Positions 1-64,000 of a DNA stretch of 64,000 nt are shown piece after piece. The position numbers were made by a program, and so were the translations under genes. The stretch is from Salinigranum marinum. Its GTDB lineage: Archaea; Halobacteriota; Halobacteria; Halobacteriales; Haloferacaceae. The notes below the pieces were generated by a model. That model had not been told where the DNA came from and did no database searches. It saw nothing but the letters and a program-made list of their open reading frames with translations. Location: NCBI RefSeq assembly GCF_024228675.1, contig NZ_CP100461.1:558001-622000 (forward strand). Direction: 5' to 3'. Position 1 is the first letter of the stretch; each line of letters opens with the position of its first letter.

Positions 1-2
1 AC

Positions 3-1184
3 CACCTCCATCTCGAATCCGGCGTGCGACGCTCCCCGGCCGGCTTCGACGAGCGGTACGAGGAGACCGCGTTTCCGGAGATGTTCGACGGCTTCGACGA
101 GGCCGTCGAGACGTGGCAGTGGCGCGAGTTCGTCTCCCTGAAGGACCAGATCGAGGAACTCCGGCGGCACGACGATGTCGCCGGCTACGTCGTCACGGAG
201 TGGAGCGACATCGAGTGGGAGTTCAACGGGATCATCGACTACCTGCGCGAGGAGAAGGCGTTCCACGACCGCTTCGCCGAGATCAACGACGCGCTCTGTG
301 TCACCGCCGAGCCGGAGTCGCACGTCGGCTGGGCGGGCGAACCGTTCTCGCTCGCCCTCAGCGTCGTAAACGACACCGGTACTGGTGGGTCGGCGACGGT
401 CGAGTGGACCGTCCGCGACGGCGACGACGTCGTCGAGAGCGGCGTCGAAGAGACCACGCTCGCGTCGTTCGGCCGGACGGATCTCGGAGCCGTCTCGTTC
501 GTTCCCGAGGCACCCGACGGACCGAGGCGGCTCACCGTGGAGCTGACCGTCGACAGCGAGGTCGGGCGCACGACCAACCGCGAACACGTCGTGGTCGCAC
601 CGCGGGCACTCCCCGCACGGCAGGACGTCCGCCTGTTCGTCGGCGACGACGCGCTGGCCGAGCGGCTCCGCGGCGCGCGATACTCGATCGTCGACGACAT
701 CGACGCCGCAGACGTCGCGGTCGTCACGCACGTCGGCGACCACGTCGGCGAGTTCGTCGAGGGCGGCGCGTCGGCGCTGTTGCTTCCGGGCCCCGACGAG
801 TTCCAGCCGCGGACGAACCTCTTCAGCTACCACGAACTCCCGCCGGGCGAGAACTGGAACCTCGCCTCCGCGATGTACGCACAGGACAGCCCGTTCCTCG
901 CGGACCTCACCGACGGGAAGCGTCTCGGCTGGGCGTTCGAGGGTATCTTCCCGAACGCGGTCGCGACGGATCTCCACCGCGACACCGACGAGGTCCACGT
1001 CGGCTACATCGAAGGGTGGATGGCCAACTGGGGCTCGCCGCTCGCGTTCCGCCGGATCGGCGACGGCACCACCTGCACCTGTACGTTCCCTCTCGGAACG
1101 AACTACGGCGACCACGCGGTCGCGACGGTGCTGTTCGACCGACTCGTCGCCGATCTCGCCGCGCGGGACACCCACGTGGAGTAA
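3..1184 (+). CDS. Glycoside hydrolase (GH2-like), C-terminal part, cut by window edge
   Basis: The frame is open from the first bases, so the true start lies upstream and only about the last 394 residues are seen. The first third contains a barrel-end motif, GYVVTEWSDIEWEFNG, followed by a YLREEKAFHDRFAEI segment, typical of the end of the TIM barrel in GH2-type beta-galactosidase/glucuronidase relatives. A beta-sandwich domain follows (around VTAEPESHVGWAGEPFSLAL), then a flavodoxin-like tail. The stop lies 7 nt before the galactonate dehydratase start, so the two are probably co-transcribed. Role inferred: release of galactose or a related sugar or uronate from a polymer or oligosaccharide. 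The N-terminal domains and at least one catalytic residue are outside the window, so specificity cannot be judged. Confidence 0.72.
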   Translation, partial: HLHLESGVRRSPAGFDERYEETAFPEMFDGFDEAVETWQWREFVSLKDQIEELRRHDDVAGYVVTEWSDIEWEFNGIIDYLREEKAFHDRFAEINDALCVTAEPESHVGWAGEPFSLALSVVNDTGTGGSATVEWTVRDGDDVVESGVEETTLASFGRTDLGAVSFVPEAPDGPRRLTVELTVDSEVGRTTNREHVVVAPRALPARQDVRLFVGDDALAERLRGARYSIVDDIDAADVAVVTHVGDHVGEFVEGGASALLLPGPDEFQPRTNLFSYHELPPGENWNLASAMYAQDSPFLADLTDGKRLGWAFEGIFPNAVATDLHRDTDEVHVGYIEGWMANWGSPLAFRRIGDGTTCTCTFPLGTNYGDHAVATVLFDRLVADLAARDTHVE

Positions 1185-1191
1185 ACCACGG

Positions 1192-2343
1192 ATGCCACGA
1201 ATCACCGACTACGAACTGTACGAGGTCCCGCCGCGGTGGCTCTTCCTCCGCGTCGAGACGAGTGACGGCCGCGTCGGCTGGGGCGAACCGGTCGTCGAAG
1301 GGCGCGCACACACCGTCCGCGGCGCGGTCGAGGAGCTGATGGAGACGTCCCTCCTCGGCGAGGACCCACACCCCGTCGCGGACCACTGGCAAGCGATGTA
1401 CCGCGGCGGCTTCTACCGTGGGGGCCCGGTGCTCATGTCGGCCATCGCCGGCATCGACCAGGCGCTCTGGGACCTGAGAGGAAAGGCGTTCGGCGCGCCC
1501 GTCTACGAACTCCTCGGCGGGCCCGTGCGCGAGAAGATACGAGTCTACCAGTGGGTCGGCGGCGACCGGCCGACGGACGTCGGTGACGCCGCCGCGGAGA
1601 AGGTCGACCAGGGCTTCTCTGCGCTGAAGATGAACGCGACGCCGGAGTTCCGCCGGATCGAAAGCCCCGCCGCCGTCGAGGCGGCGGTCGACCGGATCCG
1701 CGAGGTGCGCGAGCGAGTCGGGGCCGACGTCGACATCGGCGTCGACTTCCACGGACGGGTCGCGAAGTCGATCGCTAAGCGCCTCGCCGAGCGGCTCGAT
1801 CCCTACGACCCGATGTTCGTCGAGGAGCCCGTGCTCCCCGAACACAACGACGCACTCTCGGAAGTCGCCGCGCACACGTCGACGCCCATCGCGACGGGCG
1901 AACGCATGTTCTCGCGGTGGGAGTTCAAACAGGTGTTCGAGCAGGGCGTCGTCGATGTGATTCAGCCCGACCTCTCGCACGCCGGCGGCATTACCGAGGT
2001 GAAGAAGATCGCCGACATGGCCGAGGCGTACGACGTGGCGCTCGCGCCGCACTGTCCGCTCGGGCCGATCGCGCTCGCCGCCTGTCTCGCCGTCGACGGC
2101 GTCTGTGCGAACGCGCTCATCCAGGAGCAGAGCCTCGACATCCACTACAACGAGGGAAGCGACGTGCTCGACTATCTCGCGGATCCCGCGGTGTTCGACT
2201 ACCGGGAGGGGTTCGTCGACCTCCCCGACGGCCCCGGCCTCGGGATCGAGATCGACGAGGACGTCGTCGAGGCTCGTGCCGGCGACGTCGACTGGCACAA
2301 CCCCGTGTGGCGACACGACGACGGGAGCGTCGCCGAGTGGTAG
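1192..2343 (+). CDS. dgoD: D-galactonate dehydratase (enolase superfamily)
   Basis: Converts D-galactonate to 2-keto-3-deoxy-D-galactonate. The 383-residue length matches E. coli DgoD (382). The motif MYRGGFYRGGPVLMSAIAG is characteristic of this family. The Mg ligands and bases fall at the expected places with a constant offset of two from the E. coli numbering: D185 and H187 (DFHG), E211 (VEEPVL), E237 (TGERMF) and H287 (APHCPLGP). It sits between two glycoside hydrolase genes and close to the KDG kinase and aldolase genes, which fits a DeLey-Doudoroff galactose pathway. The main alternative is another sugar-acid dehydratase of the mandelate racemase subgroup, but the active-site match argues for galactonate. 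Confidence 0.9.
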   Translation: MPRITDYELYEVPPRWLFLRVETSDGRVGWGEPVVEGRAHTVRGAVEELMETSLLGEDPHPVADHWQAMYRGGFYRGGPVLMSAIAGIDQALWDLRGKAFGAPVYELLGGPVREKIRVYQWVGGDRPTDVGDAAAEKVDQGFSALKMNATPEFRRIESPAAVEAAVDRIREVRERVGADVDIGVDFHGRVAKSIAKRLAERLDPYDPMFVEEPVLPEHNDALSEVAAHTSTPIATGERMFSRWEFKQVFEQGVVDVIQPDLSHAGGITEVKKIADMAEAYDVALAPHCPLGPIALAACLAVDGVCANALIQEQSLDIHYNEGSDVLDYLADPAVFDYREGFVDLPDGPGLGIEIDEDVVEARAGDVDWHNPVWRHDDGSVAEW

Positions 2344-2404
2344 CGACCCCGAAGACGAGCACACGAACCGCACGACGATCGACACCCATACGAGAACACG
2401 AATC

Positions 2405-3550
2405 ATGACCGAACGCGACAGATGGACTGAAGAAGCGGCGTGGGACTGGTACCGAGAACAGGAGTGGCCCGTCGGCTGTAACTACCTGCCGTCGACGGCG
2501 GTCAACCCGACCGAGATGTGGCAGGCGGCGACGTTCGACCCCGAGACGATCGACAGGGAACTCGGTTGGGCAGCGGACTGGGGGATGAACTCCGTCCGCG
2601 TCTTCCTCCAGTATCTCGTCTGGCAGGACGACGCGGACGGCCTCGAACGCCGGATGGACCGGTTCCTGGAAATCGCCGACGGCCACGGGCTCTCGACCAT
2701 GTTCGTCCTCTTCGACGACGTCGGCTTCTCGGGCGACGAACCCTCGCTCGGCCCGCAGAAGGAGCCGATCCCGGGCACCCACAACAGCCAGTGGACGCCG
2801 AGTCCGGGGCACGAACGCGTCGTCGACCGGTCGACCTGGCCGGCGCTCGCCGAGTACGTCCACGACGTGATCCGGCGGTTCCGCGGCGACGAACGGGTCT
2901 TCTGCTGGGACACCTACAACGAACCCGGCAACAGCGAGATGGACGAACAGTCCAACCCCCTCCTGCGGGAGTCGTTCGCCTGGGCGCGCGAGGCGGACCC
3001 GATCCACCCGATCACCGCCGGGGTGAACTGGGATCCCAACCGGTCGGAGCAGAACCGGATCGGGAGCGAAGAGGCCGACATCGTCTCCTTTCACGACTAC
3101 AGCGACTTCGGCTTCACGAAACACCGCGTCGAGTCGCTCCAAGAAGAGTGGGGTCGACCGCTCCTCTGTACCGAGTGGCTGGCCCGGACGCGAGACAACC
3201 TCGCCGAGACGCACCTCCCGTACTTCAAACGCGAAGCCGTCGGCTGTTACACCTGGGGGTTCGTCAACGGGAAGCTCCAGACGCACCTCCCGTGGAGCAC
3301 GGCGCAGACGTCCATCGCCGAGGCCATCGAGGACGAGGACACGGACACGTGGTTCCACGACCTCGTCCACGACGACGGGACGCCCTACCGACCGGAGGAG
3401 TACGAGACGTTCCAGCGGTACGTGGTCGGAGACGAGACGCCACCGCCGATCGAAGAACTCGCGGCCCTCGCACCGGGCGTCGACGCCGAGTCGCTCGGCT
3501 CCGTCGTCGACGGGTCCCGCGACGACCAGCCCGGGCCGTATCATGGGTGA
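2405..3550 (+). CDS. GH5-like (clan GH-A) glycoside hydrolase
   Basis: A 381-residue, probably cytoplasmic TIM-barrel hydrolase with no signal peptide. The acid/base glutamate is E173 in the motif CWDTYNEPGNSE, and the likely nucleophile is E257 in LLCTEWLART; both are placed at barrel strands 4 and 7 as expected for clan GH-A. The start is the ATG after a 61-nt gap from the dehydratase; an open frame continues upstream but overlaps that gene. Proteins of this type are often labelled cellulase or xylanase, but the substrate cannot be read from the sequence. The neighbours suggest a galactose-containing or related oligosaccharide. It is part of the same plus-strand group as dgoD and the SDR gene. 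Confidence 0.8.
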   Translation: MTERDRWTEEAAWDWYREQEWPVGCNYLPSTAVNPTEMWQAATFDPETIDRELGWAADWGMNSVRVFLQYLVWQDDADGLERRMDRFLEIADGHGLSTMFVLFDDVGFSGDEPSLGPQKEPIPGTHNSQWTPSPGHERVVDRSTWPALAEYVHDVIRRFRGDERVFCWDTYNEPGNSEMDEQSNPLLRESFAWAREADPIHPITAGVNWDPNRSEQNRIGSEEADIVSFHDYSDFGFTKHRVESLQEEWGRPLLCTEWLARTRDNLAETHLPYFKREAVGCYTWGFVNGKLQTHLPWSTAQTSIAEAIEDEDTDTWFHDLVHDDGTPYRPEEYETFQRYVVGDETPPPIEELAALAPGVDAESLGSVVDGSRDDQPGPYHG

Positions 3551-3556
3551 GTCGCC

Positions 3557-4417
3557 ATGACCGACAGGGGAGTCCGCGGACGCTTCGCCGGCCGCACCGC
3601 GGTCGTGACCGGTTCGACCCGCGGCATCGGCGCGGCGGTCGCGCGCCGACTCGTCGAGGAGGGTGCGAACGTCGTGGTCACGGGCCGATCGGCCGACGAG
3701 GGCGACGCGGTCGCCGCCGACCTCGCGAGCCGTGCGGCGGCGAACGGGACCGAGGGTGACGCCCACTTCGTCCGGGCGGACATGCGCCGCCCCGAGGACG
3801 TCGAGGCGCTCGTCCGGACGACCGCCGACGTGTACGGCGGGGTCGACGTGCTGGTGAACAACGCGGGCGTCCAGACCGAGACGACCGCCGCGGCGGCGAC
3901 GATGGACGACTGGGAGTTCGTCCTCGAGACGGACTTCCGCTCGTTTTGGCTCTGCGCGAAGCACGCGGTCGAACACATGCCCGAGGGCGGAGCCATCGTC
4001 AACATGTCCTCGAACCACGCGTTCGCGACGATGCCCGGACTGTTCCCCTACAACGCGGTGAAGTCGGGCATCAACGGCATGACGCGGGCCATGGCGCTCG
4101 AACTCGGGCCGCACGGCATCCGCGTCAACACGGTCAACCCGGGGTGGATCGAGGTCGAACGGACGACAGACGAACTGGCGGACGACGACCGACAGCGGGT
4201 GGAGCAGATCCACCCGCTCGGGCGGATCGGGGAGCCCGACGACGTCGCCGGAACGGTCGCGTTCCTCGCGAGTGACGACGCCGCGTTCGTCACGGGAGCC
4301 AGCCTCCTCGTCGACGGGGGCCGGTCGGCGGTCATGCAGGATCACACGTTCGTTGAGTACGCCCGGCCGATCCGCTCCGAGGACGGGCGCACACGGACGG
4401 AACTCCGCTCAGACTGA
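3557..4417 (+). CDS. SDR-family dehydrogenase, probable sugar dehydrogenase
   Basis: A classical short-chain dehydrogenase of 286 residues. It has the nucleotide-binding TGSTRGIG at residues 18-25, NNAG at 101-104, serines at 151-152 and the YNAVK motif giving Y165 and K169. The C-terminal segment FVTGASLLVDGG is typical of the family. It begins 6 nt after the GH5-like gene and ends the plus-strand catabolic group. In this context it may oxidise a sugar (galactose or a similar aldose) or a lactone precursor, but SDR specificity is not predictable. Oddity: where classical SDRs carry the tetrad asparagine, the segment here reads ETDFRSFW, apparently with Thr/Asp instead. Confidence 0.82.
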   Translation: MTDRGVRGRFAGRTAVVTGSTRGIGAAVARRLVEEGANVVVTGRSADEGDAVAADLASRAAANGTEGDAHFVRADMRRPEDVEALVRTTADVYGGVDVLVNNAGVQTETTAAAATMDDWEFVLETDFRSFWLCAKHAVEHMPEGGAIVNMSSNHAFATMPGLFPYNAVKSGINGMTRAMALELGPHGIRVNTVNPGWIEVERTTDELADDDRQRVEQIHPLGRIGEPDDVAGTVAFLASDDAAFVTGASLLVDGGRSAVMQDHTFVEYARPIRSEDGRTRTELRSD

Positions 4418-4574
4418 ACTGCCGCCTCCGCAGACGGTCAGCCCACGCTCGGCGACGGCAACGGCGGGACAGCCGCCGCGTCGGCGCCGACGTCGAGGGG
4501 ACGCACACGGAGGCGACAACACGTTGTAATGCTGTCGAGGGGATCGAGAGCCGAACGGCTCGGTGTCGGGCCGC

Positions 4575-5528
4575 TCACCGGGAGATGCCCACCGCGGCCC
4601 CCTCGATCACGGCCTCGACTTCCGCGGGGGTCACGACGGCCAGGTCTCCCGAGAGCGTCCGCTTGATCGCGGCCGTCGCGGCGGCGTACCGCAGTGCCTC
4701 GGGGGTCGAGCCCCCTTCGAGTCGCCGTGCGAGGAATCCGCCGACGAACGCGTCGCCCGTCCCGATCGGGTCGACCGTGTCGGCCTCGTACGCGCGCTGA
4801 CGGTACGTCCCGGCGTCGTCGACCGCGAACGCGCCGTCGGCACCGAGCGTCAACACGACCGTCTCGAGGCCGAACTCGTCGCGCAGTTCGCGGCCCACCC
4901 GCGCCGGCTCACCGTCGCGCCCGAGCACCGTTTCGACGTCGCGTTCCGCGGCGACGAGGACGTCGACACGGGGCAGGAGTTCCACGAAACACGCCCGCGC
5001 TCGTTCGGGTGTCCAGAGCTTCGATCGGTAGTTCAGGTCGAACGTCGTTCGCGTCCCCGCCGCGCGGGCTTCGTCGAGTAGTGTCGCGGTCGTCTCCCGA
5101 AGCGTGTCGGAGAGGGCTGGCGTGATGCCGCTGGTGTAGAACATCGCCGCGTCACGGATCGCGCCGAGGTCGACGTCGTCGACGGTGGCCGTCGTGACGG
5201 CAGAGCGCTCGCGGTCGTAGACCACATCGGTCCCCCGCGGCTCCCCACCGAACTCGAGGTAGTAAGTACCCTGGCGGCTCCCGTCGGTCAGCGAGACGTT
5301 CGGTTTGACGCCGTGGCGTCTGAGGTCACCGAGCACCCGGCGGCCGAGCGGAGAATCCGGAAGCTTCGAGAGCCAACTCGTCTCGGTTCCGAGGCGTGCG
5401 GCCGTCACTGCGACGTTGCTTTCGGCCCCGGCCGTTCGGAACTCCAGGCTCCGGGCCGTTTCGATTCGTTCGCCAGCCGGCGGCGACAGTCGGACCATCG
5501 TCTCTCCGAACGTGACTAACTCTGGCAT
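4575..5528 (-). CDS. kdgK: 2-keto-3-deoxy-gluconate/galactonate kinase (PfkB family)
   Basis: A 317-residue ribokinase-family sugar kinase that phosphorylates 2-keto-3-deoxy sugar acids at C6. It opens with [17 protein letters not shown]. The N-terminal substrate region includes [11 protein letters not shown], and the ATP/catalytic motif near the end is [17 protein letters not shown], whose Asp in GTGD is the catalytic base. The frame is open upstream for 66 codons, but this ATG is chosen because family homology begins here and the upstream codons overlap the aldolase gene. It is divergent from the aldolase gene, sharing a 125-bp control region, and convergent with the SDR gene. Confidence 0.88.
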
Positions 5529-5618
5529 GGATGCGGTGGCCTCCAGATCACCACGGGCCGGTATGAGCGTACCGATGGCCGTCGAGGGCCGCCCGTCAGC
5601 CCGCGCGTCGAACGAGAG

Positions 5619-5626
5619 GATTAATC
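5619..5626 (+). promoter_or_regulatory. TATA-like box for the KDPG/KDPGal aldolase gene
   Basis: The short AT-rich element GATTAATC stands alone in a very GC-rich intergenic region and lies 28-35 nt before the aldolase ATG, which fits a leaderless haloarchaeal promoter. It sits in the shared 125-bp region with divergent kdgK. Confidence 0.55.
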
Positions 5627-5653
5627 GGGGGGGTTGCGAATGGAGAGCCGACG

Positions 5654-6295
5654 ATGGACGCCGAGCAGCTGATTCGAGAGACGGGGATCGTCGCGATCCT
5701 TCGCGGGTTCGACCGGGACGCATCACGCTCGATCACGGACGCGGTGACCCGTGGCGGGGTGAGAGCGGTCGAAATAACGGCGAACACCGACGGCTTCCGG
5801 GTGACCCTCGAGTCCGTCGCAGCGTCGCGCGAGGGGACGGAGACAGCCGTCGGTGCCGGGACGGTTCTCGACAGGGAGACCGCACGGGATGCGATCGCGG
5901 CGGGTGCCGAGTTCCTCGTGACCCCGACGTTCGACGAAGGGGTCGTGCGGGTCGGGAACCGCTACGGCGTTCCGGTGCTGACCGGCGTGGCGACGCCGAC
6001 GGAGGCGCTCGATGCGTACGCGGCCGGCGCGAGCATGTGCAAGGTCTTCCCGGCGCGCTCGCTCGGCCCGGGGTTCGTCTCGTCGCTGGGCGGGCCGCTC
6101 CCACAGGTTCCGCTCGTCCCGACCGGCGGCGTCAGCCGTGAGAACGCGGCCGCCTTCTTCGAAGCCGGCGCGGCGGCGCTCGGAATCGGGAGTTCGATCG
6201 CCCCGGACGACGCGGTTTCGGACGGTGACTTCGCCGAGATCGAACGCCGTGCGAGGGAGTTCGTGGCGATCGCGGACGCACACCTCGACGGATAG
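5654..6295 (+). CDS. kdgA: 2-keto-3-deoxy-6-phosphogluconate/galactonate aldolase, class I
   Basis: A 213-residue bacterial-type (Eda/DgoA) Schiff-base aldolase that splits KDPG or KDPGal into pyruvate and glyceraldehyde-3-phosphate. Visible motifs are GIVAILRG (R17), AVEIT (E40), [15 protein letters not shown] and the lysine K130 in MCKVFPA; the phosphate-binding PTGGV follows. It completes the galactonate branch with the dehydratase and kinase genes beside it. Sequence alone does not separate gluconate from galactonate specificity, but the dgoD neighbour favours the galactose route. A TATA-like box about 30 nt upstream suggests a leaderless transcript of its own. Confidence 0.88.
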
Positions 6296-7148
6296 ACGCC
6301 GACTGACGCGTGCGCTCGGCGATGGATGTCGCGGATCACAACGTCTAATCACTTCTATATAGTACGCCGTGAATCGGAACGACACGGACGACGTGGCGGA
6401 TCCCGTTCCCCCCCGACCCGAGAACGGACCCGGCACCGGTGGTCACCGAACGAACCGATCGATTGTAGGGTTCATTCGATCGATCCGGCGGTGTCGGATC
6501 CGACGGTGATTCGACGCTCCGGGCCGAATCGTCGAGCGATCCCATGAAATTCTCATACCTATCCAAATAGCTGCCCTACTGTATGGAAAAGTAATAATAG
6601 CGCAAAAAAAAGAAAATGCAGTACCATCAGGGTGGGAAAAAATATCAGACTGTTCTTCAGTACTCACCTCTCTCCTCTCCTCGCTCGCGGCGACGAGTGA
6701 ACCAAACTGAAGATAAGTTATCGGATAATAATGGGTTCGGTGATCGCGGAACCGACTCCACCGCTGTCGAGACACCCCGTCACTGGTTCGGTTCCACTCA
6801 GCACGCGGGTGAGGCTCGCGGTGTCTCCACGACCGCTCGCCCCGACCGCCACCTGCGGAGCGACGACGCGGCTCCACGGGTGCTCCAGCCGACGGTGCCG
6901 CGGTCGCTCGGTCTCAGTCGCACTCTCGGCCGCCGTGGCCGCGCGTTCCACAGACGCGACCGCGCGGCCTACAGATGCGGCTGCCACGGCCTTCCGAACG
7001 GGTGTTGCCGCCGGGACCGCCGGCGACGTGATATTGACGGAAGCGATCCAGTTATGTATCTCACAGGTAACGTGGTACCGACGACAGGAGCCCGGGGGCC
7101 GACCACGCGGTGTGTCACCGACCCGAGGGCAGGGCCTGTTCAGCTCAC
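6296..7148. other. Gene-poor 850-bp interval with an AT-rich core
   Basis: No convincing gene is found here. The open frames that cross it (for example plus-strand 6731 onward and minus-strand 6443-6877) are not acidic, mix third-position composition, and resemble no family I know. The composition changes sharply: about 6540-6740 contains A-rich runs (around 6586-6650) unlike any other stretch of the window. Around 6456-6486 there are two GATCGAT elements that form an imperfect inverted repeat. The interval could hold regulatory sites, a small RNA or remnants of an element; the sequence does not decide. Confidence 0.5.
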
Positions 7149-7457
7149 ATGTGCCGAGAACTCAACCGGGAACCGATCTGGGTCGCCACCATCCGCCTCG
7201 CGTACACCCAGGGGTGGGCGGACGTCGACAGCGTGATCGCGGAGGCGAACCTCGTTTCGGGCCGCGAAGACACCGTCGTGGACGTCCTCGGCACGATGTG
7301 CGACCGAGACCTCCTCGTCGAAGCGCCGGACTTCGACGCCAGTGGGCGGTATCTCGTCGGCCCCGTGCTCCGACGATCGGCCCCGTCGCCGCGCGGGATC
7401 AAACACCTCTCGGAGCACGCGGTCCACCAGTGGGCACGGCCGACGAGCGACGACTAG
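7149..7457 (+). CDS. Small winged-helix-like haloarchaeal protein
   Basis: A 102-residue protein of unknown function. The order of predicted helices and a short beta-hairpin (IRLAYTQGWADVDSVIAEAN, then VVDVLGTMCDRDLL and GRYLVGPVL) resembles a winged-helix domain, so DNA binding is possible. The ATG at 7149 is preferred; an in-frame GTG at 7110 would add 13 residues. Its stop overlaps, on the opposite strand, the stop of the MobA-like gene. It stands alone on its strand, with no operon partner. Confidence 0.6.
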   Translation: MCRELNREPIWVATIRLAYTQGWADVDSVIAEANLVSGREDTVVDVLGTMCDRDLLVEAPDFDASGRYLVGPVLRRSAPSPRGIKHLSEHAVHQWARPTSDD

Positions 7458-8146
7458 TCGAGCGCGTCGAGATCCGCCGGCGTGTCCACGTCCCGACGAA
7501 CCCCCGAGTCGCCCGTCTCGACGAGCGCCGATCCGTCGCTCGAGAGTAGGATCCGTCGCCCGCCGCGGTCGCCCGAGACGTCCGCGAGCGCGTCGAAGTG
7601 TCCCCGATCGAATAGCACCGGGTTCCCCCGCTCGCCGTCGACGGCGGCCGCGAGCGCCGTCCACGCCCCCGATCGGTAGACGTCGACGAGCGCCCGCACG
7701 CTGGCCGGGTCGACGCGCGGCATGTCTCCGAGGGCGAAGACGGCCGCCGCCACGGCGTCACCGTCGCCGTCGCCCTCGAGTTCCCGCACGCCCGCGCGGA
7801 CGGACGTCGCCTGGCCCGCGCGGTACGCGTCGTTCTCGACGATCGTGAACGGGAGGCCGTCGAGCGCCGCCGCGGTCCGGTCGGCCTCGTAGCCGACGAC
7901 GGCGACGAGCGGGTCGATGCCCGCTTCGACGAGCGTCCGGGCCGCGTGACGGACGATCGGCTCGCCGTCGAGCCTCGCGAGGAGTTTGTTGTCGTCGCCG
8001 AACCGCGAGCCGGTTCCGGCAGCGAGGAGGACGCCGGCGACGGACGGCACGTCGGCTCCTCCCTCGCTCTCGCCCGTCGCGTCCTCGCCTTCTCTCTCCC
8101 CGTTGGCCGGCGGATCGACGAGCGGGAGCCCCGGCCTGTCGGTCAT
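7454..8146 (-). CDS. MobA/MocA-like nucleotidyltransferase
   Basis: A 230-residue NTP-transferase with the signature VLLAAGTGSRFGDDNKLLA near residue 40, a VVGYEADRT segment and the metal-binding FALGDMPRVDP. Such proteins transfer CMP or GMP to molybdopterin (MocA, MobA) or act on other alcohol phosphates. Its start overlaps the moeA stop by 4 nt (ATGA), so the two are translationally coupled. With the CO dehydrogenase genes close by, a molybdopterin cytosine dinucleotide role is plausible because CO dehydrogenase uses MCD, but this is inference. The N-terminal 35 residues are an acidic low-complexity extension. Confidence 0.8.
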   Translation of the reverse strand: MTDRPGLPLVDPPANGEREGEDATGESEGGADVPSVAGVLLAAGTGSRFGDDNKLLARLDGEPIVRHAARTLVEAGIDPLVAVVGYEADRTAAALDGLPFTIVENDAYRAGQATSVRAGVRELEGDGDGDAVAAAVFALGDMPRVDPASVRALVDVYRSGAWTALAAAVDGERGNPVLFDRGHFDALADVSGDRGGRRILLSSDGSALVETGDSGVRRDVDTPADLDALD

Positions 8147-9462
8147 CGCTCGACCGCGTCGTACGGGACGACGTCGACCGACGTGCCGGCGTCGAGCCCC
8201 GAGTCGGTCACGACGAAGCCGTCGGCTCGCGTCGCGCGCGTACTCGACGAGAGGACGCTCGGGTCGAACGTCTCGTCGTACACCGTCAGCGGGGAGTCGA
8301 CGTGTCCGAGGGGGAACGCCTCGACCGTCCCGCCGGTTCCGTCGTCGTCGCCGTCGTCGCTCGTCAGTGTCACCGGGACGACGTAGTCGAACCCCTCGGC
8401 ACCAATCCCGAAGCCGCGGGCGAGCGTCGCCGGCGTGGACGGGAGCGGTCGGTCCCCGGTGAAGAACGGCCGGGCGACGAGCGTCGCGATCGTGTGCGCG
8501 CCGACGGGCTTGCCGGGGATGGCAAAGGCGACCGCGTCGTGGTCGGGGAGGCGGGCGACGGCGATCGGCTTGCCCGGGCGGATCCGGACCCGGTGAAACA
8601 GCACCGAGCCCAGGTCCGACAGCGTCCGGACGGCGTAGTCCTTCTTGCCGACGCTCGTCCCGCCCGTGGTGACGACGACGTCGTACTCGTCGGCGAGATC
8701 GGCGACGCGGTCGCGGACGACGCCGTACTCGTCGGGGACCGACCCCTCGTACGTGGCGTCGTGGCCCCACGACCGGACGAGCGCCGCGAGCATCGGTGAA
8801 TCGAGATCCGTGTGTCGCCCTTCGTGGATCTCGGTTCCGGTCGCGAGTAACGCGACCGAGAAGCGCTCGTGGACTTCGACTGCTTCGTGGCCGAGGTCGC
8901 GGAGCAAGATCGCGTCCTTCGCCGAGAGGCGTTCCCCGGCCGAAAAGAGCGTCTCCCCCCCGGCGACGTTGCTCCCCCGGCGGTAGACGTACGTCCACGG
9001 CTCCAGCGGTGGCCCCGAGAGCTGCTCGGTCCCGTTCTCCTCGCTCCGGACCGTCGCCTCCTCGCGCTTGAGGACCGCGTTGGCTCCCTCGGGGAGCGGC
9101 GCGCCGGTGGCGATGCGGACGGCGTCGCCGGTGGCGAGTTCCGGCGGGTCGTCCTCGGGGTAGACCGAGACGTCGCGGAGACGGAGGGGGTAGTCGTCCC
9201 TGGCGTCGAACGCGAAGCCGTCCATCGTCGCGTGCGACCGCGGCGGCTGATCCGTCTCGGCGACGACGTCGGCAGCGAGCGTGCGCCCCGAGAGGGCCGA
9301 CAGCGGGACTGTCTCCGTGTCGCGGTCGGCGAGCACCGAGCGGCGGAGCGCGTGGACGCGATCGGCGGCCGTCGTCCGGGAGAGCATCACGTCGTACGGG
9401 GGGTCCGTGGTTCGATCGTCGACCGGGTCGGCGTCTGTGGCGTCGTCGGAACTCCCTGTCAC
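8143..9462 (-). CDS. moeA: Molybdopterin molybdenumtransferase
   Basis: A 439-residue MoeA that inserts molybdate into adenylylated molybdopterin. Domain order is as usual: N-terminal region with PRSHATMDGFAFDARD, a middle domain with RIATGAPLPEGANAVL, the MPT-binding domain with ALLATGTEI and TTGGTSVGKKDY, and the C-terminal domain after IPGKPVGA. The motif IPGKPVGA differs slightly from the usual IPGNPVAA. It is the first gene of a two-gene minus-strand operon with the MobA-like gene. It likely supplies cofactor to the CO dehydrogenase encoded 1 kb away, among other molybdoenzymes. Confidence 0.92.
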   Translation of the reverse strand: MTGSSDDATDADPVDDRTTDPPYDVMLSRTTAADRVHALRRSVLADRDTETVPLSALSGRTLAADVVAETDQPPRSHATMDGFAFDARDDYPLRLRDVSVYPEDDPPELATGDAVRIATGAPLPEGANAVLKREEATVRSEENGTEQLSGPPLEPWTYVYRRGSNVAGGETLFSAGERLSAKDAILLRDLGHEAVEVHERFSVALLATGTEIHEGRHTDLDSPMLAALVRSWGHDATYEGSVPDEYGVVRDRVADLADEYDVVVTTGGTSVGKKDYAVRTLSDLGSVLFHRVRIRPGKPIAVARLPDHDAVAFAIPGKPVGAHTIATLVARPFFTGDRPLPSTPATLARGFGIGAEGFDYVVPVTLTSDDGDDDGTGGTVEAFPLGHVDSPLTVYDETFDPSVLSSSTRATRADGFVVTDSGLDAGTSVDVVPYDAVER

Positions 9463-9544
9463 GGCGGTCGGGTTCGGTGGGGGCCGAGTTAAGTCCTCTC
9501 ACGCACGGTCGAGGCACGCGGTGTCCGCTGTACGTCGCCTCCAC

Positions 9545-9967
9545 TCACCCCTCGGGAGTGGCGAGGGCGTTCCACACCGCCGAGAGCGTCGCTCGCAGCT
9601 CCTCGTCGCTCACGTCGGTCGCCCGGACGGCGTAGTGGACGAGCATCACCATCTCGCCATCGGGTGCCGACGCACCCCGGTGGTCGGTGCGCTCGGCCGG
9701 GAACGGCGCGTCGGCGAGCGCCGCGGCGACCGTCTCCTCGTGCGCCTCGGGAACCCGGAGCTGGACGCCGAGACGGCGCGCGGGCGGTGCCCAGACGATC
9801 CCGCTCCTGTTGAAAGCGGTCACGAGGCTGTCGTCGCCGAGGCGGGCAACCGTCAGCGGGTGGAAGAAGTCGACGACGCACTGGCCGCCGGTTTCGGTCC
9901 GGCGGGCCCGGGCCAGGTGCTCACCGAGGTACTCCTCGACGACGCTGAAAAAGGGTGTGCAGTCCAT
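9545..9967 (-). CDS. Hypothetical haloarchaeal protein, 140 aa
   Basis: A soluble 140-residue protein with haloarchaeal codon use. It contains CVVDFFHPLTVARLGDDSL and VWAPPARRLGVQLRVPEAHE, and alternates predicted strands and helices, but I do not recognise a family. The start ATG at 9967 is the first in frame. It stands between moeA (same strand, 82 nt downstream) and the AbrB-type gene (opposite strand). The location suggests, but does not prove, a link to molybdenum or CO metabolism. Confidence 0.6.
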   Translation of the reverse strand: MDCTPFFSVVEEYLGEHLARARRTETGGQCVVDFFHPLTVARLGDDSLVTAFNRSGIVWAPPARRLGVQLRVPEAHEETVAAALADAPFPAERTDHRGASAPDGEMVMLVHYAVRATDVSDEELRATLSAVWNALATPEG

Positions 9968-10105
9968 CCCCTCCCGCTACACGGTGACGTGACCTAATAC
10001 CGATGGCTACCGCGTCCGTGGCTCTCCGGCGGTCGGGCCGCGCGGGTCGCCACCGAGGACAACGTTGATTTTGTGGGGTTGCTATGACTGCCCTAGGTAC
10101 CATCT

Positions 10106-10267
10106 ATGGGAATACTGACCGACACCAAAGTCTCGGAGAAGAACCTCACCACCGTGCCGAAGCCCGTTCGGAACTTCCTTGACGTCGGCGAGGGCGACCG
10201 GATCGAGTGGCACGTCGAAGACGGTCACGTCATCGTGCGCAAGGCCGCGCCGTCGAGCGACGACTGA
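10106..10267 (+). CDS. AbrB/SpoVT-type mini DNA-binding protein
   Basis: A 53-residue protein beginning MGILTDTKVSEKNLTTVPKP. The pattern of a short strand, TTVPKPVRNFLDVGEGDRIEW and a final strand HVIVRKA is the swapped-hairpin AbrB fold found in MazE-like antitoxins and small regulators. It is too short for most gene callers but has a clean ATG and stop and good codon use. It lies 247 nt upstream of coxG on the same strand. It may regulate the cox operon; haloarchaea carry many such free-standing AbrB genes, so the link is only positional. No toxin partner is visible. Confidence 0.82.
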   Translation: MGILTDTKVSEKNLTTVPKPVRNFLDVGEGDRIEWHVEDGHVIVRKAAPSSDD

Positions 10268-10442
10268 CGCCGCCTCGCCCCCCTCGCCGCGCTGCCCCCG
10301 ATCCGCCGTCGTCAGGGCGGTCGGTGCCACGCCGTACCCCCGCCCCGCCGTCGCCGTCCTTTCGTCCGGCGTTCTCCCGCAGTGAGCCGGTTTTTCGCCG
10401 CCCGTGACCACGGTCACCCGGTCGATCGTGCGGTTTTCCAGT

Positions 10443-10513
10443 AACTTTTATGATGATGGACGGGATTGACACGCACAGACGGGTCTAAGGACTCGCATAG
10501 GGGTTAGTACTAA
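10443..10513 (+). promoter_or_regulatory. Probable cox operon promoter with palindrome before coxG
   Basis: An AT-rich TATA-like stretch (AACTTTTA, 10443-10450) precedes coxG by about 65 nt. The perfect palindrome TTAGTACTAA at 10504-10513 ends one base before the coxG ATG. The spacing implies a 5' leader of about 40 nt, in which the palindrome would occupy the ribosome-proximal end. Confidence 0.45.
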
Positions 10514-10514
10514 A

Positions 10515-11105
10515 ATGGAATTCAGTGGCGAATTCGAGCTGGACGGCGTATCGCCGGAGGACGCCTGGATCGTTCTCTCGGACCCAATCGCAGTACGGGA
10601 CTCACTCAAAGGGTGTCGGTACATCACACCCATCGACGACGACGACTTCAATTTCGACGACTACGAGGCCGAGGAGGACGTCCAGACCCTCCCGGACGCG
10701 GATCCCGACGTCGTCGCCGAGCGGGCGTTCAACGAGGGCGTCGTCTACGCGGCGCTGATGCAGGTCGGCGTCGGCAGCGTGAAACCGCGCTTCGAGACAC
10801 GGGTCACGATCGCCGAACGCGCCTTCCCGCGCATGGTCGCGACCGGCGGGGGCGACGCCTCGAACAGCAGTTTCGAGATGGAGTCGTGGATGGACATCGA
10901 GGAGACCGAAAGCGGCTCCATCGTCAAGTGGGGTACGGAGGCGGACGTCTCCGGGCGCATCGCCCAACTCGGCGGGCGCGTGATGAACCCGGTCGCCGAC
11001 AAGATCGTCTCGAACTTCTTCAAGAACATCCAGAAGCAGATGACCGGCTTCGAGGAGAGCGAGGAGTCGAAGAGCATGCGGGACCGCCTCAGCGGACTCC
11101 TCTAA
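10515..11105 (+). CDS. coxG: CO dehydrogenase accessory protein CoxG (SRPBCC fold)
   Basis: A 196-residue CoxG-family protein: MEFSGEFELDGVSPEDAW at the N-terminus, a predicted ligand-binding helix-grip fold, and the typical GRIAQLGGRVMNPVADKIV motif near residue 160. In bacteria CoxG helps anchor CO dehydrogenase to the membrane and may bind quinone. It begins the operon, 4 nt before coxM. Two features are unusual: an acidic insertion (DDDDFNFDDYEAEEDVQ) near residue 43, and no hydrophobic C-terminal anchor, the end being charged. It may therefore dock by another route. Confidence 0.85.
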   Translation: MEFSGEFELDGVSPEDAWIVLSDPIAVRDSLKGCRYITPIDDDDFNFDDYEAEEDVQTLPDADPDVVAERAFNEGVVYAALMQVGVGSVKPRFETRVTIAERAFPRMVATGGGDASNSSFEMESWMDIEETESGSIVKWGTEADVSGRIAQLGGRVMNPVADKIVSNFFKNIQKQMTGFEESEESKSMRDRLSGLL

Positions 11106-11109
11106 AGCC

Positions 11110-11970
11110 ATGAAAGCCGCACAGTTCGAACACCACGAACCGACGACGGTCGAAGAGGCGGTGAGCCTCCTCGGGAGCCTTGACGAACCGACCGTGCTCG
11201 CCGGCGGACAGAGCCTCATCCCGATGATGCGCTTTCGGCTGGCGCGCCCCGAGACCGTCATCGACCTGAACCACATCGCCGATCTCGACTTCCTCGAAGA
11301 GGAGAACGGTCACCTCCGGATCGGCGCGCTCTGCCGACACGTCGACATCGAGGAGTCCGCTCTCGTCGCCGAGAAGTACGGCAGCTTCGCCGACGCCGCG
11401 CCGCTGGTCGCGGACCCCCAGATCCGAAACAGAGGAACGGTCGTGGGGAGCGTCGCCCAGTCCGACCCGAAGGGCGACTGGGGGACGGTCCTCCTGGCGC
11501 ACGACGGCGAGGTCGTCGCCGCCGGTCCCGATGGCGAGCGCGTCATGCCCGCCGCGGAGTTCTTCCTCCTCCCCTACGACAACATGCTGGGCGAGGACGA
11601 ACTCATCACGGAGCTTCGCGTCCCCACTCCCTCGGCACACGAGGGCAGTTCCTACCACAAGCTGAAGCGCAAGGTGGGCGACTACGCGATGGTCGGCGTC
11701 GCCGCACGCGTCGTCTTGGACGAGGGTGTCATCACCGATGCTGGCGTCGCGCTCACCGCCGTCGACATCACGAACGTCTCCGTCCCGGACGCCGAGGAGA
11801 TCCTCGAAGGCGAGACGCCCTCGGGTGACCTGTTCAAGCGGGCGGGCGAGGCTGCGGCGGAGACCGCCAATCCGGAGTCGGACGAACACGGCAGCGCCGA
11901 CTACAAGGAGAACATGACCCGCGTGCTGACCCAACGGGCGCTCGCGGACGCTGTGGAGCGCGCGAGGTAA
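11110..11970 (+). CDS. coxM: CO dehydrogenase medium (FAD) subunit
   Basis: A 286-residue FAD-binding subunit of the molybdenum hydroxylase family; it passes electrons from the Fe-S subunit to FAD and then to the quinone pool. The two FAD motifs are [10 protein letters not shown] near residue 34 and a second one at [19 protein letters not shown] near residue 110. The C-terminal CO_deh_flav_C domain follows from about residue 175. Only 2 nt separate it from coxS, so it is co-transcribed. A short acidic tail region ([15 protein letters not shown]) is a haloarchaeal variation before the final helix. Confidence 0.92.
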
Positions 11971-11972
11971 TC

Positions 11973-12605
11973 ATGAGCACGAAAGACATCACCATCACCG
12001 TCAACGGCACAGAGAAGGAACTCAGCGTCGAACCCCGCCGGTTGCTGGTCCACGCCATCCGCGAGGACCTCGACCTCACCGGGACGCACATCGGCTGTGA
12101 CACCGGGAACTGCGGCGCGTGCACCGTCTACAAGGACGGCGAGGCTGTCAAGTCCTGTCTCATGTTCGCCGTCCAGGCCGACGGCGCGGAGGTGACGACG
12201 GTCGAGGGCATGGCCGACCTCCCCGAGGCGGGGATGGGCCGCATGGACGACCTCCACCCCATTCAGGAGGGCTTCCGGTACATGCACGGACTGCAGTGTG
12301 GCTACTGTACGCCGGGCATGATCATGGCGGGCAAAGCGCTCCTGGAGAAGGACGCAGACCCCTCCGAGGCGACGATCCGCGAGAACATTAGCGGCAACCT
12401 CTGTCGCTGTACCGGCTACCAGAACATCGTCAAGTCCATCCAGTACGCCGCGGACGTGCTCAACGACCGCGAACCGCCAGAGTCGCCCGTCGAGCACCCC
12501 GAGTCCGGTGGCGAGACCGCCGCAGACGGCGGGTTCGACTGTGGAGCGGGATGTGGCTGTGACGTGACGTTCGAGAGCGGGACCGAAGGCGGTGAGGAGC
12601 GATGA
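11973..12605 (+). CDS. coxS: CO dehydrogenase small (2Fe-2S) subunit with extra Cys tail
   Basis: A 210-residue iron-sulfur subunit carrying two [2Fe-2S] clusters. The plant-type ferredoxin ligands are C42, C47, C50 and C62; the second cluster uses C109, C112, C144 and C146 in QCGYCTPGM and NLCRCTGY. Typical CoxS proteins are about 160-170 residues. This one has an additional tail of about 45 residues with three more cysteines (C190, C194, C196 in [10 protein letters not shown]). Its stop overlaps the coxL start (ATGA), so the two subunits are coupled. Confidence 0.93.
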
Positions 12606-15094
12606 GTAGCGAGACCGAGAAACCGGACGCGAAGTACCGACACGACGACGACGGCGGTCCGGACCCCGAAGCCACCCACGGCCACGGTCGTGGTGGCATG
12701 GGTGAAGAGGTAAAGCGGAAGGAGGATCGTCGCTTCATCACGGGTCGCGGCAACTACGTCGACGACATCAAGAAGGACGGGATGCTCCACTGCGAACTCG
12801 TCCGGAGCCCCCACGCTCACGCCCGCATCAACTCCATCAACAAGGACCGGGCGCTCAACGTCGACGGCGTCGTCGCCGTCCTCACGGCCGAGGACCTCGC
12901 CGAGCACGAACTGGCGACGATGCCGACGCTCATGGACGACACCCAGGACGTCCTCGTCGGCGACAAGGTGAAGTTCCAGTCTCAGGAGGTGGCGGCCGTC
13001 ATCGCCACGGACCGCTACATCGCCAAGGACGGCGCGGAGAAGGTCGAAGTCGACTACGAAACCCTGGACGCCGTCGTCGACGCGAAGAAGGCGCTCGAGG
13101 ACGACGCCCCCCTGGTTCGAGACGACATCGAAGGCCAGGAGTCGAACCACATCTTCGACTGGGAAGCGGGTGACGAGGTAGCGACGAAACAGGCGTTCGA
13201 GGACGCCGACGTCACCGTCGAACAGGACATGAACTACCAGCGCATCCACCCCGCTCCCATCGAGACGTGCGGGTGTGTCGCCGACTGGGACACCGCGAAC
13301 GAGAAGATGACCGTCCACCTCACCTCGCAGGCACCCCACGCGCATCGAACCCTCTTCTCGATGGTGTCGGGTATCCCCGAGCACAAGGTGCGAATCATCA
13401 GCCCCGACGTCGGTGGCGGGTTCGGCAACAAGGTGCCCATCTACCCCGGGTACGTCGTCGCCGCCGCCGCGTCGTACGTTCTCGGGAAGCCGGTGAAGTG
13501 GGTCGAGGAGCGCTCGGAGAACATCCAGACGACCCACTTCGCCCGCGACTACGACATGACCGGCCGCATCGCGGCGACGGCCGACGGGCAGATCACCGCG
13601 GTCGACGTGGACGTGCTCGCCAACCACGGCGCGTACAACGCGGTGGCGCAGCCGTCGAAGTTCCCGGCGGGCTTCTTCAAGATATTCACGGGATCGTACG
13701 ACATCCCGGCGGCGTACAGCAGCCTGGAGGCCGTGTACACGAACACCGCCCCCGGTGGCGTCGCGTATCGGTGTTCGTTCAGGGTGACGGAAGCGGTCTA
13801 CCTCATCGAGCGACTGGTCGACCTGCTGGCGGACGAACTCGACATGGACCCGGCCGAACTCCGGCGGAAGAACTTCATCCCGAAGGAGGCGTTCCCCTAC
13901 GAGTCCACGACGGGCTGGACGTACGACTCCGGCGACTACGAACGGGCGCTCGACCAGGCGCTCGAAGCCGTCGACTACGACGGGCTCCGTGCGGAACAAC
14001 AGCGCCGTCTCGACGCGGACGACGACCGGCTGTTGGGGATCGGGCTCTCGACGTTCACGGAGATCGTCGGTGCCGGGCCCGGCAAGCAGTGTGACATCGC
14101 CGGCGTCGAGATGTTCGACTCCGCCGAGATCCGCGTCCACCCGACCGGCAACGCGACGGTCAGGATCGGCGTCCAGACCCAAGGTCAAGGACACGAGACG
14201 ACGTTCGCCCAGATCGTCGCCGAGGAACTCGGCCTCGACGTCGAGGACATCTCTGTCGAGCACGGCGACACCGACACCGATCCCTACGGGCTGGGAACGT
14301 ACGCGTCGCGGTCGACACCAGTGGGAGGAGCGGCGACAGCGGTGGCCGCCCGGAAGGTGCGCGAGAAGGCCAAGAGCATCGCCGCCAACGAACTCGAGGT
14401 CGCCGAGGAGGACGTCGTCTGGGACCGTTCCTCGGGTTCCTTCCAGGTGAAGGGCGCGCCCGACCGCGTGGTGACGATGAAGGAGATCGCCGCCGCGTCG
14501 TACATGAACTCCCCGGCGAACGAGGAGCCCGGCCTCGAAGCCGTCGACTACTACGACCCGCCGAACATGACGTTCCCGTTCGGGGCGTACGTCTGCGTGG
14601 TCGAAGTCGACCGCGAAACGGGCGAGGTGGACATCCGGCAGTTCTACGCGCTCGACGACTGCGGCAACCGTATCAACCCGATGGTCATCGAGGGCCAGAT
14701 CCACGGCGGCCTCGCACAGGGGATCGCGACGGCAATGCTCGAGGAAGTAACCTTCGACGACAACGGCAACGTCACCGCGGGAGACTTCATGAACTACCTG
14801 CTCCCGACCGCGATGGAGATCCCTCACATGGACACCGACTACACGGTGACGCCGTCGCCGCACCACCCGATCGGCGCGAAAGGCGTCGGCGAGTCCCCCA
14901 CGGTGGGGTCGCCGCCGGCGATCGTCAACGCCGTCGTCGACGCGATGGCCCACGCCGGCGTGCGCCACGTCGACATGCCCATGACGCCCGACCGCGTCTG
15001 GGCCGTCCTGGACGAGGCTGGGCTGGCGCTCGACCCGGCCGACCGGTTCGACTTCGACTTCGACGCCGGCACGGACGCCGAAGCGGACGACTGA
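12602..15094 (+). CDS. coxL: Form I CO dehydrogenase large (Mo-Cu) subunit
   Basis: An 830-residue catalytic subunit that oxidises CO to CO2 with a Mo-S-Cu centre and molybdopterin cytosine dinucleotide. The decisive motif is AYRCSFR at residues 388-394, which marks genuine form I enzymes; C391 corresponds to the Cu-binding C388 of the Oligotropha enzyme. The active-site glutamate is E764 in [10 protein letters not shown] (E763 in Oligotropha). Other conserved parts include [15 protein letters not shown] and [12 protein letters not shown]. An acidic N-terminal extension and acidic C-terminus fit halophilic adaptation. The subunit order G-M-S-L in one operon supports a complete enzyme. Confidence 0.95.
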
Positions 15095-15334
15095 GCACGG
15101 GAGCCGGCGCCGGTGTCGAATTCGTAACTGTATTCGGCATCGAATCCGGCTTCAGAACAGGATTCGTAACCGTATTCGACGTCGACACACACTTCGGTCC
15201 GGAGGTCGTAGACGGAGTCGATGTCGACATCGGAGCCGGACCACCCGCGTCGTTCCGACCCGTCCGCCGCGAGCGCGGCGTCGCGCCCGCGCTCGCCGTC
15301 GGGTCGGGGTGACCGACCCCCTCACGCACACCAG
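15095..15334. repeat. Intergenic 240 bp with a 19-bp direct repeat
   Basis: Between coxL and the XdhC-YHS gene, 15120-15138 (ATTCGTAACTGTATTCGGC) recurs at 15162-15180 with two mismatches, a spacing of 42 bp. The first copy also starts a small hairpin (ATTCG, 4-nt loop, CGAAT). This is the only large gap in an otherwise tightly packed operon, so it may hold an internal promoter, a processing site or a regulator site. Confidence 0.5.
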
Positions 15335-16471
15335 ATGACAGACGACACGGAGACAGAGACGAACCGAGACGAACACAGCGCCCGCGCGGACGCCGCCTCG
15401 CGGGAGACGGTCGACCGGCTGGCCCGACAGTACACCGAACAGGGTCAGCCGTTCGCCCGCGTGACGGTCGTCCGCCGGGAGCCGCCGGTGTCGGCGCGTG
15501 TCGGCGACCGCGCGATCGTGACGCCCGACGGCGAACTCACCGGCTGGATCGGCGGGGTCGCCTGCGCGCAGTCGGTCGCGGTGCGGGAGGCGCAGACGGC
15601 GCTCCGTCGCGGCGACGCCAAACTGGTCGGCATCGCGCCCGATCCCGACACGATCGACCGATCCGGGCTGGAGGCGTTCCCGATGACCTGCCACAGCCAG
15701 GGGACGCTCGAACTGTTCGTCGAGCCGGTGACGCCCGTCCCACGTCTGGTGGTCGTCGGCGACTCGCCCATCGCCCGGGCGGTGTCGGGCCTCGCAGCCG
15801 GCCTGCCGTACGACCTGACGGTCGTCGCCCCCGACGGTGCGGACGTGGCCGGCGCGGACCGCCTGGTCGATCCCGGCGACGCGGCGTCGCTGGCCGAGGC
15901 GTTCGACGGAGCGACGTGGGTCGTCGTGGCGTCGATGGGCGCGACCGACGACGTCGCCGTCGAAGCCGCCCTCGCGGCGGGCGTCCCGTACGTCGGCCTC
16001 GTCGCCAGTCGCCGACGCGCGGACGAACTCTGCGAACGAGTCGCCGACAGAACGGGTCGCGCGGTTGAGGACGTCCGTGCCGCGGTGACCTCGCCGGCCG
16101 GTGTCGACATCGGCGCGCGGATCCCCGAGGAGATCAGCGTGAGCGTCCTCGCCGAGCTGATCTCCGTCCGGCGGGCCGGCGACGCCGCGGGGTCGGGTGG
16201 GACTCACGAACACGCCGACGCGACCGGCGGGACCGTCGAGACTCACGAGGGTCCCGATGCCGATGGCGACGCCGACGTCGGAGACGACACCGGCGGCGCC
16301 GACCCCGATCACGAGACCGCGACCGACCCCGTCTGCGGCATGGACGTGACGGTCGGCGAGGCGGCGGCGACCGCCACCCACGAGGGGAGGACGTACCACT
16401 TCTGCGGGCAGGGGTGTCAGGAGGCGTTCGTCGATGATCCGGACCGGTTCGTCGAGCGGGCAGAGCCATGA
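15335..16471 (+). CDS. XdhC/CoxI-type maturation protein fused to a YHS metal-binding domain
   Basis: A 378-residue two-part protein. Residues 1 to about 285 are an XdhC/CoxI protein: an N-terminal domain with RVTVVRREPPVSARVGDRAIV and the conserved FPMTCHSQGTLELFVEPV, then a Rossmann domain beginning RLVVVGDSPIARAV. XdhC proteins bind and sulfurate the Mo cofactor before insertion. A linker rich in His and Asp (about 288-330) leads to a C-terminal YHS domain with DPVCGMDV, YHFCGQGCQEAF and DDPDRF. YHS domains bind metals, often copper. The ATG at 15335 is chosen over an upstream extension lacking homology. Its stop overlaps coxD (ATGA). Confidence 0.85.
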   Translation: MTDDTETETNRDEHSARADAASRETVDRLARQYTEQGQPFARVTVVRREPPVSARVGDRAIVTPDGELTGWIGGVACAQSVAVREAQTALRRGDAKLVGIAPDPDTIDRSGLEAFPMTCHSQGTLELFVEPVTPVPRLVVVGDSPIARAVSGLAAGLPYDLTVVAPDGADVAGADRLVDPGDAASLAEAFDGATWVVVASMGATDDVAVEAALAAGVPYVGLVASRRRADELCERVADRTGRAVEDVRAAVTSPAGVDIGARIPEEISVSVLAELISVRRAGDAAGSGGTHEHADATGGTVETHEGPDADGDADVGDDTGGADPDHETATDPVCGMDVTVGEAAATATHEGRTYHFCGQGCQEAFVDDPDRFVERAEP

Positions 16472-17460
16472 CCGGGGCGAACGGGACGTCGACCGACGGC
16501 GACGCCGAGGCGTCGGTCGACGTGACCGAGGCCGACCTCCGTGAGCGGTTCGAGGCGGCCGACTACGTCGCCGACGACACGCTCGTCACGACGGTGTATC
16601 TCGCGCTCCGGCTGGGCAAGCCGCTGCTCATCGAGGGCGAACCCGGCAGTGGGAAGACCGAACTCGGGAAGGTGCTCGCCGAGGGGTTCGACACCGAACT
16701 CATCCGCCTGCAGTGTTACGAGGGACTCGCCGCCGAGAACACCCTCTACGAGTGGAACTACACCAAACAGCTGTTGGCCGTGCAGTCGGGTGAGGGCTCG
16801 GTCGCCGACGAGTCGGTGTTCTCCGAGGAGTACCTCTTCGAGCGGCCGCTGTTGCGCGCGCTCACGCACGACGGCGACGCCCCGCCGGTGTTGCTCATCG
16901 ACGAGGTCGACCGCGCCGACGAGGAGTTCGAGGCTTTCTTACTGGAGGTGCTCTCGGACTTCCAGGTCACCATCCCGGAGTTCGGCACCGTCTCGGCCGG
17001 CCGACCGCCGATCGTCATCATCACCTCCAACCGGACGAGAGGGCTGTCGGACGCGCTCAAACGCCGGTGTCTCTACCTCCACGTCGACGCGCCCGCCTAC
17101 GAGACGGAGGTCGAGATCGTCCGCCGCAAGGTCCCGCAGTTGGACGCGATTGTCGCCGCCGAGGTGTGCGCCATCGTCGGGGAACTCCGCGAGGAGGCGT
17201 TCCTCAAGCGGCCGGGCGTCGCCGAGACGCTCGACTGGGCGCGCGCGGTCGCCGAACTCCGGGCACCCGGCGACGACTCCGACCTGACCGCCGCGGAGAT
17301 CGAACGCACGATCGGCACGCTCCTGAAGGAGGTCGAGGACGTCCAGCGCGTCGACGCCACGCTGCTGGAGCGCTTGGAGCGCGCGGCGCGGGAGGCCCGC
17401 GCCGCCGCCGACGGCGAGGCCACGCCGACCCCCGACGACGGGGCGCCGAACGGGGACTGA
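16468..17460 (+). CDS. coxD: CoxD, MoxR-type AAA+ ATPase for CO dehydrogenase maturation
   Basis: A 330-residue AAA+ ATPase. Walker A is GEPGSGKTE near residue 54 and Walker B is PVLLIDEVDRADEEFEAF; the sensor 1 segment is IVIITSNRTRGLSDALKRRC. Bacterial CoxD is needed, with CoxE and CoxF, to convert the [MoO2] centre of apo CO dehydrogenase into the active Mo-S-Cu centre. It is coupled to the XdhC-YHS gene upstream and lies 6 nt before coxE. An acidic N-terminal 18 residues and a Pro/Asp-rich tail flank the ATPase domain. Confidence 0.92.
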   Translation: MTGANGTSTDGDAEASVDVTEADLRERFEAADYVADDTLVTTVYLALRLGKPLLIEGEPGSGKTELGKVLAEGFDTELIRLQCYEGLAAENTLYEWNYTKQLLAVQSGEGSVADESVFSEEYLFERPLLRALTHDGDAPPVLLIDEVDRADEEFEAFLLEVLSDFQVTIPEFGTVSAGRPPIVIITSNRTRGLSDALKRRCLYLHVDAPAYETEVEIVRRKVPQLDAIVAAEVCAIVGELREEAFLKRPGVAETLDWARAVAELRAPGDDSDLTAAEIERTIGTLLKEVEDVQRVDATLLERLERAAREARAAADGEATPTPDDGAPNGD

Positions 17461-17466
17461 CCACTC

Positions 17467-18798
17467 GTGACCTGGTTCGACGAGACGCAGACACCCGACT
17501 TCGTCGCCGCCCGCGAGCACGTGCTCGGAGAGGTGGTGACGTTCGCCCGACGGCTCCGCCGCCACGGCCTCTCCGTCCCGGCGAACGCGGCGCTGTCGGC
17601 CACGGAGGCGCTCTGTGCGGTCGGCCTCTCCGACCGCGACGGCGTCCGGGCGGCGACCCACGCGACGCTCGTCGCCGACGCCCGCGACACGGAGACGTTC
17701 GAGGCCCACTTCCCGGAGTTCTGGTACCGCCTCCGGACGGGGCTGGAGGCGACGGCCACGTCGGACGACGTGGGGGACCGCTCGAACACCGGGGCGTTCT
17801 ACGGGGCCGAAGTCGACGGGGGCGTCGCCGACGAGCTGACCGCCACCGCCGACGCCGACGGTGACGTCGGTGGCGGCGGTGACGCCGGCGGGGACGACGA
17901 GACGGTGTACGAGCGACGCCTCGTCGACCACGACGCCGACGCGGCGGTCGACGGCACCGGCGAGCGAAGCCGCGCCTCGACGTACAGCGCGGGCGGCGCG
18001 GGGACGGCGGTCGAGGACGAGACGACGGGCCGGACGCTCGACCGGAACGCGCTCACCCGGTTCCAGCAGGCGCTCTCGTCGCTCGCCGGTCGCCGGTGGA
18101 CGGCCGACGACGGCCGACGGATCGACGCCCGACGGGCGCTTCGATCGAGCGTGGGCACCGGCGGGGCCGTCGTCTCGCTGCCGACCCGCGACCGCAAACC
18201 GACCGCGTTCCGGGCCTGCCTCCTGGTCGACGTGAGTCAGTCAGTCCTCGATACGGTCGACCGCGGCTTTCTCCTCTCCGTCCTCGACGCGCTGGTCGCC
18301 GAGGGCCGCGGCGTCCGCGTCTTCTTCTTCGACACGGACGTCCGCGAGGTGACGGACGTGTTCACGAACTCCCGGGGCGATCCCGCGGCTGCGCTCGAAC
18401 GCGCCGAGGTGGCGTGGGGCGGCGGGACGCGGATCGGCGACGCTGTCACCGAACTCCGGCGTCGGTGGCCCGATGCGGTCGACCGCCGGACGGTCACGCT
18501 CGTCGTCAGCGACGGGCTCGACGTCGGCGAGGTCGACGAACTCGAACGCGGGATGAGCTGGCTCTCGGGGCGGTCGCGGGCGGTCGTGTGGCTGAATCCG
18601 CTCGCGGCTTCCGCGAAGTACGAGCCGACCTGCCGCGGGATGGCTGCGTCGCTGCCGTACGTCGACGGCCTGTTCGCCTTCGCCGGCTCCGAGGATCTCG
18701 CCGAGGTGGCGCGCCAGCTGTCGCGACACGGGCCACGAGGACCGATCGGCTACGAACACGACTTCCGCGACCGCACGGTCGCCGAGGAGGTCGCCTGA
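17467..18798 (+). CDS. coxE: CoxE, von Willebrand A domain maturation protein
   Basis: A 443-residue VWA protein with a GTG start, partner of the CoxD ATPase. The MIDAS motif is split as usual: LLVDVSQSVLD (DxSxS) near residue 255, then GGGTRIGDAV and VVSDGLDVGEVDEL. The N-terminal 100 residues carry the CoxE helical region (FVAAREHVLGEVVTFARRL). Between them is an acidic, Gly-rich insertion (about residues 115-185) typical of haloarchaea. It follows coxD by 6 nt and precedes the DUF364-like gene by 1 nt, so the maturation genes form one unit. Confidence 0.9.
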   Translation: MTWFDETQTPDFVAAREHVLGEVVTFARRLRRHGLSVPANAALSATEALCAVGLSDRDGVRAATHATLVADARDTETFEAHFPEFWYRLRTGLEATATSDDVGDRSNTGAFYGAEVDGGVADELTATADADGDVGGGGDAGGDDETVYERRLVDHDADAAVDGTGERSRASTYSAGGAGTAVEDETTGRTLDRNALTRFQQALSSLAGRRWTADDGRRIDARRALRSSVGTGGAVVSLPTRDRKPTAFRACLLVDVSQSVLDTVDRGFLLSVLDALVAEGRGVRVFFFDTDVREVTDVFTNSRGDPAAALERAEVAWGGGTRIGDAVTELRRRWPDAVDRRTVTLVVSDGLDVGEVDELERGMSWLSGRSRAVVWLNPLAASAKYEPTCRGMAASLPYVDGLFAFAGSEDLAEVARQLSRHGPRGPIGYEHDFRDRTVAEEVA

Positions 18799-18799
18799 G

Positions 18800-19606
18800 A
18801 TGCTTCGGGCAGTCCACGACGCGCTCGCGGGGCGTGCGGCGGCGGCGACCGGCCCCCGCGTGACCGTCGGCGACCGCGTCGTCCTCGTCGAGTGTACCCA
18901 CCCAGATCACGGCGCGCTCGCGGGCGTCGCCCACCGGCCGGCCGGGCCGGTCGACGGCGTCGATCCCGACTGCGGCGTCGCCCGCCTCGCCGACGGTGCG
19001 CTGTCGGCCCCGGCGGGGAGCGTCGCTCGCGCCGCGGGGCTGGCGACGCTCAACGCGCTGTCGGTCCCCGACGTCGACTGGCTCGTCGGCGATCCGATGG
19101 CGTCGCTCTCCCCGGAGGTTGAGACGGTGGCGACCGTCGGCCTCTTCCGGCCGGCGTTCAAGAAGTTCGGCGATGTCGCGGTACGCGTCGTCGAGCGCGA
19201 CCCCGGGGCGATCGATCCCGCATCCCTGCCGGCGGGCGTGCCGACGACGCTCTTCTCGCCCGCGGAGGCCGCGGCGGCGTTCGACGGCGCGGACGTCTGT
19301 TTCGTCACCGGGTCGACGCTGGTGTACGGCGGCGTCGACGACTACCTCGCGGCGGCCGCTGGAGTACCGCTGGTCGTCCTCATCGGCGCGACCGCCTCGT
19401 TCCGGCCGGACCACGCGTTCGACCGCGGCGTCGACCTCCTCGCCGGAGCGCGCGTGCGCGACGCCGAGCACGTCCGCGAGCGGATCGTCGCCGGCGACTG
19501 CGGGACGGCCCTGCACGACGCCGGCCTGCAGAAGGTGTATCGCCCCTCGAACGCGAACCTGACAGGCGTACAGCTACCGACCGAACCCACCGACACCGAA
19601 TCATGA
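18800..19606 (+). CDS. DUF364-like protein in the cox maturation operon
   Basis: A 268-residue protein. The segment TVGLFRPAFKKFGDVAVRVVERDPG and the following ADVCFVTGSTLVYGGVDDYL resemble the DUF364 Rossmannoid domain, proposed elsewhere as a heavy-metal chelation domain. The N-terminal half has a small domain with RVVLVECTHPDHGALAGVAHRP. It overlaps the second XdhC gene by 4 nt and is 1 nt from coxE, so it is certainly part of the operon. A role in delivering sulfur, copper or a modified ligand to CoxL is an inference from position; bacterial cox operons usually lack it. Confidence 0.7.
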   Translation: MLRAVHDALAGRAAAATGPRVTVGDRVVLVECTHPDHGALAGVAHRPAGPVDGVDPDCGVARLADGALSAPAGSVARAAGLATLNALSVPDVDWLVGDPMASLSPEVETVATVGLFRPAFKKFGDVAVRVVERDPGAIDPASLPAGVPTTLFSPAEAAAAFDGADVCFVTGSTLVYGGVDDYLAAAAGVPLVVLIGATASFRPDHAFDRGVDLLAGARVRDAEHVRERIVAGDCGTALHDAGLQKVYRPSNANLTGVQLPTEPTDTES

Positions 19607-20781
19607 CGAACGACACACACGACGTGAACGAGACGGACGCGAACTGGAGCGTCCCCGAGACCGAGGTGATGGCGCGTGCCCGCGCGCTCCTCGACGGCGA
19701 CCGTCGGGGCGTCCTCGCGACGGTCATCCGCGTGGAGGGAAGCGCCTACCGACGGCCGGGTGCGAAGATGGTGATCCCCGAGGACGGCGACGGCGTGGGA
19801 CACATCACCGCCGGCTGTCTGGAGGACGAAGTACAGCAACTCGCGGGCGAGGTACTCGCCGCGGGCGAGCCGCGCGTCGAGCGCTACGACCTCATGCCCG
19901 AAGCCGACGCCGAAGACGACGTCTGGGGGCTCGGCGTGGGCTGCAACGGCGTCATCGACATCCTGCTCGAACCGCTCGACGAGACGTACCGCCCCGCGAT
20001 CGAGGCCTTCTGGCACGGGCGGGACGTCGGCGTGCTCACGGTCGTCGACGGCGACGACGAACGCGAGGGCGCACGGGCGTACTACGATCCGGAGACCCAG
20101 GCGTTCGACCGCGGCGACGGCTTCGAAGTCGACCTCGCCGACGACGTGCGGGGAGTCGCGGCGGAACTCACGGCGCGGGGGAAAGCCGACTCCGTGACGG
20201 TCGACGGCGTCACGGTGTTCGTCGACGGGCTCGCCGCCTCCGCGGAACTCGTCGTCGTCGGCACGGGCCACGACGTCGGTCCGATCGCGGAACTCGGCGC
20301 GCAGGCGGACTTCCGCGTGACCGTCGTCGGCTTCCGTGGCGCGGCGGCCAAGGCCGACCGGTTCCCGGCCGCCCGCGACGTGGTGTCGACCTCGCCCGCG
20401 CGGATGACCGACGCGTACGACTTCGGCGAGAACACGTACGTCGTCGTGGCGACGCACAACTTCGTCGACGACCGCCTCGCGATCGAGGGGCTTCTGGACA
20501 CCGACGTCCCCTACGTGGGGCTGATGGGCCCCCGCGAGCGGTTCGAGGAGATGGTCGACGAGTTCTCCGCGGAGGGGACGACGTTCACCGACGCCCAACT
20601 CGACCGGCTGTACACGCCGGTCGGGCTCGACTTGGGCGGCGGGTCGCCGTACCAGATCGCGCTGTCGATCGTGAGCGAGGCGCTCGCGGTGAAGAACGGC
20701 CGCGAGCCGAAGCACCTAAAAACGAGAGAAGGAACCATCCACGACCGCGTGGAGCTGTCGGCCGACGGATCGGGCGGTTAG
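19603..20781 (+). CDS. XdhC-family Mo-cofactor maturation protein (CoxF/CoxI type)
   Basis: A 392-residue XdhC homologue and the last gene of the cox operon. The N-terminal XdhC/CoxI domain shows VLATVIRVEGSAYRRPGAKM and GHITAGCLEDEVQQLA, then WGLGVGCNGVIDILLEP, all diagnostic. The C-terminal Rossmann domain starts LVVVGTGHDVGPIAELG and ends with GLDLGGGSPYQIALSIVSEALAVKNGR. It is closer to the standard full-length XdhC than the fusion protein upstream, so the operon carries two diverged family members, as bacterial operons do (CoxF, CoxI). Its stop overlaps the opposite-strand HAD gene by 4 nt. Confidence 0.88.
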   Translation: MTNDTHDVNETDANWSVPETEVMARARALLDGDRRGVLATVIRVEGSAYRRPGAKMVIPEDGDGVGHITAGCLEDEVQQLAGEVLAAGEPRVERYDLMPEADAEDDVWGLGVGCNGVIDILLEPLDETYRPAIEAFWHGRDVGVLTVVDGDDEREGARAYYDPETQAFDRGDGFEVDLADDVRGVAAELTARGKADSVTVDGVTVFVDGLAASAELVVVGTGHDVGPIAELGAQADFRVTVVGFRGAAAKADRFPAARDVVSTSPARMTDAYDFGENTYVVVATHNFVDDRLAIEGLLDTDVPYVGLMGPRERFEEMVDEFSAEGTTFTDAQLDRLYTPVGLDLGGGSPYQIALSIVSEALAVKNGREPKHLKTREGTIHDRVELSADGSGG

Positions 20782-21386
20782 GAGCGGTCGAACGCGCGGA
20801 GGACGTCGTCCCAGGAGTCGACGACCGTCGCGCCGTCGCAGGCGGCGTGGTCGCTGTAGGGTTGGTCGAACAGCAGTCCGTCCATCCCCGCCGCCAGCGC
20901 GTCGGCGACGTTGCCGTGGTAGTCGTCGACCAGCGCCCGCCCGGCGAGGGCGGCTTTGTTCTCCGGCACGTCGTCGACGAACTCGTCGTAGGGGATGTCG
21001 TGGTCGCGGAGCCACGCGCGGGTGTGGTCGTGCGTGTCGGGGGGACGGTGGGTGGCGATGGCGACGTGGTGGTCCTCACCGAGCCGTGCGAGCGCGTCCG
21101 CCGCGCCGGTCATCGGGGGCATCCCGCCGAAGTACCACCCGGGGTCGCGCTCGAACGCCTCGACGATGAGTTCGCCGATGTGTTCGTGGGCGTCGTGCCC
21201 GGGGATCGCGTAGTCCCACGCGGCGATGTCCTCTGGGGCGAGTGAGACGCCGTACTGCTCGTCGAGATACTGGCACGCCCGGGGGAGTTGCCACGCGAGC
21301 GTGCCGTCGACGTCGACGAGGATGCGGTCGGCGTCGGCGTTCGTTTTGGAGGTGTGTTCGGGGCGGTCTTCGCGTGCCGTGGTCAT
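20778..21386 (-). CDS. HAD-superfamily phosphatase
   Basis: A 202-residue HAD hydrolase. Motif I is RILVDVDGTLAWQL, motif II is in HVAIATHRPP, and the C-terminal part has ALVDDYHGNVADALAAGMDGLLFDQ. The pattern resembles the 5'(3')-deoxyribonucleotidase/phosphatase branch, with a helical cap between motifs I and II. The substrate is unknown. It is convergent with the cox operon and stands alone on its strand, with no functional link visible. Confidence 0.75.
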   Translation of the reverse strand: MTTAREDRPEHTSKTNADADRILVDVDGTLAWQLPRACQYLDEQYGVSLAPEDIAAWDYAIPGHDAHEHIGELIVEAFERDPGWYFGGMPPMTGAADALARLGEDHHVAIATHRPPDTHDHTRAWLRDHDIPYDEFVDDVPENKAALAGRALVDDYHGNVADALAAGMDGLLFDQPYSDHAACDGATVVDSWDDVLRAFDRS

Positions 21387-21917
21387 CTACTACTGATTTC
21401 GGGCGGTCGGTACATAGGTCTCTCGTCGTGGAGGTGATGGGTGTGTGGAGTTCGGTGGCGTGTTCTGAACGGACGCACCGACTGCGACGCGCGAGACGAT
21501 ACTTGCTCCCCGACACGTGAGATGACATGTGGTCCCCGACACGTGAGACGACACCGGTGAGTCGAAACACGAGTCGGAGTCGCCAGGGCAGTGAGGCCAC
21601 GACCTCCCCAGCCGACTCCTTCGCTCGTTCGTTCCACTCACTCGCTCAGTCATCCCTCGCGCGTCGGTCGCGCGGACGAACCGCGCGACGCCACGCGCCA
21701 CCGCACTGCGATCGAAACCAAGGGGTCGACGCGCGAAGGAGTCGGTTGGCAGGGTGAGGCCTCTCGCCGCGTACCGGGTACTGCATCGGTTTCTCTCACG
21801 GCGCCGGGAGAACACCGCTTGCTCACACAGTCCGAAACCACCACTCCGCCAACACCGAGTTCGGTTCAGTCGGTTCCACGCCAAGGGGCTTTACGCTCCG
21901 AGCCCCTACCCACGTCC
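21387..21917. repeat. Gene-poor 530 bp with a 21-bp direct repeat
   Basis: No gene is supported here. Positions 21507-21527 and 21533-21553 are near-identical 21-mers (TCCCCGACACGTGAGA, then TGACA or CGACA) repeated every 26 bp, each containing the palindrome CACGTG. Further on (about 21615-21660) lies the low-complexity TTCGCTCGTTCGTT/CACTCGCTCAGTC type of sequence common between haloarchaeal genes. Frames crossing this stretch are short or lack homology. Confidence 0.55.
21889..21896 (+). promoter_or_regulatory. TATA-like box for msrA
   Basis: GCTTTACG lies 22-29 nt before the msrA ATG in GC-rich surroundings, consistent with a leaderless transcript. Confidence 0.4.
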
Positions 21918-22472
21918 ATGTCTCAGGAGACGGAACTGGCGACGTTCGGCGGCGGCTGTTTCTGGTGTGTCGAGGCGGCGCTGAAGGAACTCGACGGCGT
22001 CCACGGGGTCACCTCCGGCTACGCCGGCGGCCACACCGAAGCGCCGACCTACCGGGAGGTGTGCGCGGAGACGACCGGCCACGCCGAGGTCGTCCAGGTC
22101 GAATTCGACCCCGCACGGCTCTCCTACGAGGAACTGCTGGAGGTGTTCTTCGCGGTCCACGACCCGACGCAGTTGAACCGACAGGGACCCGACGTCGGCT
22201 CGCAGTACCGCTCGATCGTCCTGTACCACGACGACGATCAAAAGCGGCTCGCGGCGGCGTACATCGAGGCGCTCGACGAGGAGTCCGACGACAGCGTGGT
22301 GACCGAGCTGGAGCCCCTCGACACCTTCTACGAGGCCGAGGAGTACCACCAGGACTACTTCGACAAGAACCCCAACGACGCGTACTGTAACTTCCACGCC
22401 AAACCCAAGGTGGAGAAAGTGCGCGAGAAGTTCGCCGAGAAAGTGAACCAGACGGCGACCAGCGACGACTGA
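21918..22472 (+). CDS. msrA: Peptide methionine sulfoxide reductase A
   Basis: A 184-residue MsrA that reduces methionine-S-sulfoxide in proteins. The catalytic motif GGGCFWCVEAALKELDGV begins near residue 11, so the nucleophilic cysteine is in the GCFWC box. GYAGGHTEAPTYREVC, the glutamate-containing VQVEFDP, and HDPTQLNRQGPDVGSQYRS are all in the usual order. The start chosen is the ATG followed directly by the family's N-terminus; the frame is open for another 109 codons upstream without homology. A small hypothetical gene follows after 2 nt. Confidence 0.95.
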   Translation: MSQETELATFGGGCFWCVEAALKELDGVHGVTSGYAGGHTEAPTYREVCAETTGHAEVVQVEFDPARLSYEELLEVFFAVHDPTQLNRQGPDVGSQYRSIVLYHDDDQKRLAAAYIEALDEESDDSVVTELEPLDTFYEAEEYHQDYFDKNPNDAYCNFHAKPKVEKVREKFAEKVNQTATSDD

Positions 22473-22474
22473 GC

Positions 22475-22741
22475 GTGGTCCACTACACTGACGACCCCCG
22501 CTCCCGCGTCTACGTGGAAGTCACCGACATGGACGGCGACGACGTCACACTCACCGGCGACACCGACGACCTCGTCGAGGACGCCGACAGACTCGTGTCG
22601 GAGCTCCTGACCGATCACGACGTCACTCGCTACCCCGAGGGAGCGATCATCGGCTGGTTCGCCCCGCACGATCCACGCGGTGGGACGATCAGAGATCCGT
22701 CCGACGTAGAGACCGACCCGTACCCGTTCGACAACGTCTGA
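22475..22741 (+). CDS. Small acidic hypothetical protein, 88 aa
   Basis: An 88-residue acidic protein with a GTG start 2 nt after the msrA stop, so likely co-transcribed. It contains RVYVEVTDMDGDDVTLTGDTDDL and a long helix LVSELLTDHDVTRYPEGAIIGWF. Codon use is fully haloarchaeal. I do not recognise the family and can assign no function. Confidence 0.65.
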   Translation: MVHYTDDPRSRVYVEVTDMDGDDVTLTGDTDDLVEDADRLVSELLTDHDVTRYPEGAIIGWFAPHDPRGGTIRDPSDVETDPYPFDNV

Positions 22742-22845
22742 TCCCGATTCGGCGTCGGGTACGGCGTGCCCTCCACCCAACGCCACCGAACGCCCTTCTC
22801 CCCGTTGACCGCCGACAACATGGACACGGGGTCGGTGTGTCGACA

Positions 22846-22881
22846 ACTGCGATCGGAACCGGTCACTGCGATCGGAATCGG
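22846..22881. repeat. Tandem 17-bp direct repeat in a convergent gap
   Basis: ACTGCGATCGGAACCGG (22846-22862) recurs at 22865-22881 with one mismatch and a 19-bp period. It lies between the 3' ends of the small hypothetical gene and hpt. It may be a transcription-end element or chance duplication. Confidence 0.5.
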
Positions 22882-22928
22882 CCGAGTTAGCGCGGACGGT
22901 AAAACGGACGTAGGTGACTGCCCGGCCG

Positions 22929-23501
22929 CTAGTCCCGGCGGTACTCGTCGCGGACGACCACCTCGCCGTCGACGAGTTCGACGTCGATGAGTGACGTGAC
23001 CTCGTGGTCGGCGTCGGCCATCGCGCTCTCCGTGCTGGCCTTCCGCACGACGACCACGACGTCGACGATCTCCGCGCCGATGTCTTCCAGCGCCGCCGTC
23101 ACCGCGGCGAGCGTGCCGCCGGTCGAGAGTAGGTCGTCGAGCACGAGCACCCGGTCGCCGGCGTCGACGTCGTTGATGTACATCTCCGACTCGGAGTAGC
23201 CCGTCTGCTGGTGGAGCGAGACCTCGCCGTCCAGCCCGTACTCGCGCTTGCGGATGACGACCAGCGGCACGTCCGTCGTGAGCGACACCGCCGTGGAGAT
23301 GTGGATCCCCATCGCCGCCGGTGTGACGATCTTGTCGACGCGCTCGAGGTCGGCGACGCGGGTGACGCCGACGACTACCTCGCGGAGCAGTTCGGGGCGA
23401 AGCATCGGCACCCCGTTGCTGATGGGGTGGACGACGTACTGGTAACCCCCTTCCTTCTCGATGATCGGGGCGTCGTCGAACGACGCGCGGAGTTGTTCCA
23501 T
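22929..23501 (-). CDS. hpt: Hypoxanthine/guanine phosphoribosyltransferase, archaeal type
   Basis: A 190-residue purine salvage enzyme. The start, with [20 protein letters not shown], is the hallmark of archaeal Hpt. The PRPP loop is [18 protein letters not shown] near residue 118, and [11 protein letters not shown] and [10 protein letters not shown] are also present. It converts hypoxanthine or guanine with PRPP into IMP or GMP. Some haloarchaeal relatives are named HGPRTase-like proteins or assigned adenine activity, so the base used is not certain. It is preceded by a short intergenic region and the CBS gene in the same direction. Confidence 0.88.
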
Positions 23502-23630
23502 ATCGGGGCTTGCCGAACGGCGAGTAAAAGCTGCCGACTCGGGGAGGGACCGACGGGGCCGCGCCGGTGGCGTGACCGGCGCGAAACACGTGGCGGGGAC
23601 GGACCGATGCGAGTCGGTCGGAGCCGGCGG

Positions 23631-24056
23631 CTACGTCCCGTGGTTCCACGCGCGGCCCTCGGCGGCCAGTTCGCCGGCTTCGCGCTGAAAGTCCGAGAAG
23701 TGCCACACGAGGTCGGTCATCGTCACGACGCCGACCGTCTCGACGCCGTCGGCGACGAGCAGCTTCTTGATCCCGTGATCGCGCATCCGGGCGGCGGCTT
23801 TCCGTACTGTCGCCGCGGGCTCGATTCGTTCGATCGGCTGGGACATCGCGACGCGGGCGGGGATGTCCGCGAGCGGTTCGCCGATGTCGCGCGCCGCGAC
23901 GAGCACGTCGCTCTCGGTGACGATCCCCATCGGAGCGTCGTCGGCGATGACGACGCTCCCGGTGCCTGCCATGAGCATCCGTGTGACGCAGTCGGCCAGC
24001 GTCGCGGAGGGCGGGACCGTCACGCAACCGGTCGTCATCACGTCTCGTACCTGCAT
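23631..24056 (-). CDS. Tandem CBS-domain protein
   Basis: A 141-residue protein made of two CBS motifs: VRDVMTTGCVTVPPSATLADCV with GIVTESDVLVAARD, then VAMSQPIERIEPAATVRKAA with VGVVTMTDLVWHFSDF. Such stand-alone pairs bind adenine nucleotides and act as energy sensors, usually by controlling a partner. No partner is obvious; hpt lies 130 nt downstream on the same strand. The start is the ATG at 24056, which begins the first CBS unit; a TATA-like box lies about 25 nt upstream. Confidence 0.85.
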   Translation of the reverse strand: MQVRDVMTTGCVTVPPSATLADCVTRMLMAGTGSVVIADDAPMGIVTESDVLVAARDIGEPLADIPARVAMSQPIERIEPAATVRKAAARMRDHGIKKLLVADGVETVGVVTMTDLVWHFSDFQREAGELAAEGRAWNHGT

Positions 24057-24076
24057 TTCCAGAATTTCGTACACGG

Positions 24077-24086
24077 TGATACTTAA
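24077..24086 (-). promoter_or_regulatory. TATA-like box for the CBS gene
   Basis: Read on the minus strand, GTTAAGTATC lies 21-30 nt upstream of the CBS-protein ATG. The 100-bp region is shared with the divergent zinc-ribbon gene, which has its own AT-rich stretch at about 24111-24118. Confidence 0.45.
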
Positions 24087-24156
24087 CCCTCGACCCTCGG
24101 GTATCAGCCGTGATAAAACCCGACAAGCCCATACTCCTGGCTTCCTTGCACGGGGT

Positions 24157-24456
24157 ATGGATGTCGCCATCGCCTTCAGACTGCTCGTGGCGGTGTTCTG
24201 TATCATCGCCCCCTCGGTGCTGTTCATCGGCTTCGTCCGCGGGCTTGACCGCCTCCGCGACGACGACCTGGTGAACCGGGTCCTCGAGCAGGTGGACGAC
24301 CAGCCCTCCGGCGCGCCCGGTCCTGCGGCCGTGCTGACGGGGGGCGCCGTCGACGGGCCGTCGGAGTCCGAACTCGTCGCCTGTTCGTCCTGCGGGCTCC
24401 CGAACCCCGGCTTCGCCGGCTACTGTGGCAACTGCCTCACCTCGCTCGACGGCTGA
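24157..24456 (+). CDS. Small membrane protein with C-terminal zinc ribbon
   Basis: A 99-residue protein. Residues about 4-28 (IAFRLLVAVFCIIAPSVLFIGF) form one membrane helix. A charged segment and a flexible Gly/Ala/Pro region follow. The C-terminus has two CxxC knuckles, ACSSCGLPNPGFAGYCGNC, a zinc ribbon of the type common in haloarchaeal hypothetical membrane proteins. Function unknown. The ATG at 24157 is preferred because longer versions overlap the divergent CBS gene. Confidence 0.78.
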   Translation: MDVAIAFRLLVAVFCIIAPSVLFIGFVRGLDRLRDDDLVNRVLEQVDDQPSGAPGPAAVLTGGAVDGPSESELVACSSCGLPNPGFAGYCGNCLTSLDG

Positions 24457-24628
24457 ACACCGCCGCGACGACCCCGGGCGGTGTCGAGCCGTCGGTGCTC
24501 CCCCCGACACCCTGGTATCGACGCTGATTCTCAGCAACGTCCACGAGAGATCGCCCGAAACGCCTCACCACCGGCGTGCGCGGACCGCGCGTCGGTGGAT
24601 CGTTCCGGTGCGTGAGAGCCGGGGCCGG

Positions 24629-25501
24629 TTACGAGAGGAAGCCTTCGACGTGGTCGGCGACTTCCTCGGGCGTGTCACCGACGGGGACGCCGGCGTCGTT
24701 GAGCGCCTCGATCTTCGACTCGGCGGTGCCCGTGCCCGAGCCGGAGACGATCGCGCCGGCGTGACCCATCCGCTTGCCGGGCGGTGCCGTCCGCCCCGCG
24801 ATGAAGCCGGCGACCGGCGTGTCCATCTCCCGGGCGATGAACTGCGCGGCCTGTTCTTCGTCCTCGCCGCCGATCTCGCCGCACATCACGACAGCCTTCG
24901 TCTCCGTGTCCGCCTCGAACAGTTCGAGGGCGTCGACGAACGACGTCCCGATGATGGGGTCGCCGCCGATCCCGACCGCCGTGGTCTGGCCGATCCCGCG
25001 CTGGGTGAGGCTGTCGACGACCTGGTAGGTGAGCGTGCCTGACCGCGAGACCAGTCCCACGTTCCCGTCGGAGAAGATGTTGCCGGGGAGAATGCCGAGT
25101 TTGGCCTCGCCGGGCGTGATGATGCCGGGGCAGTTCGGGCCGATGAGGTGTGTGTCCGTCTCCGACAGCCGGCGGTACACCTTCGACATGTCCTGCGTCG
25201 GGACGCCCTCCGTGATCGCCACGACGAGGTCGAGCGAGGTGTCGAGCGCCTCGAACATGGCGTCGCCGGCGAACGCGGGCGGGACGAACACGACGGAGGC
25301 GTCGGCGTCCTCCTCGGCGACCGCGTCGTGGACGGTGTCGTACACGGGGACGCCCTGGACCTCCTGGCCGCCCTTGCCCGGGACCGCGCCGGCGACGACG
25401 TTCGTCCCGTACGCCATCATCTGTTCGGTGTGGAACGATCCCTCGCCGCCGGTGATCCCCTGTACGACCACCCGCGTGTCGTCGTCGACTAAGATGCTCA
25501 C
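24629..25501 (-). CDS. sucD: Succinyl-CoA synthetase alpha subunit
   Basis: A 290-residue ADP-forming succinyl-CoA ligase alpha subunit, a citric-acid-cycle enzyme. It starts at a GTG giving [21 protein letters not shown]; an in-frame GTG 9 nt further upstream would add three residues but family alignment favours this one. CoA-binding and catalytic parts are clear: [45 protein letters not shown], and the phosphohistidine in [12 protein letters not shown]. It follows sucC on the same strand after 79 nt of low-complexity sequence. Confidence 0.95.
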
Positions 25502-25580
25502 GCGAACCACCCCGTGGTGAGCGTGAGGTTACCGCGCACGAGCGAACGAGTGTAACGAGTGAGCGAGTGTACTGTAGATC
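25502..25580 (-). repeat. Low-complexity spacer inside sucCD
   Basis: The 79-nt gap between sucC and sucD contains CGAACGAGTGTAACGAGTGA-type sequence, a low-complexity pattern that recurs between haloarchaeal genes. It replaces the short or overlapping junction usual for sucCD. Confidence 0.5.
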
Positions 25581-26726
25581 TCATTGGCTGACCTCCTGGG
25601 CGTTTTCGACCGCGCGCTGGACCGCGTCTTCGAGTGTCCCTTCGACCTGTACCAACTCGGTGTTGAGGATCTCCATCCCCTCCTCGGCGTTCGTCCCCGC
25701 GAGGCGGACGACGACCGGCTTGGGGATCTCGTCGAACGCTTCGAGCGCCTCGTTGATCCCCTTCGCCACCTCGTCGCCCCGGGTGATCCCGCCGAAGATG
25801 TTGAACACCACGCTGTCGACGTTCGGATCGGAGAAGACCATGTCGAGGGCGTTGGTGACGCGCTCGGCTTTGGCCCCGCCGCCGATGTCGAGGAAGTTCG
25901 CGGGTTCGCCGCCGTAGTAGTCGACGAGGTCGAGCGTCGTCATCACGAGGCCGGCACCGTTGCCGATGATGCCGACGTTGCCCGAGAGCCGGACGTAGTC
26001 GAAGCCGTACTCGTTGGCTTTCGCCTCCAGTTCGTCGCCCGCCGCTTCGTCCTCCATCTCGGCGAGATCTGGGTGGCGGAACAGCGCGTCGTCGTCGACG
26101 TTGAGGACGGCGTCGGCGGCGATTACCTCCCGCTCCGACGTGACCATCAGCGGGTTGATCTCGGCGTCGGAGGCGTCGGTGTCCGCCCAGAGGTCGTACA
26201 GCGTCGTGAGAATGCTCGACACCTGTCGTGCAATGTCGCGGTCGATGCCGGCGTCGTACACCGCCTTCCGCGCCTGGAACGGGTGCATACCGAACGCCGG
26301 GTCGATGTGTTCGCGGGCGATGGCGTCGGGGTCCTCCTCGGCGACCGCCTCGATGTCGACGCCGCCCTGCTCGGAGACCATCGCGACGGGGCGTCCCTCG
26401 CCGCGGTCCATCGTCACGCCCACGTAGAGTTCGTCCTCGAAGTCCACCCCTGCCTCGACGAGGACGCGGTCGACGTGGTACCCCTTGAGATCCATCCCGA
26501 GGATCTCGTCGGCGTACTCGCGGGCCTCTTCTACCGAGGAGGCGATCTTGATTCCGCCGGCCTTGCCGCGGCCACCGACGTGGACCTGCGCCTTGATCGC
26601 GGCCGGGAAGCCGATCGCTTCGACGGCCGCGACCGCCTCGTCGACGGTCGAGGCGAGTTGTGAGTCCGGAACGGGAATCCCGGCGTCGGCGAAGACCTCT
26701 TTCGCCTGGTACTCGTGAAGTCGCAT
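25581..26726 (-). CDS. sucC: Succinyl-CoA synthetase beta subunit
   Basis: A 381-residue ATP-grasp beta subunit, partner of SucD. The start MRLHEYQAKEVFADAGIPVP is the standard N-terminus; frames continuing upstream lack homology. KAQVHVGGRGKAGGIK near residue 46 binds nucleotide, EINPL marks the metal site, and GNGAGLVMTTLDLVDYYGG, LDIGGGA and FNIFGGITRGDEVA make up the C-terminal ligase domain. A TATA-like ATTTAAGC sits 25-32 nt upstream, so sucC heads the two-gene unit. Confidence 0.95.
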   Translation of the reverse strand: MRLHEYQAKEVFADAGIPVPDSQLASTVDEAVAAVEAIGFPAAIKAQVHVGGRGKAGGIKIASSVEEAREYADEILGMDLKGYHVDRVLVEAGVDFEDELYVGVTMDRGEGRPVAMVSEQGGVDIEAVAEEDPDAIAREHIDPAFGMHPFQARKAVYDAGIDRDIARQVSSILTTLYDLWADTDASDAEINPLMVTSEREVIAADAVLNVDDDALFRHPDLAEMEDEAAGDELEAKANEYGFDYVRLSGNVGIIGNGAGLVMTTLDLVDYYGGEPANFLDIGGGAKAERVTNALDMVFSDPNVDSVVFNIFGGITRGDEVAKGINEALEAFDEIPKPVVVRLAGTNAEEGMEILNTELVQVEGTLEDAVQRAVENAQEVSQ

Positions 26727-26750
26727 CGTCTGTGACCGGGAGAGGCCGAC

Positions 26751-26758
26751 GCTTAAAT
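26751..26758 (-). promoter_or_regulatory. TATA-like box for sucCD
   Basis: On the minus strand the element ATTTAAGC lies 25-32 nt before the sucC ATG, an ideal position for a leaderless haloarchaeal promoter. Confidence 0.6.
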
Positions 26759-26832
26759 CCCGCCGGTTCGGACGAGTCCGGCCGCCGCTGTCGGGATTTA
26801 CTCGGATGCGTGTCCGCTTTCGTTGGGGCCGC

Positions 26833-27117
26833 TCACTCCTCAGTTCGGAACTCGCCGGCGACGCCGACTCCGCCGAGGAGCACACCGACGACCGAGAGCC
26901 CGATACCGCCCACGACAGCCGGGTTCAGCCGGCAGGTGTTACAGCCGTCGAACACCGCGACCCCGGAGAGCGAGACGCCCGTGACCGCGACCGTCGGCTG
27001 TGGGTTCTCGCAGAACGCCTCGGTGCAGCCGAACGAGACCCCGAACGCGACGCCCGCGACGCTCGCGACGAACAGCCCGACACCGAAGCACAGCATGCCG
27101 ACTCGGAGGACGCCCAT
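26833..27117 (-). CDS. Small hypothetical membrane protein, 94 aa
   Basis: A 94-residue protein with two predicted membrane helices (about residues 5-27, VGMLCFGVGLFVASVAGVAF, and 67-88, VVGGIGLSVVGVLLGGVGV). The loop between them carries four cysteines (FGCTEAFCENP and DGCNTC), which could form disulfides or bind a metal. The start is the ATG at 27117. No family recognised; it is divergent from the RimK-like gene and convergent with nothing close. Confidence 0.65.
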   Translation of the reverse strand: MGVLRVGMLCFGVGLFVASVAGVAFGVSFGCTEAFCENPQPTVAVTGVSLSGVAVFDGCNTCRLNPAVVGGIGLSVVGVLLGGVGVAGEFRTEE

Positions 27118-27261
27118 GTCCTCTCGGTTTCGCCGGGGGAACAAATGCGTTTTCACCGGTCGCGCCTGCGCTCGCGGCGGGGCGACCGGTCTCTCTGGCC
27201 CCCGCGGAGTCACGCTCGGCGTGGCGGTAGGCTTTCCCGCCCGCCAGTTCATGATAATCGT

Positions 27262-28605
27262 ATGACATCCGCAGTTAGGGTTGGCGTGTTGGCGTTTCAC
27301 GACAGCAAGGAGTCGAAAGCGATCTGCAACGCCGTCGAGGCGCTCGGCCACCGACCGGAGTGGCTGCGAGAGGAGAACACCCTCGTCACGATCGACGACG
27401 GCGAGGTCCGACTCGAACCGGACGTCGACGTGATCGCCAACCGGCTCCTGTTGTCGAACACCGACCAGCCGACGGAGGAGTTGGGGATCGCCCGGACCGT
27501 CGCAGCACAGAAACCGATCCTCAACCACCCCGACGCGACCGCCGTCGCCGCCCACAAGATGGCGACGGCGTCCTTACTCGCCCGGGAGGGATTGCCCGTG
27601 CCGGACACGCTGTTGGCGCTCAGCGGCTCGAACCTCAACGCCCACAGACAGGAGTTCGGTCCCGAGGCGGTGTACAAGACCGCCATCGGCACGCACGGGG
27701 GCGGCGCGTGGAAGGTGGACACCGACGACGTCCTGACGGCGAAGGTCGGCAAGCGTCGGGCCTTCCTCCAGGAACTCGTCGGCGACCGGAACCCGCCGCG
27801 GGACCTCCGCGTCTACGTCGTCGGCGACCGCATCGTCGGCGCGATGTACCGCTACGCGGCCGCGGAGGACTGGCGGACGAACGTCCACCTCGGCGGCGAC
27901 GTCGAGGACGCCACCGGGAGCCTCCCGAACCGACCCAGGGAGATCGCGCGGACGGCCACTTCGGTGATCGACCTCGACTACGCCGGCGTCGACCTGATCG
28001 AAGGCGACGACGGCTGGTACGTCCTCGAAGTGAACCCGACGGCGGGCTTCCGGGGGCTCTACCGGGCGACCGGCGTGAGCCCCGCGCCGTACATCGCGGC
28101 GCTCGCGCTGCGACGGCTGGGTGTCGACGTCGACGACGACCGCGTCGCGGGCCTCGCGGCGACGCTCGACGACTCGCCGCCGTCGTGTATGCCCCGGCCC
28201 ACGGCCACCGACTTCGAGGAGCCACCGGTCATCGGCTTCACGGAGCGCGTCGTCGTCTCGGGCACCTCCGGGACGCAGAACGTCATCGGCAAGGCCGACT
28301 CGGGCGCCGCACGGACGAGCATCGACCTCCGTCTGGCCGCGGAGATCGGTGCGGGGCCGATCCACACGGTCTCGACGGTCAGGAGCGGGAGTGCGCGGAA
28401 GGGCCAGTCGCGGCCCGTCGTCGACCTCGTCGTCGGGATCGGCGGGACCCAACACACCGTCGCCGCCAACATCGTCGACCGGAGCCACATGTCCCACCCG
28501 CTGCTCATCGGCCGGGATATCCTGAAACACTACTTCCTGGACATCTCCCGACGGGTCGAGGACGCCAGCGTCTACCCGCTGGACGACGAGGACACCGAGG
28601 AGTAG
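27262..28605 (+). CDS. RimK-type ATP-grasp ligase fused to a retropepsin-like zinc-protease domain
   Basis: A 447-residue fusion. Residues 1 to about 300 are a RimK/MptN-like ATP-grasp enzyme: a pre-ATP-grasp region, KTAIGTHGGGAWKV, FLQELVGDRNPPRDLRVYVVGD, and VDLIEGDDGWYVLEVNPTAGFRGL. They should ligate an amino acid, perhaps glutamate, to a protein or cofactor. From about residue 315 follows a domain of the ATP-dependent zinc protease/RimB type, with the aspartic-protease-like GKADSGAARTSIDLRLA and LIGRDILKHYFLDIS. The two activities are separate adjacent genes in some bacteria. The substrate is unknown. Confidence 0.82.
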   Translation: MTSAVRVGVLAFHDSKESKAICNAVEALGHRPEWLREENTLVTIDDGEVRLEPDVDVIANRLLLSNTDQPTEELGIARTVAAQKPILNHPDATAVAAHKMATASLLAREGLPVPDTLLALSGSNLNAHRQEFGPEAVYKTAIGTHGGGAWKVDTDDVLTAKVGKRRAFLQELVGDRNPPRDLRVYVVGDRIVGAMYRYAAAEDWRTNVHLGGDVEDATGSLPNRPREIARTATSVIDLDYAGVDLIEGDDGWYVLEVNPTAGFRGLYRATGVSPAPYIAALALRRLGVDVDDDRVAGLAATLDDSPPSCMPRPTATDFEEPPVIGFTERVVVSGTSGTQNVIGKADSGAARTSIDLRLAAEIGAGPIHTVSTVRSGSARKGQSRPVVDLVVGIGGTQHTVAANIVDRSHMSHPLLIGRDILKHYFLDISRRVEDASVYPLDDEDTEE

Positions 28606-28675
28606 CCCGGCCGGTCGCCGCGACGGCGACGCTCCCGACCCCGCCGTCGGCGACCGCGGCTTTCCGGTAGTCACG

Positions 28676-28683
28676 GTTTTATC
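28676..28683 (+). promoter_or_regulatory. TATA-like box for the quinone reductase gene
   Basis: GTTTTATC lies 28-35 nt upstream of the oxidoreductase ATG in an otherwise GC-rich gap. Confidence 0.45.
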
Positions 28684-28710
28684 GCCACGCCGACCCTCCT
28701 CGGGGACGTC

Positions 28711-29670
28711 ATGCGCGCAGTACGCTTCCACGAGTACGGTGACAGGGACGTCCTCCAGGTGGACGAGGTCGACCGTCCCGAGGCGACGGGGCACGACGTC
28801 GTCGTCGAGGTGGCCGGCGCGGGGGTCAACCCCGTCGACACGTACTTCCGCGCGGGGTCGTACGAACCGTTCCAGCTCCCCATGATCCCGGGCGTCGATG
28901 TCGCCGGCGAGGTGGTGGCCGTCTCGGAGTACGTCGACGACTACGCCGTCGGTGACCACGTCGTCGGCACGGGGTTGGGGATGAACCACTTCGGCGGCTA
29001 CGCCGAGTACGCCGCGGTCCCCGAGGACCGCCTCGCACACCTCCCCGCCGGCGTCGACCTCGTCGCCGCCGGCGGGGCGGGCGTCGCCGCCGTCACGGCG
29101 TGGCGCGCGCTCGTCGACCACGCCGGGCTCGAACCCGCCGAGTCCGTCCTGATCCACGGCGGCTCCGGCGGCGTCGGCCACGCCGCGGTCCAGCTGGCGG
29201 CGGCGACCGGCGCGCACGTCGTCACGACCGCCGCACCCGACTACCACGCTCGCGTGAAAGAGCTCGGGGCCGACGCCGTCTTCGACTACGCACGGGAGGA
29301 CCTCGCCGACGCCGTCGTCGACGAGACCGGCGGCGTCGACGTCGTCCTCGACCACCGCCTCGACGACTACCTCCAGTTCGACGCAGAGGTCGCCGCCACC
29401 GGCGGCAGGGTCGTGGGCATCGGCGAGAACGATCCCGAGGTGGGCTTCTCGAACGACGGCGTCGCCCGGAGCAAGGACGTCTCCTACCAGTTCATGAGCA
29501 TGTTCAACACGCCGCGGCTGGCGGACCCACTGGCCGGCGTTGCCTACCTCATGGGACAGGGCGACCTCGACATCGAGGTTGCGCGGACGTATGACCTCGA
29601 CGAGGCCGCCGAGGCCCAGCGCGCCGTGATGGAGGAGTCGATCCTCGGGAAACTCGTCATCGCGCCGTAA
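28711..29670 (+). CDS. NADPH:quinone reductase-like medium-chain dehydrogenase
   Basis: A 319-residue MDR-superfamily protein without zinc-binding cysteines, matching the quinone oxidoreductase (QOR) branch. It begins MRAVRFHEYGDRDVLQVDEV; GVNPVDTYFRAGSY and PMIPGVDVAGEVVAV form the substrate domain, and the NADPH fold is VLIHGGSGGVGHAAVQLAAATGA at about residues 147-169. It likely reduces quinones or enones using NADPH. It is monocistronic between the RimK-like gene and the small HTH gene. Confidence 0.88.
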   Translation: MRAVRFHEYGDRDVLQVDEVDRPEATGHDVVVEVAGAGVNPVDTYFRAGSYEPFQLPMIPGVDVAGEVVAVSEYVDDYAVGDHVVGTGLGMNHFGGYAEYAAVPEDRLAHLPAGVDLVAAGGAGVAAVTAWRALVDHAGLEPAESVLIHGGSGGVGHAAVQLAAATGAHVVTTAAPDYHARVKELGADAVFDYAREDLADAVVDETGGVDVVLDHRLDDYLQFDAEVAATGGRVVGIGENDPEVGFSNDGVARSKDVSYQFMSMFNTPRLADPLAGVAYLMGQGDLDIEVARTYDLDEAAEAQRAVMEESILGKLVIAP

Positions 29671-29764
29671 GCCGCCTCCCCCCCAGTTGCCGGCCGTTCG
29701 CATCGCCGGCCGAGAATGTCATTCGAACGACGCTTTTCCTCGAAACTGGAAACGACGTCACCTC

Positions 29765-29772
29765 TTTATTTT
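29765..29772 (+). promoter_or_regulatory. TATA-like box for the 89-aa HTH gene
   Basis: TTTATTTT is located 24-31 nt before the ATG of the HTH gene, well placed for a leaderless transcript. Confidence 0.55.
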
Positions 29773-29795
29773 CCAAGCTGCCGTCACGTTCTCCC

Positions 29796-30065
29796 ATGAT
29801 GACGACCAGCGCGCTCGAACCGACTCCCCGCACCGAGGTCGACCCCACCGCCCGCGACCGAATCGACCCGATCGAGATCCCCGACCGGATTACCTCGTCA
29901 CAGGCCAAACTCGTCTACCTCTACCTCCGTACCCGGGGAACCGCGACCGTCGACGAACTCGGGACGGCGCTCGGCCTGCCCAAACTGGCGCTGTTCAGCA
30001 TCCTCGGGACGCTCGGCGAGTACGACCTGATCGTCCGCGACGGCGACGCCGTCAGCACGGTCTGA
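29796..30065 (+). CDS. Small TrmB/MarR-like winged-helix regulator
   Basis: An 89-residue DNA-binding protein. After a variable N-terminus, residues about 32-85 form a winged helix: ITSSQAKLVYLYLRTRGTATVDELGTALGLPKLALFSILGTL followed by the wing DLIVRDGDAV. The pattern is that of the haloarchaeal mini-TrmB regulators. It lies upstream of the sodium symporter gene on the same strand, 131 nt away, and could control it, but haloarchaea have many such small regulators. The second in-frame ATG (residue 2) may be the true start. Confidence 0.78.
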   Translation: MMTTSALEPTPRTEVDPTARDRIDPIEIPDRITSSQAKLVYLYLRTRGTATVDELGTALGLPKLALFSILGTLGEYDLIVRDGDAVSTV

Positions 30066-30165
30066 GCGACGAACCACCGTTGGTTCGTGCCGCCCGATAG
30101 CACGCCTCATTTTCGTTCATCGAGTCATATCACTATTTTATCGCCATTCGAAGTGAATTCATCGC

Positions 30166-30173
30166 GTTTATCA
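30166..30173 (+). promoter_or_regulatory. TATA-like box for the first SNF transporter gene
   Basis: GTTTATCA sits 24-31 nt before the ATG at 30197, in a locally AT-rich stretch. Confidence 0.5.
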
Positions 30174-30196
30174 AGGCCAGTTCGTCTAGATCGGCT

Positions 30197-31531
30197 ATGA
30201 CGGAACGTGAGACGTGGGCATCGCGGGTCGGGTTCGTTCTCGCCGCGGTCGGGAGCGCGGTTGGGTTGGGCAACATCTGGCAGTTCCCGTTCAAGACGGG
30301 ACAGTTCGGGGGGGCGTCCTTTCTCGTCGTCTACCTCGCCGCCGCCGTGGGGATCGGCCTCCCCGCCATCCTCGCGGAGTTCGTCGTCGGCCGGCGGGCG
30401 AAACGCAACACAGTCGACGCGTTCGGCGTGCTCGGCAGCCCCCGGTGGAAGCTCGTCGGCGCGCTCGGACTGTTCATCGGCTTCTGGATCCTCTCGTACT
30501 ACTCCGTGGTCGGCGGCTGGGTCATCCGCTACCTCGTCGCCTCGCCCAGCGGCGCGTACTTCGGCGACGCCGCCGGCTTCTTCTCGACCGTTTCGGCCGG
30601 CACCGACGCGCTCGTTGGTCACGCCGTCTTCATGGCGTGTGCCGTCGGCGTCGTCGCCCTCGGCGTGGAAAACGGGATCGAGCGCGCGACGAAAGTGATG
30701 GTCCCCTCGGTGCTGCTGATCCTCGTGGGGCTCGCCGCCTACGCCTTCACGCTCGACGGGGCCGGCGCGGGCTACGCGTACTTCCTCTCGCCCGACCTGT
30801 CGACCCTGCGTGGCAACCTCGGCGAGATCGTCCCCTTCGCGGTCGGACAGGCCTTTTTCTCGCTCTCGCTCGGGATGGGCGCGATGGTCACCTACGCCTC
30901 CTACGTCGACGGCGAGGACTCCCTCGTCGCCGACGCGGGCTCGATCGTCGTCCTCAACACCCTCGTGGGCGTGCTCGCGGGGCTCGTCGTCTTCCCGCTG
31001 CTGTTCGCCCAGGGCGTCGACCCCAACACCAGCGGCCCCGGGGCGGTGTTTATCTCGGTTGCCGGCGCGTTCGGCGATCTCCCCGCCGGCCGCGCCCTCG
31101 GGACGGCGTTCTTCGCGGTAGTGCTCGTCGCCGCGCTCTCCTCTGCGATCAGTCTCCTCGAAGTCGTCGTCTCGTACGTCGTCGACAACAGCCGGATCGG
31201 GCGGCTCCCCGCGGCGGTCACGATCGGTGGCGGCCTGTTCGTCCTCGGCGTCCCCTCCGCGCTCTCGACCGCCTGGCTCGGCTGGTTCGACACGCTCGCG
31301 TACCAGCTGTTGCTCCCGCTGTCGGTGCTCTGCATCCTGCTTTTCGTCGGCTGGCGGATCGGCGGCGACGCGCTCTCGGAGGTACTCCGCGGCTCCGACC
31401 TCGGTCACGGCGTCGGCGTCGCGTGGCTCTGGACGGTCCGGGTCGTCGTCGTCGTGGCCGTCCTCGGCACGCTCGCGCTCGGCCTGCAGACCCTGTTCGT
31501 CGGCGGTGCCATCTTCCCACCGCTTGGCTAG
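30197..31531 (+). CDS. Sodium-dependent transporter (SNF/NSS family), first copy
   Basis: A 444-residue neurotransmitter:sodium symporter family protein, LeuT-like, with about 11 membrane helices. The first helix has the unwound Na-site motif VGSAVGLGNIWQFPF near residue 21. GSPRWKLVGALGLFIGFWILSYYSVVGGWVIRY and FFSLSLGMGAMVTYASY are other signatures. It likely imports an amino acid or similar solute with Na+. A close relative follows as the next gene. A TATA-like box stands 25 nt upstream, so it has its own promoter. Confidence 0.9.
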   Translation: MTERETWASRVGFVLAAVGSAVGLGNIWQFPFKTGQFGGASFLVVYLAAAVGIGLPAILAEFVVGRRAKRNTVDAFGVLGSPRWKLVGALGLFIGFWILSYYSVVGGWVIRYLVASPSGAYFGDAAGFFSTVSAGTDALVGHAVFMACAVGVVALGVENGIERATKVMVPSVLLILVGLAAYAFTLDGAGAGYAYFLSPDLSTLRGNLGEIVPFAVGQAFFSLSLGMGAMVTYASYVDGEDSLVADAGSIVVLNTLVGVLAGLVVFPLLFAQGVDPNTSGPGAVFISVAGAFGDLPAGRALGTAFFAVVLVAALSSAISLLEVVVSYVVDNSRIGRLPAAVTIGGGLFVLGVPSALSTAWLGWFDTLAYQLLLPLSVLCILLFVGWRIGGDALSEVLRGSDLGHGVGVAWLWTVRVVVVVAVLGTLALGLQTLFVGGAIFPPLG

Positions 31532-31717
31532 CGCTGCCCGTCGCCGCCGCCCCTGAGAGCCGCCGTCGACCCGGTGACGATCTCTCGGTCGCTGCGAGAT
31601 TTCACGTGCTCGTCGTCGGCAACGAACCCGTTCCACCGACCGAAAACCGTTATCTTCGGCGACTGACGGATCCTCGCTTCGTAACGCACTTGCGTCGGCT
31701 TCGGCCATCGAGAGGTA

Positions 31718-33130
31718 ATGACACGTGAGACGTGGGCAACCCGAATCGGGTTCATCCTCGCCGCCGTCGGGAGTGCGGTGGGGTTGGGGAACATCTGGCG
31801 GTTCCCGTGGGTCACGGCCGAAAACGGCGGGAGCGCCTTCCTCCTGGTGTATCTGCTCGTCATCCTCGCCGTCGGCGTCCCCGGACTCGTCGGCGAGTTC
31901 GTCATCGGCCGCCGGGCGAAACGGAACCCCGTGGGCGCGCTCCGCGACCTCTCGGGGTCGAACGGCTGGGCCGCCGTCGGCGGCCTTTCGATCCTGACCG
32001 CGCTCGTCCTCCTGTCGTTTTACTCCGTCGTCGGCGGGTGGATCGTCCGGTACTTCGTCGAGAGCGCGCTCGCGCTCGGGGGCGGGCCGCTCCCGTACGC
32101 CACCGACGCCGGGGCGTACTTCGGTTCGGCATCGACGGGGACCGACGCGCTCGCGTACCACCTGCTCTTTCTCGGACTCACCGGCGCGATCGTCCTCGGC
32201 GGCGTGCGCCGGGGGATCGAACTCGGGACCACGGTGATGATGCCCGCGATCTTCGTCCTCCTGGTCGCCCTCGCGGGCTGGGCAGCCACACAGCCGGACG
32301 CCGCGGCCGGCTACGCCTTCTACCTCTCGTTCGACCTCGCGACCCTGCGGGCGAACTTTTTCTCCGTCCTGGGCCCGGCGGCGGGTCAGGCGCTCTTTAC
32401 CCTCTCGCTCGGGGCCGGGACGATGATCACCTACGCGTCGTACCTCGGCGAGGACCGCTCGCTCCCGTTCGACGCCGGCACCATCGCCGTCCTCAACACC
32501 CTCGTGGGCGTGCTCGCGGGACTCGTCGTCTTCCCGCTCCTCTTCTCGCTCGGCGTCCAGCCCGGGTCGCCCGGCCCCGGCGCGCTGTTCGTCTCCATCG
32601 CGGGGGCGTTCGCTCGCCTCCCCGCGGGGACACTCGTCGCCACCGTCTTCTTCGGCGTCGTCGCCCTCGCCGCGCTCTCCTCGTCCATCTCGATGCTGGA
32701 GATCCCCGTCTCCGTCCTCGTCGACGAGTTCGGCTTCGATCGGCGGCGGGCGGTCGCGCTCTCGCTGTCGGTGTTCGCCGTCACCGGCGCGGCCACTGCG
32801 CTCGACGCGGCCATCTTCGAGCTCTTCGCGGTCACGCTCGTCGACCGCCTCCTCACCGCCGGCCTCGCCGCCTTCCTCCTCTACGTCGGCTGGGTGCTCG
32901 GTCGGGACGCCCTCACCGAGTTCCGCGCCGGTGCCGGGCCGCTCACCGCTCGCCTCGCCGTGCCGTGGCTCTACGCGGTCGGCATCGTCCTCCCCCTCTT
33001 TCTCGTCTTCACGCTCCTGACGGGCCTCGGGCTCGAGACGCGCGTCGGCTTCTGGCCTACCGTCGCCCTCGCGGTCGGTGCCGGCGTCGCGGCCTTCCTC
33101 GCGCTGCGCTCGCCGCGGTCGGTCCTCTGA
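31718..33130 (+). CDS. Sodium-dependent transporter (SNF/NSS family), second copy
   Basis: A 470-residue paralogue of the preceding transporter with the same opening, MTRETWATRIGFILAAVGSA, and VGLGNIWRFPWVTAENGGSA; FTLSLGAGTMITYASYLGEDRS matches too. The copies are clearly related but diverged in the second half, suggesting different substrates. It has about 12 predicted helices and an Ala/Leu-rich C-terminus. The 186-nt gap before it suggests separate transcription. Substrate unknown. Confidence 0.9.
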   Translation: MTRETWATRIGFILAAVGSAVGLGNIWRFPWVTAENGGSAFLLVYLLVILAVGVPGLVGEFVIGRRAKRNPVGALRDLSGSNGWAAVGGLSILTALVLLSFYSVVGGWIVRYFVESALALGGGPLPYATDAGAYFGSASTGTDALAYHLLFLGLTGAIVLGGVRRGIELGTTVMMPAIFVLLVALAGWAATQPDAAAGYAFYLSFDLATLRANFFSVLGPAAGQALFTLSLGAGTMITYASYLGEDRSLPFDAGTIAVLNTLVGVLAGLVVFPLLFSLGVQPGSPGPGALFVSIAGAFARLPAGTLVATVFFGVVALAALSSSISMLEIPVSVLVDEFGFDRRRAVALSLSVFAVTGAATALDAAIFELFAVTLVDRLLTAGLAAFLLYVGWVLGRDALTEFRAGAGPLTARLAVPWLYAVGIVLPLFLVFTLLTGLGLETRVGFWPTVALAVGAGVAAFLALRSPRSVL

Positions 33131-33175
33131 GCCCGAACCGCCGTCGCTTTACACTTCCTCTCCTTCGCCGCCGAC

Positions 33176-34108
33176 ATGGCCGGTCTCATCGCTGCACCGC
33201 TCGAAGTGTACGTCCTCGCGCTCCTCCCGGCGCTCCTCTGGGGCTTCGAGCCCGTGGTGTCGAAGCGCGGCCTCTCGCTGGGCGGGACGCCCGTGCAGGC
33301 GTCGCTCGTCGTCGTGCTCGTCGACACGTCGCTGTACTGGGCCGGACTCGTCGGCCTCTCCGTCCTGCGCGGGGGCCCGATCCTCCCGCCGCTCTCCCGG
33401 GAGATCGTCGTCGTCTTCGTCGTCGCCGGCGTCGTCGGCACCGCGATCGGCCGCCTCGCGGTGTTCGCGGGCGTCCAGCGCGTCGGTGCCTCGGTGAACA
33501 GCGCCGTCATCAGCGCCCGACCGCTCTTTGCGACCGTGCTCGCGCTGACGTTCCTCGGCGAGCCGTTCTCGCTCTCGACGGGCGCGGGGATCGTCGTCAT
33601 CGTCGTCGGCCTCGCGGTGCTGTCGACCGCCCGCGGCGGCGACCTCCGCGGGTGGGAGCCCCGGGACCTCGTCTTCCCGCTCGCCGCGGCCGGCGCGTTC
33701 GCCGTCGGTAACGTCCTCCGCCGGTTCGGGCTGACGACCTCGCCGGCAACCGCCTTGGAGGCCGTCGCGATCAACGAGACGGCCGCGCTCGTCGCCGTCG
33801 CGGCGTACGTCCTCGCGCGCAACCCCGACCACCTCCGCGCCCCGCCGAAGACGTACGGCTACTTCGCCGTCAGCGGCGTCATCACCGCCGGGGGCCTCCT
33901 CTCGCTGTTCGCCGCCTTCGCCCTCCCCGAGGGCCGGGTCGCGCTCGTCGATCCGCTCGTGGCGACCGCGCCGCTCTTTACCGCGGTGTTCGCCGCGGCC
34001 TTTCTCCGCGACCTCGAACGCGTGACCCGCGGGGTTGTCGCCGGCGGCCTCCTCGTCGTGGTCGGCGTCGCGTTCGTGACGCTCGGACCGGGTGCGGTCG
34101 GGGTGTGA
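33176..34108 (+). CDS. EamA/DMT-family transporter
   Basis: A 310-residue drug/metabolite transporter with about 10 helices in two EamA repeats. The first starts YVLALLPALLWGFEPVVSKRGLSLGGTP and the second near residue 160 (RDLVFPLAAAGAFAVGNVLRRFGL). AIGRLAVFAGVQRVGASVNSAV and YFAVSGVITAGGLLSLFAAFALPEGRVALVDPL are typical of the family. It may export a metabolite or import one; the substrate cannot be read. It starts 45 nt after the second SNF transporter gene and could be co-transcribed. Confidence 0.85.
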   Translation: MAGLIAAPLEVYVLALLPALLWGFEPVVSKRGLSLGGTPVQASLVVVLVDTSLYWAGLVGLSVLRGGPILPPLSREIVVVFVVAGVVGTAIGRLAVFAGVQRVGASVNSAVISARPLFATVLALTFLGEPFSLSTGAGIVVIVVGLAVLSTARGGDLRGWEPRDLVFPLAAAGAFAVGNVLRRFGLTTSPATALEAVAINETAALVAVAAYVLARNPDHLRAPPKTYGYFAVSGVITAGGLLSLFAAFALPEGRVALVDPLVATAPLFTAVFAAAFLRDLERVTRGVVAGGLLVVVGVAFVTLGPGAVGV

Positions 34109-34294
34109 GCCGGTGGTTCGGGCGGTCGAGCCGGGCAGTCGCTCCGTGATATCGAATCCCGACTGCGGACCGCCGTCTTCGCCGATCGATCCGCTGACTC
34201 CCTTCGCGGGTGAGACCGAAGGACAGGCTTCGAATCCCGGAATCCTTTTGATGCGGGTCGTTCACGTTCCGTCAATGACATCAGGTGGTCCGAC

Positions 34295-35842
34295 ATGACG
34301 ATGGAAGACCGGATCGAGGACCTCCGCGAACGACGCGAGCGTGCGCTGCTCGGCGGCGGCCAAGAGCGCATCGAGAAGCAACACGACAAGGGCAAGATGA
34401 CCGCCCGGGAGCGCATCGACTACTTCCTCGACGAGGGGACGTTCAACGAGTTCGACAAGTTCCGGACGCACAGAACCTCGAAGTTCGGGATGGAAGAGAA
34501 GAAGCTCCCGGGCGACGGCGTCGTGACGGGCTACGGCGAGGTGGACGGCCGGACGGTGTTCGTCTTCGCCCACGACTTCACCGTCTTCGGTGGCTCGCTC
34601 GGGGAGGTCATGGCCGAGAAGATCTGCAAGGTGATGGACAAGGCGATGGAGGTCGGCGCGCCGATCGTCGGCCTCAACGACTCCGCGGGCGCGCGCATCC
34701 AAGAGGGGGTCAAGTCGCTCGCGGGCTTCGCCGACATCTTCCACCGCAACCAGCAGGCCTCCGGTGTGGTGCCGCAGATCTCTTCGATCATGGGGCCGTG
34801 TGCCGGCGGCGCGGTGTACTCGCCCGCCATCACCGACTTCATTTTCATGGTGCAGGACACCTCCCACATGTTCATCACCGGGCCGGACGTCATCAAGACG
34901 GTCACCGGTGAGGAGGTCTCGTTCGAGGAACTCGGCGGGGCGAAGACCCACGCTTCGAAAACCGGTGTCGCACACAAGACGTTCGCGGGCGAGGAGGAGG
35001 CGCTGGACAACATCCGCCGCCTGCTGTCGTACCTCCCGCAGAACAACGTCGAGGACCCGCCCAGAGTCGAGCCGTGGGACGACCCCGAGCGCGAGGCCGA
35101 CGTCACGGGCGTCGTGCCGGACGCGGCACAGAAGCCCTACGACATGACGAGCGTCGTCGACGAGGTGGTCGACGAAGGCTCGTTCTTCGAGATTCACGAG
35201 GAGTGGGCGCGGAACATCGTCGTCGGCTTCGGCCGCCTCGACGGTCATTCTGTGGGAGTAGTCGCCAACCAGCCCCGCGCGAACGCCGGCACCCTCACGG
35301 TTGACGCCTCGATGAAGGGTTCGCGGTTCATCCGGTTCTGTGACGCGTTCAACGTTCCCATCCTCACGTTCGTCGACGTGCCGGGGTACATGCCCGGGAC
35401 GGAACAGGAACACCGCGGCATCATCCGCCACGGCGCGAAACTCCTCTACGCCTATTCGGAGGCGACGGTGCCCCTCCTCACGGTCATCACCCGCAAGGCG
35501 TACGGCGGCGCGTACTGCGTGATGGCGTCGAAACACATCGGCGGCGACGTCAACTACGCGTGGCCCACCTCCGAGATCGCCGTCATGGGGCCGCAGGGCG
35601 CGGTCAACATCCTCTACAGCAGCGAACTCGACGCCGCCGACGACCCCGAGGCCCGCAGGCAGGAACTCATCGACGAGTACCGCGAGGAGTTCGCCAACCC
35701 CTACACGGCCGCGGATCGGGGCTTCGTCGACGACGTGATCGAGCCCACCGAGACGCGGGCGCGACTCGTCGACGACCTCCGGATGCTGAAGACGAAGCGC
35801 GGCGACCAGCCCGACAAGAAACACGGGAACCTCCCGATCTGA
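34295..35842 (+). CDS. pccB: Propionyl/acetyl-CoA carboxylase carboxyltransferase (beta) subunit
   Basis: A 515-residue carboxyltransferase that moves carboxyl from biotin to propionyl-CoA (and probably acetyl-CoA). Signatures are the N-terminal KGKMTARERIDYFLDEGTFNEFDKF, GLNDSAGARIQEGVKSLAG, MGPCAGGAVYSPA and, in the C-terminal half, TFVDVPGYMPGTEQE and ARANGG-like oxyanion segments (ITRKAYGGAYCVMASK). pccX begins on the very next base. The biotin carboxylase/BCCP partner is encoded at 49458-51278. Together they make (S)-methylmalonyl-CoA from propionyl-CoA. Confidence 0.95.
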   Translation: MTMEDRIEDLRERRERALLGGGQERIEKQHDKGKMTARERIDYFLDEGTFNEFDKFRTHRTSKFGMEEKKLPGDGVVTGYGEVDGRTVFVFAHDFTVFGGSLGEVMAEKICKVMDKAMEVGAPIVGLNDSAGARIQEGVKSLAGFADIFHRNQQASGVVPQISSIMGPCAGGAVYSPAITDFIFMVQDTSHMFITGPDVIKTVTGEEVSFEELGGAKTHASKTGVAHKTFAGEEEALDNIRRLLSYLPQNNVEDPPRVEPWDDPEREADVTGVVPDAAQKPYDMTSVVDEVVDEGSFFEIHEEWARNIVVGFGRLDGHSVGVVANQPRANAGTLTVDASMKGSRFIRFCDAFNVPILTFVDVPGYMPGTEQEHRGIIRHGAKLLYAYSEATVPLLTVITRKAYGGAYCVMASKHIGGDVNYAWPTSEIAVMGPQGAVNILYSSELDAADDPEARRQELIDEYREEFANPYTAADRGFVDDVIEPTETRARLVDDLRMLKTKRGDQPDKKHGNLPI

Positions 35843-36097
35843 ATGTCGATCGATCTCGACCTCCCCGACGACGCGACCGAGGACGAGGCCGCGGCCATCG
35901 CCGCCGCCGTCTCCGCACACATGCGCGACCAGGCCGTGGCCGCCGCGGCCGCCGCGGCCGCGACCGAAGAGACGTGGCAGGACCGCAAGTGGAGGTTCGC
36001 CGGCCGCGTCGACGCGCTCCAGAGTCGCCGGACGCGCGTCCCCGACGGCACCCCGACGAACGCCTGGGTCGCCGCGAGCCGCGCGGACCGGTTCTGA
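35843..36097 (+). CDS. pccX: Acyl-CoA carboxylase small subunit PccX
   Basis: An 84-residue protein that starts immediately after the pccB stop. It has an acidic N-terminus, a long Ala-rich helix ([22 protein letters not shown]), then [15 protein letters not shown] and a final [24 protein letters not shown]. This ends in the same basic WxxxxR/NAWxxAxR pattern as the third, small subunit described for the haloarchaeal propionyl-CoA carboxylase of Haloferax mediterranei, and resembles the epsilon subunit of actinobacterial carboxylases. It is thought to stabilise the complex. Confidence 0.88.
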
Positions 36098-36132
36098 CAC
36101 CGGGCGGCACGACGCGCGGCGTCCGGGGCTGA

Positions 36133-36420
36133 TCATCCCCTCCTCTCCCTCCGAGACGCGGTGAACACCCGGCCAGCGAGCTCCAGCCGCGCCACGGCGT
36201 CCCAGCACGGGTCGAGCGCGTCGGCGACTGACCCATCTCTCGGCGTCGGTGCTGCCCGTTCGATGACCGCGAGGGTGTTCTCCGGCGCGCGCCGTACAGC
36301 CGCGGTGACCGGCGGTGAGCGATGAGCCGGAGACGGCTCCTGTCGGTGACCGAGCAGAAGAACGGCCCGACAGCGCCGCCGCTGGGCGTGACGAACCTGC
36401 GGGTCGGCGAGGGCGCGGTT
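36133..36420 (-). pseudogene. Probable truncated or frameshifted coding remnant, no start codon
   Basis: An open frame with strong haloarchaeal codon use ends at a TGA on the minus strand (36133-36135). Reading back, the encoded stretch includes LADPQVRHAQRRRCRAVLLL, then ENTLAVIERAAP and GSVADALDPCWDAVARLELA. It is continuous into the 3' end of rps17e with no ATG, GTG or TTG start. The composition and helix pattern look like a real small protein whose 5' end is missing or frameshifted. It occupies most of the gap between pccX and rps17e, where otherwise nothing is seen. Confidence 0.45.
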
Positions 36421-36442
36421 CGCAGTCAGCCTCGAAGGAGAG

Positions 36443-36640
36443 TTACGCCGATGCGGCCTGTGCGCTGGCCTTCTTGCGCGTGATGTAGCCCGCGATGCGG
36501 TTACGGACGCCTTTCGACTCGACGTTCGTGAGCTTCGTGACGCTGTCCTTGTTCGTCTCGAACTCCGTGTTGAACGCCTGCGGATACCGCTCGAGGAGGA
36601 GGTTCCCGAGCTGTTTCACGTACTTGGGCTTGATCGCCAT
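36443..36640 (-). CDS. rps17e: Ribosomal protein S17e
   Basis: A 65-residue small-subunit ribosomal protein. MAIKPKYVKQLGNLLLERYPQAF, then TNKDSVTKLTNVESKGVRNRIAGYITRKK, matches archaeal S17e throughout. The ATG at 36640 is chosen; an upstream start would add nine residues not found in the family. A TATA-like element lies 23-30 nt upstream. The codon frame ends with a short Ala/Ser tail. Confidence 0.96.
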   Translation of the reverse strand: MAIKPKYVKQLGNLLLERYPQAFNTEFETNKDSVTKLTNVESKGVRNRIAGYITRKKASAQAASA

Positions 36641-36662
36641 GCCCGACGTTTGCTCGCTGGCG

Positions 36663-36670
36663 CACAAAAA
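36663..36670 (-). promoter_or_regulatory. TATA-like box for rps17e
   Basis: On the minus strand GTTTTTGT lies 23-30 nt before the S17e ATG, an appropriate position for a leaderless ribosomal-protein gene. Confidence 0.45.
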
Positions 36671-36736
36671 CGATTCGTTACGCGTCGTCGACCCACGCGG
36701 CGGTCCGCGTCCGAGCTACGATCGTGAACGACCCGC

Positions 36737-37918
36737 TCAGTCGCGCGCCCGCCGTCGAGCGGCGAGCCCCACGACGGCGCACGCGGTGACCGCGGCGGGA
36801 ACCCCGAACCCGGGCAGCCCCTCCGATGTCGACCCGGCGGTTCCCTGCGGCGTTCCAGTCCCCGACGCGTTGCCCGTCCCGCTCGTCGTCGTCGCGCTCG
36901 TGGGCCGCTCTGTCCCGGCACCGCCGGTCGCGTTCTCGACGGCGGCACCGGTCGCGGTGGCGACGCTCCCACTCGCATCGGGGCTGGCGGTCCGGTCGCC
37001 GTCGATCGCGGGGAAAGGCGTCTCGGCTGGCGTCGTTCCGTTGCCGCCCGCGCCGTCGTCGTCGATCACGAGCACCGACGAGGCGGTCGACGCGCCGTCG
37101 TCGGCGAACAGCGTGTACGTTCCCGGGGGGAGTTCCGAGGTGTCCAGTTCAGCCGCCCACTCGCCGGTCGACCCGTTGACGGTCGCCACTTCGCCGGTCG
37201 CGACCTGGCGCTCGCCGTCGAGGAGGTCGACGACGACGCTCGTCTCCTCGCCGCGGTTCGACGACCCCGACACCGTCACCGCCTCCTCCCGGGGGACGGC
37301 GTCGTCCGGGAACGGGTCGATCGCGAGCGACGGGGTCTCCCCGCGGATCGTCAGTTCGACGACCTCGTCGCCACCGTACGCGCTCTTCACCACGTCGATC
37401 GCCTGCTGGCGTCGCATCTCCGACGGGAGCGCGTCGCGGCCGAGCGTCTCGGTCGTCGTGAACGCGCCGTCCGCGCGCGGACTGACGACGAGCAGGGTGT
37501 ACGCCCCCCGCCGGCCGAAGGATTCGTACGCCACCGAGAACGTCCCCCCGGTGACGGACTCGGTCTCCATCGCCCCCGCCGTGCCGTCGGCGTCGAGGAA
37601 CCGCCCGCGCGGCCCGACGAGATAGAGCCGCACGTCCTCGACCTCCGCTGTCTCGCCCGACACCACGACGGCGTCGCCGACGCCAGCGGCGATCGTCGTC
37701 GGGGCCACCGTTACGTTCAGCGTCGCGCCGACGACGCGCTCGGTGTCGCTCCGGAGCCCGCCGTCGCGTGGTCGATCCACCTGTTCACCGTCCACGCTCG
37801 CCGTCCCGGCGGCCGGCACGGCCACGGCTCCGCCGACCACGCTCCAGACGCACAGCGCGATCAGTACGGCGGCGATCCCCGTCCGGCCAGTCCGTCGGTG
37901 TCGTCTCCTGCGTCGCAT
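36737..37918 (-). CDS. Secreted surface protein with PGF-CTERM-like anchor
   Basis: A 393-residue exported protein. A basic N-terminus ([14 protein letters not shown]) precedes a hydrophobic helix and an AVAVPAAG cleavage region. The ectodomain is beta-rich and holds Ig-like repeats (TIAAGVGDAVVVSGETAEVEDVRLYLVG; VSGSSNRGEETSVVVDLLDG). A Thr/Ser/Gly-rich, probably glycosylated linker leads to a C-terminal tripartite signal: LPGFGVPAAVTACAVVGLAA then RRRARD. This is the PGF-CTERM pattern recognised by archaeosortase A for lipid attachment at the cell surface. Specific function unknown. Confidence 0.85.
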   Translation of the reverse strand: MRRRRRHRRTGRTGIAAVLIALCVWSVVGGAVAVPAAGTASVDGEQVDRPRDGGLRSDTERVVGATLNVTVAPTTIAAGVGDAVVVSGETAEVEDVRLYLVGPRGRFLDADGTAGAMETESVTGGTFSVAYESFGRRGAYTLLVVSPRADGAFTTTETLGRDALPSEMRRQQAIDVVKSAYGGDEVVELTIRGETPSLAIDPFPDDAVPREEAVTVSGSSNRGEETSVVVDLLDGERQVATGEVATVNGSTGEWAAELDTSELPPGTYTLFADDGASTASSVLVIDDDGAGGNGTTPAETPFPAIDGDRTASPDASGSVATATGAAVENATGGAGTERPTSATTTSGTGNASGTGTPQGTAGSTSEGLPGFGVPAAVTACAVVGLAARRRARD

Positions 37919-38077
37919 GTTCCTCGCCAGCGGGGCACGGTCGCCGCCCCGGCCGGCGCTCGACCGACGACTCCGCGACGAACGGCATCACTCTTTGGTC
38001 CGCAGAATCGCGACTGATACCCGGCTCCGGTCGACGGCCGGCGACCGCGCGGCACCGACCCGCGCGATCGGCCCGGC

Positions 38078-38740
38078 TCACCGGCGGTCGCGCCAGCCGG
38101 TCTCGTGGTCGAGTCGCGCGAACGCCTCCCGCTCGGCCGCCCCGCCGCACGTCTCGACGGTCTCGGCGAAGTACGCGAGGCGGTCGAGCAGCCGCGCCGT
38201 GTCGTAGCCGGGCACGTCGAGCCGCGACGCGGCGACGGTGGCGTCGACGACGGCGTACAGGCCCCGGTCGATCGTCCGCGGCCGTCGGCGTCGGACTGCA
38301 CCGGTCTCGGGGCGGAGTCGCCATCGCTCCCACTCGGTGTCGCCCTCCTCGCCGGCGTTGATCCGCTCGGCCGCGACGCGGACCCAGGCGTCGGCGCTGT
38401 CGAGCACCGGCGCGGGCTCTTCCCGGATCGTGAGCGCCGCGTCGACGAAGTCCCGCGCGTCGGCGACGAACTGAACGACCCCGCCGGCACGCCGGTGGAA
38501 GTTCCGGCGCGTCCGCGTGTTGCCCCACGTCACCGCCTCGACGGGTTCTTGGGACCAGCAGTCGAGACCGCCGTCGGGCGCGTGGAGCCCGAGCACCGCG
38601 ACGTTCCACAGGCCGTTCGGCCCGAGCGTCGTCACCACCGACTCGGTGACGCCGTCGAGCGCGACCGGCCAGCCGTCGTCGCGGTCGATCTCGCCGACGT
38701 TCCCCCCGGCCTCGCCGCCCCGATCGCCCGCATCGGTCAC
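38078..38740 (-). CDS. DUF447-family protein
   Basis: A 220-residue protein beginning at a GTG that overlaps the stop of the CitG-like gene by 4 nt (GTGA), so the two are coupled. The middle has WGNTRTRRNFHRRAGGVVQFVADARDFVDAAL, then EPAPVLDSADAWVRVAAER. This matches DUF447, a conserved archaeal family of unknown function with a predicted flavin-binding split-barrel-like fold. Archaeal relatives tend to sit beside C1/cofactor genes. It is the last gene of the minus-strand group with CitG-like, Dus-like and cofD. Confidence 0.75.
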   Translation of the reverse strand: MTDAGDRGGEAGGNVGEIDRDDGWPVALDGVTESVVTTLGPNGLWNVAVLGLHAPDGGLDCWSQEPVEAVTWGNTRTRRNFHRRAGGVVQFVADARDFVDAALTIREEPAPVLDSADAWVRVAAERINAGEEGDTEWERWRLRPETGAVRRRRPRTIDRGLYAVVDATVAASRLDVPGYDTARLLDRLAYFAETVETCGGAAEREAFARLDHETGWRDRR

Positions 38741-39570
38741 ACCTCCCACCCCCGTTCGAGCGCGACGAACAGCGCCGCCGCGGTGAGGTCGGCGGTCGTC
38801 CCCGGGTTGATCCCCTCGGCGACGAACTCGTCGGCCAGCTCGGCGGCCGCGTCGAGGTCCGTCCCGACCGCCGCGGCCCGCGCTCGGACGTCTCGCGCCG
38901 CGGCCGGCCCGTGCTGGACGGCCACCAGGCTGTCGGGCTCGCCGGCGAGGAGTTCGAGGAACGCCCGCGCGGCGCGCTCGGTCGCCGTTCCCTCGCCGTC
39001 GAGGACGCCGTCGGCGACGGAGAACGACCGCGGGAACCCGTCGGTCCACTCGCGGGCGTTGCCGTCGTGCGGGGCCGACAGCTCCATCAGGTCCCAGAGC
39101 GTCAGGCCCCGCTCGCGGATCTCGTCCACGGCGTCGGCCCCGCGTCGCACGTCCGGCACGTCGAGGTCCGCCGGCGGGTCGCCGACGGCGACGTCGACGT
39201 GATCGAACGCGCGGTAGAAGCCGCAGGCGTCCGCGACGGTCGTCCTCCGGCAGACCTCGCGGACGCCCGTCGGCGAGAGCCGTTCCGCCGCGGCCGCCCG
39301 CACGAGCGGTACGAGGTTCAACAGGCAGCCGAACTGGGTGTTGCCGCCGCCCTGCTGGCTCATGCCCTCGACGCACTCCTCGAAGGCCGCGCCGACGCTG
39401 GCGTCCGTCTCGGCCGCACGGAGGCCGGCTCCCGCGCCGACGCTTCCGGCGAGGAAGTGCTCGAAACGGAGGTCGTCGTACTCGCGGTGGCGGTCGACGT
39501 TGCCGGGTTTGGGTGTGCCGGCCACCTCGAGGAGGAGCGCTAGCTGTGCGTTGTCCGCCGGGGTTCGCAT
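38737..39570 (-). CDS. CitG/MdcB-like triphosphoribosyl-dephospho-CoA synthase family protein
   Basis: A 277-residue protein with the family motif TPKPGNVDRHREYDDL near residue 18. GGGNTQFGCLLNLVPLVRA and the C-terminal AEGINPGTTADLTAAALFVAL complete the pattern. In bacteria the family builds the prosthetic group of citrate lyase; haloarchaea lack that enzyme, so the archaeal branch probably makes a different phosphoribosyl-linked cofactor. It is coupled to the DUF447 gene, which argues for a shared pathway. The start is the ATG at 39570; a minus-strand TATA-like TCTTTACGT lies about 20-28 nt upstream. Confidence 0.8.
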   Translation of the reverse strand: MRTPADNAQLALLLEVAGTPKPGNVDRHREYDDLRFEHFLAGSVGAGAGLRAAETDASVGAAFEECVEGMSQQGGGNTQFGCLLNLVPLVRAAAAERLSPTGVREVCRRTTVADACGFYRAFDHVDVAVGDPPADLDVPDVRRGADAVDEIRERGLTLWDLMELSAPHDGNAREWTDGFPRSFSVADGVLDGEGTATERAARAFLELLAGEPDSLVAVQHGPAAARDVRARAAAVGTDLDAAAELADEFVAEGINPGTTADLTAAALFVALERGWEV

Positions 39571-39889
39571 GACCGGCCGTAACGCGGCGGTACGTAAAGA
39601 CTCTGCGCGCTGATTACGGCCGTGTATTGGGGCCGAGCTACCGCTCGGTTCGGTGTGAAAACGAGGGCCACCCGAGTGGGGGGGAAGTGGGGGGAGAGAA
39701 GTCGGATGACGCCTCATCAGATCGTTGTGAGTTGTGGGACTTCAAAGTTTCCACTTAGGCCGGGAGTATAAGTCCAAAGGCGCGGTCGAGATCGCCACGA
39801 TGGCTGGACGGCGGCGGGCACGGCTCAGGGTTTCCGAGGAGGCTCGGCGGCACGCGAGCGGGCCGCCTGGCGGGCCACGCCACCACGCC
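39571..39889. other. Intergenic 319 bp with an unexplained forward TATA-like motif
   Basis: No gene is supported. A forward GAGTATAAG motif near 39765-39772 precedes an ATG at 39800, but the frame there runs antisense into the Dus-like gene and has poor composition. Promoter elements for the CitG-like gene lie at about 39589-39597. The remainder is G-rich (around 39675-39700), without repeats. Confidence 0.5.
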
Positions 39890-40753
39890 TCACACGCGGT
39901 CGGCCGGGTCGCGCTCGAACCGCCGGGCGACGCCGTCCGCGTCGCCGGCGTGATCCGTGTCGGGGTCCTTCTCGATGCCCCTGCGGGCCGCGAACCACTC
40001 GTCGACCGCTCGCCGAACCTGGCGAAGCGCCTCCCGGTCGGTGCTCGGACGGCCGACGCTCACGGCGTCTGCGCCGTAGCCGAGATACTCCGACACCGTC
40101 ACGCGGTCGCGCACGCCGTTGTTGGCGACGAGCACGAGTTCGGGTGCCGCCTCGGCCACGTCCGCGATCACCGCCTCGGAGTCCATCGCGTCGACGTGGA
40201 AGACGTCCGCGCCCGCCGCTCGGACCCGACGCGCCGTCTCCGCGAGGTCGACGCCGTCGACCTCCGCGCGCACCTTCACGCTCACCGGAGCCCCTGCGTC
40301 TGCCGCCGCTGAGACATACTCGCAGAGCCGCTCCGTGTCCCGCAGGAGCGTCTCGCCACAGCCGACGCGACAGAGCTCCTCCTGGCGGCAGTGGGCGTTC
40401 ACTTCGAGCAGGGCGTCGTGGGCCGCACACACCCGCGCGGCGACGCCGACCGGCCCGACGGTCGCGCTGCGGACGTTCACGCCCGCGCGGATCGGCGACT
40501 CCGCGAGCGCGGCGAGCTGGAAGTCGAGGAACACCAGTGGATCGGGCGGTAGAAACTCCGACCGCTCGCGCATGACGAGCGCACGGGCGGCGTCCCGCGA
40601 GCGTGCGTCGAGCGCGACCCCACCGAGCATCGCGAGGTCGGCGAAGTCGCTCCCGTCGTGGGCCCACCGTGCGTCGGCCTCTCCGGAGAGGCTCGCGAGG
40701 ACGAGCCGGACGTCGCCGCGGTCGGGCGCTCCAGCGTCGGTCCGTCGGATCAC
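39890..40753 (-). CDS. Dus-like flavoprotein (TIM-barrel)
   Basis: A 287-residue protein of the dihydrouridine synthase/dihydroorotate dehydrogenase-like TIM-barrel family. The key cysteine-containing segment is [20 protein letters not shown], with C122 or C132 as candidate proton donor. The flavin-phosphate region near the end is [29 protein letters not shown]. In methanogens such proteins are listed as methanogenesis marker or Dus-like. Its start overlaps the cofD stop by 4 nt, so it is coupled to F420 synthesis. It could modify tRNA, or reduce a cofactor precursor; position favours the second. Confidence 0.72.
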
Positions 40754-41763
40754 CGCGCTCGTCCCTCCGGCTCCCCGACCAGCGCCAGCGCGTCGCCGAC
40801 CGCGTCGAGGACGCGCCGGGCGTCGGCCGCGTCGTCGATCCGGGTGTCGGTCCGGACGACCGGGCGATCCAGCTCGGTGTCGTCCGCCCCGTCGAGGACG
40901 AACGCGTCGGCGAAGGGGTACGCCTCGGCCACGCCGGCGGTCGACGGCTCCAGTCCGACGCCGCGCATCAACTCGGCCGCGGGCCCCGAGAACACCTCGC
41001 GACCGACGAACGGCGACACCGCGACGACCGCGGTCTCCGACAGCGCCGCCTCGATCCCTGGGACGGCCAGCATCGGGCCGACGCTCGTCACGGGGTTCGA
41101 CGGGCCGACGACGACCGGCTCCGACAGTGCCGCCCGGACCGCAGACGTCGGGGCGGCCTCGTCCGCTCCGCGGAACTCGACGTCCTCGACGGTCGGCTCG
41201 GCGCGTCGGTGAACCCAGTACTCCTGGAAGTGCAGCGGCCCCTCGTCGGTGTGGACGATCGTGGCGACCGGATCGTCGCTCATCGGGACGAGATCGATCT
41301 CGAGGTCGAACGCCGCCGCCAGGGTCCGTGTCACCTCGGTCAGCGTGTGTCCCTCGTCGAGGAGCGAGGTCCGCGTCAGGTGGACCGCGCGGTCACGGTC
41401 GCCGATCTCCATGAACTCAGCCACCGCCGAGAAGCGTCGCCAGCGGGCGATCTCTCTCCCTCGCGTCTGTGCGGCGTCCGGGAGGTAGCGAGGCCCCGTC
41501 TCCAGTCCGCTCTCTGCCGCGAGTCGGCGGAGTTCGTCGTGGGTCGCGGTCGTGTCGCCGTCGATCCCCCACCACCGCTCGCGGTCGAGGACGCCGCCCC
41601 CGTGGAACAGGACGGTATCGATGTCCGGACAGACGAGGTGGCCGCCGAGCTCGACGTCGTCGCCCGTGTTCCCGACGACGGTCACTGCCCCGGGCTCGAA
41701 CGTCGAGCCGAGGCCGTCGAGGAGCTTGGGCGTCCCCGTTCCGCCGGCGAGGAACGTCACCAT
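40750..41763 (-). CDS. cofD: 2-phospho-L-lactate transferase (F420 biosynthesis)
   Basis: A 337-residue CofD that joins the lactyl- (or phosphoenolpyruvyl-) phosphate moiety to the Fo precursor of coenzyme F420. It opens with the nucleotide-binding [18 protein letters not shown], followed by [43 protein letters not shown] and [22 protein letters not shown] are also typical of CofD. It heads the minus-strand group with the Dus-like, CitG-like and DUF447 genes and is divergent from the TetR gene. Confidence 0.93.
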
Positions 41764-41945
41764 AGCACCGTGCTATGTGGACCGGTGGTTTGAAACTTCC
41801 TGCATCGGCGTCGTACTGGTCCGCGTCGTGGATATTCTGCGCAGGGCCACCGATCGGGACACCCGACTGCCGAGCGTGACGCGGCGACCGGCGAGTCATC
41901 GCGTGGACCACGAGAGCGGTCCGCAGGGGCGGAGACGAATCCGTG

Positions 41946-41971
41946 GATATTTGACTGACTGGTTAGTCAGT
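41946..41971 (+). promoter_or_regulatory. TetR operator overlapping the promoter of the TetR/MATE pair
   Basis: ACTGACT (41954-41960), a 4-nt spacer GGTT, and AGTCAGT (41965-41971) form a perfect inverted repeat of 7-bp arms. It ends 11 nt before the tetR ATG and directly follows a TATA-like GATATTT (41946-41952). A bound TetR dimer would block RNA polymerase, so the regulator should repress itself and the coupled MATE pump. Confidence 0.75.
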
Positions 41972-41982
41972 TCGAACACTGA

Positions 41983-42606
41983 ATGTCCGACGAGCCTCGC
42001 GAAGCGGTGATCCGCGCGACATACCGCGCGCTCTGTGCACACGGGTACGCCAACCTGACGATGCAGGACATCGCCGACGAGACCGATCTGAGCAAGGCCG
42101 CCCTCCACTACCACTACGACACCAAGCGTGACCTCCTGATCGCGTTTCTCGACGCGCTCACGTCGTGGTACGAGGGCCGGCTGGAGACGCTGGCCGGCGA
42201 CGACGCGCCCGAACGGCTGGCGTCGTTGTTCGACGAGTGTCTCTCCCCCGACGACAGCGACACCGACTACCCCGCGTTCCACACCGCACTCTTGGAGATC
42301 AAGGCCCAGGCCCCGTACGACGAGGCCTACCGCGAGCGACTCGCGGCGGCCGACGAGGTGCTGGTCACGCGGGTGCGGGAGATCGTCGCCGACGGCGTCG
42401 ACGCGGGGACGTTCCGGGAGGTCGATCCCGACGCGACGGCGGCACTCGTCGCCGACGTGCTCGCGGGTGGTCACACCCGCAACGTCGCGGTGGGCCGCGA
42501 CCTCGACGAGACGCGGGCCGTCCTCGACGGCTACGTCGCCACCCAGCTGCTGGCGACGGACGACGACGACGCGTCGGCGGCGCGACCGGCGGGGGCGTCC
42601 CGATGA
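41983..42606 (+). CDS. TetR/AcrR-family repressor
   Basis: A 207-residue regulator. The N-terminal HTH reads REAVIRATYRALCAHGYANLTMQDIADETDLSKAALHYHYDTKRDLL, a textbook TetR motif. The C-terminal half (residues about 60-190) is the ligand-binding helical domain. Its stop overlaps the MATE transporter start (ATGA at 42603-42606), so the two are co-translated. Together with the palindrome just upstream, this makes an autoregulated efflux unit. It is divergent from cofD, with about 220 nt between the starts. Confidence 0.93.
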   Translation: MSDEPREAVIRATYRALCAHGYANLTMQDIADETDLSKAALHYHYDTKRDLLIAFLDALTSWYEGRLETLAGDDAPERLASLFDECLSPDDSDTDYPAFHTALLEIKAQAPYDEAYRERLAAADEVLVTRVREIVADGVDAGTFREVDPDATAALVADVLAGGHTRNVAVGRDLDETRAVLDGYVATQLLATDDDDASAARPAGASR

Positions 42607-44057
42607 GCGCCCTCGACCGGCTGTCGGGGCTGTTCAAGGACAAAGACGAGTTCGACCTCACGAGCGGCGGCATCGCCAGGCCGCTGTTTTACCTCGCGCT
42701 CCCGATCGTCATCACGAACCTCCTCCAGACGGCGTACAACCTCGCCGACACGTTCTGGCTCGGGCAGTACTCGACGGAGGCGCTCGCGGCCATCTCCTTC
42801 GGCTTCCCGCTCGTGTTCCTGCTGATCTCCTTCGGCTTCGGCATCTCCATCGCCGGCAGCGTGCTCGTCGCGCAGTACATCGGTGCCGGCGAGGAGCGCG
42901 AGGCCGAGTACGCCGCCTCCCAGACGATGACGTTCGCCGTGATCGCCTCGGTCGTCCTCGGAGCCGGCGGCTATCTCTTCGTCGAGGACGTGCTCCGGCT
43001 GCTGGGCGCGTCGCCGGAAGTGCTCCCCGGGGCGACGGCGTACATGGAGGTCATCTCGCTGGGGATCGTCTTCCTGTTCGGCTTCCTGGTGTTCATCTCG
43101 CTCATGCGCGGCTACGGCGACACGATCACGCCAATGCTCGTCATGTTCGGCTCCGTCGCGATCAACGTCGTCATCGACCCGTTCCTCATCTTCGGCTGGT
43201 GGGTGTTCCCCGAGATGGGCGTCGCCGGCGCGGCCTACGCGACGGTGTTCTCGCGCTCGCTGGCGCTCATCGTCGGGCTCGGGATCATGTTCCGCGGGAA
43301 CCGCGGTGTGCGGATCCACCTCAGTCAGATGCGGCCCGACCCCGACTACTTCCGGCGCATCGCCTCGCTGGGCGGGCCGGCGTCGTTCGAGGTCACGGGA
43401 CGGGCGCTCTCGGTCAACTTCCTCCTGGTCGTCGTCGCCCTGTTCTCCCCCGCGGTCGTCGCCGCGTTCGGGATCGGGACGCGGGTCTTCTCGGTCATCT
43501 TCCTGCCCGCGATCGCGGTCGCACAGGCGGTCGAGACGATGTCCGGGCAGAACATCGGCGCGGGCAAGCCCGACCGGGCGGAGCAGACCGCCGACTTCGC
43601 CGCGAAGGTGATGTTCGTCGTCCTCTCGGCGATGGGCGTCGTCGTCTTCGTCTTCACCGAGCCGCTCGTTTCGGTGTTCACCACCGACTCGGCCGTCGTC
43701 GAGGAGGGGGTGACGTTCCTCCGAACGGTCGCGCCGACGTTCGGGATGCTCGGGATCATGCGTGCGTACAGCGGGAGCTTCCGCGGCGCGGGCAAGACGA
43801 TGACCTCCGCGGGTCTCGCGATCGTGACGCTGTGGGTGGTCCGTCTGCCGATCGCCTGGTTCGGCGCGCAGTCGCTCGGCCCCGTCGGTATCTGGTACGG
43901 CTTCGTCGTCTCGAACGTGATCGGGGCCGTGCTCGCGCTCGCGTGGTACAAGCGCGGGACTTGGCGCGACGGCGACCTCACCGACCGGGAGGTCGCCGTC
44001 GGCGACGAGTTCGAGGGCGACGACGGTGCCGCCGAACCGGCCAGCACCGACGACTGA
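42603..44057 (+). CDS. MATE-family efflux transporter
   Basis: A 484-residue multidrug/toxin extrusion protein with about 12 membrane helices in two repeats of six. It begins at an ATG overlapping the tetR stop and shows the first-helix pair LPIVITNLLQTAYNLADTFWLGQYSTEAL; SGQNIGAGKPDRAEQ begins a later loop. The substrate is unknown; the TetR partner probably senses it. A longer frame upstream lies within tetR and is ignored. The C-terminus is a soluble, acidic tail of about 35 residues. Confidence 0.92.
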   Translation: MSALDRLSGLFKDKDEFDLTSGGIARPLFYLALPIVITNLLQTAYNLADTFWLGQYSTEALAAISFGFPLVFLLISFGFGISIAGSVLVAQYIGAGEEREAEYAASQTMTFAVIASVVLGAGGYLFVEDVLRLLGASPEVLPGATAYMEVISLGIVFLFGFLVFISLMRGYGDTITPMLVMFGSVAINVVIDPFLIFGWWVFPEMGVAGAAYATVFSRSLALIVGLGIMFRGNRGVRIHLSQMRPDPDYFRRIASLGGPASFEVTGRALSVNFLLVVVALFSPAVVAAFGIGTRVFSVIFLPAIAVAQAVETMSGQNIGAGKPDRAEQTADFAAKVMFVVLSAMGVVVFVFTEPLVSVFTTDSAVVEEGVTFLRTVAPTFGMLGIMRAYSGSFRGAGKTMTSAGLAIVTLWVVRLPIAWFGAQSLGPVGIWYGFVVSNVIGAVLALAWYKRGTWRDGDLTDREVAVGDEFEGDDGAAEPASTDD

Positions 44058-44219
44058 GACGGACCCGGCCCGCGCCGTCCGCCGGGCGACTCGGAGGGGA
44101 CCCGTACCGCTCCTCTGCCGGAGGCGACGCCGTCGGTCGACGGTCCGTCGTGTTTCGCCGTGTGTCGGCCTCGCTGGCTCATCCGACGGTTTTTGTCCGA
44201 TGACGGCGAACGTCAGGGC

Positions 44220-45443
44220 ATGCTGGCTATCAAGGACAGCGTCCACGACCACATCGAGGTCGGGGGCGTTGCCGAGGCGCTGATCGACACCCCCGCCGTC
44301 CAGCGCCTCCGCCGGGTCACCCAGTTGGGGACCGTGAGCTTCGTCTACCCCGCCGCCAACCACACCCGCTTCGAGCACTCGCTCGGCGTGTACCACCTCG
44401 CGACCCGTGCGCTGGACCACCTCGGCGTCGAGGGGACGACCGCCGAACGGGTCCGCGCCGCCGCGCTCTTACACGACGTCGGCCACGGCCCGTTCAGCCA
44501 CAACGTCGAGGACGTCGTCCACCGCCACACGGGCAAGTACCACGACGACGTCGACGACCTCGTCACGACGGGCGAGGTGGGTCGCGTCCTCGACGACCAC
44601 GGCGTCGATCCGCAGAGGGTCGCGGGGCTCGTCCGCGGCGACGGGCGGTACGGCCAACTCGTCTCCGGCGAACTCGACGTCGACCGGATGGACTACCTGG
44701 TGCGGGACGCCCACCACACGGGCGTCCCCTACGGGACGATCGACCACGAACGGCTCGTCCGCGAACTCGCGTTCGTCGAGGACGAACTCGTCCTCCGGGA
44801 GGGGAACGTCCAGACCGCCGAATCGTTGCTCCTGGCGCGGGCGCTGATGAACCCCACGGTGTATCAACACCCCGTCGCGCGCATCGCGAAGGCGATGCTC
44901 CGCCGGGCGGCCGAACGACTGCTGGAGGCGCCCGACATCGCCGCGGCCGACCTCCGGCGGATGGACGACCACGACTTCGTCTCGTCGCTCCGGTCGACGC
45001 GCCGCACGAGCGCGTACGCCGAACGGCTCGACACCCGCCGGCTGTTCAAGCGCGCGGTGTGGGCCGAGTACGCCGACGTCCCCGAACGACTGCTGGACGC
45101 CTCCCACGCCGACCTCCGGGGGTTCGAGCGCGAAATCGCCGACCGCGCCGACGTCTCCGAGTCGACGGTCGTCGTCGACGTCCCCCCGCGCCCGTCGATG
45201 ACCGAGTCGACCTCGCGGGTCGTGGTCAACGGCGACATCCGCGAACTGGGGAAGGCCTCGCCGCTCGTCTCGGCGCTCCGAACCGCCCAGGAACGCCAGT
45301 GGCGTTTCGGCGTCTACTGTCCGCGTGCGGAGACCGAGCGGGTCGGCCGCGCGGCGGTCGACACCCTCGGGCTCGACGTCGAGGGCGCGCTCGTCAGCGA
45401 CGTCCGGACGGGGCTGAACGCGACGCTCGACGAGTTCCAGTGA
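44220..45443 (+). CDS. HD-domain phosphohydrolase (SAMHD1/YdhJ-like)
   Basis: A 407-residue HD hydrolase. The metal site is H-HD-D: NHTRFEHSLGVYHLATR, then AALLHDVGHGPFSHNVED and ELDVDRMDYLVRDAHHTGV. This order matches archaeal homologues of dNTP triphosphohydrolases and SAMHD1-like proteins. The C-terminal third (from about residue 260) carries an acidic region and a small beta domain. It may act on dNTPs or phosphoinositide-like or nucleotide substrates; which is not visible. It stands alone, with a TATA-like stretch about 25-30 nt before the ATG. Confidence 0.85.
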   Translation: MLAIKDSVHDHIEVGGVAEALIDTPAVQRLRRVTQLGTVSFVYPAANHTRFEHSLGVYHLATRALDHLGVEGTTAERVRAAALLHDVGHGPFSHNVEDVVHRHTGKYHDDVDDLVTTGEVGRVLDDHGVDPQRVAGLVRGDGRYGQLVSGELDVDRMDYLVRDAHHTGVPYGTIDHERLVRELAFVEDELVLREGNVQTAESLLLARALMNPTVYQHPVARIAKAMLRRAAERLLEAPDIAAADLRRMDDHDFVSSLRSTRRTSAYAERLDTRRLFKRAVWAEYADVPERLLDASHADLRGFEREIADRADVSESTVVVDVPPRPSMTESTSRVVVNGDIRELGKASPLVSALRTAQERQWRFGVYCPRAETERVGRAAVDTLGLDVEGALVSDVRTGLNATLDEFQ

Positions 45444-45536
45444 GTCGACGCTGTCCACCGCCACGGCCGACCCTGGCCCTACCCGTCCGAGGGCTTCCGT
45501 GGGGCGCTCACAGCCGCGACCGGGAGGTGAGCACCG

Positions 45537-46988
45537 ATGACTGACGACGCCTCCCCGGCCGCCCGGGAGTGGTCGGCGGGGCTCGTCGACTCGATCGCGG
45601 ACCCGGTCGTGGTCTTCGACGAGGCGGGACGGCTGCGCCGGTGGAACCGCGCGCTGGTGGAGGCGACCGGCTACACCGACGAGACGCTGTCGTCGCTGTC
45701 GCTCGATCGCCTGTTCGGCGACGCCGACCACGTCCGCGAGGTCGTCACCGCCGTCCCAGCGACCGGCCGGACGACGTTCGACGCCACGCTCCGGACGGCG
45801 GCGGGCGACGCCGTTCCCGACGCCGACGACCCTGCGACGGCCGTCGTCTGCGTCGGCCGCGACGTCACCGAGGCCCGACGCCGCCAGCGGGAACTCGAAC
45901 GCGCCGAGGTCGTCCTCGAGTCGCTCGCCGACGCCGTCTACGCCATTGAGTCCGACGGCACCATCGCGTACGTCAACGACCGGTACGTCGATATGAAGGG
46001 CGTCTCCCGAGAGGAGCTCCTCGGCACCGACATCGACGACTGGGTCACCGAAGCGACAGTCGAGCAGGCCGACGAACTCCGCGCCGCCGTCGCGAGCGGC
46101 GACCGCGACGTCGGGACGGTCGAGTACGAGTTCGTGACCGGCGACGGCGAGCGGTTCCCCGCGGAGCTTCGGTTCGGCCCGGTCGGGCACCCCGACAGCG
46201 ACCTCGGCCGCGTCGGGATGATCCGCGACGTCACGGAGCGGGTCGAGCGCGAGCGGACCCTCAGACGGCAGAACGAGCGGCTCGACGAGTTCGCCTCGAT
46301 CGTGAGCCACGACCTCCGCAACCCGCTGAACGTCGCCGAGGGCTGGCTCGAACTGGCCCGTGAGGAGTGCGACAGCGACCACCTCGACTCGGTCACGGAC
46401 GCCCACGACCGGATGCGGCGGCTAGTCGGGGATCTCCTGACGCTCGCTCGACAGGGCCAGACGGAGCCCGAGCCGACGCACGTGTCGCTCAGGGAGCTCG
46501 CCGAGGAGTGTTGGCGCTCCGTCGACCGACGGACCGCGACGCTCGTCGTCGAGACGGACGCGACCGTCCACGCGGACGAGCGCCAGCTCCGTCGGCTCGT
46601 CGAGAACCTCCTCAGGAACGCCGTCGAGCACGGCTCGACGAACCCCCGATCGCAGGCTCGCGGGGACGCCGTGGAACACGGCTCCGCGAGCAGCCGGCCG
46701 GCGGCCGACGACAGCACCGACGGAAGCGACAGCGCCGACGGCGACGCGGTGACCGTGACGGTCGGTGGGCTCCCGGACGGGTTCTTCGTCGCCGACGGCG
46801 GCCCCGGCGTCCCGCCCAGAGACCGCGAGCGCGTCTTCGAGACCGGCTACTCGACGAGCGCCGAGGGGACCGGCTTCGGACTGCGCATCGTTCGGGAGGT
46901 CGCCCAGGCGCACGGCTGGGACGTCAGCGTGACCGAGAGCGACGGCGGTGGCGCACGGTTCGAGATCCGCGGCGCGGACGTCGACTGA
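45537..46988 (+). CDS. PAS-domain sensor histidine kinase
   Basis: A 483-residue kinase without membrane helices. Two PAS domains (about residues 14-115 and 125-240, the second with ADAVYAIESDGTIAYVNDRYVDM) precede the HisKA domain with FASIVSHDLRNPLNVAEGWLEL, where His in SHDLRNP is phosphorylated. The HATPase domain has the N box ENLLRNAVEHGS, then G boxes VADGGPGVPP and GTGFGLRIV. A 16-residue unit resembling NAVEHGS is repeated just after the N box (46618 and 46666), expanding the ATP lid. No response regulator lies nearby, so the target is unknown. Confidence 0.92.
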   Translation: MTDDASPAAREWSAGLVDSIADPVVVFDEAGRLRRWNRALVEATGYTDETLSSLSLDRLFGDADHVREVVTAVPATGRTTFDATLRTAAGDAVPDADDPATAVVCVGRDVTEARRRQRELERAEVVLESLADAVYAIESDGTIAYVNDRYVDMKGVSREELLGTDIDDWVTEATVEQADELRAAVASGDRDVGTVEYEFVTGDGERFPAELRFGPVGHPDSDLGRVGMIRDVTERVERERTLRRQNERLDEFASIVSHDLRNPLNVAEGWLELAREECDSDHLDSVTDAHDRMRRLVGDLLTLARQGQTEPEPTHVSLRELAEECWRSVDRRTATLVVETDATVHADERQLRRLVENLLRNAVEHGSTNPRSQARGDAVEHGSASSRPAADDSTDGSDSADGDAVTVTVGGLPDGFFVADGGPGVPPRDRERVFETGYSTSAEGTGFGLRIVREVAQAHGWDVSVTESDGGGARFEIRGADVD

Positions 46989-47098
46989 TCGCGGTCGTGC
47001 CGGATTCGACGGCGGCCCGTGGTCGTGATCAGAGACACCCCGACGCGGGACTCGCGAACCTACAGTTTCAAGCACGTTCCCCGTCGAGATCGAACCCA

Positions 47099-48112
47099 AT
47101 GCACGTGGAGGGGACCGTTCTCACCGGGCGGGACTTCGAACCCATCGAGGGGCGAGTGGTCGTCGACGACGGCCGGATCGAGGCCGTCGAACGCGTCGAG
47201 ACCGACTCGACGGACATCGTCTGCCCGGCGTTCGTCAACGCCCACACCCACATCGGCGACTCGATCGCCAAGGAGGCCGGCGCGGGGCTGTCGCTCGACG
47301 AACTCGTCGCCCCCCCGGACGGACTCAAACACCGGCTCCTCCGTGAGACCCCAGACGAGGAGAAGGTCGCAGCGATGCGCCGCTCGTTGCGGTTCATGCG
47401 CGCGACGGGGACCGCCGCCTGTATCGAGTTCCGCGAGGGCGGCGTCCCGGGCGTCGAGGCGTTCGAGCGCGCGCGTGACGGGCTCGACATCGAGGCGGTC
47501 GTCCTCGGTCGGGAGAGCCGCGACGCGATGGACGCGAGCGACGGCTTCGGTGCCAGCGGGGCCCGCGACGGCGACTTTGCGGCGCTCCGCCGGGCCACTC
47601 GCGAGGCTGGCAAGCGGTTCGGCATCCACGCCGGCGAGCGCGACCCCGACGACGTCGACGCCGCGCTCAACCTCGATCCGGACTTTCTCGTCCATATGGT
47701 CCACGCCACCGACGCCCAACTGGACCGCGTCGCCCGCGAGGAAACGCCGGTCGTCGTCTGCCCGCGGTCGAACCTCGTCACGAACGTCGGCGTCCCGCCG
47801 ATCGCGGCGCTCGCGGCGCGGACGACCGTCGCGCTGGGGACGGACAACGTCATGCTCGACTCGCCGTCGATGTTCCGCGAGATGGAGTTCGCGGCGAAGC
47901 TCTCCGACGTGAGCGCCAGGGACGTGCTCCGGATGGCGACCGTCAACGGCGCGGCGATCGCCGGGCTCGACTACGGCGTCGTCGCGGCGGGCAAGCGGGC
48001 GAAACTGCTCGTGCTCGACGGCGACTCCGACAACCTCGCCGGCGTTCGCGACCCCGTCCGCGCCGTGGTCCGCCGGGCGGGACAGGCCGACGTGAAACGC
48101 GTCCTCCTCTGA
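47099..48112 (+). CDS. Amidohydrolase-superfamily enzyme
   Basis: A 337-residue metal-dependent hydrolase, related to cytosine deaminase/atrazine chlorohydrolase type proteins. Metal and catalytic residues are visible: H-x-H in CPAFVNAHTHIGDS, GIHAGE around residue 175, MVHATD and GTDNVMLDSPSMF with the final Asp. The N-terminal strand domain (MHVEGTVLTGRDFEPIEGRVVV) is typical. The substrate is unknown; deamination or ring cleavage is likely. It lies between the histidine kinase gene and birA; the latter is convergent. Confidence 0.85.
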   Translation: MHVEGTVLTGRDFEPIEGRVVVDDGRIEAVERVETDSTDIVCPAFVNAHTHIGDSIAKEAGAGLSLDELVAPPDGLKHRLLRETPDEEKVAAMRRSLRFMRATGTAACIEFREGGVPGVEAFERARDGLDIEAVVLGRESRDAMDASDGFGASGARDGDFAALRRATREAGKRFGIHAGERDPDDVDAALNLDPDFLVHMVHATDAQLDRVAREETPVVVCPRSNLVTNVGVPPIAALAARTTVALGTDNVMLDSPSMFREMEFAAKLSDVSARDVLRMATVNGAAIAGLDYGVVAAGKRAKLLVLDGDSDNLAGVRDPVRAVVRRAGQADVKRVLL

Positions 48113-48115
48113 GGC

Positions 48116-49102
48116 TCACGCCGGGCGGAGGTGTTCGCAGTCGCCGGCGTGGACGGTCCGCGTTCCGTCGTCGGTCCGGACGACGAGCGCGCCGGGAAAC
48201 GCGACGTCGACCGCCTCGCCCTCGATCGTCTCGGTCGCCGTCTCGATCCGGACCCGACGCCCGAGCGTGTCGGCGTGCTCGCGCCACGCGTCGAGCACCG
48301 CCTCGGGCGCGTCGCGGAGGTCGTGAAACTCCTCGAGGAGGCGCTGGACGAACAGCCGGCGCTCGACGTCGCCCGCCTCCGCGCGGACGCTCGTCGCGCC
48401 CGGGGGCAGCGCGTCGGCGTCGACGTTGGCGTTGACGCCGACGCCGACGAGCAGCCACGACACCCGGTCGGCCTCGCCCTGCATCTCGGTGAGGATGCCC
48501 GCCAGTTTGCGGCCGCCGCGTGGCGCGTCGGCGTCGACGAGTACACCGTCAGACGGGTCTGACGAGCCATCGTTCGCTGCGCTCACGATGACGTCGTTCG
48601 GCCACTTGATCGACGCGTCGACGCCCGCTTCCCGCGCCGCGCGCGCCGTCGCGACGGCCGCGGCGAGGGTGTAGATCGGGGCGTGGGCGGGCGGACAGTC
48701 GGGCTGGAAGACGACACTCAGCCAGACGCCACCGGACGGTGCGCTCCAGGCCCGGCGGAGTCGCCCTCGGCTCCCGGTCTGTTCGTCGGCGAGGACGACC
48801 ACGTCCCTCTCGCCCGCCGTCGCGAGTTCGCGTCCGCGGTCGTTCGTGCTCCCGACGGTGTCGTGGTACTCGACCGTGTACGGCGCGCCGAGGCCGTACT
48901 CGACGGCCGCCGCGCCGAACTCCGGTACCGTGGCGACGACGTAGCCGTCGTCGGTCGACTCGACCCCGAACCCCTCGTCGCGGAGGGCTTCGACCTGCTT
49001 CCAGATCGCTGCGCGCGAGACCTCGAGGCGCTCGGCCAACTCGGGGCCGGCCACCGGCCCGCTCATCAGTTCGGCGAGCAACGCGCGACGTGTCTCGTTC
49101 AT
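48116..49102 (-). CDS. birA: Biotin-protein ligase with N-terminal HTH
   Basis: A 328-residue BirA. Residues 1 to about 60 are a winged helix (ETRRALLAELMSGPVAGPELAERLEVSRAAIWKQVEAL), as in bacterial BirA repressors. The ligase domain has TVGSTNDRGRELA, the biotin motif GSRGRLRRAWSAPSGGVWLSV and the lysine-containing IKWPNDV. It should biotinylate the BCCP domain of PccA, whose gene lies 356 bp upstream on the same strand. Since an HTH is present it may also repress genes for biotin uptake or synthesis. Confidence 0.93.
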   Translation of the reverse strand: MNETRRALLAELMSGPVAGPELAERLEVSRAAIWKQVEALRDEGFGVESTDDGYVVATVPEFGAAAVEYGLGAPYTVEYHDTVGSTNDRGRELATAGERDVVVLADEQTGSRGRLRRAWSAPSGGVWLSVVFQPDCPPAHAPIYTLAAAVATARAAREAGVDASIKWPNDVIVSAANDGSSDPSDGVLVDADAPRGGRKLAGILTEMQGEADRVSWLLVGVGVNANVDADALPPGATSVRAEAGDVERRLFVQRLLEEFHDLRDAPEAVLDAWREHADTLGRRVRIETATETIEGEAVDVAFPGALVVRTDDGTRTVHAGDCEHLRPA

Positions 49103-49145
49103 GCAGGGAGGAGACGCGAGGTCGGTATGAAAGCGCCGACCTGCG

Positions 49146-49421
49146 TCAGACGTCGGGGAGCGACCAGTAGCCCAACGCGAGTTCCGCCAGTCCACCGTCG
49201 ACGAGAAAGACGGCGACCTGGCCGCCTCCGCCGCCGAGCGCACCGCCGAACAACGCGGCGACGAACAGTGCGACGCCGACAACGACGAGTTTCACCGCCG
49301 TGACGAGATCCGAGACCGTCTCGACCGCCACGTCCCGCTCGTCTCGGTCATGACCGGGATCACGACTGTCAACCGGTTCCGTGCCGTCGCTGTCGGCTCC
49401 GTCCGCAGGCGTGGAGGGCAT
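49146..49421 (-). CDS. Small membrane protein between birA and pccA
   Basis: A 91-residue protein with an acidic N-terminal third and one strongly hydrophobic helix (VTAVKLVVVGVALFVAALFGGAL), then a Gly-rich segment. The family is not recognised. It is placed between birA and pccA in the same direction, with 36 nt to the pccA stop, so may be co-transcribed; no functional link is shown. Confidence 0.6.
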   Translation of the reverse strand: MPSTPADGADSDGTEPVDSRDPGHDRDERDVAVETVSDLVTAVKLVVVGVALFVAALFGGALGGGGGQVAVFLVDGGLAELALGYWSLPDV

Positions 49422-49457
49422 CGTGAGTGGCGTCGCAGTGTCTTCGTTCCGGCAGGG

Positions 49458-51278
49458 TCACTCGATGACGACGAGGACGTCGCCCATGTCGACGGAGTCG
49501 CCCTCGCCCACGAGCACCTGCGAGACGGTCCCGCCGGCCTCGGCGACGACGTCGTTCTCCATCTTCATCGCCTCAAGGACGCAGACGACGTCGCCGGCGG
49601 CGACCTCGTCGCCCTCGTTCACCTCGACCGAGAGGATCGTCCCCTGCATCTCCGCGGCGACCTGCTCGCCGTCGGCCGCGACGGCCGCGCCGCCGTCGTC
49701 GTTCGTCGCGACGTCGGGGCGACTCCGCCCCCCACCGCCGGCGGGCACCCCGATCGCCGGCGCGCCGCGCTCTTCGAGCGACACCTGGAACCGCTTGCCG
49801 TTGACCTCGACGGTGAACTCCCGTTCGGTGACCTCCTCCTCGTCCGCGTCGTCCGACGACTCCACGGGACCCCAGCGCTCGACCGCCTGCTGGATCCGGT
49901 CGTGGTCGAGTTCCTCGTCGAGGTACTTCGTGGTGTGGGTCCCCTCGGTGAACGCCTTGTCCGTGATCATCAGGCGGTGGAACGGGATGATGGTGTGAAA
50001 GCCCGTGATCTCGTACTCCCGGAGCGCGCGTTCGGACCGCGCCAGACACTCCTCACGATCGCTCGCGTGGACGATGAGCTTCGCCACCATCGAGTCGTAG
50101 TCCGTCACGAGGTCGTCGCCCTGCCGGATCGCGTCGTCGAGTCGGACGCCGATGCCGCCCGGCGGGTCGTACGTCTCGAACGTGCCGCCTGGCGCCGGGG
50201 CGAACTCGTCGGCGGGGTTCTCGGCGTTGATCCGGTACTCGATGGCGTGACCGTCGATCTCGACGTCGTCCTGCGCGAAGTCGAGTTCCTCGTCGGCGGC
50301 GACCCGGAGCTGCCACTTGACGATGTCGATCCCCGTGATCTCCTCGGTGACGGTGTGTTCGACCTGTATCCTCGTGTTCACCTCGAGGAAGTAGAAGTCC
50401 GCGTCCGGCCCGAGGAGTTCGTCGGCTCCCCGCGGTTCCTCCTCGACGAGGAACTCGAACGTCCCGGCGTTGTAGTAGTCCGCGGCGTCGGCACCGCGAC
50501 GGGCGGCCTCGCCGATCTTCTCCCGCAGTTCGTCGGTGAGTGCGGGACTGGGCCCCTCCTCGATGACTTTCTGGTGTCGGCGCTGGAGCGAGCAGTCCCG
50601 CTCGCCGAGGTGACGAACGTTCCCGTGACGGTCGGCGAGGATCTGGACCTCGATGTGTCTGGGCTTTTCGAGGTATCGCTCCAGATAGACCGACGGGTTG
50701 TCGAAGTACGCCTCGCCCTCGCGTTTGGCGCTCTGCAGTTTCTCCTCCGCCTCGTCGGGGTCGCGGACGATCTTCATCCCGCGTCCACCGCCACCACCTT
50801 CGGCCTTGATCGCGATGGGGTAGCCGTACTCCTCGCCGAACTCGTGGACCTCGGCGGGGTCGTCGACGGGGTCGGTCGTCCCGGGGACGATGGGGACGCC
50901 GGCCTCGTTCATCACTTTCCGGGCTTTGGTCTTCTCGCCCAGTCGCTCCATCGCGTCGGCCGACGGACCGATCCACACCACTTCGCTCTCCTCGACCTTG
51001 CGCGCGAACGTGGCGTTCTCGGCGAGGAAGCCGTATCCCGGATGGATCGCGTCCGCGCCGGCCTTCCGCGCGGCGTCGAGCACCGCCTCGTGGTCGAGGT
51101 ACGAGTCCGCCGCCCGGGCCGGGCCGACGTTGTACGCCTCGTCGGCGTAGCGGACGTGTCCCGCGTGTTTGTCGGCGTCGCTGTAGACGGCGACCGTTCG
51201 AACGCCCAGTTCCGCACAGGCACGCATGACGCGAACCGCGATCTCTCCACGGTTCGCCACCAGGACCTTGCTGAACAT
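49458..51278 (-). CDS. pccA: Propionyl/acetyl-CoA carboxylase alpha subunit (biotin carboxylase + BCCP)
   Basis: A 606-residue fusion of biotin carboxylase and biotin carrier domains. It begins [24 protein letters not shown]; six upstream codons are not part of the family. The ATP-grasp domain shows [32 protein letters not shown] and R-containing [12 protein letters not shown]. The final BCCP domain carries the biotin lysine in [11 protein letters not shown]. It works with PccB-PccX, encoded 14 kb away at 34295-36097, to carboxylate propionyl-CoA or acetyl-CoA. The closely linked birA supplies biotin attachment. Confidence 0.95.
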
Positions 51279-51522
51279 TTGGGAGCTATTTCTCACATGC
51301 CCTACGTGTTTCTATCGGTTCGCCACATCGGTGCCGATTCCCCCTGTCGTGATCAGCGAACGAGGCGTCTCGTCCGTCACGGAGTTCGCAACCACGCCGT
51401 ACGCGACGATCGAGTGTCTGTTCCGGATCTTTTTCCCGCCTATCATAGACTCTTGTCCAGTAATCTCTCCGAGAGGCGGCTTCGACTGAAAGATCGTGAG
51501 CATCGGGGCGATTCCGAAGCGT

Positions 51523-51528
51523 CTTATG
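51523..51528 (+). promoter_or_regulatory. TATA-like box for asd
   Basis: CTTATG at 51523-51528 lies 25-30 nt before the asd ATG. The rest of the 274-nt divergent gap with pccA carries no visible gene. Confidence 0.4.
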
Positions 51529-51552
51529 GGAGTGCCACACAAGCACACGCCA

Positions 51553-52587
51553 ATGACTGTACGGATCGGTATCCTCGGTGCAACCGGCGCGGTCGGCCAA
51601 CGATTCATCCAGCTCCTCGACGACCACCCGACGTTCGAACTCGCGGCGCTGACCGCGAGCGAGGCGTCGGCGGGGACACCCTACCGCGAGGCCGCGAAGT
51701 GGCGGGTCAACACGCCCATCCCGGACGACGTCGCCGAGATGACCGTCGGTCGCACCCACCCCGACGACGTTCCGGACGACGTCGATCTGCTCTTCTCGTC
51801 GCTCCCCTCGTCGGTCGCCGCCGAGGTCGAACCGCGCTTCTTGGAGGAGGGGTACGTCGTCTCCTCGAACTCCTCGAACGACCGGATGGCCGAGGACGTT
51901 CCGCTGACGATCCCCGAGATCAACCCCGGGCATCTGGACCTCATCGAGGTCCAGCGCGACGAGCGCGGCTGGGACGGCGCGCTCGTAAAGAACCCCAACT
52001 GCTCGACGATCACGATGGTCCCGACGCTCGCCGCGCTCGACGAGTTCGGCCTCGAACGCGTGAACGTCACCACGCTCCAGGCGGTCTCCGGTGCGGGCTA
52101 CTCCGGCGTGACCTCGATGGAGATCATCGACAACGCGCTCCCGAACATCGGCGGCGAGGAGTCGAAGATGGAGACGGAGTCCAGAAAGCTGCTCGGAACG
52201 TTCGACGGCGCCGAGGTCGAACTCCACGGGATGGACGTCGCCGCCTCCTGCAACCGGATCCCGACGCTCGACGGCCACCTCGAGAACGTCTTCGCCGACC
52301 TCGCCGACGACCCCACAGTCGACGAGGTCGCGGCGGCGATGCGCGCGTTCCCGGGCGTCGACCTGCCGAGCGCGCCCGAGCAGTTGATCCACGTGTTCGA
52401 CGACCCCGCCCGGCCCCAGCCGCGCCTCGACCGCGACCGCGAGGGCGGGATGGCCGTCTCCGCGGGCGGGATCCAGGGGACCACGAACGGCGTGAAGTAC
52501 AACTGTCTCGCACACAACACGATCCGCGGTGCCGCCGGTGCCTCCCTCCTCAACGGCGAACTCCTCGTCGAAGAGGGCTGGGTCTGA
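51553..52587 (+). CDS. asd: Aspartate-semialdehyde dehydrogenase
   Basis: A 344-residue enzyme that reduces aspartyl phosphate to aspartate semialdehyde, on the path to lysine, threonine and methionine. It starts at ATG 51553 with MTVRIGILGATGAVGQRFIQL (NADP-binding GxxGxxG). The catalytic cysteine is in VKNPNCSTITMVPTLAALDEF near residue 150, and QAVSGAGYSGVTSMEIIDN marks the archaeal/fungal-type Asd. T-rich tracts just after the stop (from 52599) may end transcription. It is divergent from pccA. Confidence 0.94.
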   Translation: MTVRIGILGATGAVGQRFIQLLDDHPTFELAALTASEASAGTPYREAAKWRVNTPIPDDVAEMTVGRTHPDDVPDDVDLLFSSLPSSVAAEVEPRFLEEGYVVSSNSSNDRMAEDVPLTIPEINPGHLDLIEVQRDERGWDGALVKNPNCSTITMVPTLAALDEFGLERVNVTTLQAVSGAGYSGVTSMEIIDNALPNIGGEESKMETESRKLLGTFDGAEVELHGMDVAASCNRIPTLDGHLENVFADLADDPTVDEVAAAMRAFPGVDLPSAPEQLIHVFDDPARPQPRLDRDREGGMAVSAGGIQGTTNGVKYNCLAHNTIRGAAGASLLNGELLVEEGWV

Positions 52588-52598
52588 GGCCGACGCGT

Positions 52599-52608
52599 CC
52601 TTTTTCTC
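52599..52608 (+). terminator. Possible T-tract terminator after asd
   Basis: CCTTTTTCTC, 11-20 nt after the asd stop, is a pyrimidine-rich tract of the kind used in archaeal termination; a second tract, CCTTTTCTC, lies at about 52621-52629 and could equally be promoter-like for the rhomboid gene. Confidence 0.35.
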
Positions 52609-52652
52609 GGATCCACGAATCCTTTTCTCGGTGCCGCCCCCACCGTCGAGCG

Positions 52653-53261
52653 ATGGGAGTGTCCGAGGCCGCGGGTCACCTCAGCCGCTGGCGAGAGGCG
52701 CACCCGGCGACGTCGACCCTCTCGGCCGTCCTCGTGGCCGCCTTCGCCGTCGAGTCGATCGTCTGGTGGCTGTTCGGCTACCCCGCGATCGACTTTTGGT
52801 TCAGCGCGTCGGCGTCGCCGTCGCCGGGGTGGCTCCTCGCCCCCCTCGCACACTCCTCGCTCGCCCATCTCGGGGGGAACCTCCTCTTTTTACTCGTGTA
52901 CGGCTCGCTCGCCGAGGCCGACCTCTCGGTGCCGACCTGGTACTGGCTCTTCGCGGTCAGCGCGCTCGCGGGGACCGCCGCGCAGGTGTGGAGCTACCTC
53001 CTCGCGGGCGTCGAGGGCGGTGCCGTCGGCGCGAGCGCGGGCGTCGTCGCGCTCGTCTCGTTCGTGGGCGTTCGGACCGCAGTTGAGGGTCCCGAGGAGC
53101 GATCGACCGCCGCGTACCTCCTCGGCGTCGCCGGCGGCGTCGGCATGCTCGCGCTGATCGCCAACGACTTCTTTCTGACCAGTGGCTCGGGATCCGCCGA
53201 GTTCGCACACCTCCTCGGCGTCGCGGTCGGCACGCTCGCGGGCGTCTCGATCCGACGGTGA
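52653..53261 (+). CDS. Rhomboid-family intramembrane serine protease
   Basis: A 202-residue membrane protein with about six helices. The catalytic dyad can be placed: GASAG in VGASAGVVALVSFVGV (serine, near residue 132) and AHLLGVAVG near the C-terminus (histidine). The HxxxN-like AHSSLAHLGGNLLFLLVYGSLAE in the second segment is also typical. Rhomboids cut membrane proteins inside the bilayer; the substrate is unknown. It starts at ATG 52653, 65 nt downstream of asd, and is convergent with the cyclophilin-like gene. Confidence 0.88.
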   Translation: MGVSEAAGHLSRWREAHPATSTLSAVLVAAFAVESIVWWLFGYPAIDFWFSASASPSPGWLLAPLAHSSLAHLGGNLLFLLVYGSLAEADLSVPTWYWLFAVSALAGTAAQVWSYLLAGVEGGAVGASAGVVALVSFVGVRTAVEGPEERSTAAYLLGVAGGVGMLALIANDFFLTSGSGSAEFAHLLGVAVGTLAGVSIRR

Positions 53262-53272
53262 GCCGCCCCGCC

Positions 53273-53656
53273 TCAGCCCTCCTCGGCCCGGACGTGCGCC
53301 CCGCCGTCGACCGCCGTCAGCGCCGACACGTCCCGAACGTGTGCCACCACGTTCACTGGCGCGGCCGCCCGCGGCTCCTCGCCTTCGGACGCCGGCGTCG
53401 GTCCCCAGAACAGACACAGCTTCGAGCCTGCCGGCCAGTACGCGACCGCACCGACGTCGACCACCGCGCGGGCGTTCTCCGGGCCGACGTCGACCGGGAC
53501 CGAGAAGTACAGTTCGTCGCCCCACCGCGCGGCGTCGCCGGCGACGGGGAGCGCTTCGGCGAGCGCCGCGCTCGTCCGCGGGGCGTCGTCGGTCCAGTCG
53601 GCCGTGAGTTCGATCTCCCGTGAGGCGTCGGCGACGGTGAGGCGGAGGGGCCCCAT
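53273..53656 (-). CDS. Cyclophilin-like fold protein
   Basis: A 127-residue protein: IELTADWTDDAPRTSAALAEALPV, then RWGDELYFSVPVDVGPENARAVVDVGAVAYWPAGSKLCLFWGPTPAS. This matches the cyclophilin-like domain family known from Thermotoga TM1367 relatives rather than true peptidyl-prolyl isomerases. Function unknown. Its ATG overlaps the stop of the D-lactate dehydrogenase gene by one base (TGATG), so it is coupled to that gene; an accessory role is possible. Confidence 0.78.
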   Translation of the reverse strand: MGPLRLTVADASREIELTADWTDDAPRTSAALAEALPVAGDAARWGDELYFSVPVDVGPENARAVVDVGAVAYWPAGSKLCLFWGPTPASEGEEPRAAAPVNVVAHVRDVSALTAVDGGAHVRAEEG

Positions 53657-56600
53657 CAGTCAAGCGCCTCGGCGACGAGTTCGATTGGGTGTGGCGGCGC
53701 GTCGGCCGCCCGGCCGCGGTCGCCGAGTTGGGAGCGACACGACGCGCCCGGCGCGGTGACGCGCTCCCCGGCGCTCTCGGCCACCTGGTCGAACAGGATG
53801 CGACCGATGGCCTTCGAGAGCGCGAAGTGTTCGGCCTCGTAGCCGAAGGAGCCGGCCATCCCGCAACAGCCCGAGTCGAGCGGGTCGACCGCGTAGCCCA
53901 CTCTCCGAAGCACGCCGACGGCGTGGTGGTCCTTGTTCGTCGCCTTCTGGTTGCAGTGGCCGTGGTAGGTGAGCGACCCCGCCGACTCCGGCGCGGGCGT
54001 CGGTAACTCCCCGTCCAGGCGGTGGACGTCGAGGTACTCACAGACCCCGTACGCCGCGTCGGAGACCTGTTCGACCGCCGGCCCCGACAGCAGGTCGCGG
54101 TACTCGTCCTGGAACATCACGGCGTCGGAGGGCTCGACGAACACGACCGACCAGCCGTCGTCGACGCTCCCCTGGAGTCGGTCGACGTTCGCCTCCGCAC
54201 GCTCGTGGGCGAGGTCGAGAAAGCCCTTGGAGTAGGCCGCGCGTCCCGAGGGCTCGAGATCGGTCGGGATCGACACGTGGACGCCGGCGGCCTCGAGGAC
54301 GCGGACTGCGGCTCGTCCCGGCTCCGGATACGAGTAGTTCGTATACGTGTCGGGGAACAGGAGGACGCGGTGGGCGGCCTCGCTCGCGGAGACGCGGGAG
54401 CCACCGCGTGCCTCGAACCAGTCGACGAGCGTCTCGCGGGTGAACGTCGGGAGTTCTCGGTCCTTGGCGATCCCAAGCACGGACTCCATCACGGTCCGCG
54501 CGCCGGGCACCTTCGTCGCCCAGTTCGACACCGGCGCGAGCGTGCTGCCGAGCCGCGACCACGAGTCGATGTCGGCGAACAGCTTCTCGCGGGCGGACGT
54601 CCCCTCGCGCTGGTGGTACTGGTGTTTGACCTCCGTCTTGAGCTTGGCCATGTCGACGCCTGTCGGGCAGTCCGACTTACAGCCCTTGCAGCCGACACAG
54701 AGGTCCAATACCTCCTCTTGGAACCGGTCGGAGTACAGTTCATCCTCGGGAAGGTCGCCGCTGATCGCCGCCCGGAGCATGTTCGCTCTCCCTCGCGTGG
54801 TCTGGATCTCCTCTTTCGACGCCCGGTAGGTGGGACACATCACGTCGGACTCGGTCTGTCGGCAGGTGCCACAGCCGTTGCAGAGTTCGACGAGGTGTGA
54901 GAAGCCGCCTTCCTCGGAGAAGTCCAGCGCCGTCTGCGGCTCCAGCGACGAGTAGTCGGCACCGTAGCGGAGGTCGTCGCGCATGTCTGTCGGGTCGTCG
55001 TCGCGGTAGACGACCTTCCCCGGGTTCATCAGCCAGTCGGGGTCGAACGCCGTCTTCACCTGCTTGAACGCCGTCCACAGCTCCTCGCCGTACATCTTCG
55101 GGTTGAACTCCGTCCGCGCGAGGCCGTCGCCGTGCTCGCCGGAGAACGCGCCGTGGTGTTCGAGCACGAGGTCGGTGACGGCGTCGGCGATGTCGTGCAT
55201 CGTCTCGATGCCCTGTTCGGCTTTGAGCGAGAGGATCGGGCGGATGTGGAGCGTGCCGACGCCCGCGTGGGCGAAGTACGCCGCCGACGTGCCGTTCTCT
55301 TCCAACACGCGCTCGAACTGCTGGACGTACTCGGCGAGTTCCTCGGGTGGGACGGAGGCGTCCTCGATGAACGGGTACGGCTTGGGGTCGCCCTGCATCG
55401 ACATGAGCAGGGGAATCGCGGCCTTTCGGAGCTTCCAGACGTCCGCCTGCGCTTCGGGCGTGTACGCCTCGACAGCCGCGAAGGCCTCCGCGGCCGCCGG
55501 CTCCGGGGCCTGTCCCGCGGTCGCCCCGCCGTCGGTCTCGCGCCGTCGCGGTGCCTCCCCGAGGAGTTCGGCGTCGTCGGCGAGGAAGTGGTCGTTCGTC
55601 TCGGCGATGGCCGCCTCGAACTCCCCGTGCTGTTCGGAGTCGAACTCCAGCATGAGCGCCGCCGTCGTCCCCTCGGGGATCCCCTCGGCGTACTGTGCGT
55701 ACTCGGTCGACTCAGCCGCCAACCGAAACACCTCGTCGTCCATCAACTCGACGGCCGAGGCACCGTACTCCAGCGCCTCGGGCACGGCGCGCATCGCGTC
55801 GACCAGGTCGTCGAAGCAGTAGAGGACGAGCGCGGTCTCCTCGGGCCGGGTGACGAGACTCACCGTCGCCTCGACGACAACCCCGAGCGTGCCCTCCGCC
55901 CCGACGAGGAGCTTCGAGAGGTTGAGACAGCGCTCGCCGTCGTCGTTCTCGTACACCACCTTGTGGAGGTTGTAACCCGAGACGCACCGCTTCAGCGTGG
56001 GATATCGCTCCTCGATCTCCGCGGCGTGGTCCTCGACGACGCCGCGGACCGTGCGGTAGATGTGCGCTTCGAGGTCGTCCTGTTCGACGATCGCCTCGTA
56101 CTCCGGGGAGTCGATGACGACCTCGCGGGTGCGGATGAGTGAACCGTCCGCGAGCACGACTTTCAGCTCCTCCGTGTACGCGTCGGTTATCCCGTACCGC
56201 ACGGAGTGTGCGCCCGTCGAGTTGTTGCCGATCCCGCCGCCGACGGTCGCGCGGGCCGACGACGCCGGGTCGGGGGCGAACTTCAGCCCGTGGTCTTCGA
56301 GGCGCGCGTCGAGGTGGTCCTGGACGACTCCCGGCTGGACCGTCGCGCGCCGCGCGTCGGGGTCGACGTCGAGGATCGAGTCCATGTGTCGCGAGAGGTC
56401 GAGGACGACGCAGCCGGGGCCGACGGCCTGCCCGGCGAGCGACGACCCCGCTCCCCTGGGGAGAACCGGGACGCCGTGGCTCGTCGCCACGTCCACGGCC
56501 CGCTGGACGTCCTCGATGTCCGTCGGGAACACCACGCCCGCGGGTCGGGCCCCGTAGACGCTCCCGTCGGTGGCGTACAGTACCTGTGCGTACTCGTCGA

Positions 56601-56736
56601 ACTCGACGCCGCCGTCGAGGACGTCGCGGAGATCGCTTGCGAGGTCGCGGTACTCCGCGACGTCGGGCCGGTCGTGGCCCAGCGTTGCCGCGGAGGTCTC
56701 GGGCGACGGCTCGCGTGTCGGGTCGTCGACAGCCAT
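53656..56736 (-). CDS. dld: D-lactate dehydrogenase-like flavoprotein with fused Fe-S domain
   Basis: A 1026-residue fusion. Residues about 35-560 are an FAD-linked oxidase (PCMH type): VFPTDIEDVQRAVDVATSHGVPVLPRGAGSS and VGGGIGNNSTGAHSVRYGIT bind FAD, and GEHGDGLARTEFNPKMYG is in the C-terminal cap. Next come two Fe-S motifs, CNGCGTCRQTESDVMCPTY and CVGCKGCKSDCPTGVD. A GlpC-like C-terminal domain ends in CCG-type motifs, the last DSGCCGMAGSFGYEAEHF. It should oxidise D-lactate or another D-2-hydroxyacid and pass electrons to quinone, as reported for haloarchaeal Dld. The glyoxalase and hydroxyacid dehydrogenase genes beside it fit lactate metabolism. Confidence 0.88.
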   Translation of the reverse strand: MAVDDPTREPSPETSAATLGHDRPDVAEYRDLASDLRDVLDGGVEFDEYAQVLYATDGSVYGARPAGVVFPTDIEDVQRAVDVATSHGVPVLPRGAGSSLAGQAVGPGCVVLDLSRHMDSILDVDPDARRATVQPGVVQDHLDARLEDHGLKFAPDPASSARATVGGGIGNNSTGAHSVRYGITDAYTEELKVVLADGSLIRTREVVIDSPEYEAIVEQDDLEAHIYRTVRGVVEDHAAEIEERYPTLKRCVSGYNLHKVVYENDDGERCLNLSKLLVGAEGTLGVVVEATVSLVTRPEETALVLYCFDDLVDAMRAVPEALEYGASAVELMDDEVFRLAAESTEYAQYAEGIPEGTTAALMLEFDSEQHGEFEAAIAETNDHFLADDAELLGEAPRRRETDGGATAGQAPEPAAAEAFAAVEAYTPEAQADVWKLRKAAIPLLMSMQGDPKPYPFIEDASVPPEELAEYVQQFERVLEENGTSAAYFAHAGVGTLHIRPILSLKAEQGIETMHDIADAVTDLVLEHHGAFSGEHGDGLARTEFNPKMYGEELWTAFKQVKTAFDPDWLMNPGKVVYRDDDPTDMRDDLRYGADYSSLEPQTALDFSEEGGFSHLVELCNGCGTCRQTESDVMCPTYRASKEEIQTTRGRANMLRAAISGDLPEDELYSDRFQEEVLDLCVGCKGCKSDCPTGVDMAKLKTEVKHQYHQREGTSAREKLFADIDSWSRLGSTLAPVSNWATKVPGARTVMESVLGIAKDRELPTFTRETLVDWFEARGGSRVSASEAAHRVLLFPDTYTNYSYPEPGRAAVRVLEAAGVHVSIPTDLEPSGRAAYSKGFLDLAHERAEANVDRLQGSVDDGWSVVFVEPSDAVMFQDEYRDLLSGPAVEQVSDAAYGVCEYLDVHRLDGELPTPAPESAGSLTYHGHCNQKATNKDHHAVGVLRRVGYAVDPLDSGCCGMAGSFGYEAEHFALSKAIGRILFDQVAESAGERVTAPGASCRSQLGDRGRAADAPPHPIELVAEALD

Positions 56737-56910
56737 GCGGATTCCTACGGGTAAATGGTGATAAAAGTGTGGTGACCGACGCGTCAGTTCCGCCCCGTCG
56801 ACGCGGACGATCCGTCGCCCGCGAGTGTCACGGAGGGCGGACGGTCGGTCGTCCGTGTTTCGCGCTTCGGGCTGATGGGAGTTCACCGGCGGCGGCCACT
56901 CCGCACCCGG

Positions 56911-56916
56911 ATTTAT
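56911..56916 (+). promoter_or_regulatory. TATA-like box for the glyoxalase gene
   Basis: ATTTAT is 25-30 nt before the glyoxalase ATG, in the 204-bp gap shared with divergent dld. Confidence 0.55.
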
Positions 56917-56940
56917 GAACTTCGCCTGCCGTGTTGGGGT

Positions 56941-57306
56941 ATGGCACCGATACTCCACGTCTGTCTGAACGTCGCGGACGCCGACGCCAGCCAGGCGTTC
57001 TACGAGCAGTTCGGTTTCGAAGAGTCGTGGTCGTTCGAGGCCGACGGCGTCGAGAACCGATACGTCGCCGACGAGAACGGCGTCGAACTCCAACTCCGCG
57101 ACGATCCGACGGTCGAGGAGTTCGAGCCGGGCACCGCCTGGGATCACCTCTCGTTGCGCGTCGACTCGGTCGACGAGGAACTGGAACGGATCGACCACCA
57201 CGGCCTGGTGAAGGGGCCGATGGACCAGTCGGTGGCCGGCGCGCGCGTCGTCTTCTTCGAGGACCCCGACGGTCACGTCGTCGAACTCGTCGAGCCGCTG
57301 GCGTAA
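56941..57306 (+). CDS. Glyoxalase/VOC-family protein
   Basis: A 121-residue vicinal-oxygen-chelate protein: MAPILHVCLNVADADASQAFYEQFGFEESW opens the first beta-alpha-beta unit, and the second ends DHLSLRVDSVDEELER followed by FFEDPDGHVVELVEPL. Candidate metal ligands are His6, Glu in the middle of the first unit, His in WDHLSLRV and the final Glu in HVVELVE. It resembles lactoylglutathione lyase (glyoxalase I), and with the D-lactate dehydrogenase gene divergent next to it, a methylglyoxal-detoxifying role is plausible. Other VOC activities are possible. Confidence 0.82.
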   Translation: MAPILHVCLNVADADASQAFYEQFGFEESWSFEADGVENRYVADENGVELQLRDDPTVEEFEPGTAWDHLSLRVDSVDEELERIDHHGLVKGPMDQSVAGARVVFFEDPDGHVVELVEPLA

Positions 57307-57599
57307 CCGTCGGCCGAGGGTTCAAACCGGAAGCGGCGGCCGCACCGGGGTATGTCCTGACGGCTGTCCCGGCGCGTCCTGCGGTCGTGCGGTCCATCGC
57401 GTCGGGAACAGAGCGTGTACCGCCTGTTCACCACTCGTTAGCGCCAGCCAGCCGTGTCCGCCGTCCCGCCGATTCCCCCGGATCGTCCCGCTCGTGGCCC
57501 CGTCGTCCGACTGACTGTCGAGCGTCCCCCGCTCCGTTTCGCTACGCTCGGCCACCGCGAAGCGACACGCTTTCGATCCGGGAAGCGCGACAGCCCCGC

Positions 57600-58322
57600 A
57601 TGCGACTGGCGAGGGCCCGAACGGACGGCGGTGTCGTCACGGGCGAGTACCGCGACGGCCGCCTGGTAACCGACGACGACGCGTACGAGATCGACGAGGA
57701 GGAGCTCCTCCCACCGTGTGAGCCGACCGCACTGTACTGCGTCGGCCGGAACTACGCGACGACGCTCGAACAGATGTCGTACGAGCGGCCCGAGGAGCCG
57801 GACTTCTTCATCAAGCCGCCGGCGTCGCTCCTCGGTCACGGCGACCCGATCGCGTACCCGCCGTTCACCGCCGAGCTCACGTACGCCGGCGAACTCGCCG
57901 CCGTCGTCGGCGTCGAGTGCCGCGACGTCGACCCCGACGACGTCTCCGACGTCGTGCGCGGCTACACCATCATGAACGACGTGGACGCGCTCGACCAGCA
58001 GGGACGGACCGCCCGAAAGGCGTTCCGTGGCTCCGGGCCGCTCGGCCCCTGGCTCGAGACGGACGTCGACCCCACGGCGATCGACATGCACACCGACGTC
58101 GCCGGCGAGCGTCGCCAAGAGGCCAACACCGAGCTGATGCTGTTCGACCCGTACGAGATCGTCTCGTTCGTCTCCCATCGATTTACGCTCCAGCCCGGCG
58201 ACGTCGTCGCCTTCGGGAGCCCCGCGAACCCCGGACTCGTCGAGCCCGGTGACGCCGTCGAGATCACGTACGAGGGCGTCGGCACACTCCGGAACGAAAT
58301 CGTCACGAGCGACGCGTTCTGA
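57600..58322 (+). CDS. Fumarylacetoacetate hydrolase-family protein
   Basis: A 240-residue FAH-family enzyme. YCVGRNYATTLEQMSYERPEEPDFFIKPPASLLG and GYTIMNDVDALDQQGR are the diagnostic regions. GSGPLGPWLETDVDP and RQEANTELMLFDPYEIVSFVS match too. Usual metal ligands are partly altered: the region that normally reads ExE is LTYAGELAAVVG, keeping only the second Glu. The family includes acylpyruvase, 2-hydroxyhepta-2,4-diene-1,7-dioate isomerase and oxaloacetate decarboxylase; the activity here is not set. The ATG at 57600 is chosen because homology begins there, 293 nt after the glyoxalase stop. Confidence 0.8.
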   Translation: MRLARARTDGGVVTGEYRDGRLVTDDDAYEIDEEELLPPCEPTALYCVGRNYATTLEQMSYERPEEPDFFIKPPASLLGHGDPIAYPPFTAELTYAGELAAVVGVECRDVDPDDVSDVVRGYTIMNDVDALDQQGRTARKAFRGSGPLGPWLETDVDPTAIDMHTDVAGERRQEANTELMLFDPYEIVSFVSHRFTLQPGDVVAFGSPANPGLVEPGDAVEITYEGVGTLRNEIVTSDAF

Positions 58323-58329
58323 CACCTGG

Positions 58330-59283
58330 TCAGGCGACGCGGTTGACGAGGTCGTCGGTGTCGGCGTCGGCGTCGAGCCGTCTGACGTTCTCGGCGACGA
58401 TGTCCGCGAGCCGTTCGTAGTACTGCGGCGTGTGGCCCGCGTTGTGCGGCGTGATCAGGACGTTCCCGAGGTTCCAGAGCGGATGTTCTTCGGGGAGCGG
58501 TTCGGGGTCGGTCACGTCGAGTGCGGCTCCCCGGATGTGGTTCCGGCGGAGCGCCCGAACGAGCGCGTCGGTGTCGACGACGGGGCCGCGGGCGACGTTC
58601 ACGACGACTGCCTCGGGCGGGAGTGTCTCGAACGCCTCGTGGTCGACCAGTCCCTCGGTCGTCTTCGTGAGCGGGCAGGCAAGGACGAGGTAGTCGCTCC
58701 GCGCGAACGCGTCGTGGACCGCGTCGAAGCCGACCACTTCGTCGGTCGATCCCCCTTTCTCGGGCGTGTAGCGGACGCCGATCGTGTCGACGCCGAACCC
58801 CGCGAGTCGCTCGACGACGGCCTCTCCGATCGCGCCGAGGCCGACGACCGTGACGGTCGACCCCTGCAGTTCCGCGGCCTGGAACGAGCGCCACTCCCGG
58901 TCGCGCTGGCGTCGCCAGGCGGTGTCGAAGCCACGGGTAAACGCGAGCATCGCACCGATGACGTGCTCGGCCACGTTCGGGCCGTGGACGCCGGCGGCGT
59001 TCGTCACGGCAACGCCCGCCGCCGCGAGTTCCTCGGTCGGCAGGTGGTCGGTTCCCGCGTACGTACACGCGAACACGTCCATCCCGGCGTCTACGTGGTC
59101 GGGGTCGACACGGTGGCCGGTGACGACGCGCGCGGCGAGCGCCGCGCGTTCGGCGTCGGGCGTCGCGGCGAGCGTCACCTCGTGATCCGGGAGTCGCTCG
59201 CGGAGCGCGGCGGCGTACTCGGCGGCTGGCATTCCGTGGACCTTCTGTCGGAGAACGGCGACGTCCGGTGGCGTGTCGGTCAT
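58330..59283 (-). CDS. D-2-hydroxyacid dehydrogenase
   Basis: A 317-residue NAD(P)-dependent dehydrogenase of the D-isomer-specific family. The Rossmann motif is VTVVGLGAIGEAVVERLAGFG near residue 142, and catalytic residues are Arg in VVVNVARGPVVDTDALV, Glu in DVTDPEPLPEEHPLW and His in NVLITPHNAGHTPQYYERL. It interconverts 2-ketoacids and D-2-hydroxyacids; haloarchaeal members of this type have been studied as reductases of branched 2-ketoacids. Convergent with the FAH-family gene. The dld gene nearby suggests a shared hydroxyacid theme. Confidence 0.9.
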   Translation of the reverse strand: MTDTPPDVAVLRQKVHGMPAAEYAAALRERLPDHEVTLAATPDAERAALAARVVTGHRVDPDHVDAGMDVFACTYAGTDHLPTEELAAAGVAVTNAAGVHGPNVAEHVIGAMLAFTRGFDTAWRRQRDREWRSFQAAELQGSTVTVVGLGAIGEAVVERLAGFGVDTIGVRYTPEKGGSTDEVVGFDAVHDAFARSDYLVLACPLTKTTEGLVDHEAFETLPPEAVVVNVARGPVVDTDALVRALRRNHIRGAALDVTDPEPLPEEHPLWNLGNVLITPHNAGHTPQYYERLADIVAENVRRLDADADTDDLVNRVA

Positions 59284-59413
59284 AAGTCGTGGTTCGACGG
59301 ACGCCGACAAGAGTGCGTTCGAACCGGCCGGGGTCGCCGTCTCCTCGCCGAGCGATCGAGGGGAGTCGTCGGCTTCCACGTCCCCTATGTAGCCCCGGGC
59401 TGTACGCCGACGC

Positions 59414-60694
59414 GTGTCCACGGAGTCGACGTTCGGTCGCGTGGGCGTCCCACAGCGGGTCGTGGTGGCGCTAGCCGCCGCGACGCACTTCGTCGTCGGG
59501 ATGCTGATGGGGACCTCGCTCGGCTTCACCATCGGGGCGAACGGCGGGTCGGATCTCGCGGTCGGCCTCGTCTCGACGGCCTACTTCGTCGGCCTGATGT
59601 GCTTCGCGCCGGTGTGGGGGGCGATCGCGGACGTGACGGGGCGGCGGAAGGCGGTGCTCGTCGGGACGAGCGCCGCGGCGACCCTCGCGATCGCCCCGCT
59701 CGTCGTCGTCCGTGACCCCTGGCTCTCGATCGGTGTCCGGGCGCTGTACGCGACGTTCGCGGCCGGCTTCATGCCGATCATGCTCGCCGTGTCGAGCGAG
59801 CGCGGCGGCGGGTCGGGCCGCGGCCGCGCGCTCGGCTTCTTCAACAGCGCCCGCGCCGTCGGGCTCTCGGGCGGCCAGTTCGCCGCGGGCGTCCTGCTCG
59901 GCCTCCTCTTGCCGTCGGCGCTGTTCGCCGTCGTCGTCGGCTTCAGCCTGCTGTCGACGGTCACGGCCGTGTTCGTCGAGACACGCGGGGGGCCTTCGGG
60001 GTCGGCGGGCCGCGTCGACATCGAGACCGTCACGGCGGAGGTCAGACGGCGGCTCTTGCCCGCTGTCGACGACCGGACGCATCTCCGCCGGCACGGTCTC
60101 CGGTGGCTCTACGTCGCGCTCGCGCTCCGCAACGCGACCGTGCTCGGCGTGCTCGCGCTGATGCCGGTGTACCTCCCCGACCACCTCGGACTGTCGGAGT
60201 TCGAGATGGGGGCGCTGCTCGCGCTCAACCCGGCGGGGCAGGTCGTCTTCATGTACGTCTTCGGTCGGATCGCCGACGACAGCGGTCGGAAAGGACTCGT
60301 CGTCGTCGGCATGGCCGGCAGCGCCGTCTTCGCGCTCGTCGCGGCCGCGGCCGCCGTCCCCGCGTCACCCGACGCCCGCCTCGCCGTGGCGGCCGCCGCG
60401 TTCGTCCTCATCGCGGCGTCGTTCTCGGCGATGACGACCGGGGCGCTCGCGTTCATCGGCGACGTCGCCCCCACAGGACGCGAGTCGGAGTTGATGGGGC
60501 TGCGGTCGACCGCCAAAGGGGTCGGCGGCGTCGTCGGACCGGCGCTCGTCGGCGTTCTCGCGGGTGCGTTCGGCTACGAGGCTGCGTTCGTCGCCGCGAG
60601 CCTGCTCGCGTGTGCCGCCACCGCGCTCGTCGCCGGGCTGCTCGGCGAGAGCCGGCCCGTGGCCCGACGTGACGCGTCCGTCGGCGGCGACTGA
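59414..60694 (+). CDS. MFS transporter
   Basis: A 426-residue major facilitator protein with 12 predicted helices in two halves; it starts at a GTG. The MFS motif A-like sequence is in APVWGAIADVTGRRKAVLVGTSAA (loop 2-3); the matching loop 8-9 is YVFGRIADDSGRKGLVVVGMAGS. No substrate can be read; efflux of a drug or metabolite, or sugar/acid transport, are options. Its promoter region (131 nt) is shared with the divergent D-2-hydroxyacid dehydrogenase gene. The next plus-strand gene starts 51 nt downstream. Confidence 0.87.
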   Translation: MSTESTFGRVGVPQRVVVALAAATHFVVGMLMGTSLGFTIGANGGSDLAVGLVSTAYFVGLMCFAPVWGAIADVTGRRKAVLVGTSAAATLAIAPLVVVRDPWLSIGVRALYATFAAGFMPIMLAVSSERGGGSGRGRALGFFNSARAVGLSGGQFAAGVLLGLLLPSALFAVVVGFSLLSTVTAVFVETRGGPSGSAGRVDIETVTAEVRRRLLPAVDDRTHLRRHGLRWLYVALALRNATVLGVLALMPVYLPDHLGLSEFEMGALLALNPAGQVVFMYVFGRIADDSGRKGLVVVGMAGSAVFALVAAAAAVPASPDARLAVAAAAFVLIAASFSAMTTGALAFIGDVAPTGRESELMGLRSTAKGVGGVVGPALVGVLAGAFGYEAAFVAASLLACAATALVAGLLGESRPVARRDASVGGD

Positions 60695-60714
60695 CCCTCG
60701 CGGCAAAGAATGGG

Positions 60715-60723
60715 ATTTAATAT
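60715..60723 (+). promoter_or_regulatory. TATA-like box for the flavoprotein gene
   Basis: ATTTAATAT lies 23-31 nt before the ATG at 60746, supporting that start rather than the in-frame ATG at 60710. Confidence 0.6.
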
Positions 60724-60745
60724 CGCCGCACCGACGGGGAGGAGT

Positions 60746-62131
60746 ATGGAACGCGTGGACGTGGCCATCGTCGGCGGCGGGCCTGCGGGGTCGTCAGCGG
60801 CGCACGCCGCCGCGGAGACCGGGGCTTCGGTGCTGGTACTGGAGAAGGGGGTTCCCCGGGCCGACCGCCCCGATCGGCTGGGCCCGGATTCGACGGACGC
60901 CGCCGGGATCCTCGACTACTGGGTCGACATCATGGGGATCCATCCCGACGAGTTCCCCGACGGCGTCTTGGTGCATCACCTCGACCGCGCGGAGTTCATC
61001 GGTCCGACCGAGTCCGTGACGATGCGCTCGACGGGAATCGACTCCTCGTACGACCACTTCGGCTACTGTTTCAACCGCGCGCGGTTCGACGACTTCCTCC
61101 GCGACCGCGCCGAGCGAAGCGGTGCCGAGTACCGCGCGGGTGTCTCCGTCCGCGACGTCGAAACCGACCCCATCGGCACCGACCCCAGACACCTGGTCAG
61201 GACCGCCGACGGGTCGAACGTCGGGGCCGACTTCCTCGTCCTCGCCGACGGCCCACAGCGGACGGTCACCAACAAGGTGCTCGACAGGCTCCTCCCGTTC
61301 GACATCACCGACCGACTGGCCTCCACGACGGCCAACCACATCGCCTACCAGGAACACCGGCGGTTCCCCGAGGAGGCGTTCGAGGAGGTGTCGGGCGCGA
61401 TCAAGTTCTGGTGGGGATACATGCCGGGCCACACGGCGTACCCCTGGATCTTCCCGAACGACGACAACGTCTGCCGCGTGGGGCTGACGATGCCCATCGG
61501 GCTGGACCTCTCGACGGTCGACGACCGCGAGAAGTACCAGCTCCTCCGCCCCGAGGACGAGCGCGTCCCGCAGGGTCGGGAGTACGTCCGTCGACTCCTC
61601 GAACGGGAGTACGGCGACGAGTACGACATCGAGAGTGACTTCCCGCTCGTCGAGGAACGCGGGAAGTCGAAGGGGACGGAGACGTATCCCATCTCGTCGA
61701 CACGGCCCATCGACTCGCCCGCGGCGGCGGGTATCGCGGTCGTCGGAGGGGCGATGGGCGCGACCTCGGCGTTCCACGAGGGAGGTGACCACGTCGCGGT
61801 CCGCACGGGCACGATCGCCGGTCGGCTGGCGGGCGAGGGCGACCTCTCCGCGTACAACCGAACGTGGAAAGCGGCGATCGACGACGAGGTCCTCCGGAAC
61901 GTCGCGATGGCGGACATCGTCCACGACTACGGCCCCGACGACTGGGACTGGGCGTTCAAGACCGCTCGAAAACTGCAGACAGACGAAGGGGGCTACCGCT
62001 CGCTCAGCGTCTCGAAGATGGGGGCTGGCGTGAGTGCGGCCCGGCTCGTCGGGACGTACAAGAAGCGCAAGTTCCGGTTCAGGAACGGCAAGTACGTCCA
62101 GATCCGCGAGGACGAGTACGACGTCGCCTGA
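60746..62131 (+). CDS. Geranylgeranyl reductase-like FAD-dependent oxidoreductase
   Basis: A 461-residue flavoprotein of the geranylgeranyl reductase/p-hydroxybenzoate hydroxylase-like family. DVAIVGGGPAGSSAAHAAAETGASVLVLEKG binds FAD at the N-terminus, and a second motif is FLVLADGPQRTVTNKVLDRL. AIKFWWGYMPGHTAYPWIFPNDDNVCRVGLTMP is characteristic of the archaeal branch. It may reduce isoprenoid double bonds, for instance of archaeol lipids or quinone side chains, but the exact substrate cannot be told. The N-terminal start at 60746 fits the TATA box; the start at 60710 would add 12 residues. Confidence 0.84.
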   Translation: MERVDVAIVGGGPAGSSAAHAAAETGASVLVLEKGVPRADRPDRLGPDSTDAAGILDYWVDIMGIHPDEFPDGVLVHHLDRAEFIGPTESVTMRSTGIDSSYDHFGYCFNRARFDDFLRDRAERSGAEYRAGVSVRDVETDPIGTDPRHLVRTADGSNVGADFLVLADGPQRTVTNKVLDRLLPFDITDRLASTTANHIAYQEHRRFPEEAFEEVSGAIKFWWGYMPGHTAYPWIFPNDDNVCRVGLTMPIGLDLSTVDDREKYQLLRPEDERVPQGREYVRRLLEREYGDEYDIESDFPLVEERGKSKGTETYPISSTRPIDSPAAAGIAVVGGAMGATSAFHEGGDHVAVRTGTIAGRLAGEGDLSAYNRTWKAAIDDEVLRNVAMADIVHDYGPDDWDWAFKTARKLQTDEGGYRSLSVSKMGAGVSAARLVGTYKKRKFRFRNGKYVQIREDEYDVA

Positions 62132-62196
62132 CGCTCGGTCCGACCAGGTCACCCACACGCGGTTCGGTTCCGATCAGCCCAGAGCAGCGGCCCCGT

Positions 62197-62916
62197 TCAC
62201 GACTCGGCCGTGTTCGTCGAGGTCGTCTCGGTTCCGTTCGCCGCTTCGGCCGCCGTGGCGGTTCCCGTGCCGGCCGTCTGACTCTGCTCCTGTTCTTGGC
62301 CCTGCCCGCCGTTCGTCCCCGTCGCGTCCGCGCTGGAACCCGCACCAGTAGCCGCCGGCGTCGTCAGGTTCAGTCCCGTCCGGGCGTCGACGGGCGCGAG
62401 CGTGTACGTCCCGTTGTCGCCTTCGGACGCGCTCACGTCGAGGAGCAGCGCCGTCTCCGTGTCCGGTTCGACCCCGAACCCGGTGCTCACGTTCAGCGTC
62501 CCGCCGGGGAGCGTCACGTTCGCCCGTTCGCCCGACGCCAGCGTCGCCTCGACGTCGGTCACGGTGAGGACGACCGTCGTGTACTCCTCCCTGACCGGGA
62601 GTGCCACCGTGTCGACGAACGCGGCCGAGTCGCCCTGGACGGTCGTCAGATCGACCGTCGTCCGGTTCACCGTTCGGTCGAACCGCTGGGTCTCGGTTCC
62701 GTTCGCCGGGGTGTTCGGATCGCCGTTGGCCCGGTCGCCCGGGACGAAGCTCACGTCACTCACCGTCACGTTCAGGTGAGCGAACCCCTCGACCGGTTGG
62801 CCCTGGTTCCCGACGTAGACGTCGACGCTTCCTTCGAGATCCCTCCCACCCGGACTGCCGGTACAGCCCGCCACGAGGACGATCACGACCACGAGAGCGG
62901 TGATCCGCGAATTCAT
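62197..62916 (-). CDS. Lipoprotein with DUF4382-like domain
   Basis: A 239-residue exported lipoprotein. The N-terminus MNSRITALVVVIVLVAGC has a signal segment and lipobox LVAGC. The mature part starts with a DUF4382-like beta domain: EGSVDVYVGNQGQPVEGFAHLNVTVSDVSFVP, then TVDLTTVQGDSAAFVDTVALPVREEYTTVVLTVTDVEA. The tail of about 60 residues is rich in Thr, Gln, Gly and Ala, low-complexity and likely surface-exposed. Function unknown; the family is suggested to bind carbohydrate. Convergent with the flavoprotein gene. Confidence 0.82.
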   Translation of the reverse strand: MNSRITALVVVIVLVAGCTGSPGGRDLEGSVDVYVGNQGQPVEGFAHLNVTVSDVSFVPGDRANGDPNTPANGTETQRFDRTVNRTTVDLTTVQGDSAAFVDTVALPVREEYTTVVLTVTDVEATLASGERANVTLPGGTLNVSTGFGVEPDTETALLLDVSASEGDNGTYTLAPVDARTGLNLTTPAATGAGSSADATGTNGGQGQEQEQSQTAGTGTATAAEAANGTETTSTNTAES

Positions 62917-63616
62917 CTGTCGTCTGCCACGTATTCGAAATATAAATATTCCTGGATATCGGCGGCTCGGACGGCTGTCGCAACTGGTTTGTCGCTGCGT
63001 CCGTTATAGTCAATCCACACCGCAGTCCCCGCCCGAGCACGCCCAAGAGGGCGCGATGACGCGCGGAGAACCCCGGTGTGGGATAGACAGGTCCGCCCGC
63101 GCCTGGTCCAGTTCGGACCGAACGCGGGTCGCCCGGCACGAGGGTTTCCCGGTCGACACGGCACGCAGCCCAGGGATGAGACCGGTCGTTAGTGTTCCGG
63201 GCGTACATTTCGAATTCCGAAAGCACACCACCGACGTCGACCTGAACGAAGTAAAACGGAAGACACCTTCGGGTGCTGGCAGCCAGTCCTTCGCCTCCTC
63301 GGGTCGCTCGGTCTCTCGTGCTGGACGCAGATGACGAGTTCGTTGTCTTCGACGGTGCTGGTCTCGCAGGCGTAGGACACTGATGCGAGGGAATCAATTG
63401 GCTAATATCCAGCAACTGAGAGACAGACGGAGCGTCCGAATTGTCGTCGGAGGTGGCCGGTTCGCGCCCTCGAATCAGTACGCTCGCGAGATCGTCAATC
63501 CCGTATTTTCACAGGCGACAGCCACGACAGACGATTCAGCGTCCCGGTTCGATACGGTCCTCCCCGGCCGCCGAGTCCCCGGTTGCACCCCGAGCAAACA
63601 CCGGCCCCGGCCGCGT
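62917..63616. other. Gene-poor 700 bp with lower GC and a probable decayed gene
   Basis: No intact gene can be supported. The stretch just upstream of the lipoprotein gene (62920-62960) is AT-rich and likely holds its promoter. A probable decayed coding fragment lies at 63230-63404 on the minus strand. The rest, to the next gene, has mixed composition and no repeat I can see. Confidence 0.5.
63230..63404 (-). pseudogene. Frameshifted remnant of a DUF1214-type gene (C-terminal part)
   Basis: Reading on the minus strand, one frame encodes TVEDNELVICVQHERPSDP with strong haloarchaeal codon use (63380 downwards). At about 63300 the homology continues in another frame as EEAKDWLPAPEGVFRF. Joined, the two give ELVICVQHE, then AKDWLPAPEG, which resembles the C-terminus of DUF1254/DUF1214 proteins (a pattern like IYIQHxxP...NWLPAPxGxF). 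A one-base loss between the CCN and GAG codons would explain the shift. No start codon or upstream domain remains, so it looks like a dead remnant. Confidence 0.35.
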
Positions 63617-63916
63617 CTATCTGTCCGGGGCGGAGGCCGCCGTGACGTACACGCCGGCCATCTCCGTCGTCTCGACGGTCAACGTGACTTCCTCGTCCTC
63701 ATCGACACGCTGATTCGTCACGACAGTCACCGCCTCGATCGGTCTGCGACGAACGAACGCTCCGACGAGTTCCAGTATCGAGGGGTGGCCCCCTCGCCGG
63801 AGGACGAGCACGTATCGTGACTCGGCCAGTTCCTGCAGACCGGGTGTCAGGTCGTGGTCGTCCAGTTCGTCCGGGGGGATGACGTGCAGGACTTGCCCCT
63901 GAATCGTCTCGGTCAC
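63617..63916 (-). CDS. Small hypothetical haloarchaeal protein, 99 aa
   Basis: A 99-residue soluble, acidic protein: TIQGQVLHVIPPDELDDHDLTPGLQELAESRYVLVLRRG, then LVGAFVRRRPIEAVTVVTNQRVDEDEEVTLTVETTEMAGVYV. It reads as two beta-rich halves, and the family appears widespread in haloarchaea but has no known function (possibly the group called DUF7526, from memory). The ATG at 63916 gives the full reading; the 84 nt to the window end hold only its promoter region. Confidence 0.65.
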   Translation of the reverse strand: MTETIQGQVLHVIPPDELDDHDLTPGLQELAESRYVLVLRRGGHPSILELVGAFVRRRPIEAVTVVTNQRVDEDEEVTLTVETTEMAGVYVTAASAPDR

Positions 63917-64000
63917 AGTGTCCGAAGGAGGGCGAAGAGAAAGAATGGTGTGCTATCGATCGACGCGACGGCGCCTGAATCGAACTCGGCCGGCGCTCGC

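Follow-up and report, generated by a model that had tools for sequence, protein, structure and literature searches.

A complete form I CO dehydrogenase (CODH) operon with the gene order coxG-coxM-coxS-coxL-[XdhC-YHS]-coxD-coxE-DUF364-XdhC was identified at positions 10515-20781 of the window, the 64,000-nucleotide stretch of DNA analyzed in this study. Aerobic CO oxidation is catalyzed by form I CODH, which has a rare Mo-S-Cu center at its active site. The host is a haloarchaeon of the order Halobacteriales, and the named relatives found belong to Halobaculum. MoeA-like and MobA/MocA-like genes lie upstream of the operon in divergent orientation. The features are as follows:

7454-8146, minus strand: MobA/MocA-like nucleotidyltransferase (Mo cofactor), start approximate (PF12804)
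8143-9462, minus strand: MoeA-like Mo insertase (PF03453/PF00994)
10515-11105, plus strand: coxG (PF06240)
11110-11970, plus strand: coxM, FAD subunit (Pfam)
11973-12605, plus strand: coxS, 2Fe-2S subunit (Pfam)
12540-12560, plus strand: CoxS C-terminal Cys-rich tail, C190-x3-C-x-C; characteristic of haloarchaea, mostly as C-x4-CCGGP
12602-15094, plus strand: coxL, form I, active-site motif AYRCSFR (TIGR02416; match to 8uem CoxL)
15335-16471, plus strand: XdhC-YHS fusion protein (P0001), CoxF counterpart, open frame of 378 aa (translation, Pfam, alignment, AlphaFold2)
15437-15628, plus strand: XdhC_CoxI domain, residues 35-98, with invariant Cys77 (Pfam, alignment)
15746-16159, plus strand: XdhC_C Rossmann domain, residues 138-275 (Pfam)
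16193-16315, plus strand: acidic linker, residues ~287-327 (linker comparison; pLDDT < 50 at 287-322)
16322-16459, plus strand: YHS domain, residues 330-375, candidate metal ligands D331, C334, C357 and C361 (Pfam, alignment)
16468-17460, plus strand: coxD, AAA+ ATPase, start overlapping the stop of the fusion gene (ATGA) (Pfam)
17467-18798, plus strand: coxE, VWA_CoxE (Pfam)
18800-19606, plus strand: DUF364 protein ('putative heavy-metal chelation') (Pfam)
19603-20781, plus strand: second XdhC-family protein, without YHS (Pfam)

The large subunit scored 1246 bits against TIGR02416 (cut-off 991), and its motif fits the form I pattern AYXCSFR. The frame of the fusion gene could extend upstream to 15221; since homologues agree in opening with MTxD at 15335, the start was set there. 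All domains of the translation exceeded their Pfam cut-offs, namely XdhC_CoxI (48.1 bits, cut-off 24.3), XdhC_C (80.5, cut-off 29.7), and YHS (PF04945; 44.9, gathering cut-off 30.3), in agreement with the first-pass annotation, which had described an XdhC-type chaperone with a C-terminal YHS domain and had read the motifs DPVCGM and YHFCGQGC correctly. The Asp/Cys ligand set of YHS domains was present, the candidate ligands being assigned by analogy with PMC4626032. AlphaFold2, supplied with an alignment of 31 orthologues, modeled both the XdhC part (pLDDT ~90-97) and the YHS domain (~97) confidently, with residues 287-322 disordered between them. The only strong solved relatives of the protein were the XdhC structures 2we7/2we8 and 3on5. 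The architecture is genuine and not a chance frame, since it is conserved across three bacterial phyla as well as over 20 haloarchaeal genomes. The other YHS match in the same genome was a permease-like protein (L002 238-1677) with one YHS domain at its C-terminus and another YHS-like motif mid-protein.

The linker had also been described as His/Asp-rich. This holds for the window protein's own linker but not as a conserved feature: only 3 of 23 haloarchaeal linkers, the window's included, contained at least three His residues, which rules out a His-rich linker as a conserved copper feature. Acidity was general among the 23 linkers (27% D+E), and an acidic protein composition is usual in halophiles.

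Judged by sequence and operon position, the fusion protein is the counterpart of CoxF. It contains both domains expected of CoxF, XdhC_CoxI and XdhC_C, and its gene is co-located with form I coxMSL as well as coxDE. The CoxF signature M117-x-C119-x-S121-x-G123 sits directly ahead of the XdhC_C domain, and C119, S121, and G123 were invariant among 31 aligned CoxF. Of the 38 sequences in the tree set, 33 contained the C-x-S-x-G motif, fused and unfused CoxF alike, and the five rows without it formed a separate clade (100/99). One of these motif-less proteins adjoins a CoxF (G346b), three had no coxL nearby in the stretches read (G762a, G762b, and G328), and the fifth is G1174, placed by its sequence. 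The second XdhC of the window has CNG at the motif position, and the Rv0376c homologue 2we8 has CGG where CoxF has C-x-S-x-G. XDH-type XdhC (TIGR02964) and 2we8 share the two-domain fold of the XdhC part but, unlike the fusion, lack YHS. Identity as an XDH-type XdhC was ruled out by the NCBIfam cut-off, the fusion scoring 22.6 against TIGR02964 (cut-off 161.6).

The best-characterized counterpart, the CoxF of Oligotropha (Afipia) carboxidovorans, resembles the fusion protein (~34% identity) in having XdhC_CoxI and XdhC_C domains, the C-x-S-x-G motif, and form I coxL and coxDE nearby. Unlike the fusion, it is 280 aa long with neither YHS nor linker, and the gene order there is coxMSLDEFG versus coxGMSL-F-DE in the window. 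Pelzmann et al. (2014) marked the same motif in Oligotropha (MCPSHGTM) as putatively Cu-binding (PMC4240915). CODH from the Oligotropha coxF mutant contained 1.85 Mo, 1.40 sulfane sulfur, and 0.04 Cu per mol (PMC4240915, Table 1), so that Mo was normal, sulfur near-normal, and copper defective. This defect is not assigned to CoxF alone, since the coxF mutant was also without CoxE (PMC4240915). CoxD and CoxE are likewise needed in Oligotropha. The requirement of CoxF for CODH copper is established in Oligotropha only (PMC4240915).

Two-way searches of 243 Halobacteriales genomes for coxL and XdhC-YHS revealed a close association. Form I coxL was found in 22 genomes, 21 of them above the TIGR02416 cut-off and one with a broken copy or fragment (G156). 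XdhC-YHS was present in 21 of these 22, including 19 clean copies, one split only by a long linker (G232), and one frame-shifted (G156). Among the matches listed, which extend down to E ~1e-17, none of the other 221 genomes had a YHS domain on XdhC, though many have XdhC-profile matches (Fisher's exact test, 21/1 vs. 0/221, p ~2e-29, which is only indicative, the genomes being related). The one haloarchaeal exception, G036, has a CoxF without YHS (L061 8838-9947). This genome retains coxMSL, coxD, coxE, and the Cys tail of CoxS, and thus represents a natural YHS deletion for comparison.

The CoxF gene directly followed coxL in all 25 haloarchaeal loci fetched, and the YHS part was present in 24. 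In three genomes (G146, G223, and G002), coxD was located elsewhere with the fusion still directly behind coxL; in G146, another large subunit with a lower score lies ~1 kb away from coxD. A search confined to the T. roseum plasmid gave no coxD match, and the fusion follows coxL there as well. Given this displacement or absence of coxD, the link of CoxF-YHS to form I CODH seems closer than that of CoxD and CoxE. A contig scan with the full protein returned two Halobaculum loci and four P-type ATPase YHS domains, and nothing else. Of the 25 haloarchaeal form I cox loci, 21 also encode the DUF364 protein, in most cases paired with a second XdhC.

The first-pass annotation had set the protein against bacterial cox operons; the host is an archaeon, yet cox operons of bacteria, namely Thermomicrobium, Burkholderiales, and Deinococcus (with a degenerate YHS), contain the architecture too. 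A profile match was obtained in 152 of 398 Pseudomonadota genomes, and among the matches listed, one spanned XdhC and YHS, beside form I coxL. Five of 399 Burkholderiales genomes encoded the fusion. It lay beside coxL in G553 and G321, next to coxD/coxE at the end of a contig in G346 (whose coxL is on a different contig), and ~11 kb from a coxL fragment with no intact neighboring coxL in the MAG G446; form I coxL was not found in the MAG G514. The start of the fusion gene contains masked bases in both G446 and G514 (L089 and L090), so their cox clusters are likely decayed or misassembled. CoxL proteins at or near some Burkholderiales fusions (L038, L088, and L104) read AYRCSFM or AYRCSLR, not AYXCSFR.

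Plasmid records contained six fusions (Natronorubrum, T. roseum, Paraburkholderia, two Caballeronia, and Deinococcus), all with form I coxL. The Deinococcus YHS lacks the first Cys and scored slightly under the Pfam cut-off. CO oxidation has been described for the fusion carriers T. roseum (PMC2615216) and Halobaculum sp. WSA2 (PMC5743682; L028). In 385 Alphaproteobacteria, CoxF-like matches were found in 13 genomes, none of them fused to YHS. The bacterial spread is a lower bound, Actinomycetota and Chloroflexota being represented by plasmid records only. Nearly every sampled fusion is thus found with form I CODH, as had been anticipated, with G446 and G514 as exceptions, and the fusion was not common beside copper-free xanthine dehydrogenases in the genomes sampled. 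The YHS domain is an accessory of CoxF and not an essential part, since it is absent from the CoxF of Oligotropha and from all 13 alphaproteobacterial CoxF.

None of the 27 intact copies scored, a set with near-duplicates, had lost the YHS ligands (D/N, C, C, C). FCC-x2-C was found in 24 of these 27 CoxF YHS domains, the window reading FCG, and the extra Cys of FCC was absent from the P-type ATPase examples fetched (FCS or FCG). The arrangement D-x2-C ... C-x3-C is shared with the YHS domains found in the M. phlei adenylyl cyclase and in heavy-metal P-type ATPases; unlike those, the CoxF YHS is joined to a Mo-enzyme maturation factor. Within the plasmid collection, most of the YHS domains closest to that of T. 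roseum (48-56% identity) came from heavy-metal P-type ATPases. This kinship makes it improbable that the YHS binds Zn, Fe, or no metal and acts as a structural or docking module, as does the fact that the domain accompanies the one enzyme of its family known to need copper. Such a role would have precedents, because some YHS/TRASH domains bind a different metal or no metal at all; the TRASH domain of L24e binds Cd2+ via Cys, and the toluene-4-hydroxylase YHS was metal-free in the crystal (PMC4626032). The YHS-like stretches of phenol hydroxylases, which were weak matches, also favor it.

In the tree of the XdhC part, approximately five gains or losses of YHS were needed. The haloarchaeal copies formed one clade (100/99) inside a wider group with Thermomicrobium, Deinococcus, and an unfused Nonomuraea CoxF, and the Burkholderiales fusions were placed on the other side of the tree. 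The YHS tree (45 columns) had no starred branch and did not separate one fusion from several. These repeated gains or losses, together with the missing YHS of G036, the degenerate one of Deinococcus, and the absence from the alphaproteobacterial clade, are consistent with the YHS being a passenger, an evolutionary relic without a role in CODH maturation. In the intact copies, archaeal and bacterial, the ligand residues are nevertheless kept despite a freely varying linker, and we regard this explanation as very unlikely.

By analogy with Oligotropha CoxF and characterized YHS domains, we propose that the protein is the CoxF maturation factor of form I Mo-Cu CODH and that its tethered YHS is a putative thiolate Cu(I) site loading the sulfurated Mo center, a reading to which we assign a probability of roughly 60%. 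The XdhC part would dock on folded apo-CODH and guard or position the sulfurated Mo. The flexibly tethered YHS may bind Cu(I) via its Asp/Cys ligands and offer it, directly or through the C-x-S-x-G motif of CoxF, to Mo-SH, yielding Mo-S-Cu. The present analysis establishes the domain architecture, the orthology to CoxF by sequence and operon position, the genomic association with form I coxL, and the conservation of the candidate ligands, and the literature supplies the CoxF requirement and a YHS domain that renders another enzyme responsive to copper; the binding of copper by this YHS and its transfer are inferred. Because many CoxF do without YHS, the domain is predicted to matter most under scarce copper or strong competition for copper. 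The points against this proposal are the CoxF proteins without YHS in Oligotropha, the 13 Alphaproteobacteria, and G036, the degenerate domain in Deinococcus, the other or absent metals of some YHS/TRASH domains, the fusions of G446 and G514 with no intact coxL nearby, and the simultaneous loss of CoxE in the Oligotropha coxF mutant. In Oligotropha, CODH contains copper although the CoxF there has no YHS (PMC4240915), so the YHS would be an addition to the copper route and not the route itself. The first-pass annotation had suggested a single-protein route for copper. The need for a same-operon XdhC-type CoxF (PMC4240915) supports the underlying idea, but "single-protein" was overstated, since CoxD and CoxE are needed too in Oligotropha.

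Alternatively, the YHS could be a copper sensor or gate, with CoxF acting, or releasing the enzyme, only when copper is available. The sole biochemically studied YHS fusion found, the M. phlei adenylyl cyclase, is regulatory and is activated by Cu specifically (PMC4626032), and the dispensability of YHS in many CoxF would fit a regulatory add-on. On the other hand, CoxF itself is needed for copper in the product (PMC4240915), which makes a donor role the shorter step, and the disordered linker of ~35 residues in the AlphaFold2 model is more in keeping with a mobile donor than with an allosteric coupler. We therefore consider a sensor or gate unlikely and favor loading of the Mo center by a tethered donor.

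Further Cys-rich stretches were found in the same operons. Haloarchaeal form I CoxS proteins carry a C-terminal extension with C-x4-CCGGP or a near variant in ~24 of 26 loci (L027-L061), the window having C-x3-C-x-C. No such tail was present in the bacterial form I CoxS read or in two other Mo-hydroxylase small subunits of the window's genome (G000). The CoxS tail is a possible metal site. The unfused CoxF of G543 and G1035 (L091 8782-9720 and L094 490-1566) end in SCCGGTG and SCCG, and both group with YHS-bearing Burkholderiales CoxF (tree, moderate support). In these unfused CoxF, the short Cys tail possibly stands in place of the YHS. CCGGG also occurs within some haloarchaeal linkers. The CoxS tail, the CCGG-like CoxF tails, and the linker CCGGG could be further copper ligands, or they could be unrelated. 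We tentatively extend the proposal, with considerable doubt, to a dedicated CODH copper path in which CoxF-YHS would be a self-contained copper donor that shields Mo-SH and passes on Cu(I), the haloarchaeal CoxS tail would act as a second thiolate relay station, and a CCGG-like CoxF tail would replace the YHS in some bacteria.

We found no description of XdhC and YHS domains together in the literature, a search of open-access papers only and thus weak evidence of absence; the fusion is apparently an undescribed, conserved variant of CoxF. CoxF has been proposed, from a weak motif, as the factor that binds the copper of CODH and hands it over. A CoxF with a recognizable domain of a metal-binding type, nearly confined to form I operons, provides a compact protein for tests of copper binding and transfer, and deleting its YHS may allow the delivery of copper to be distinguished from sulfido-ligand protection.
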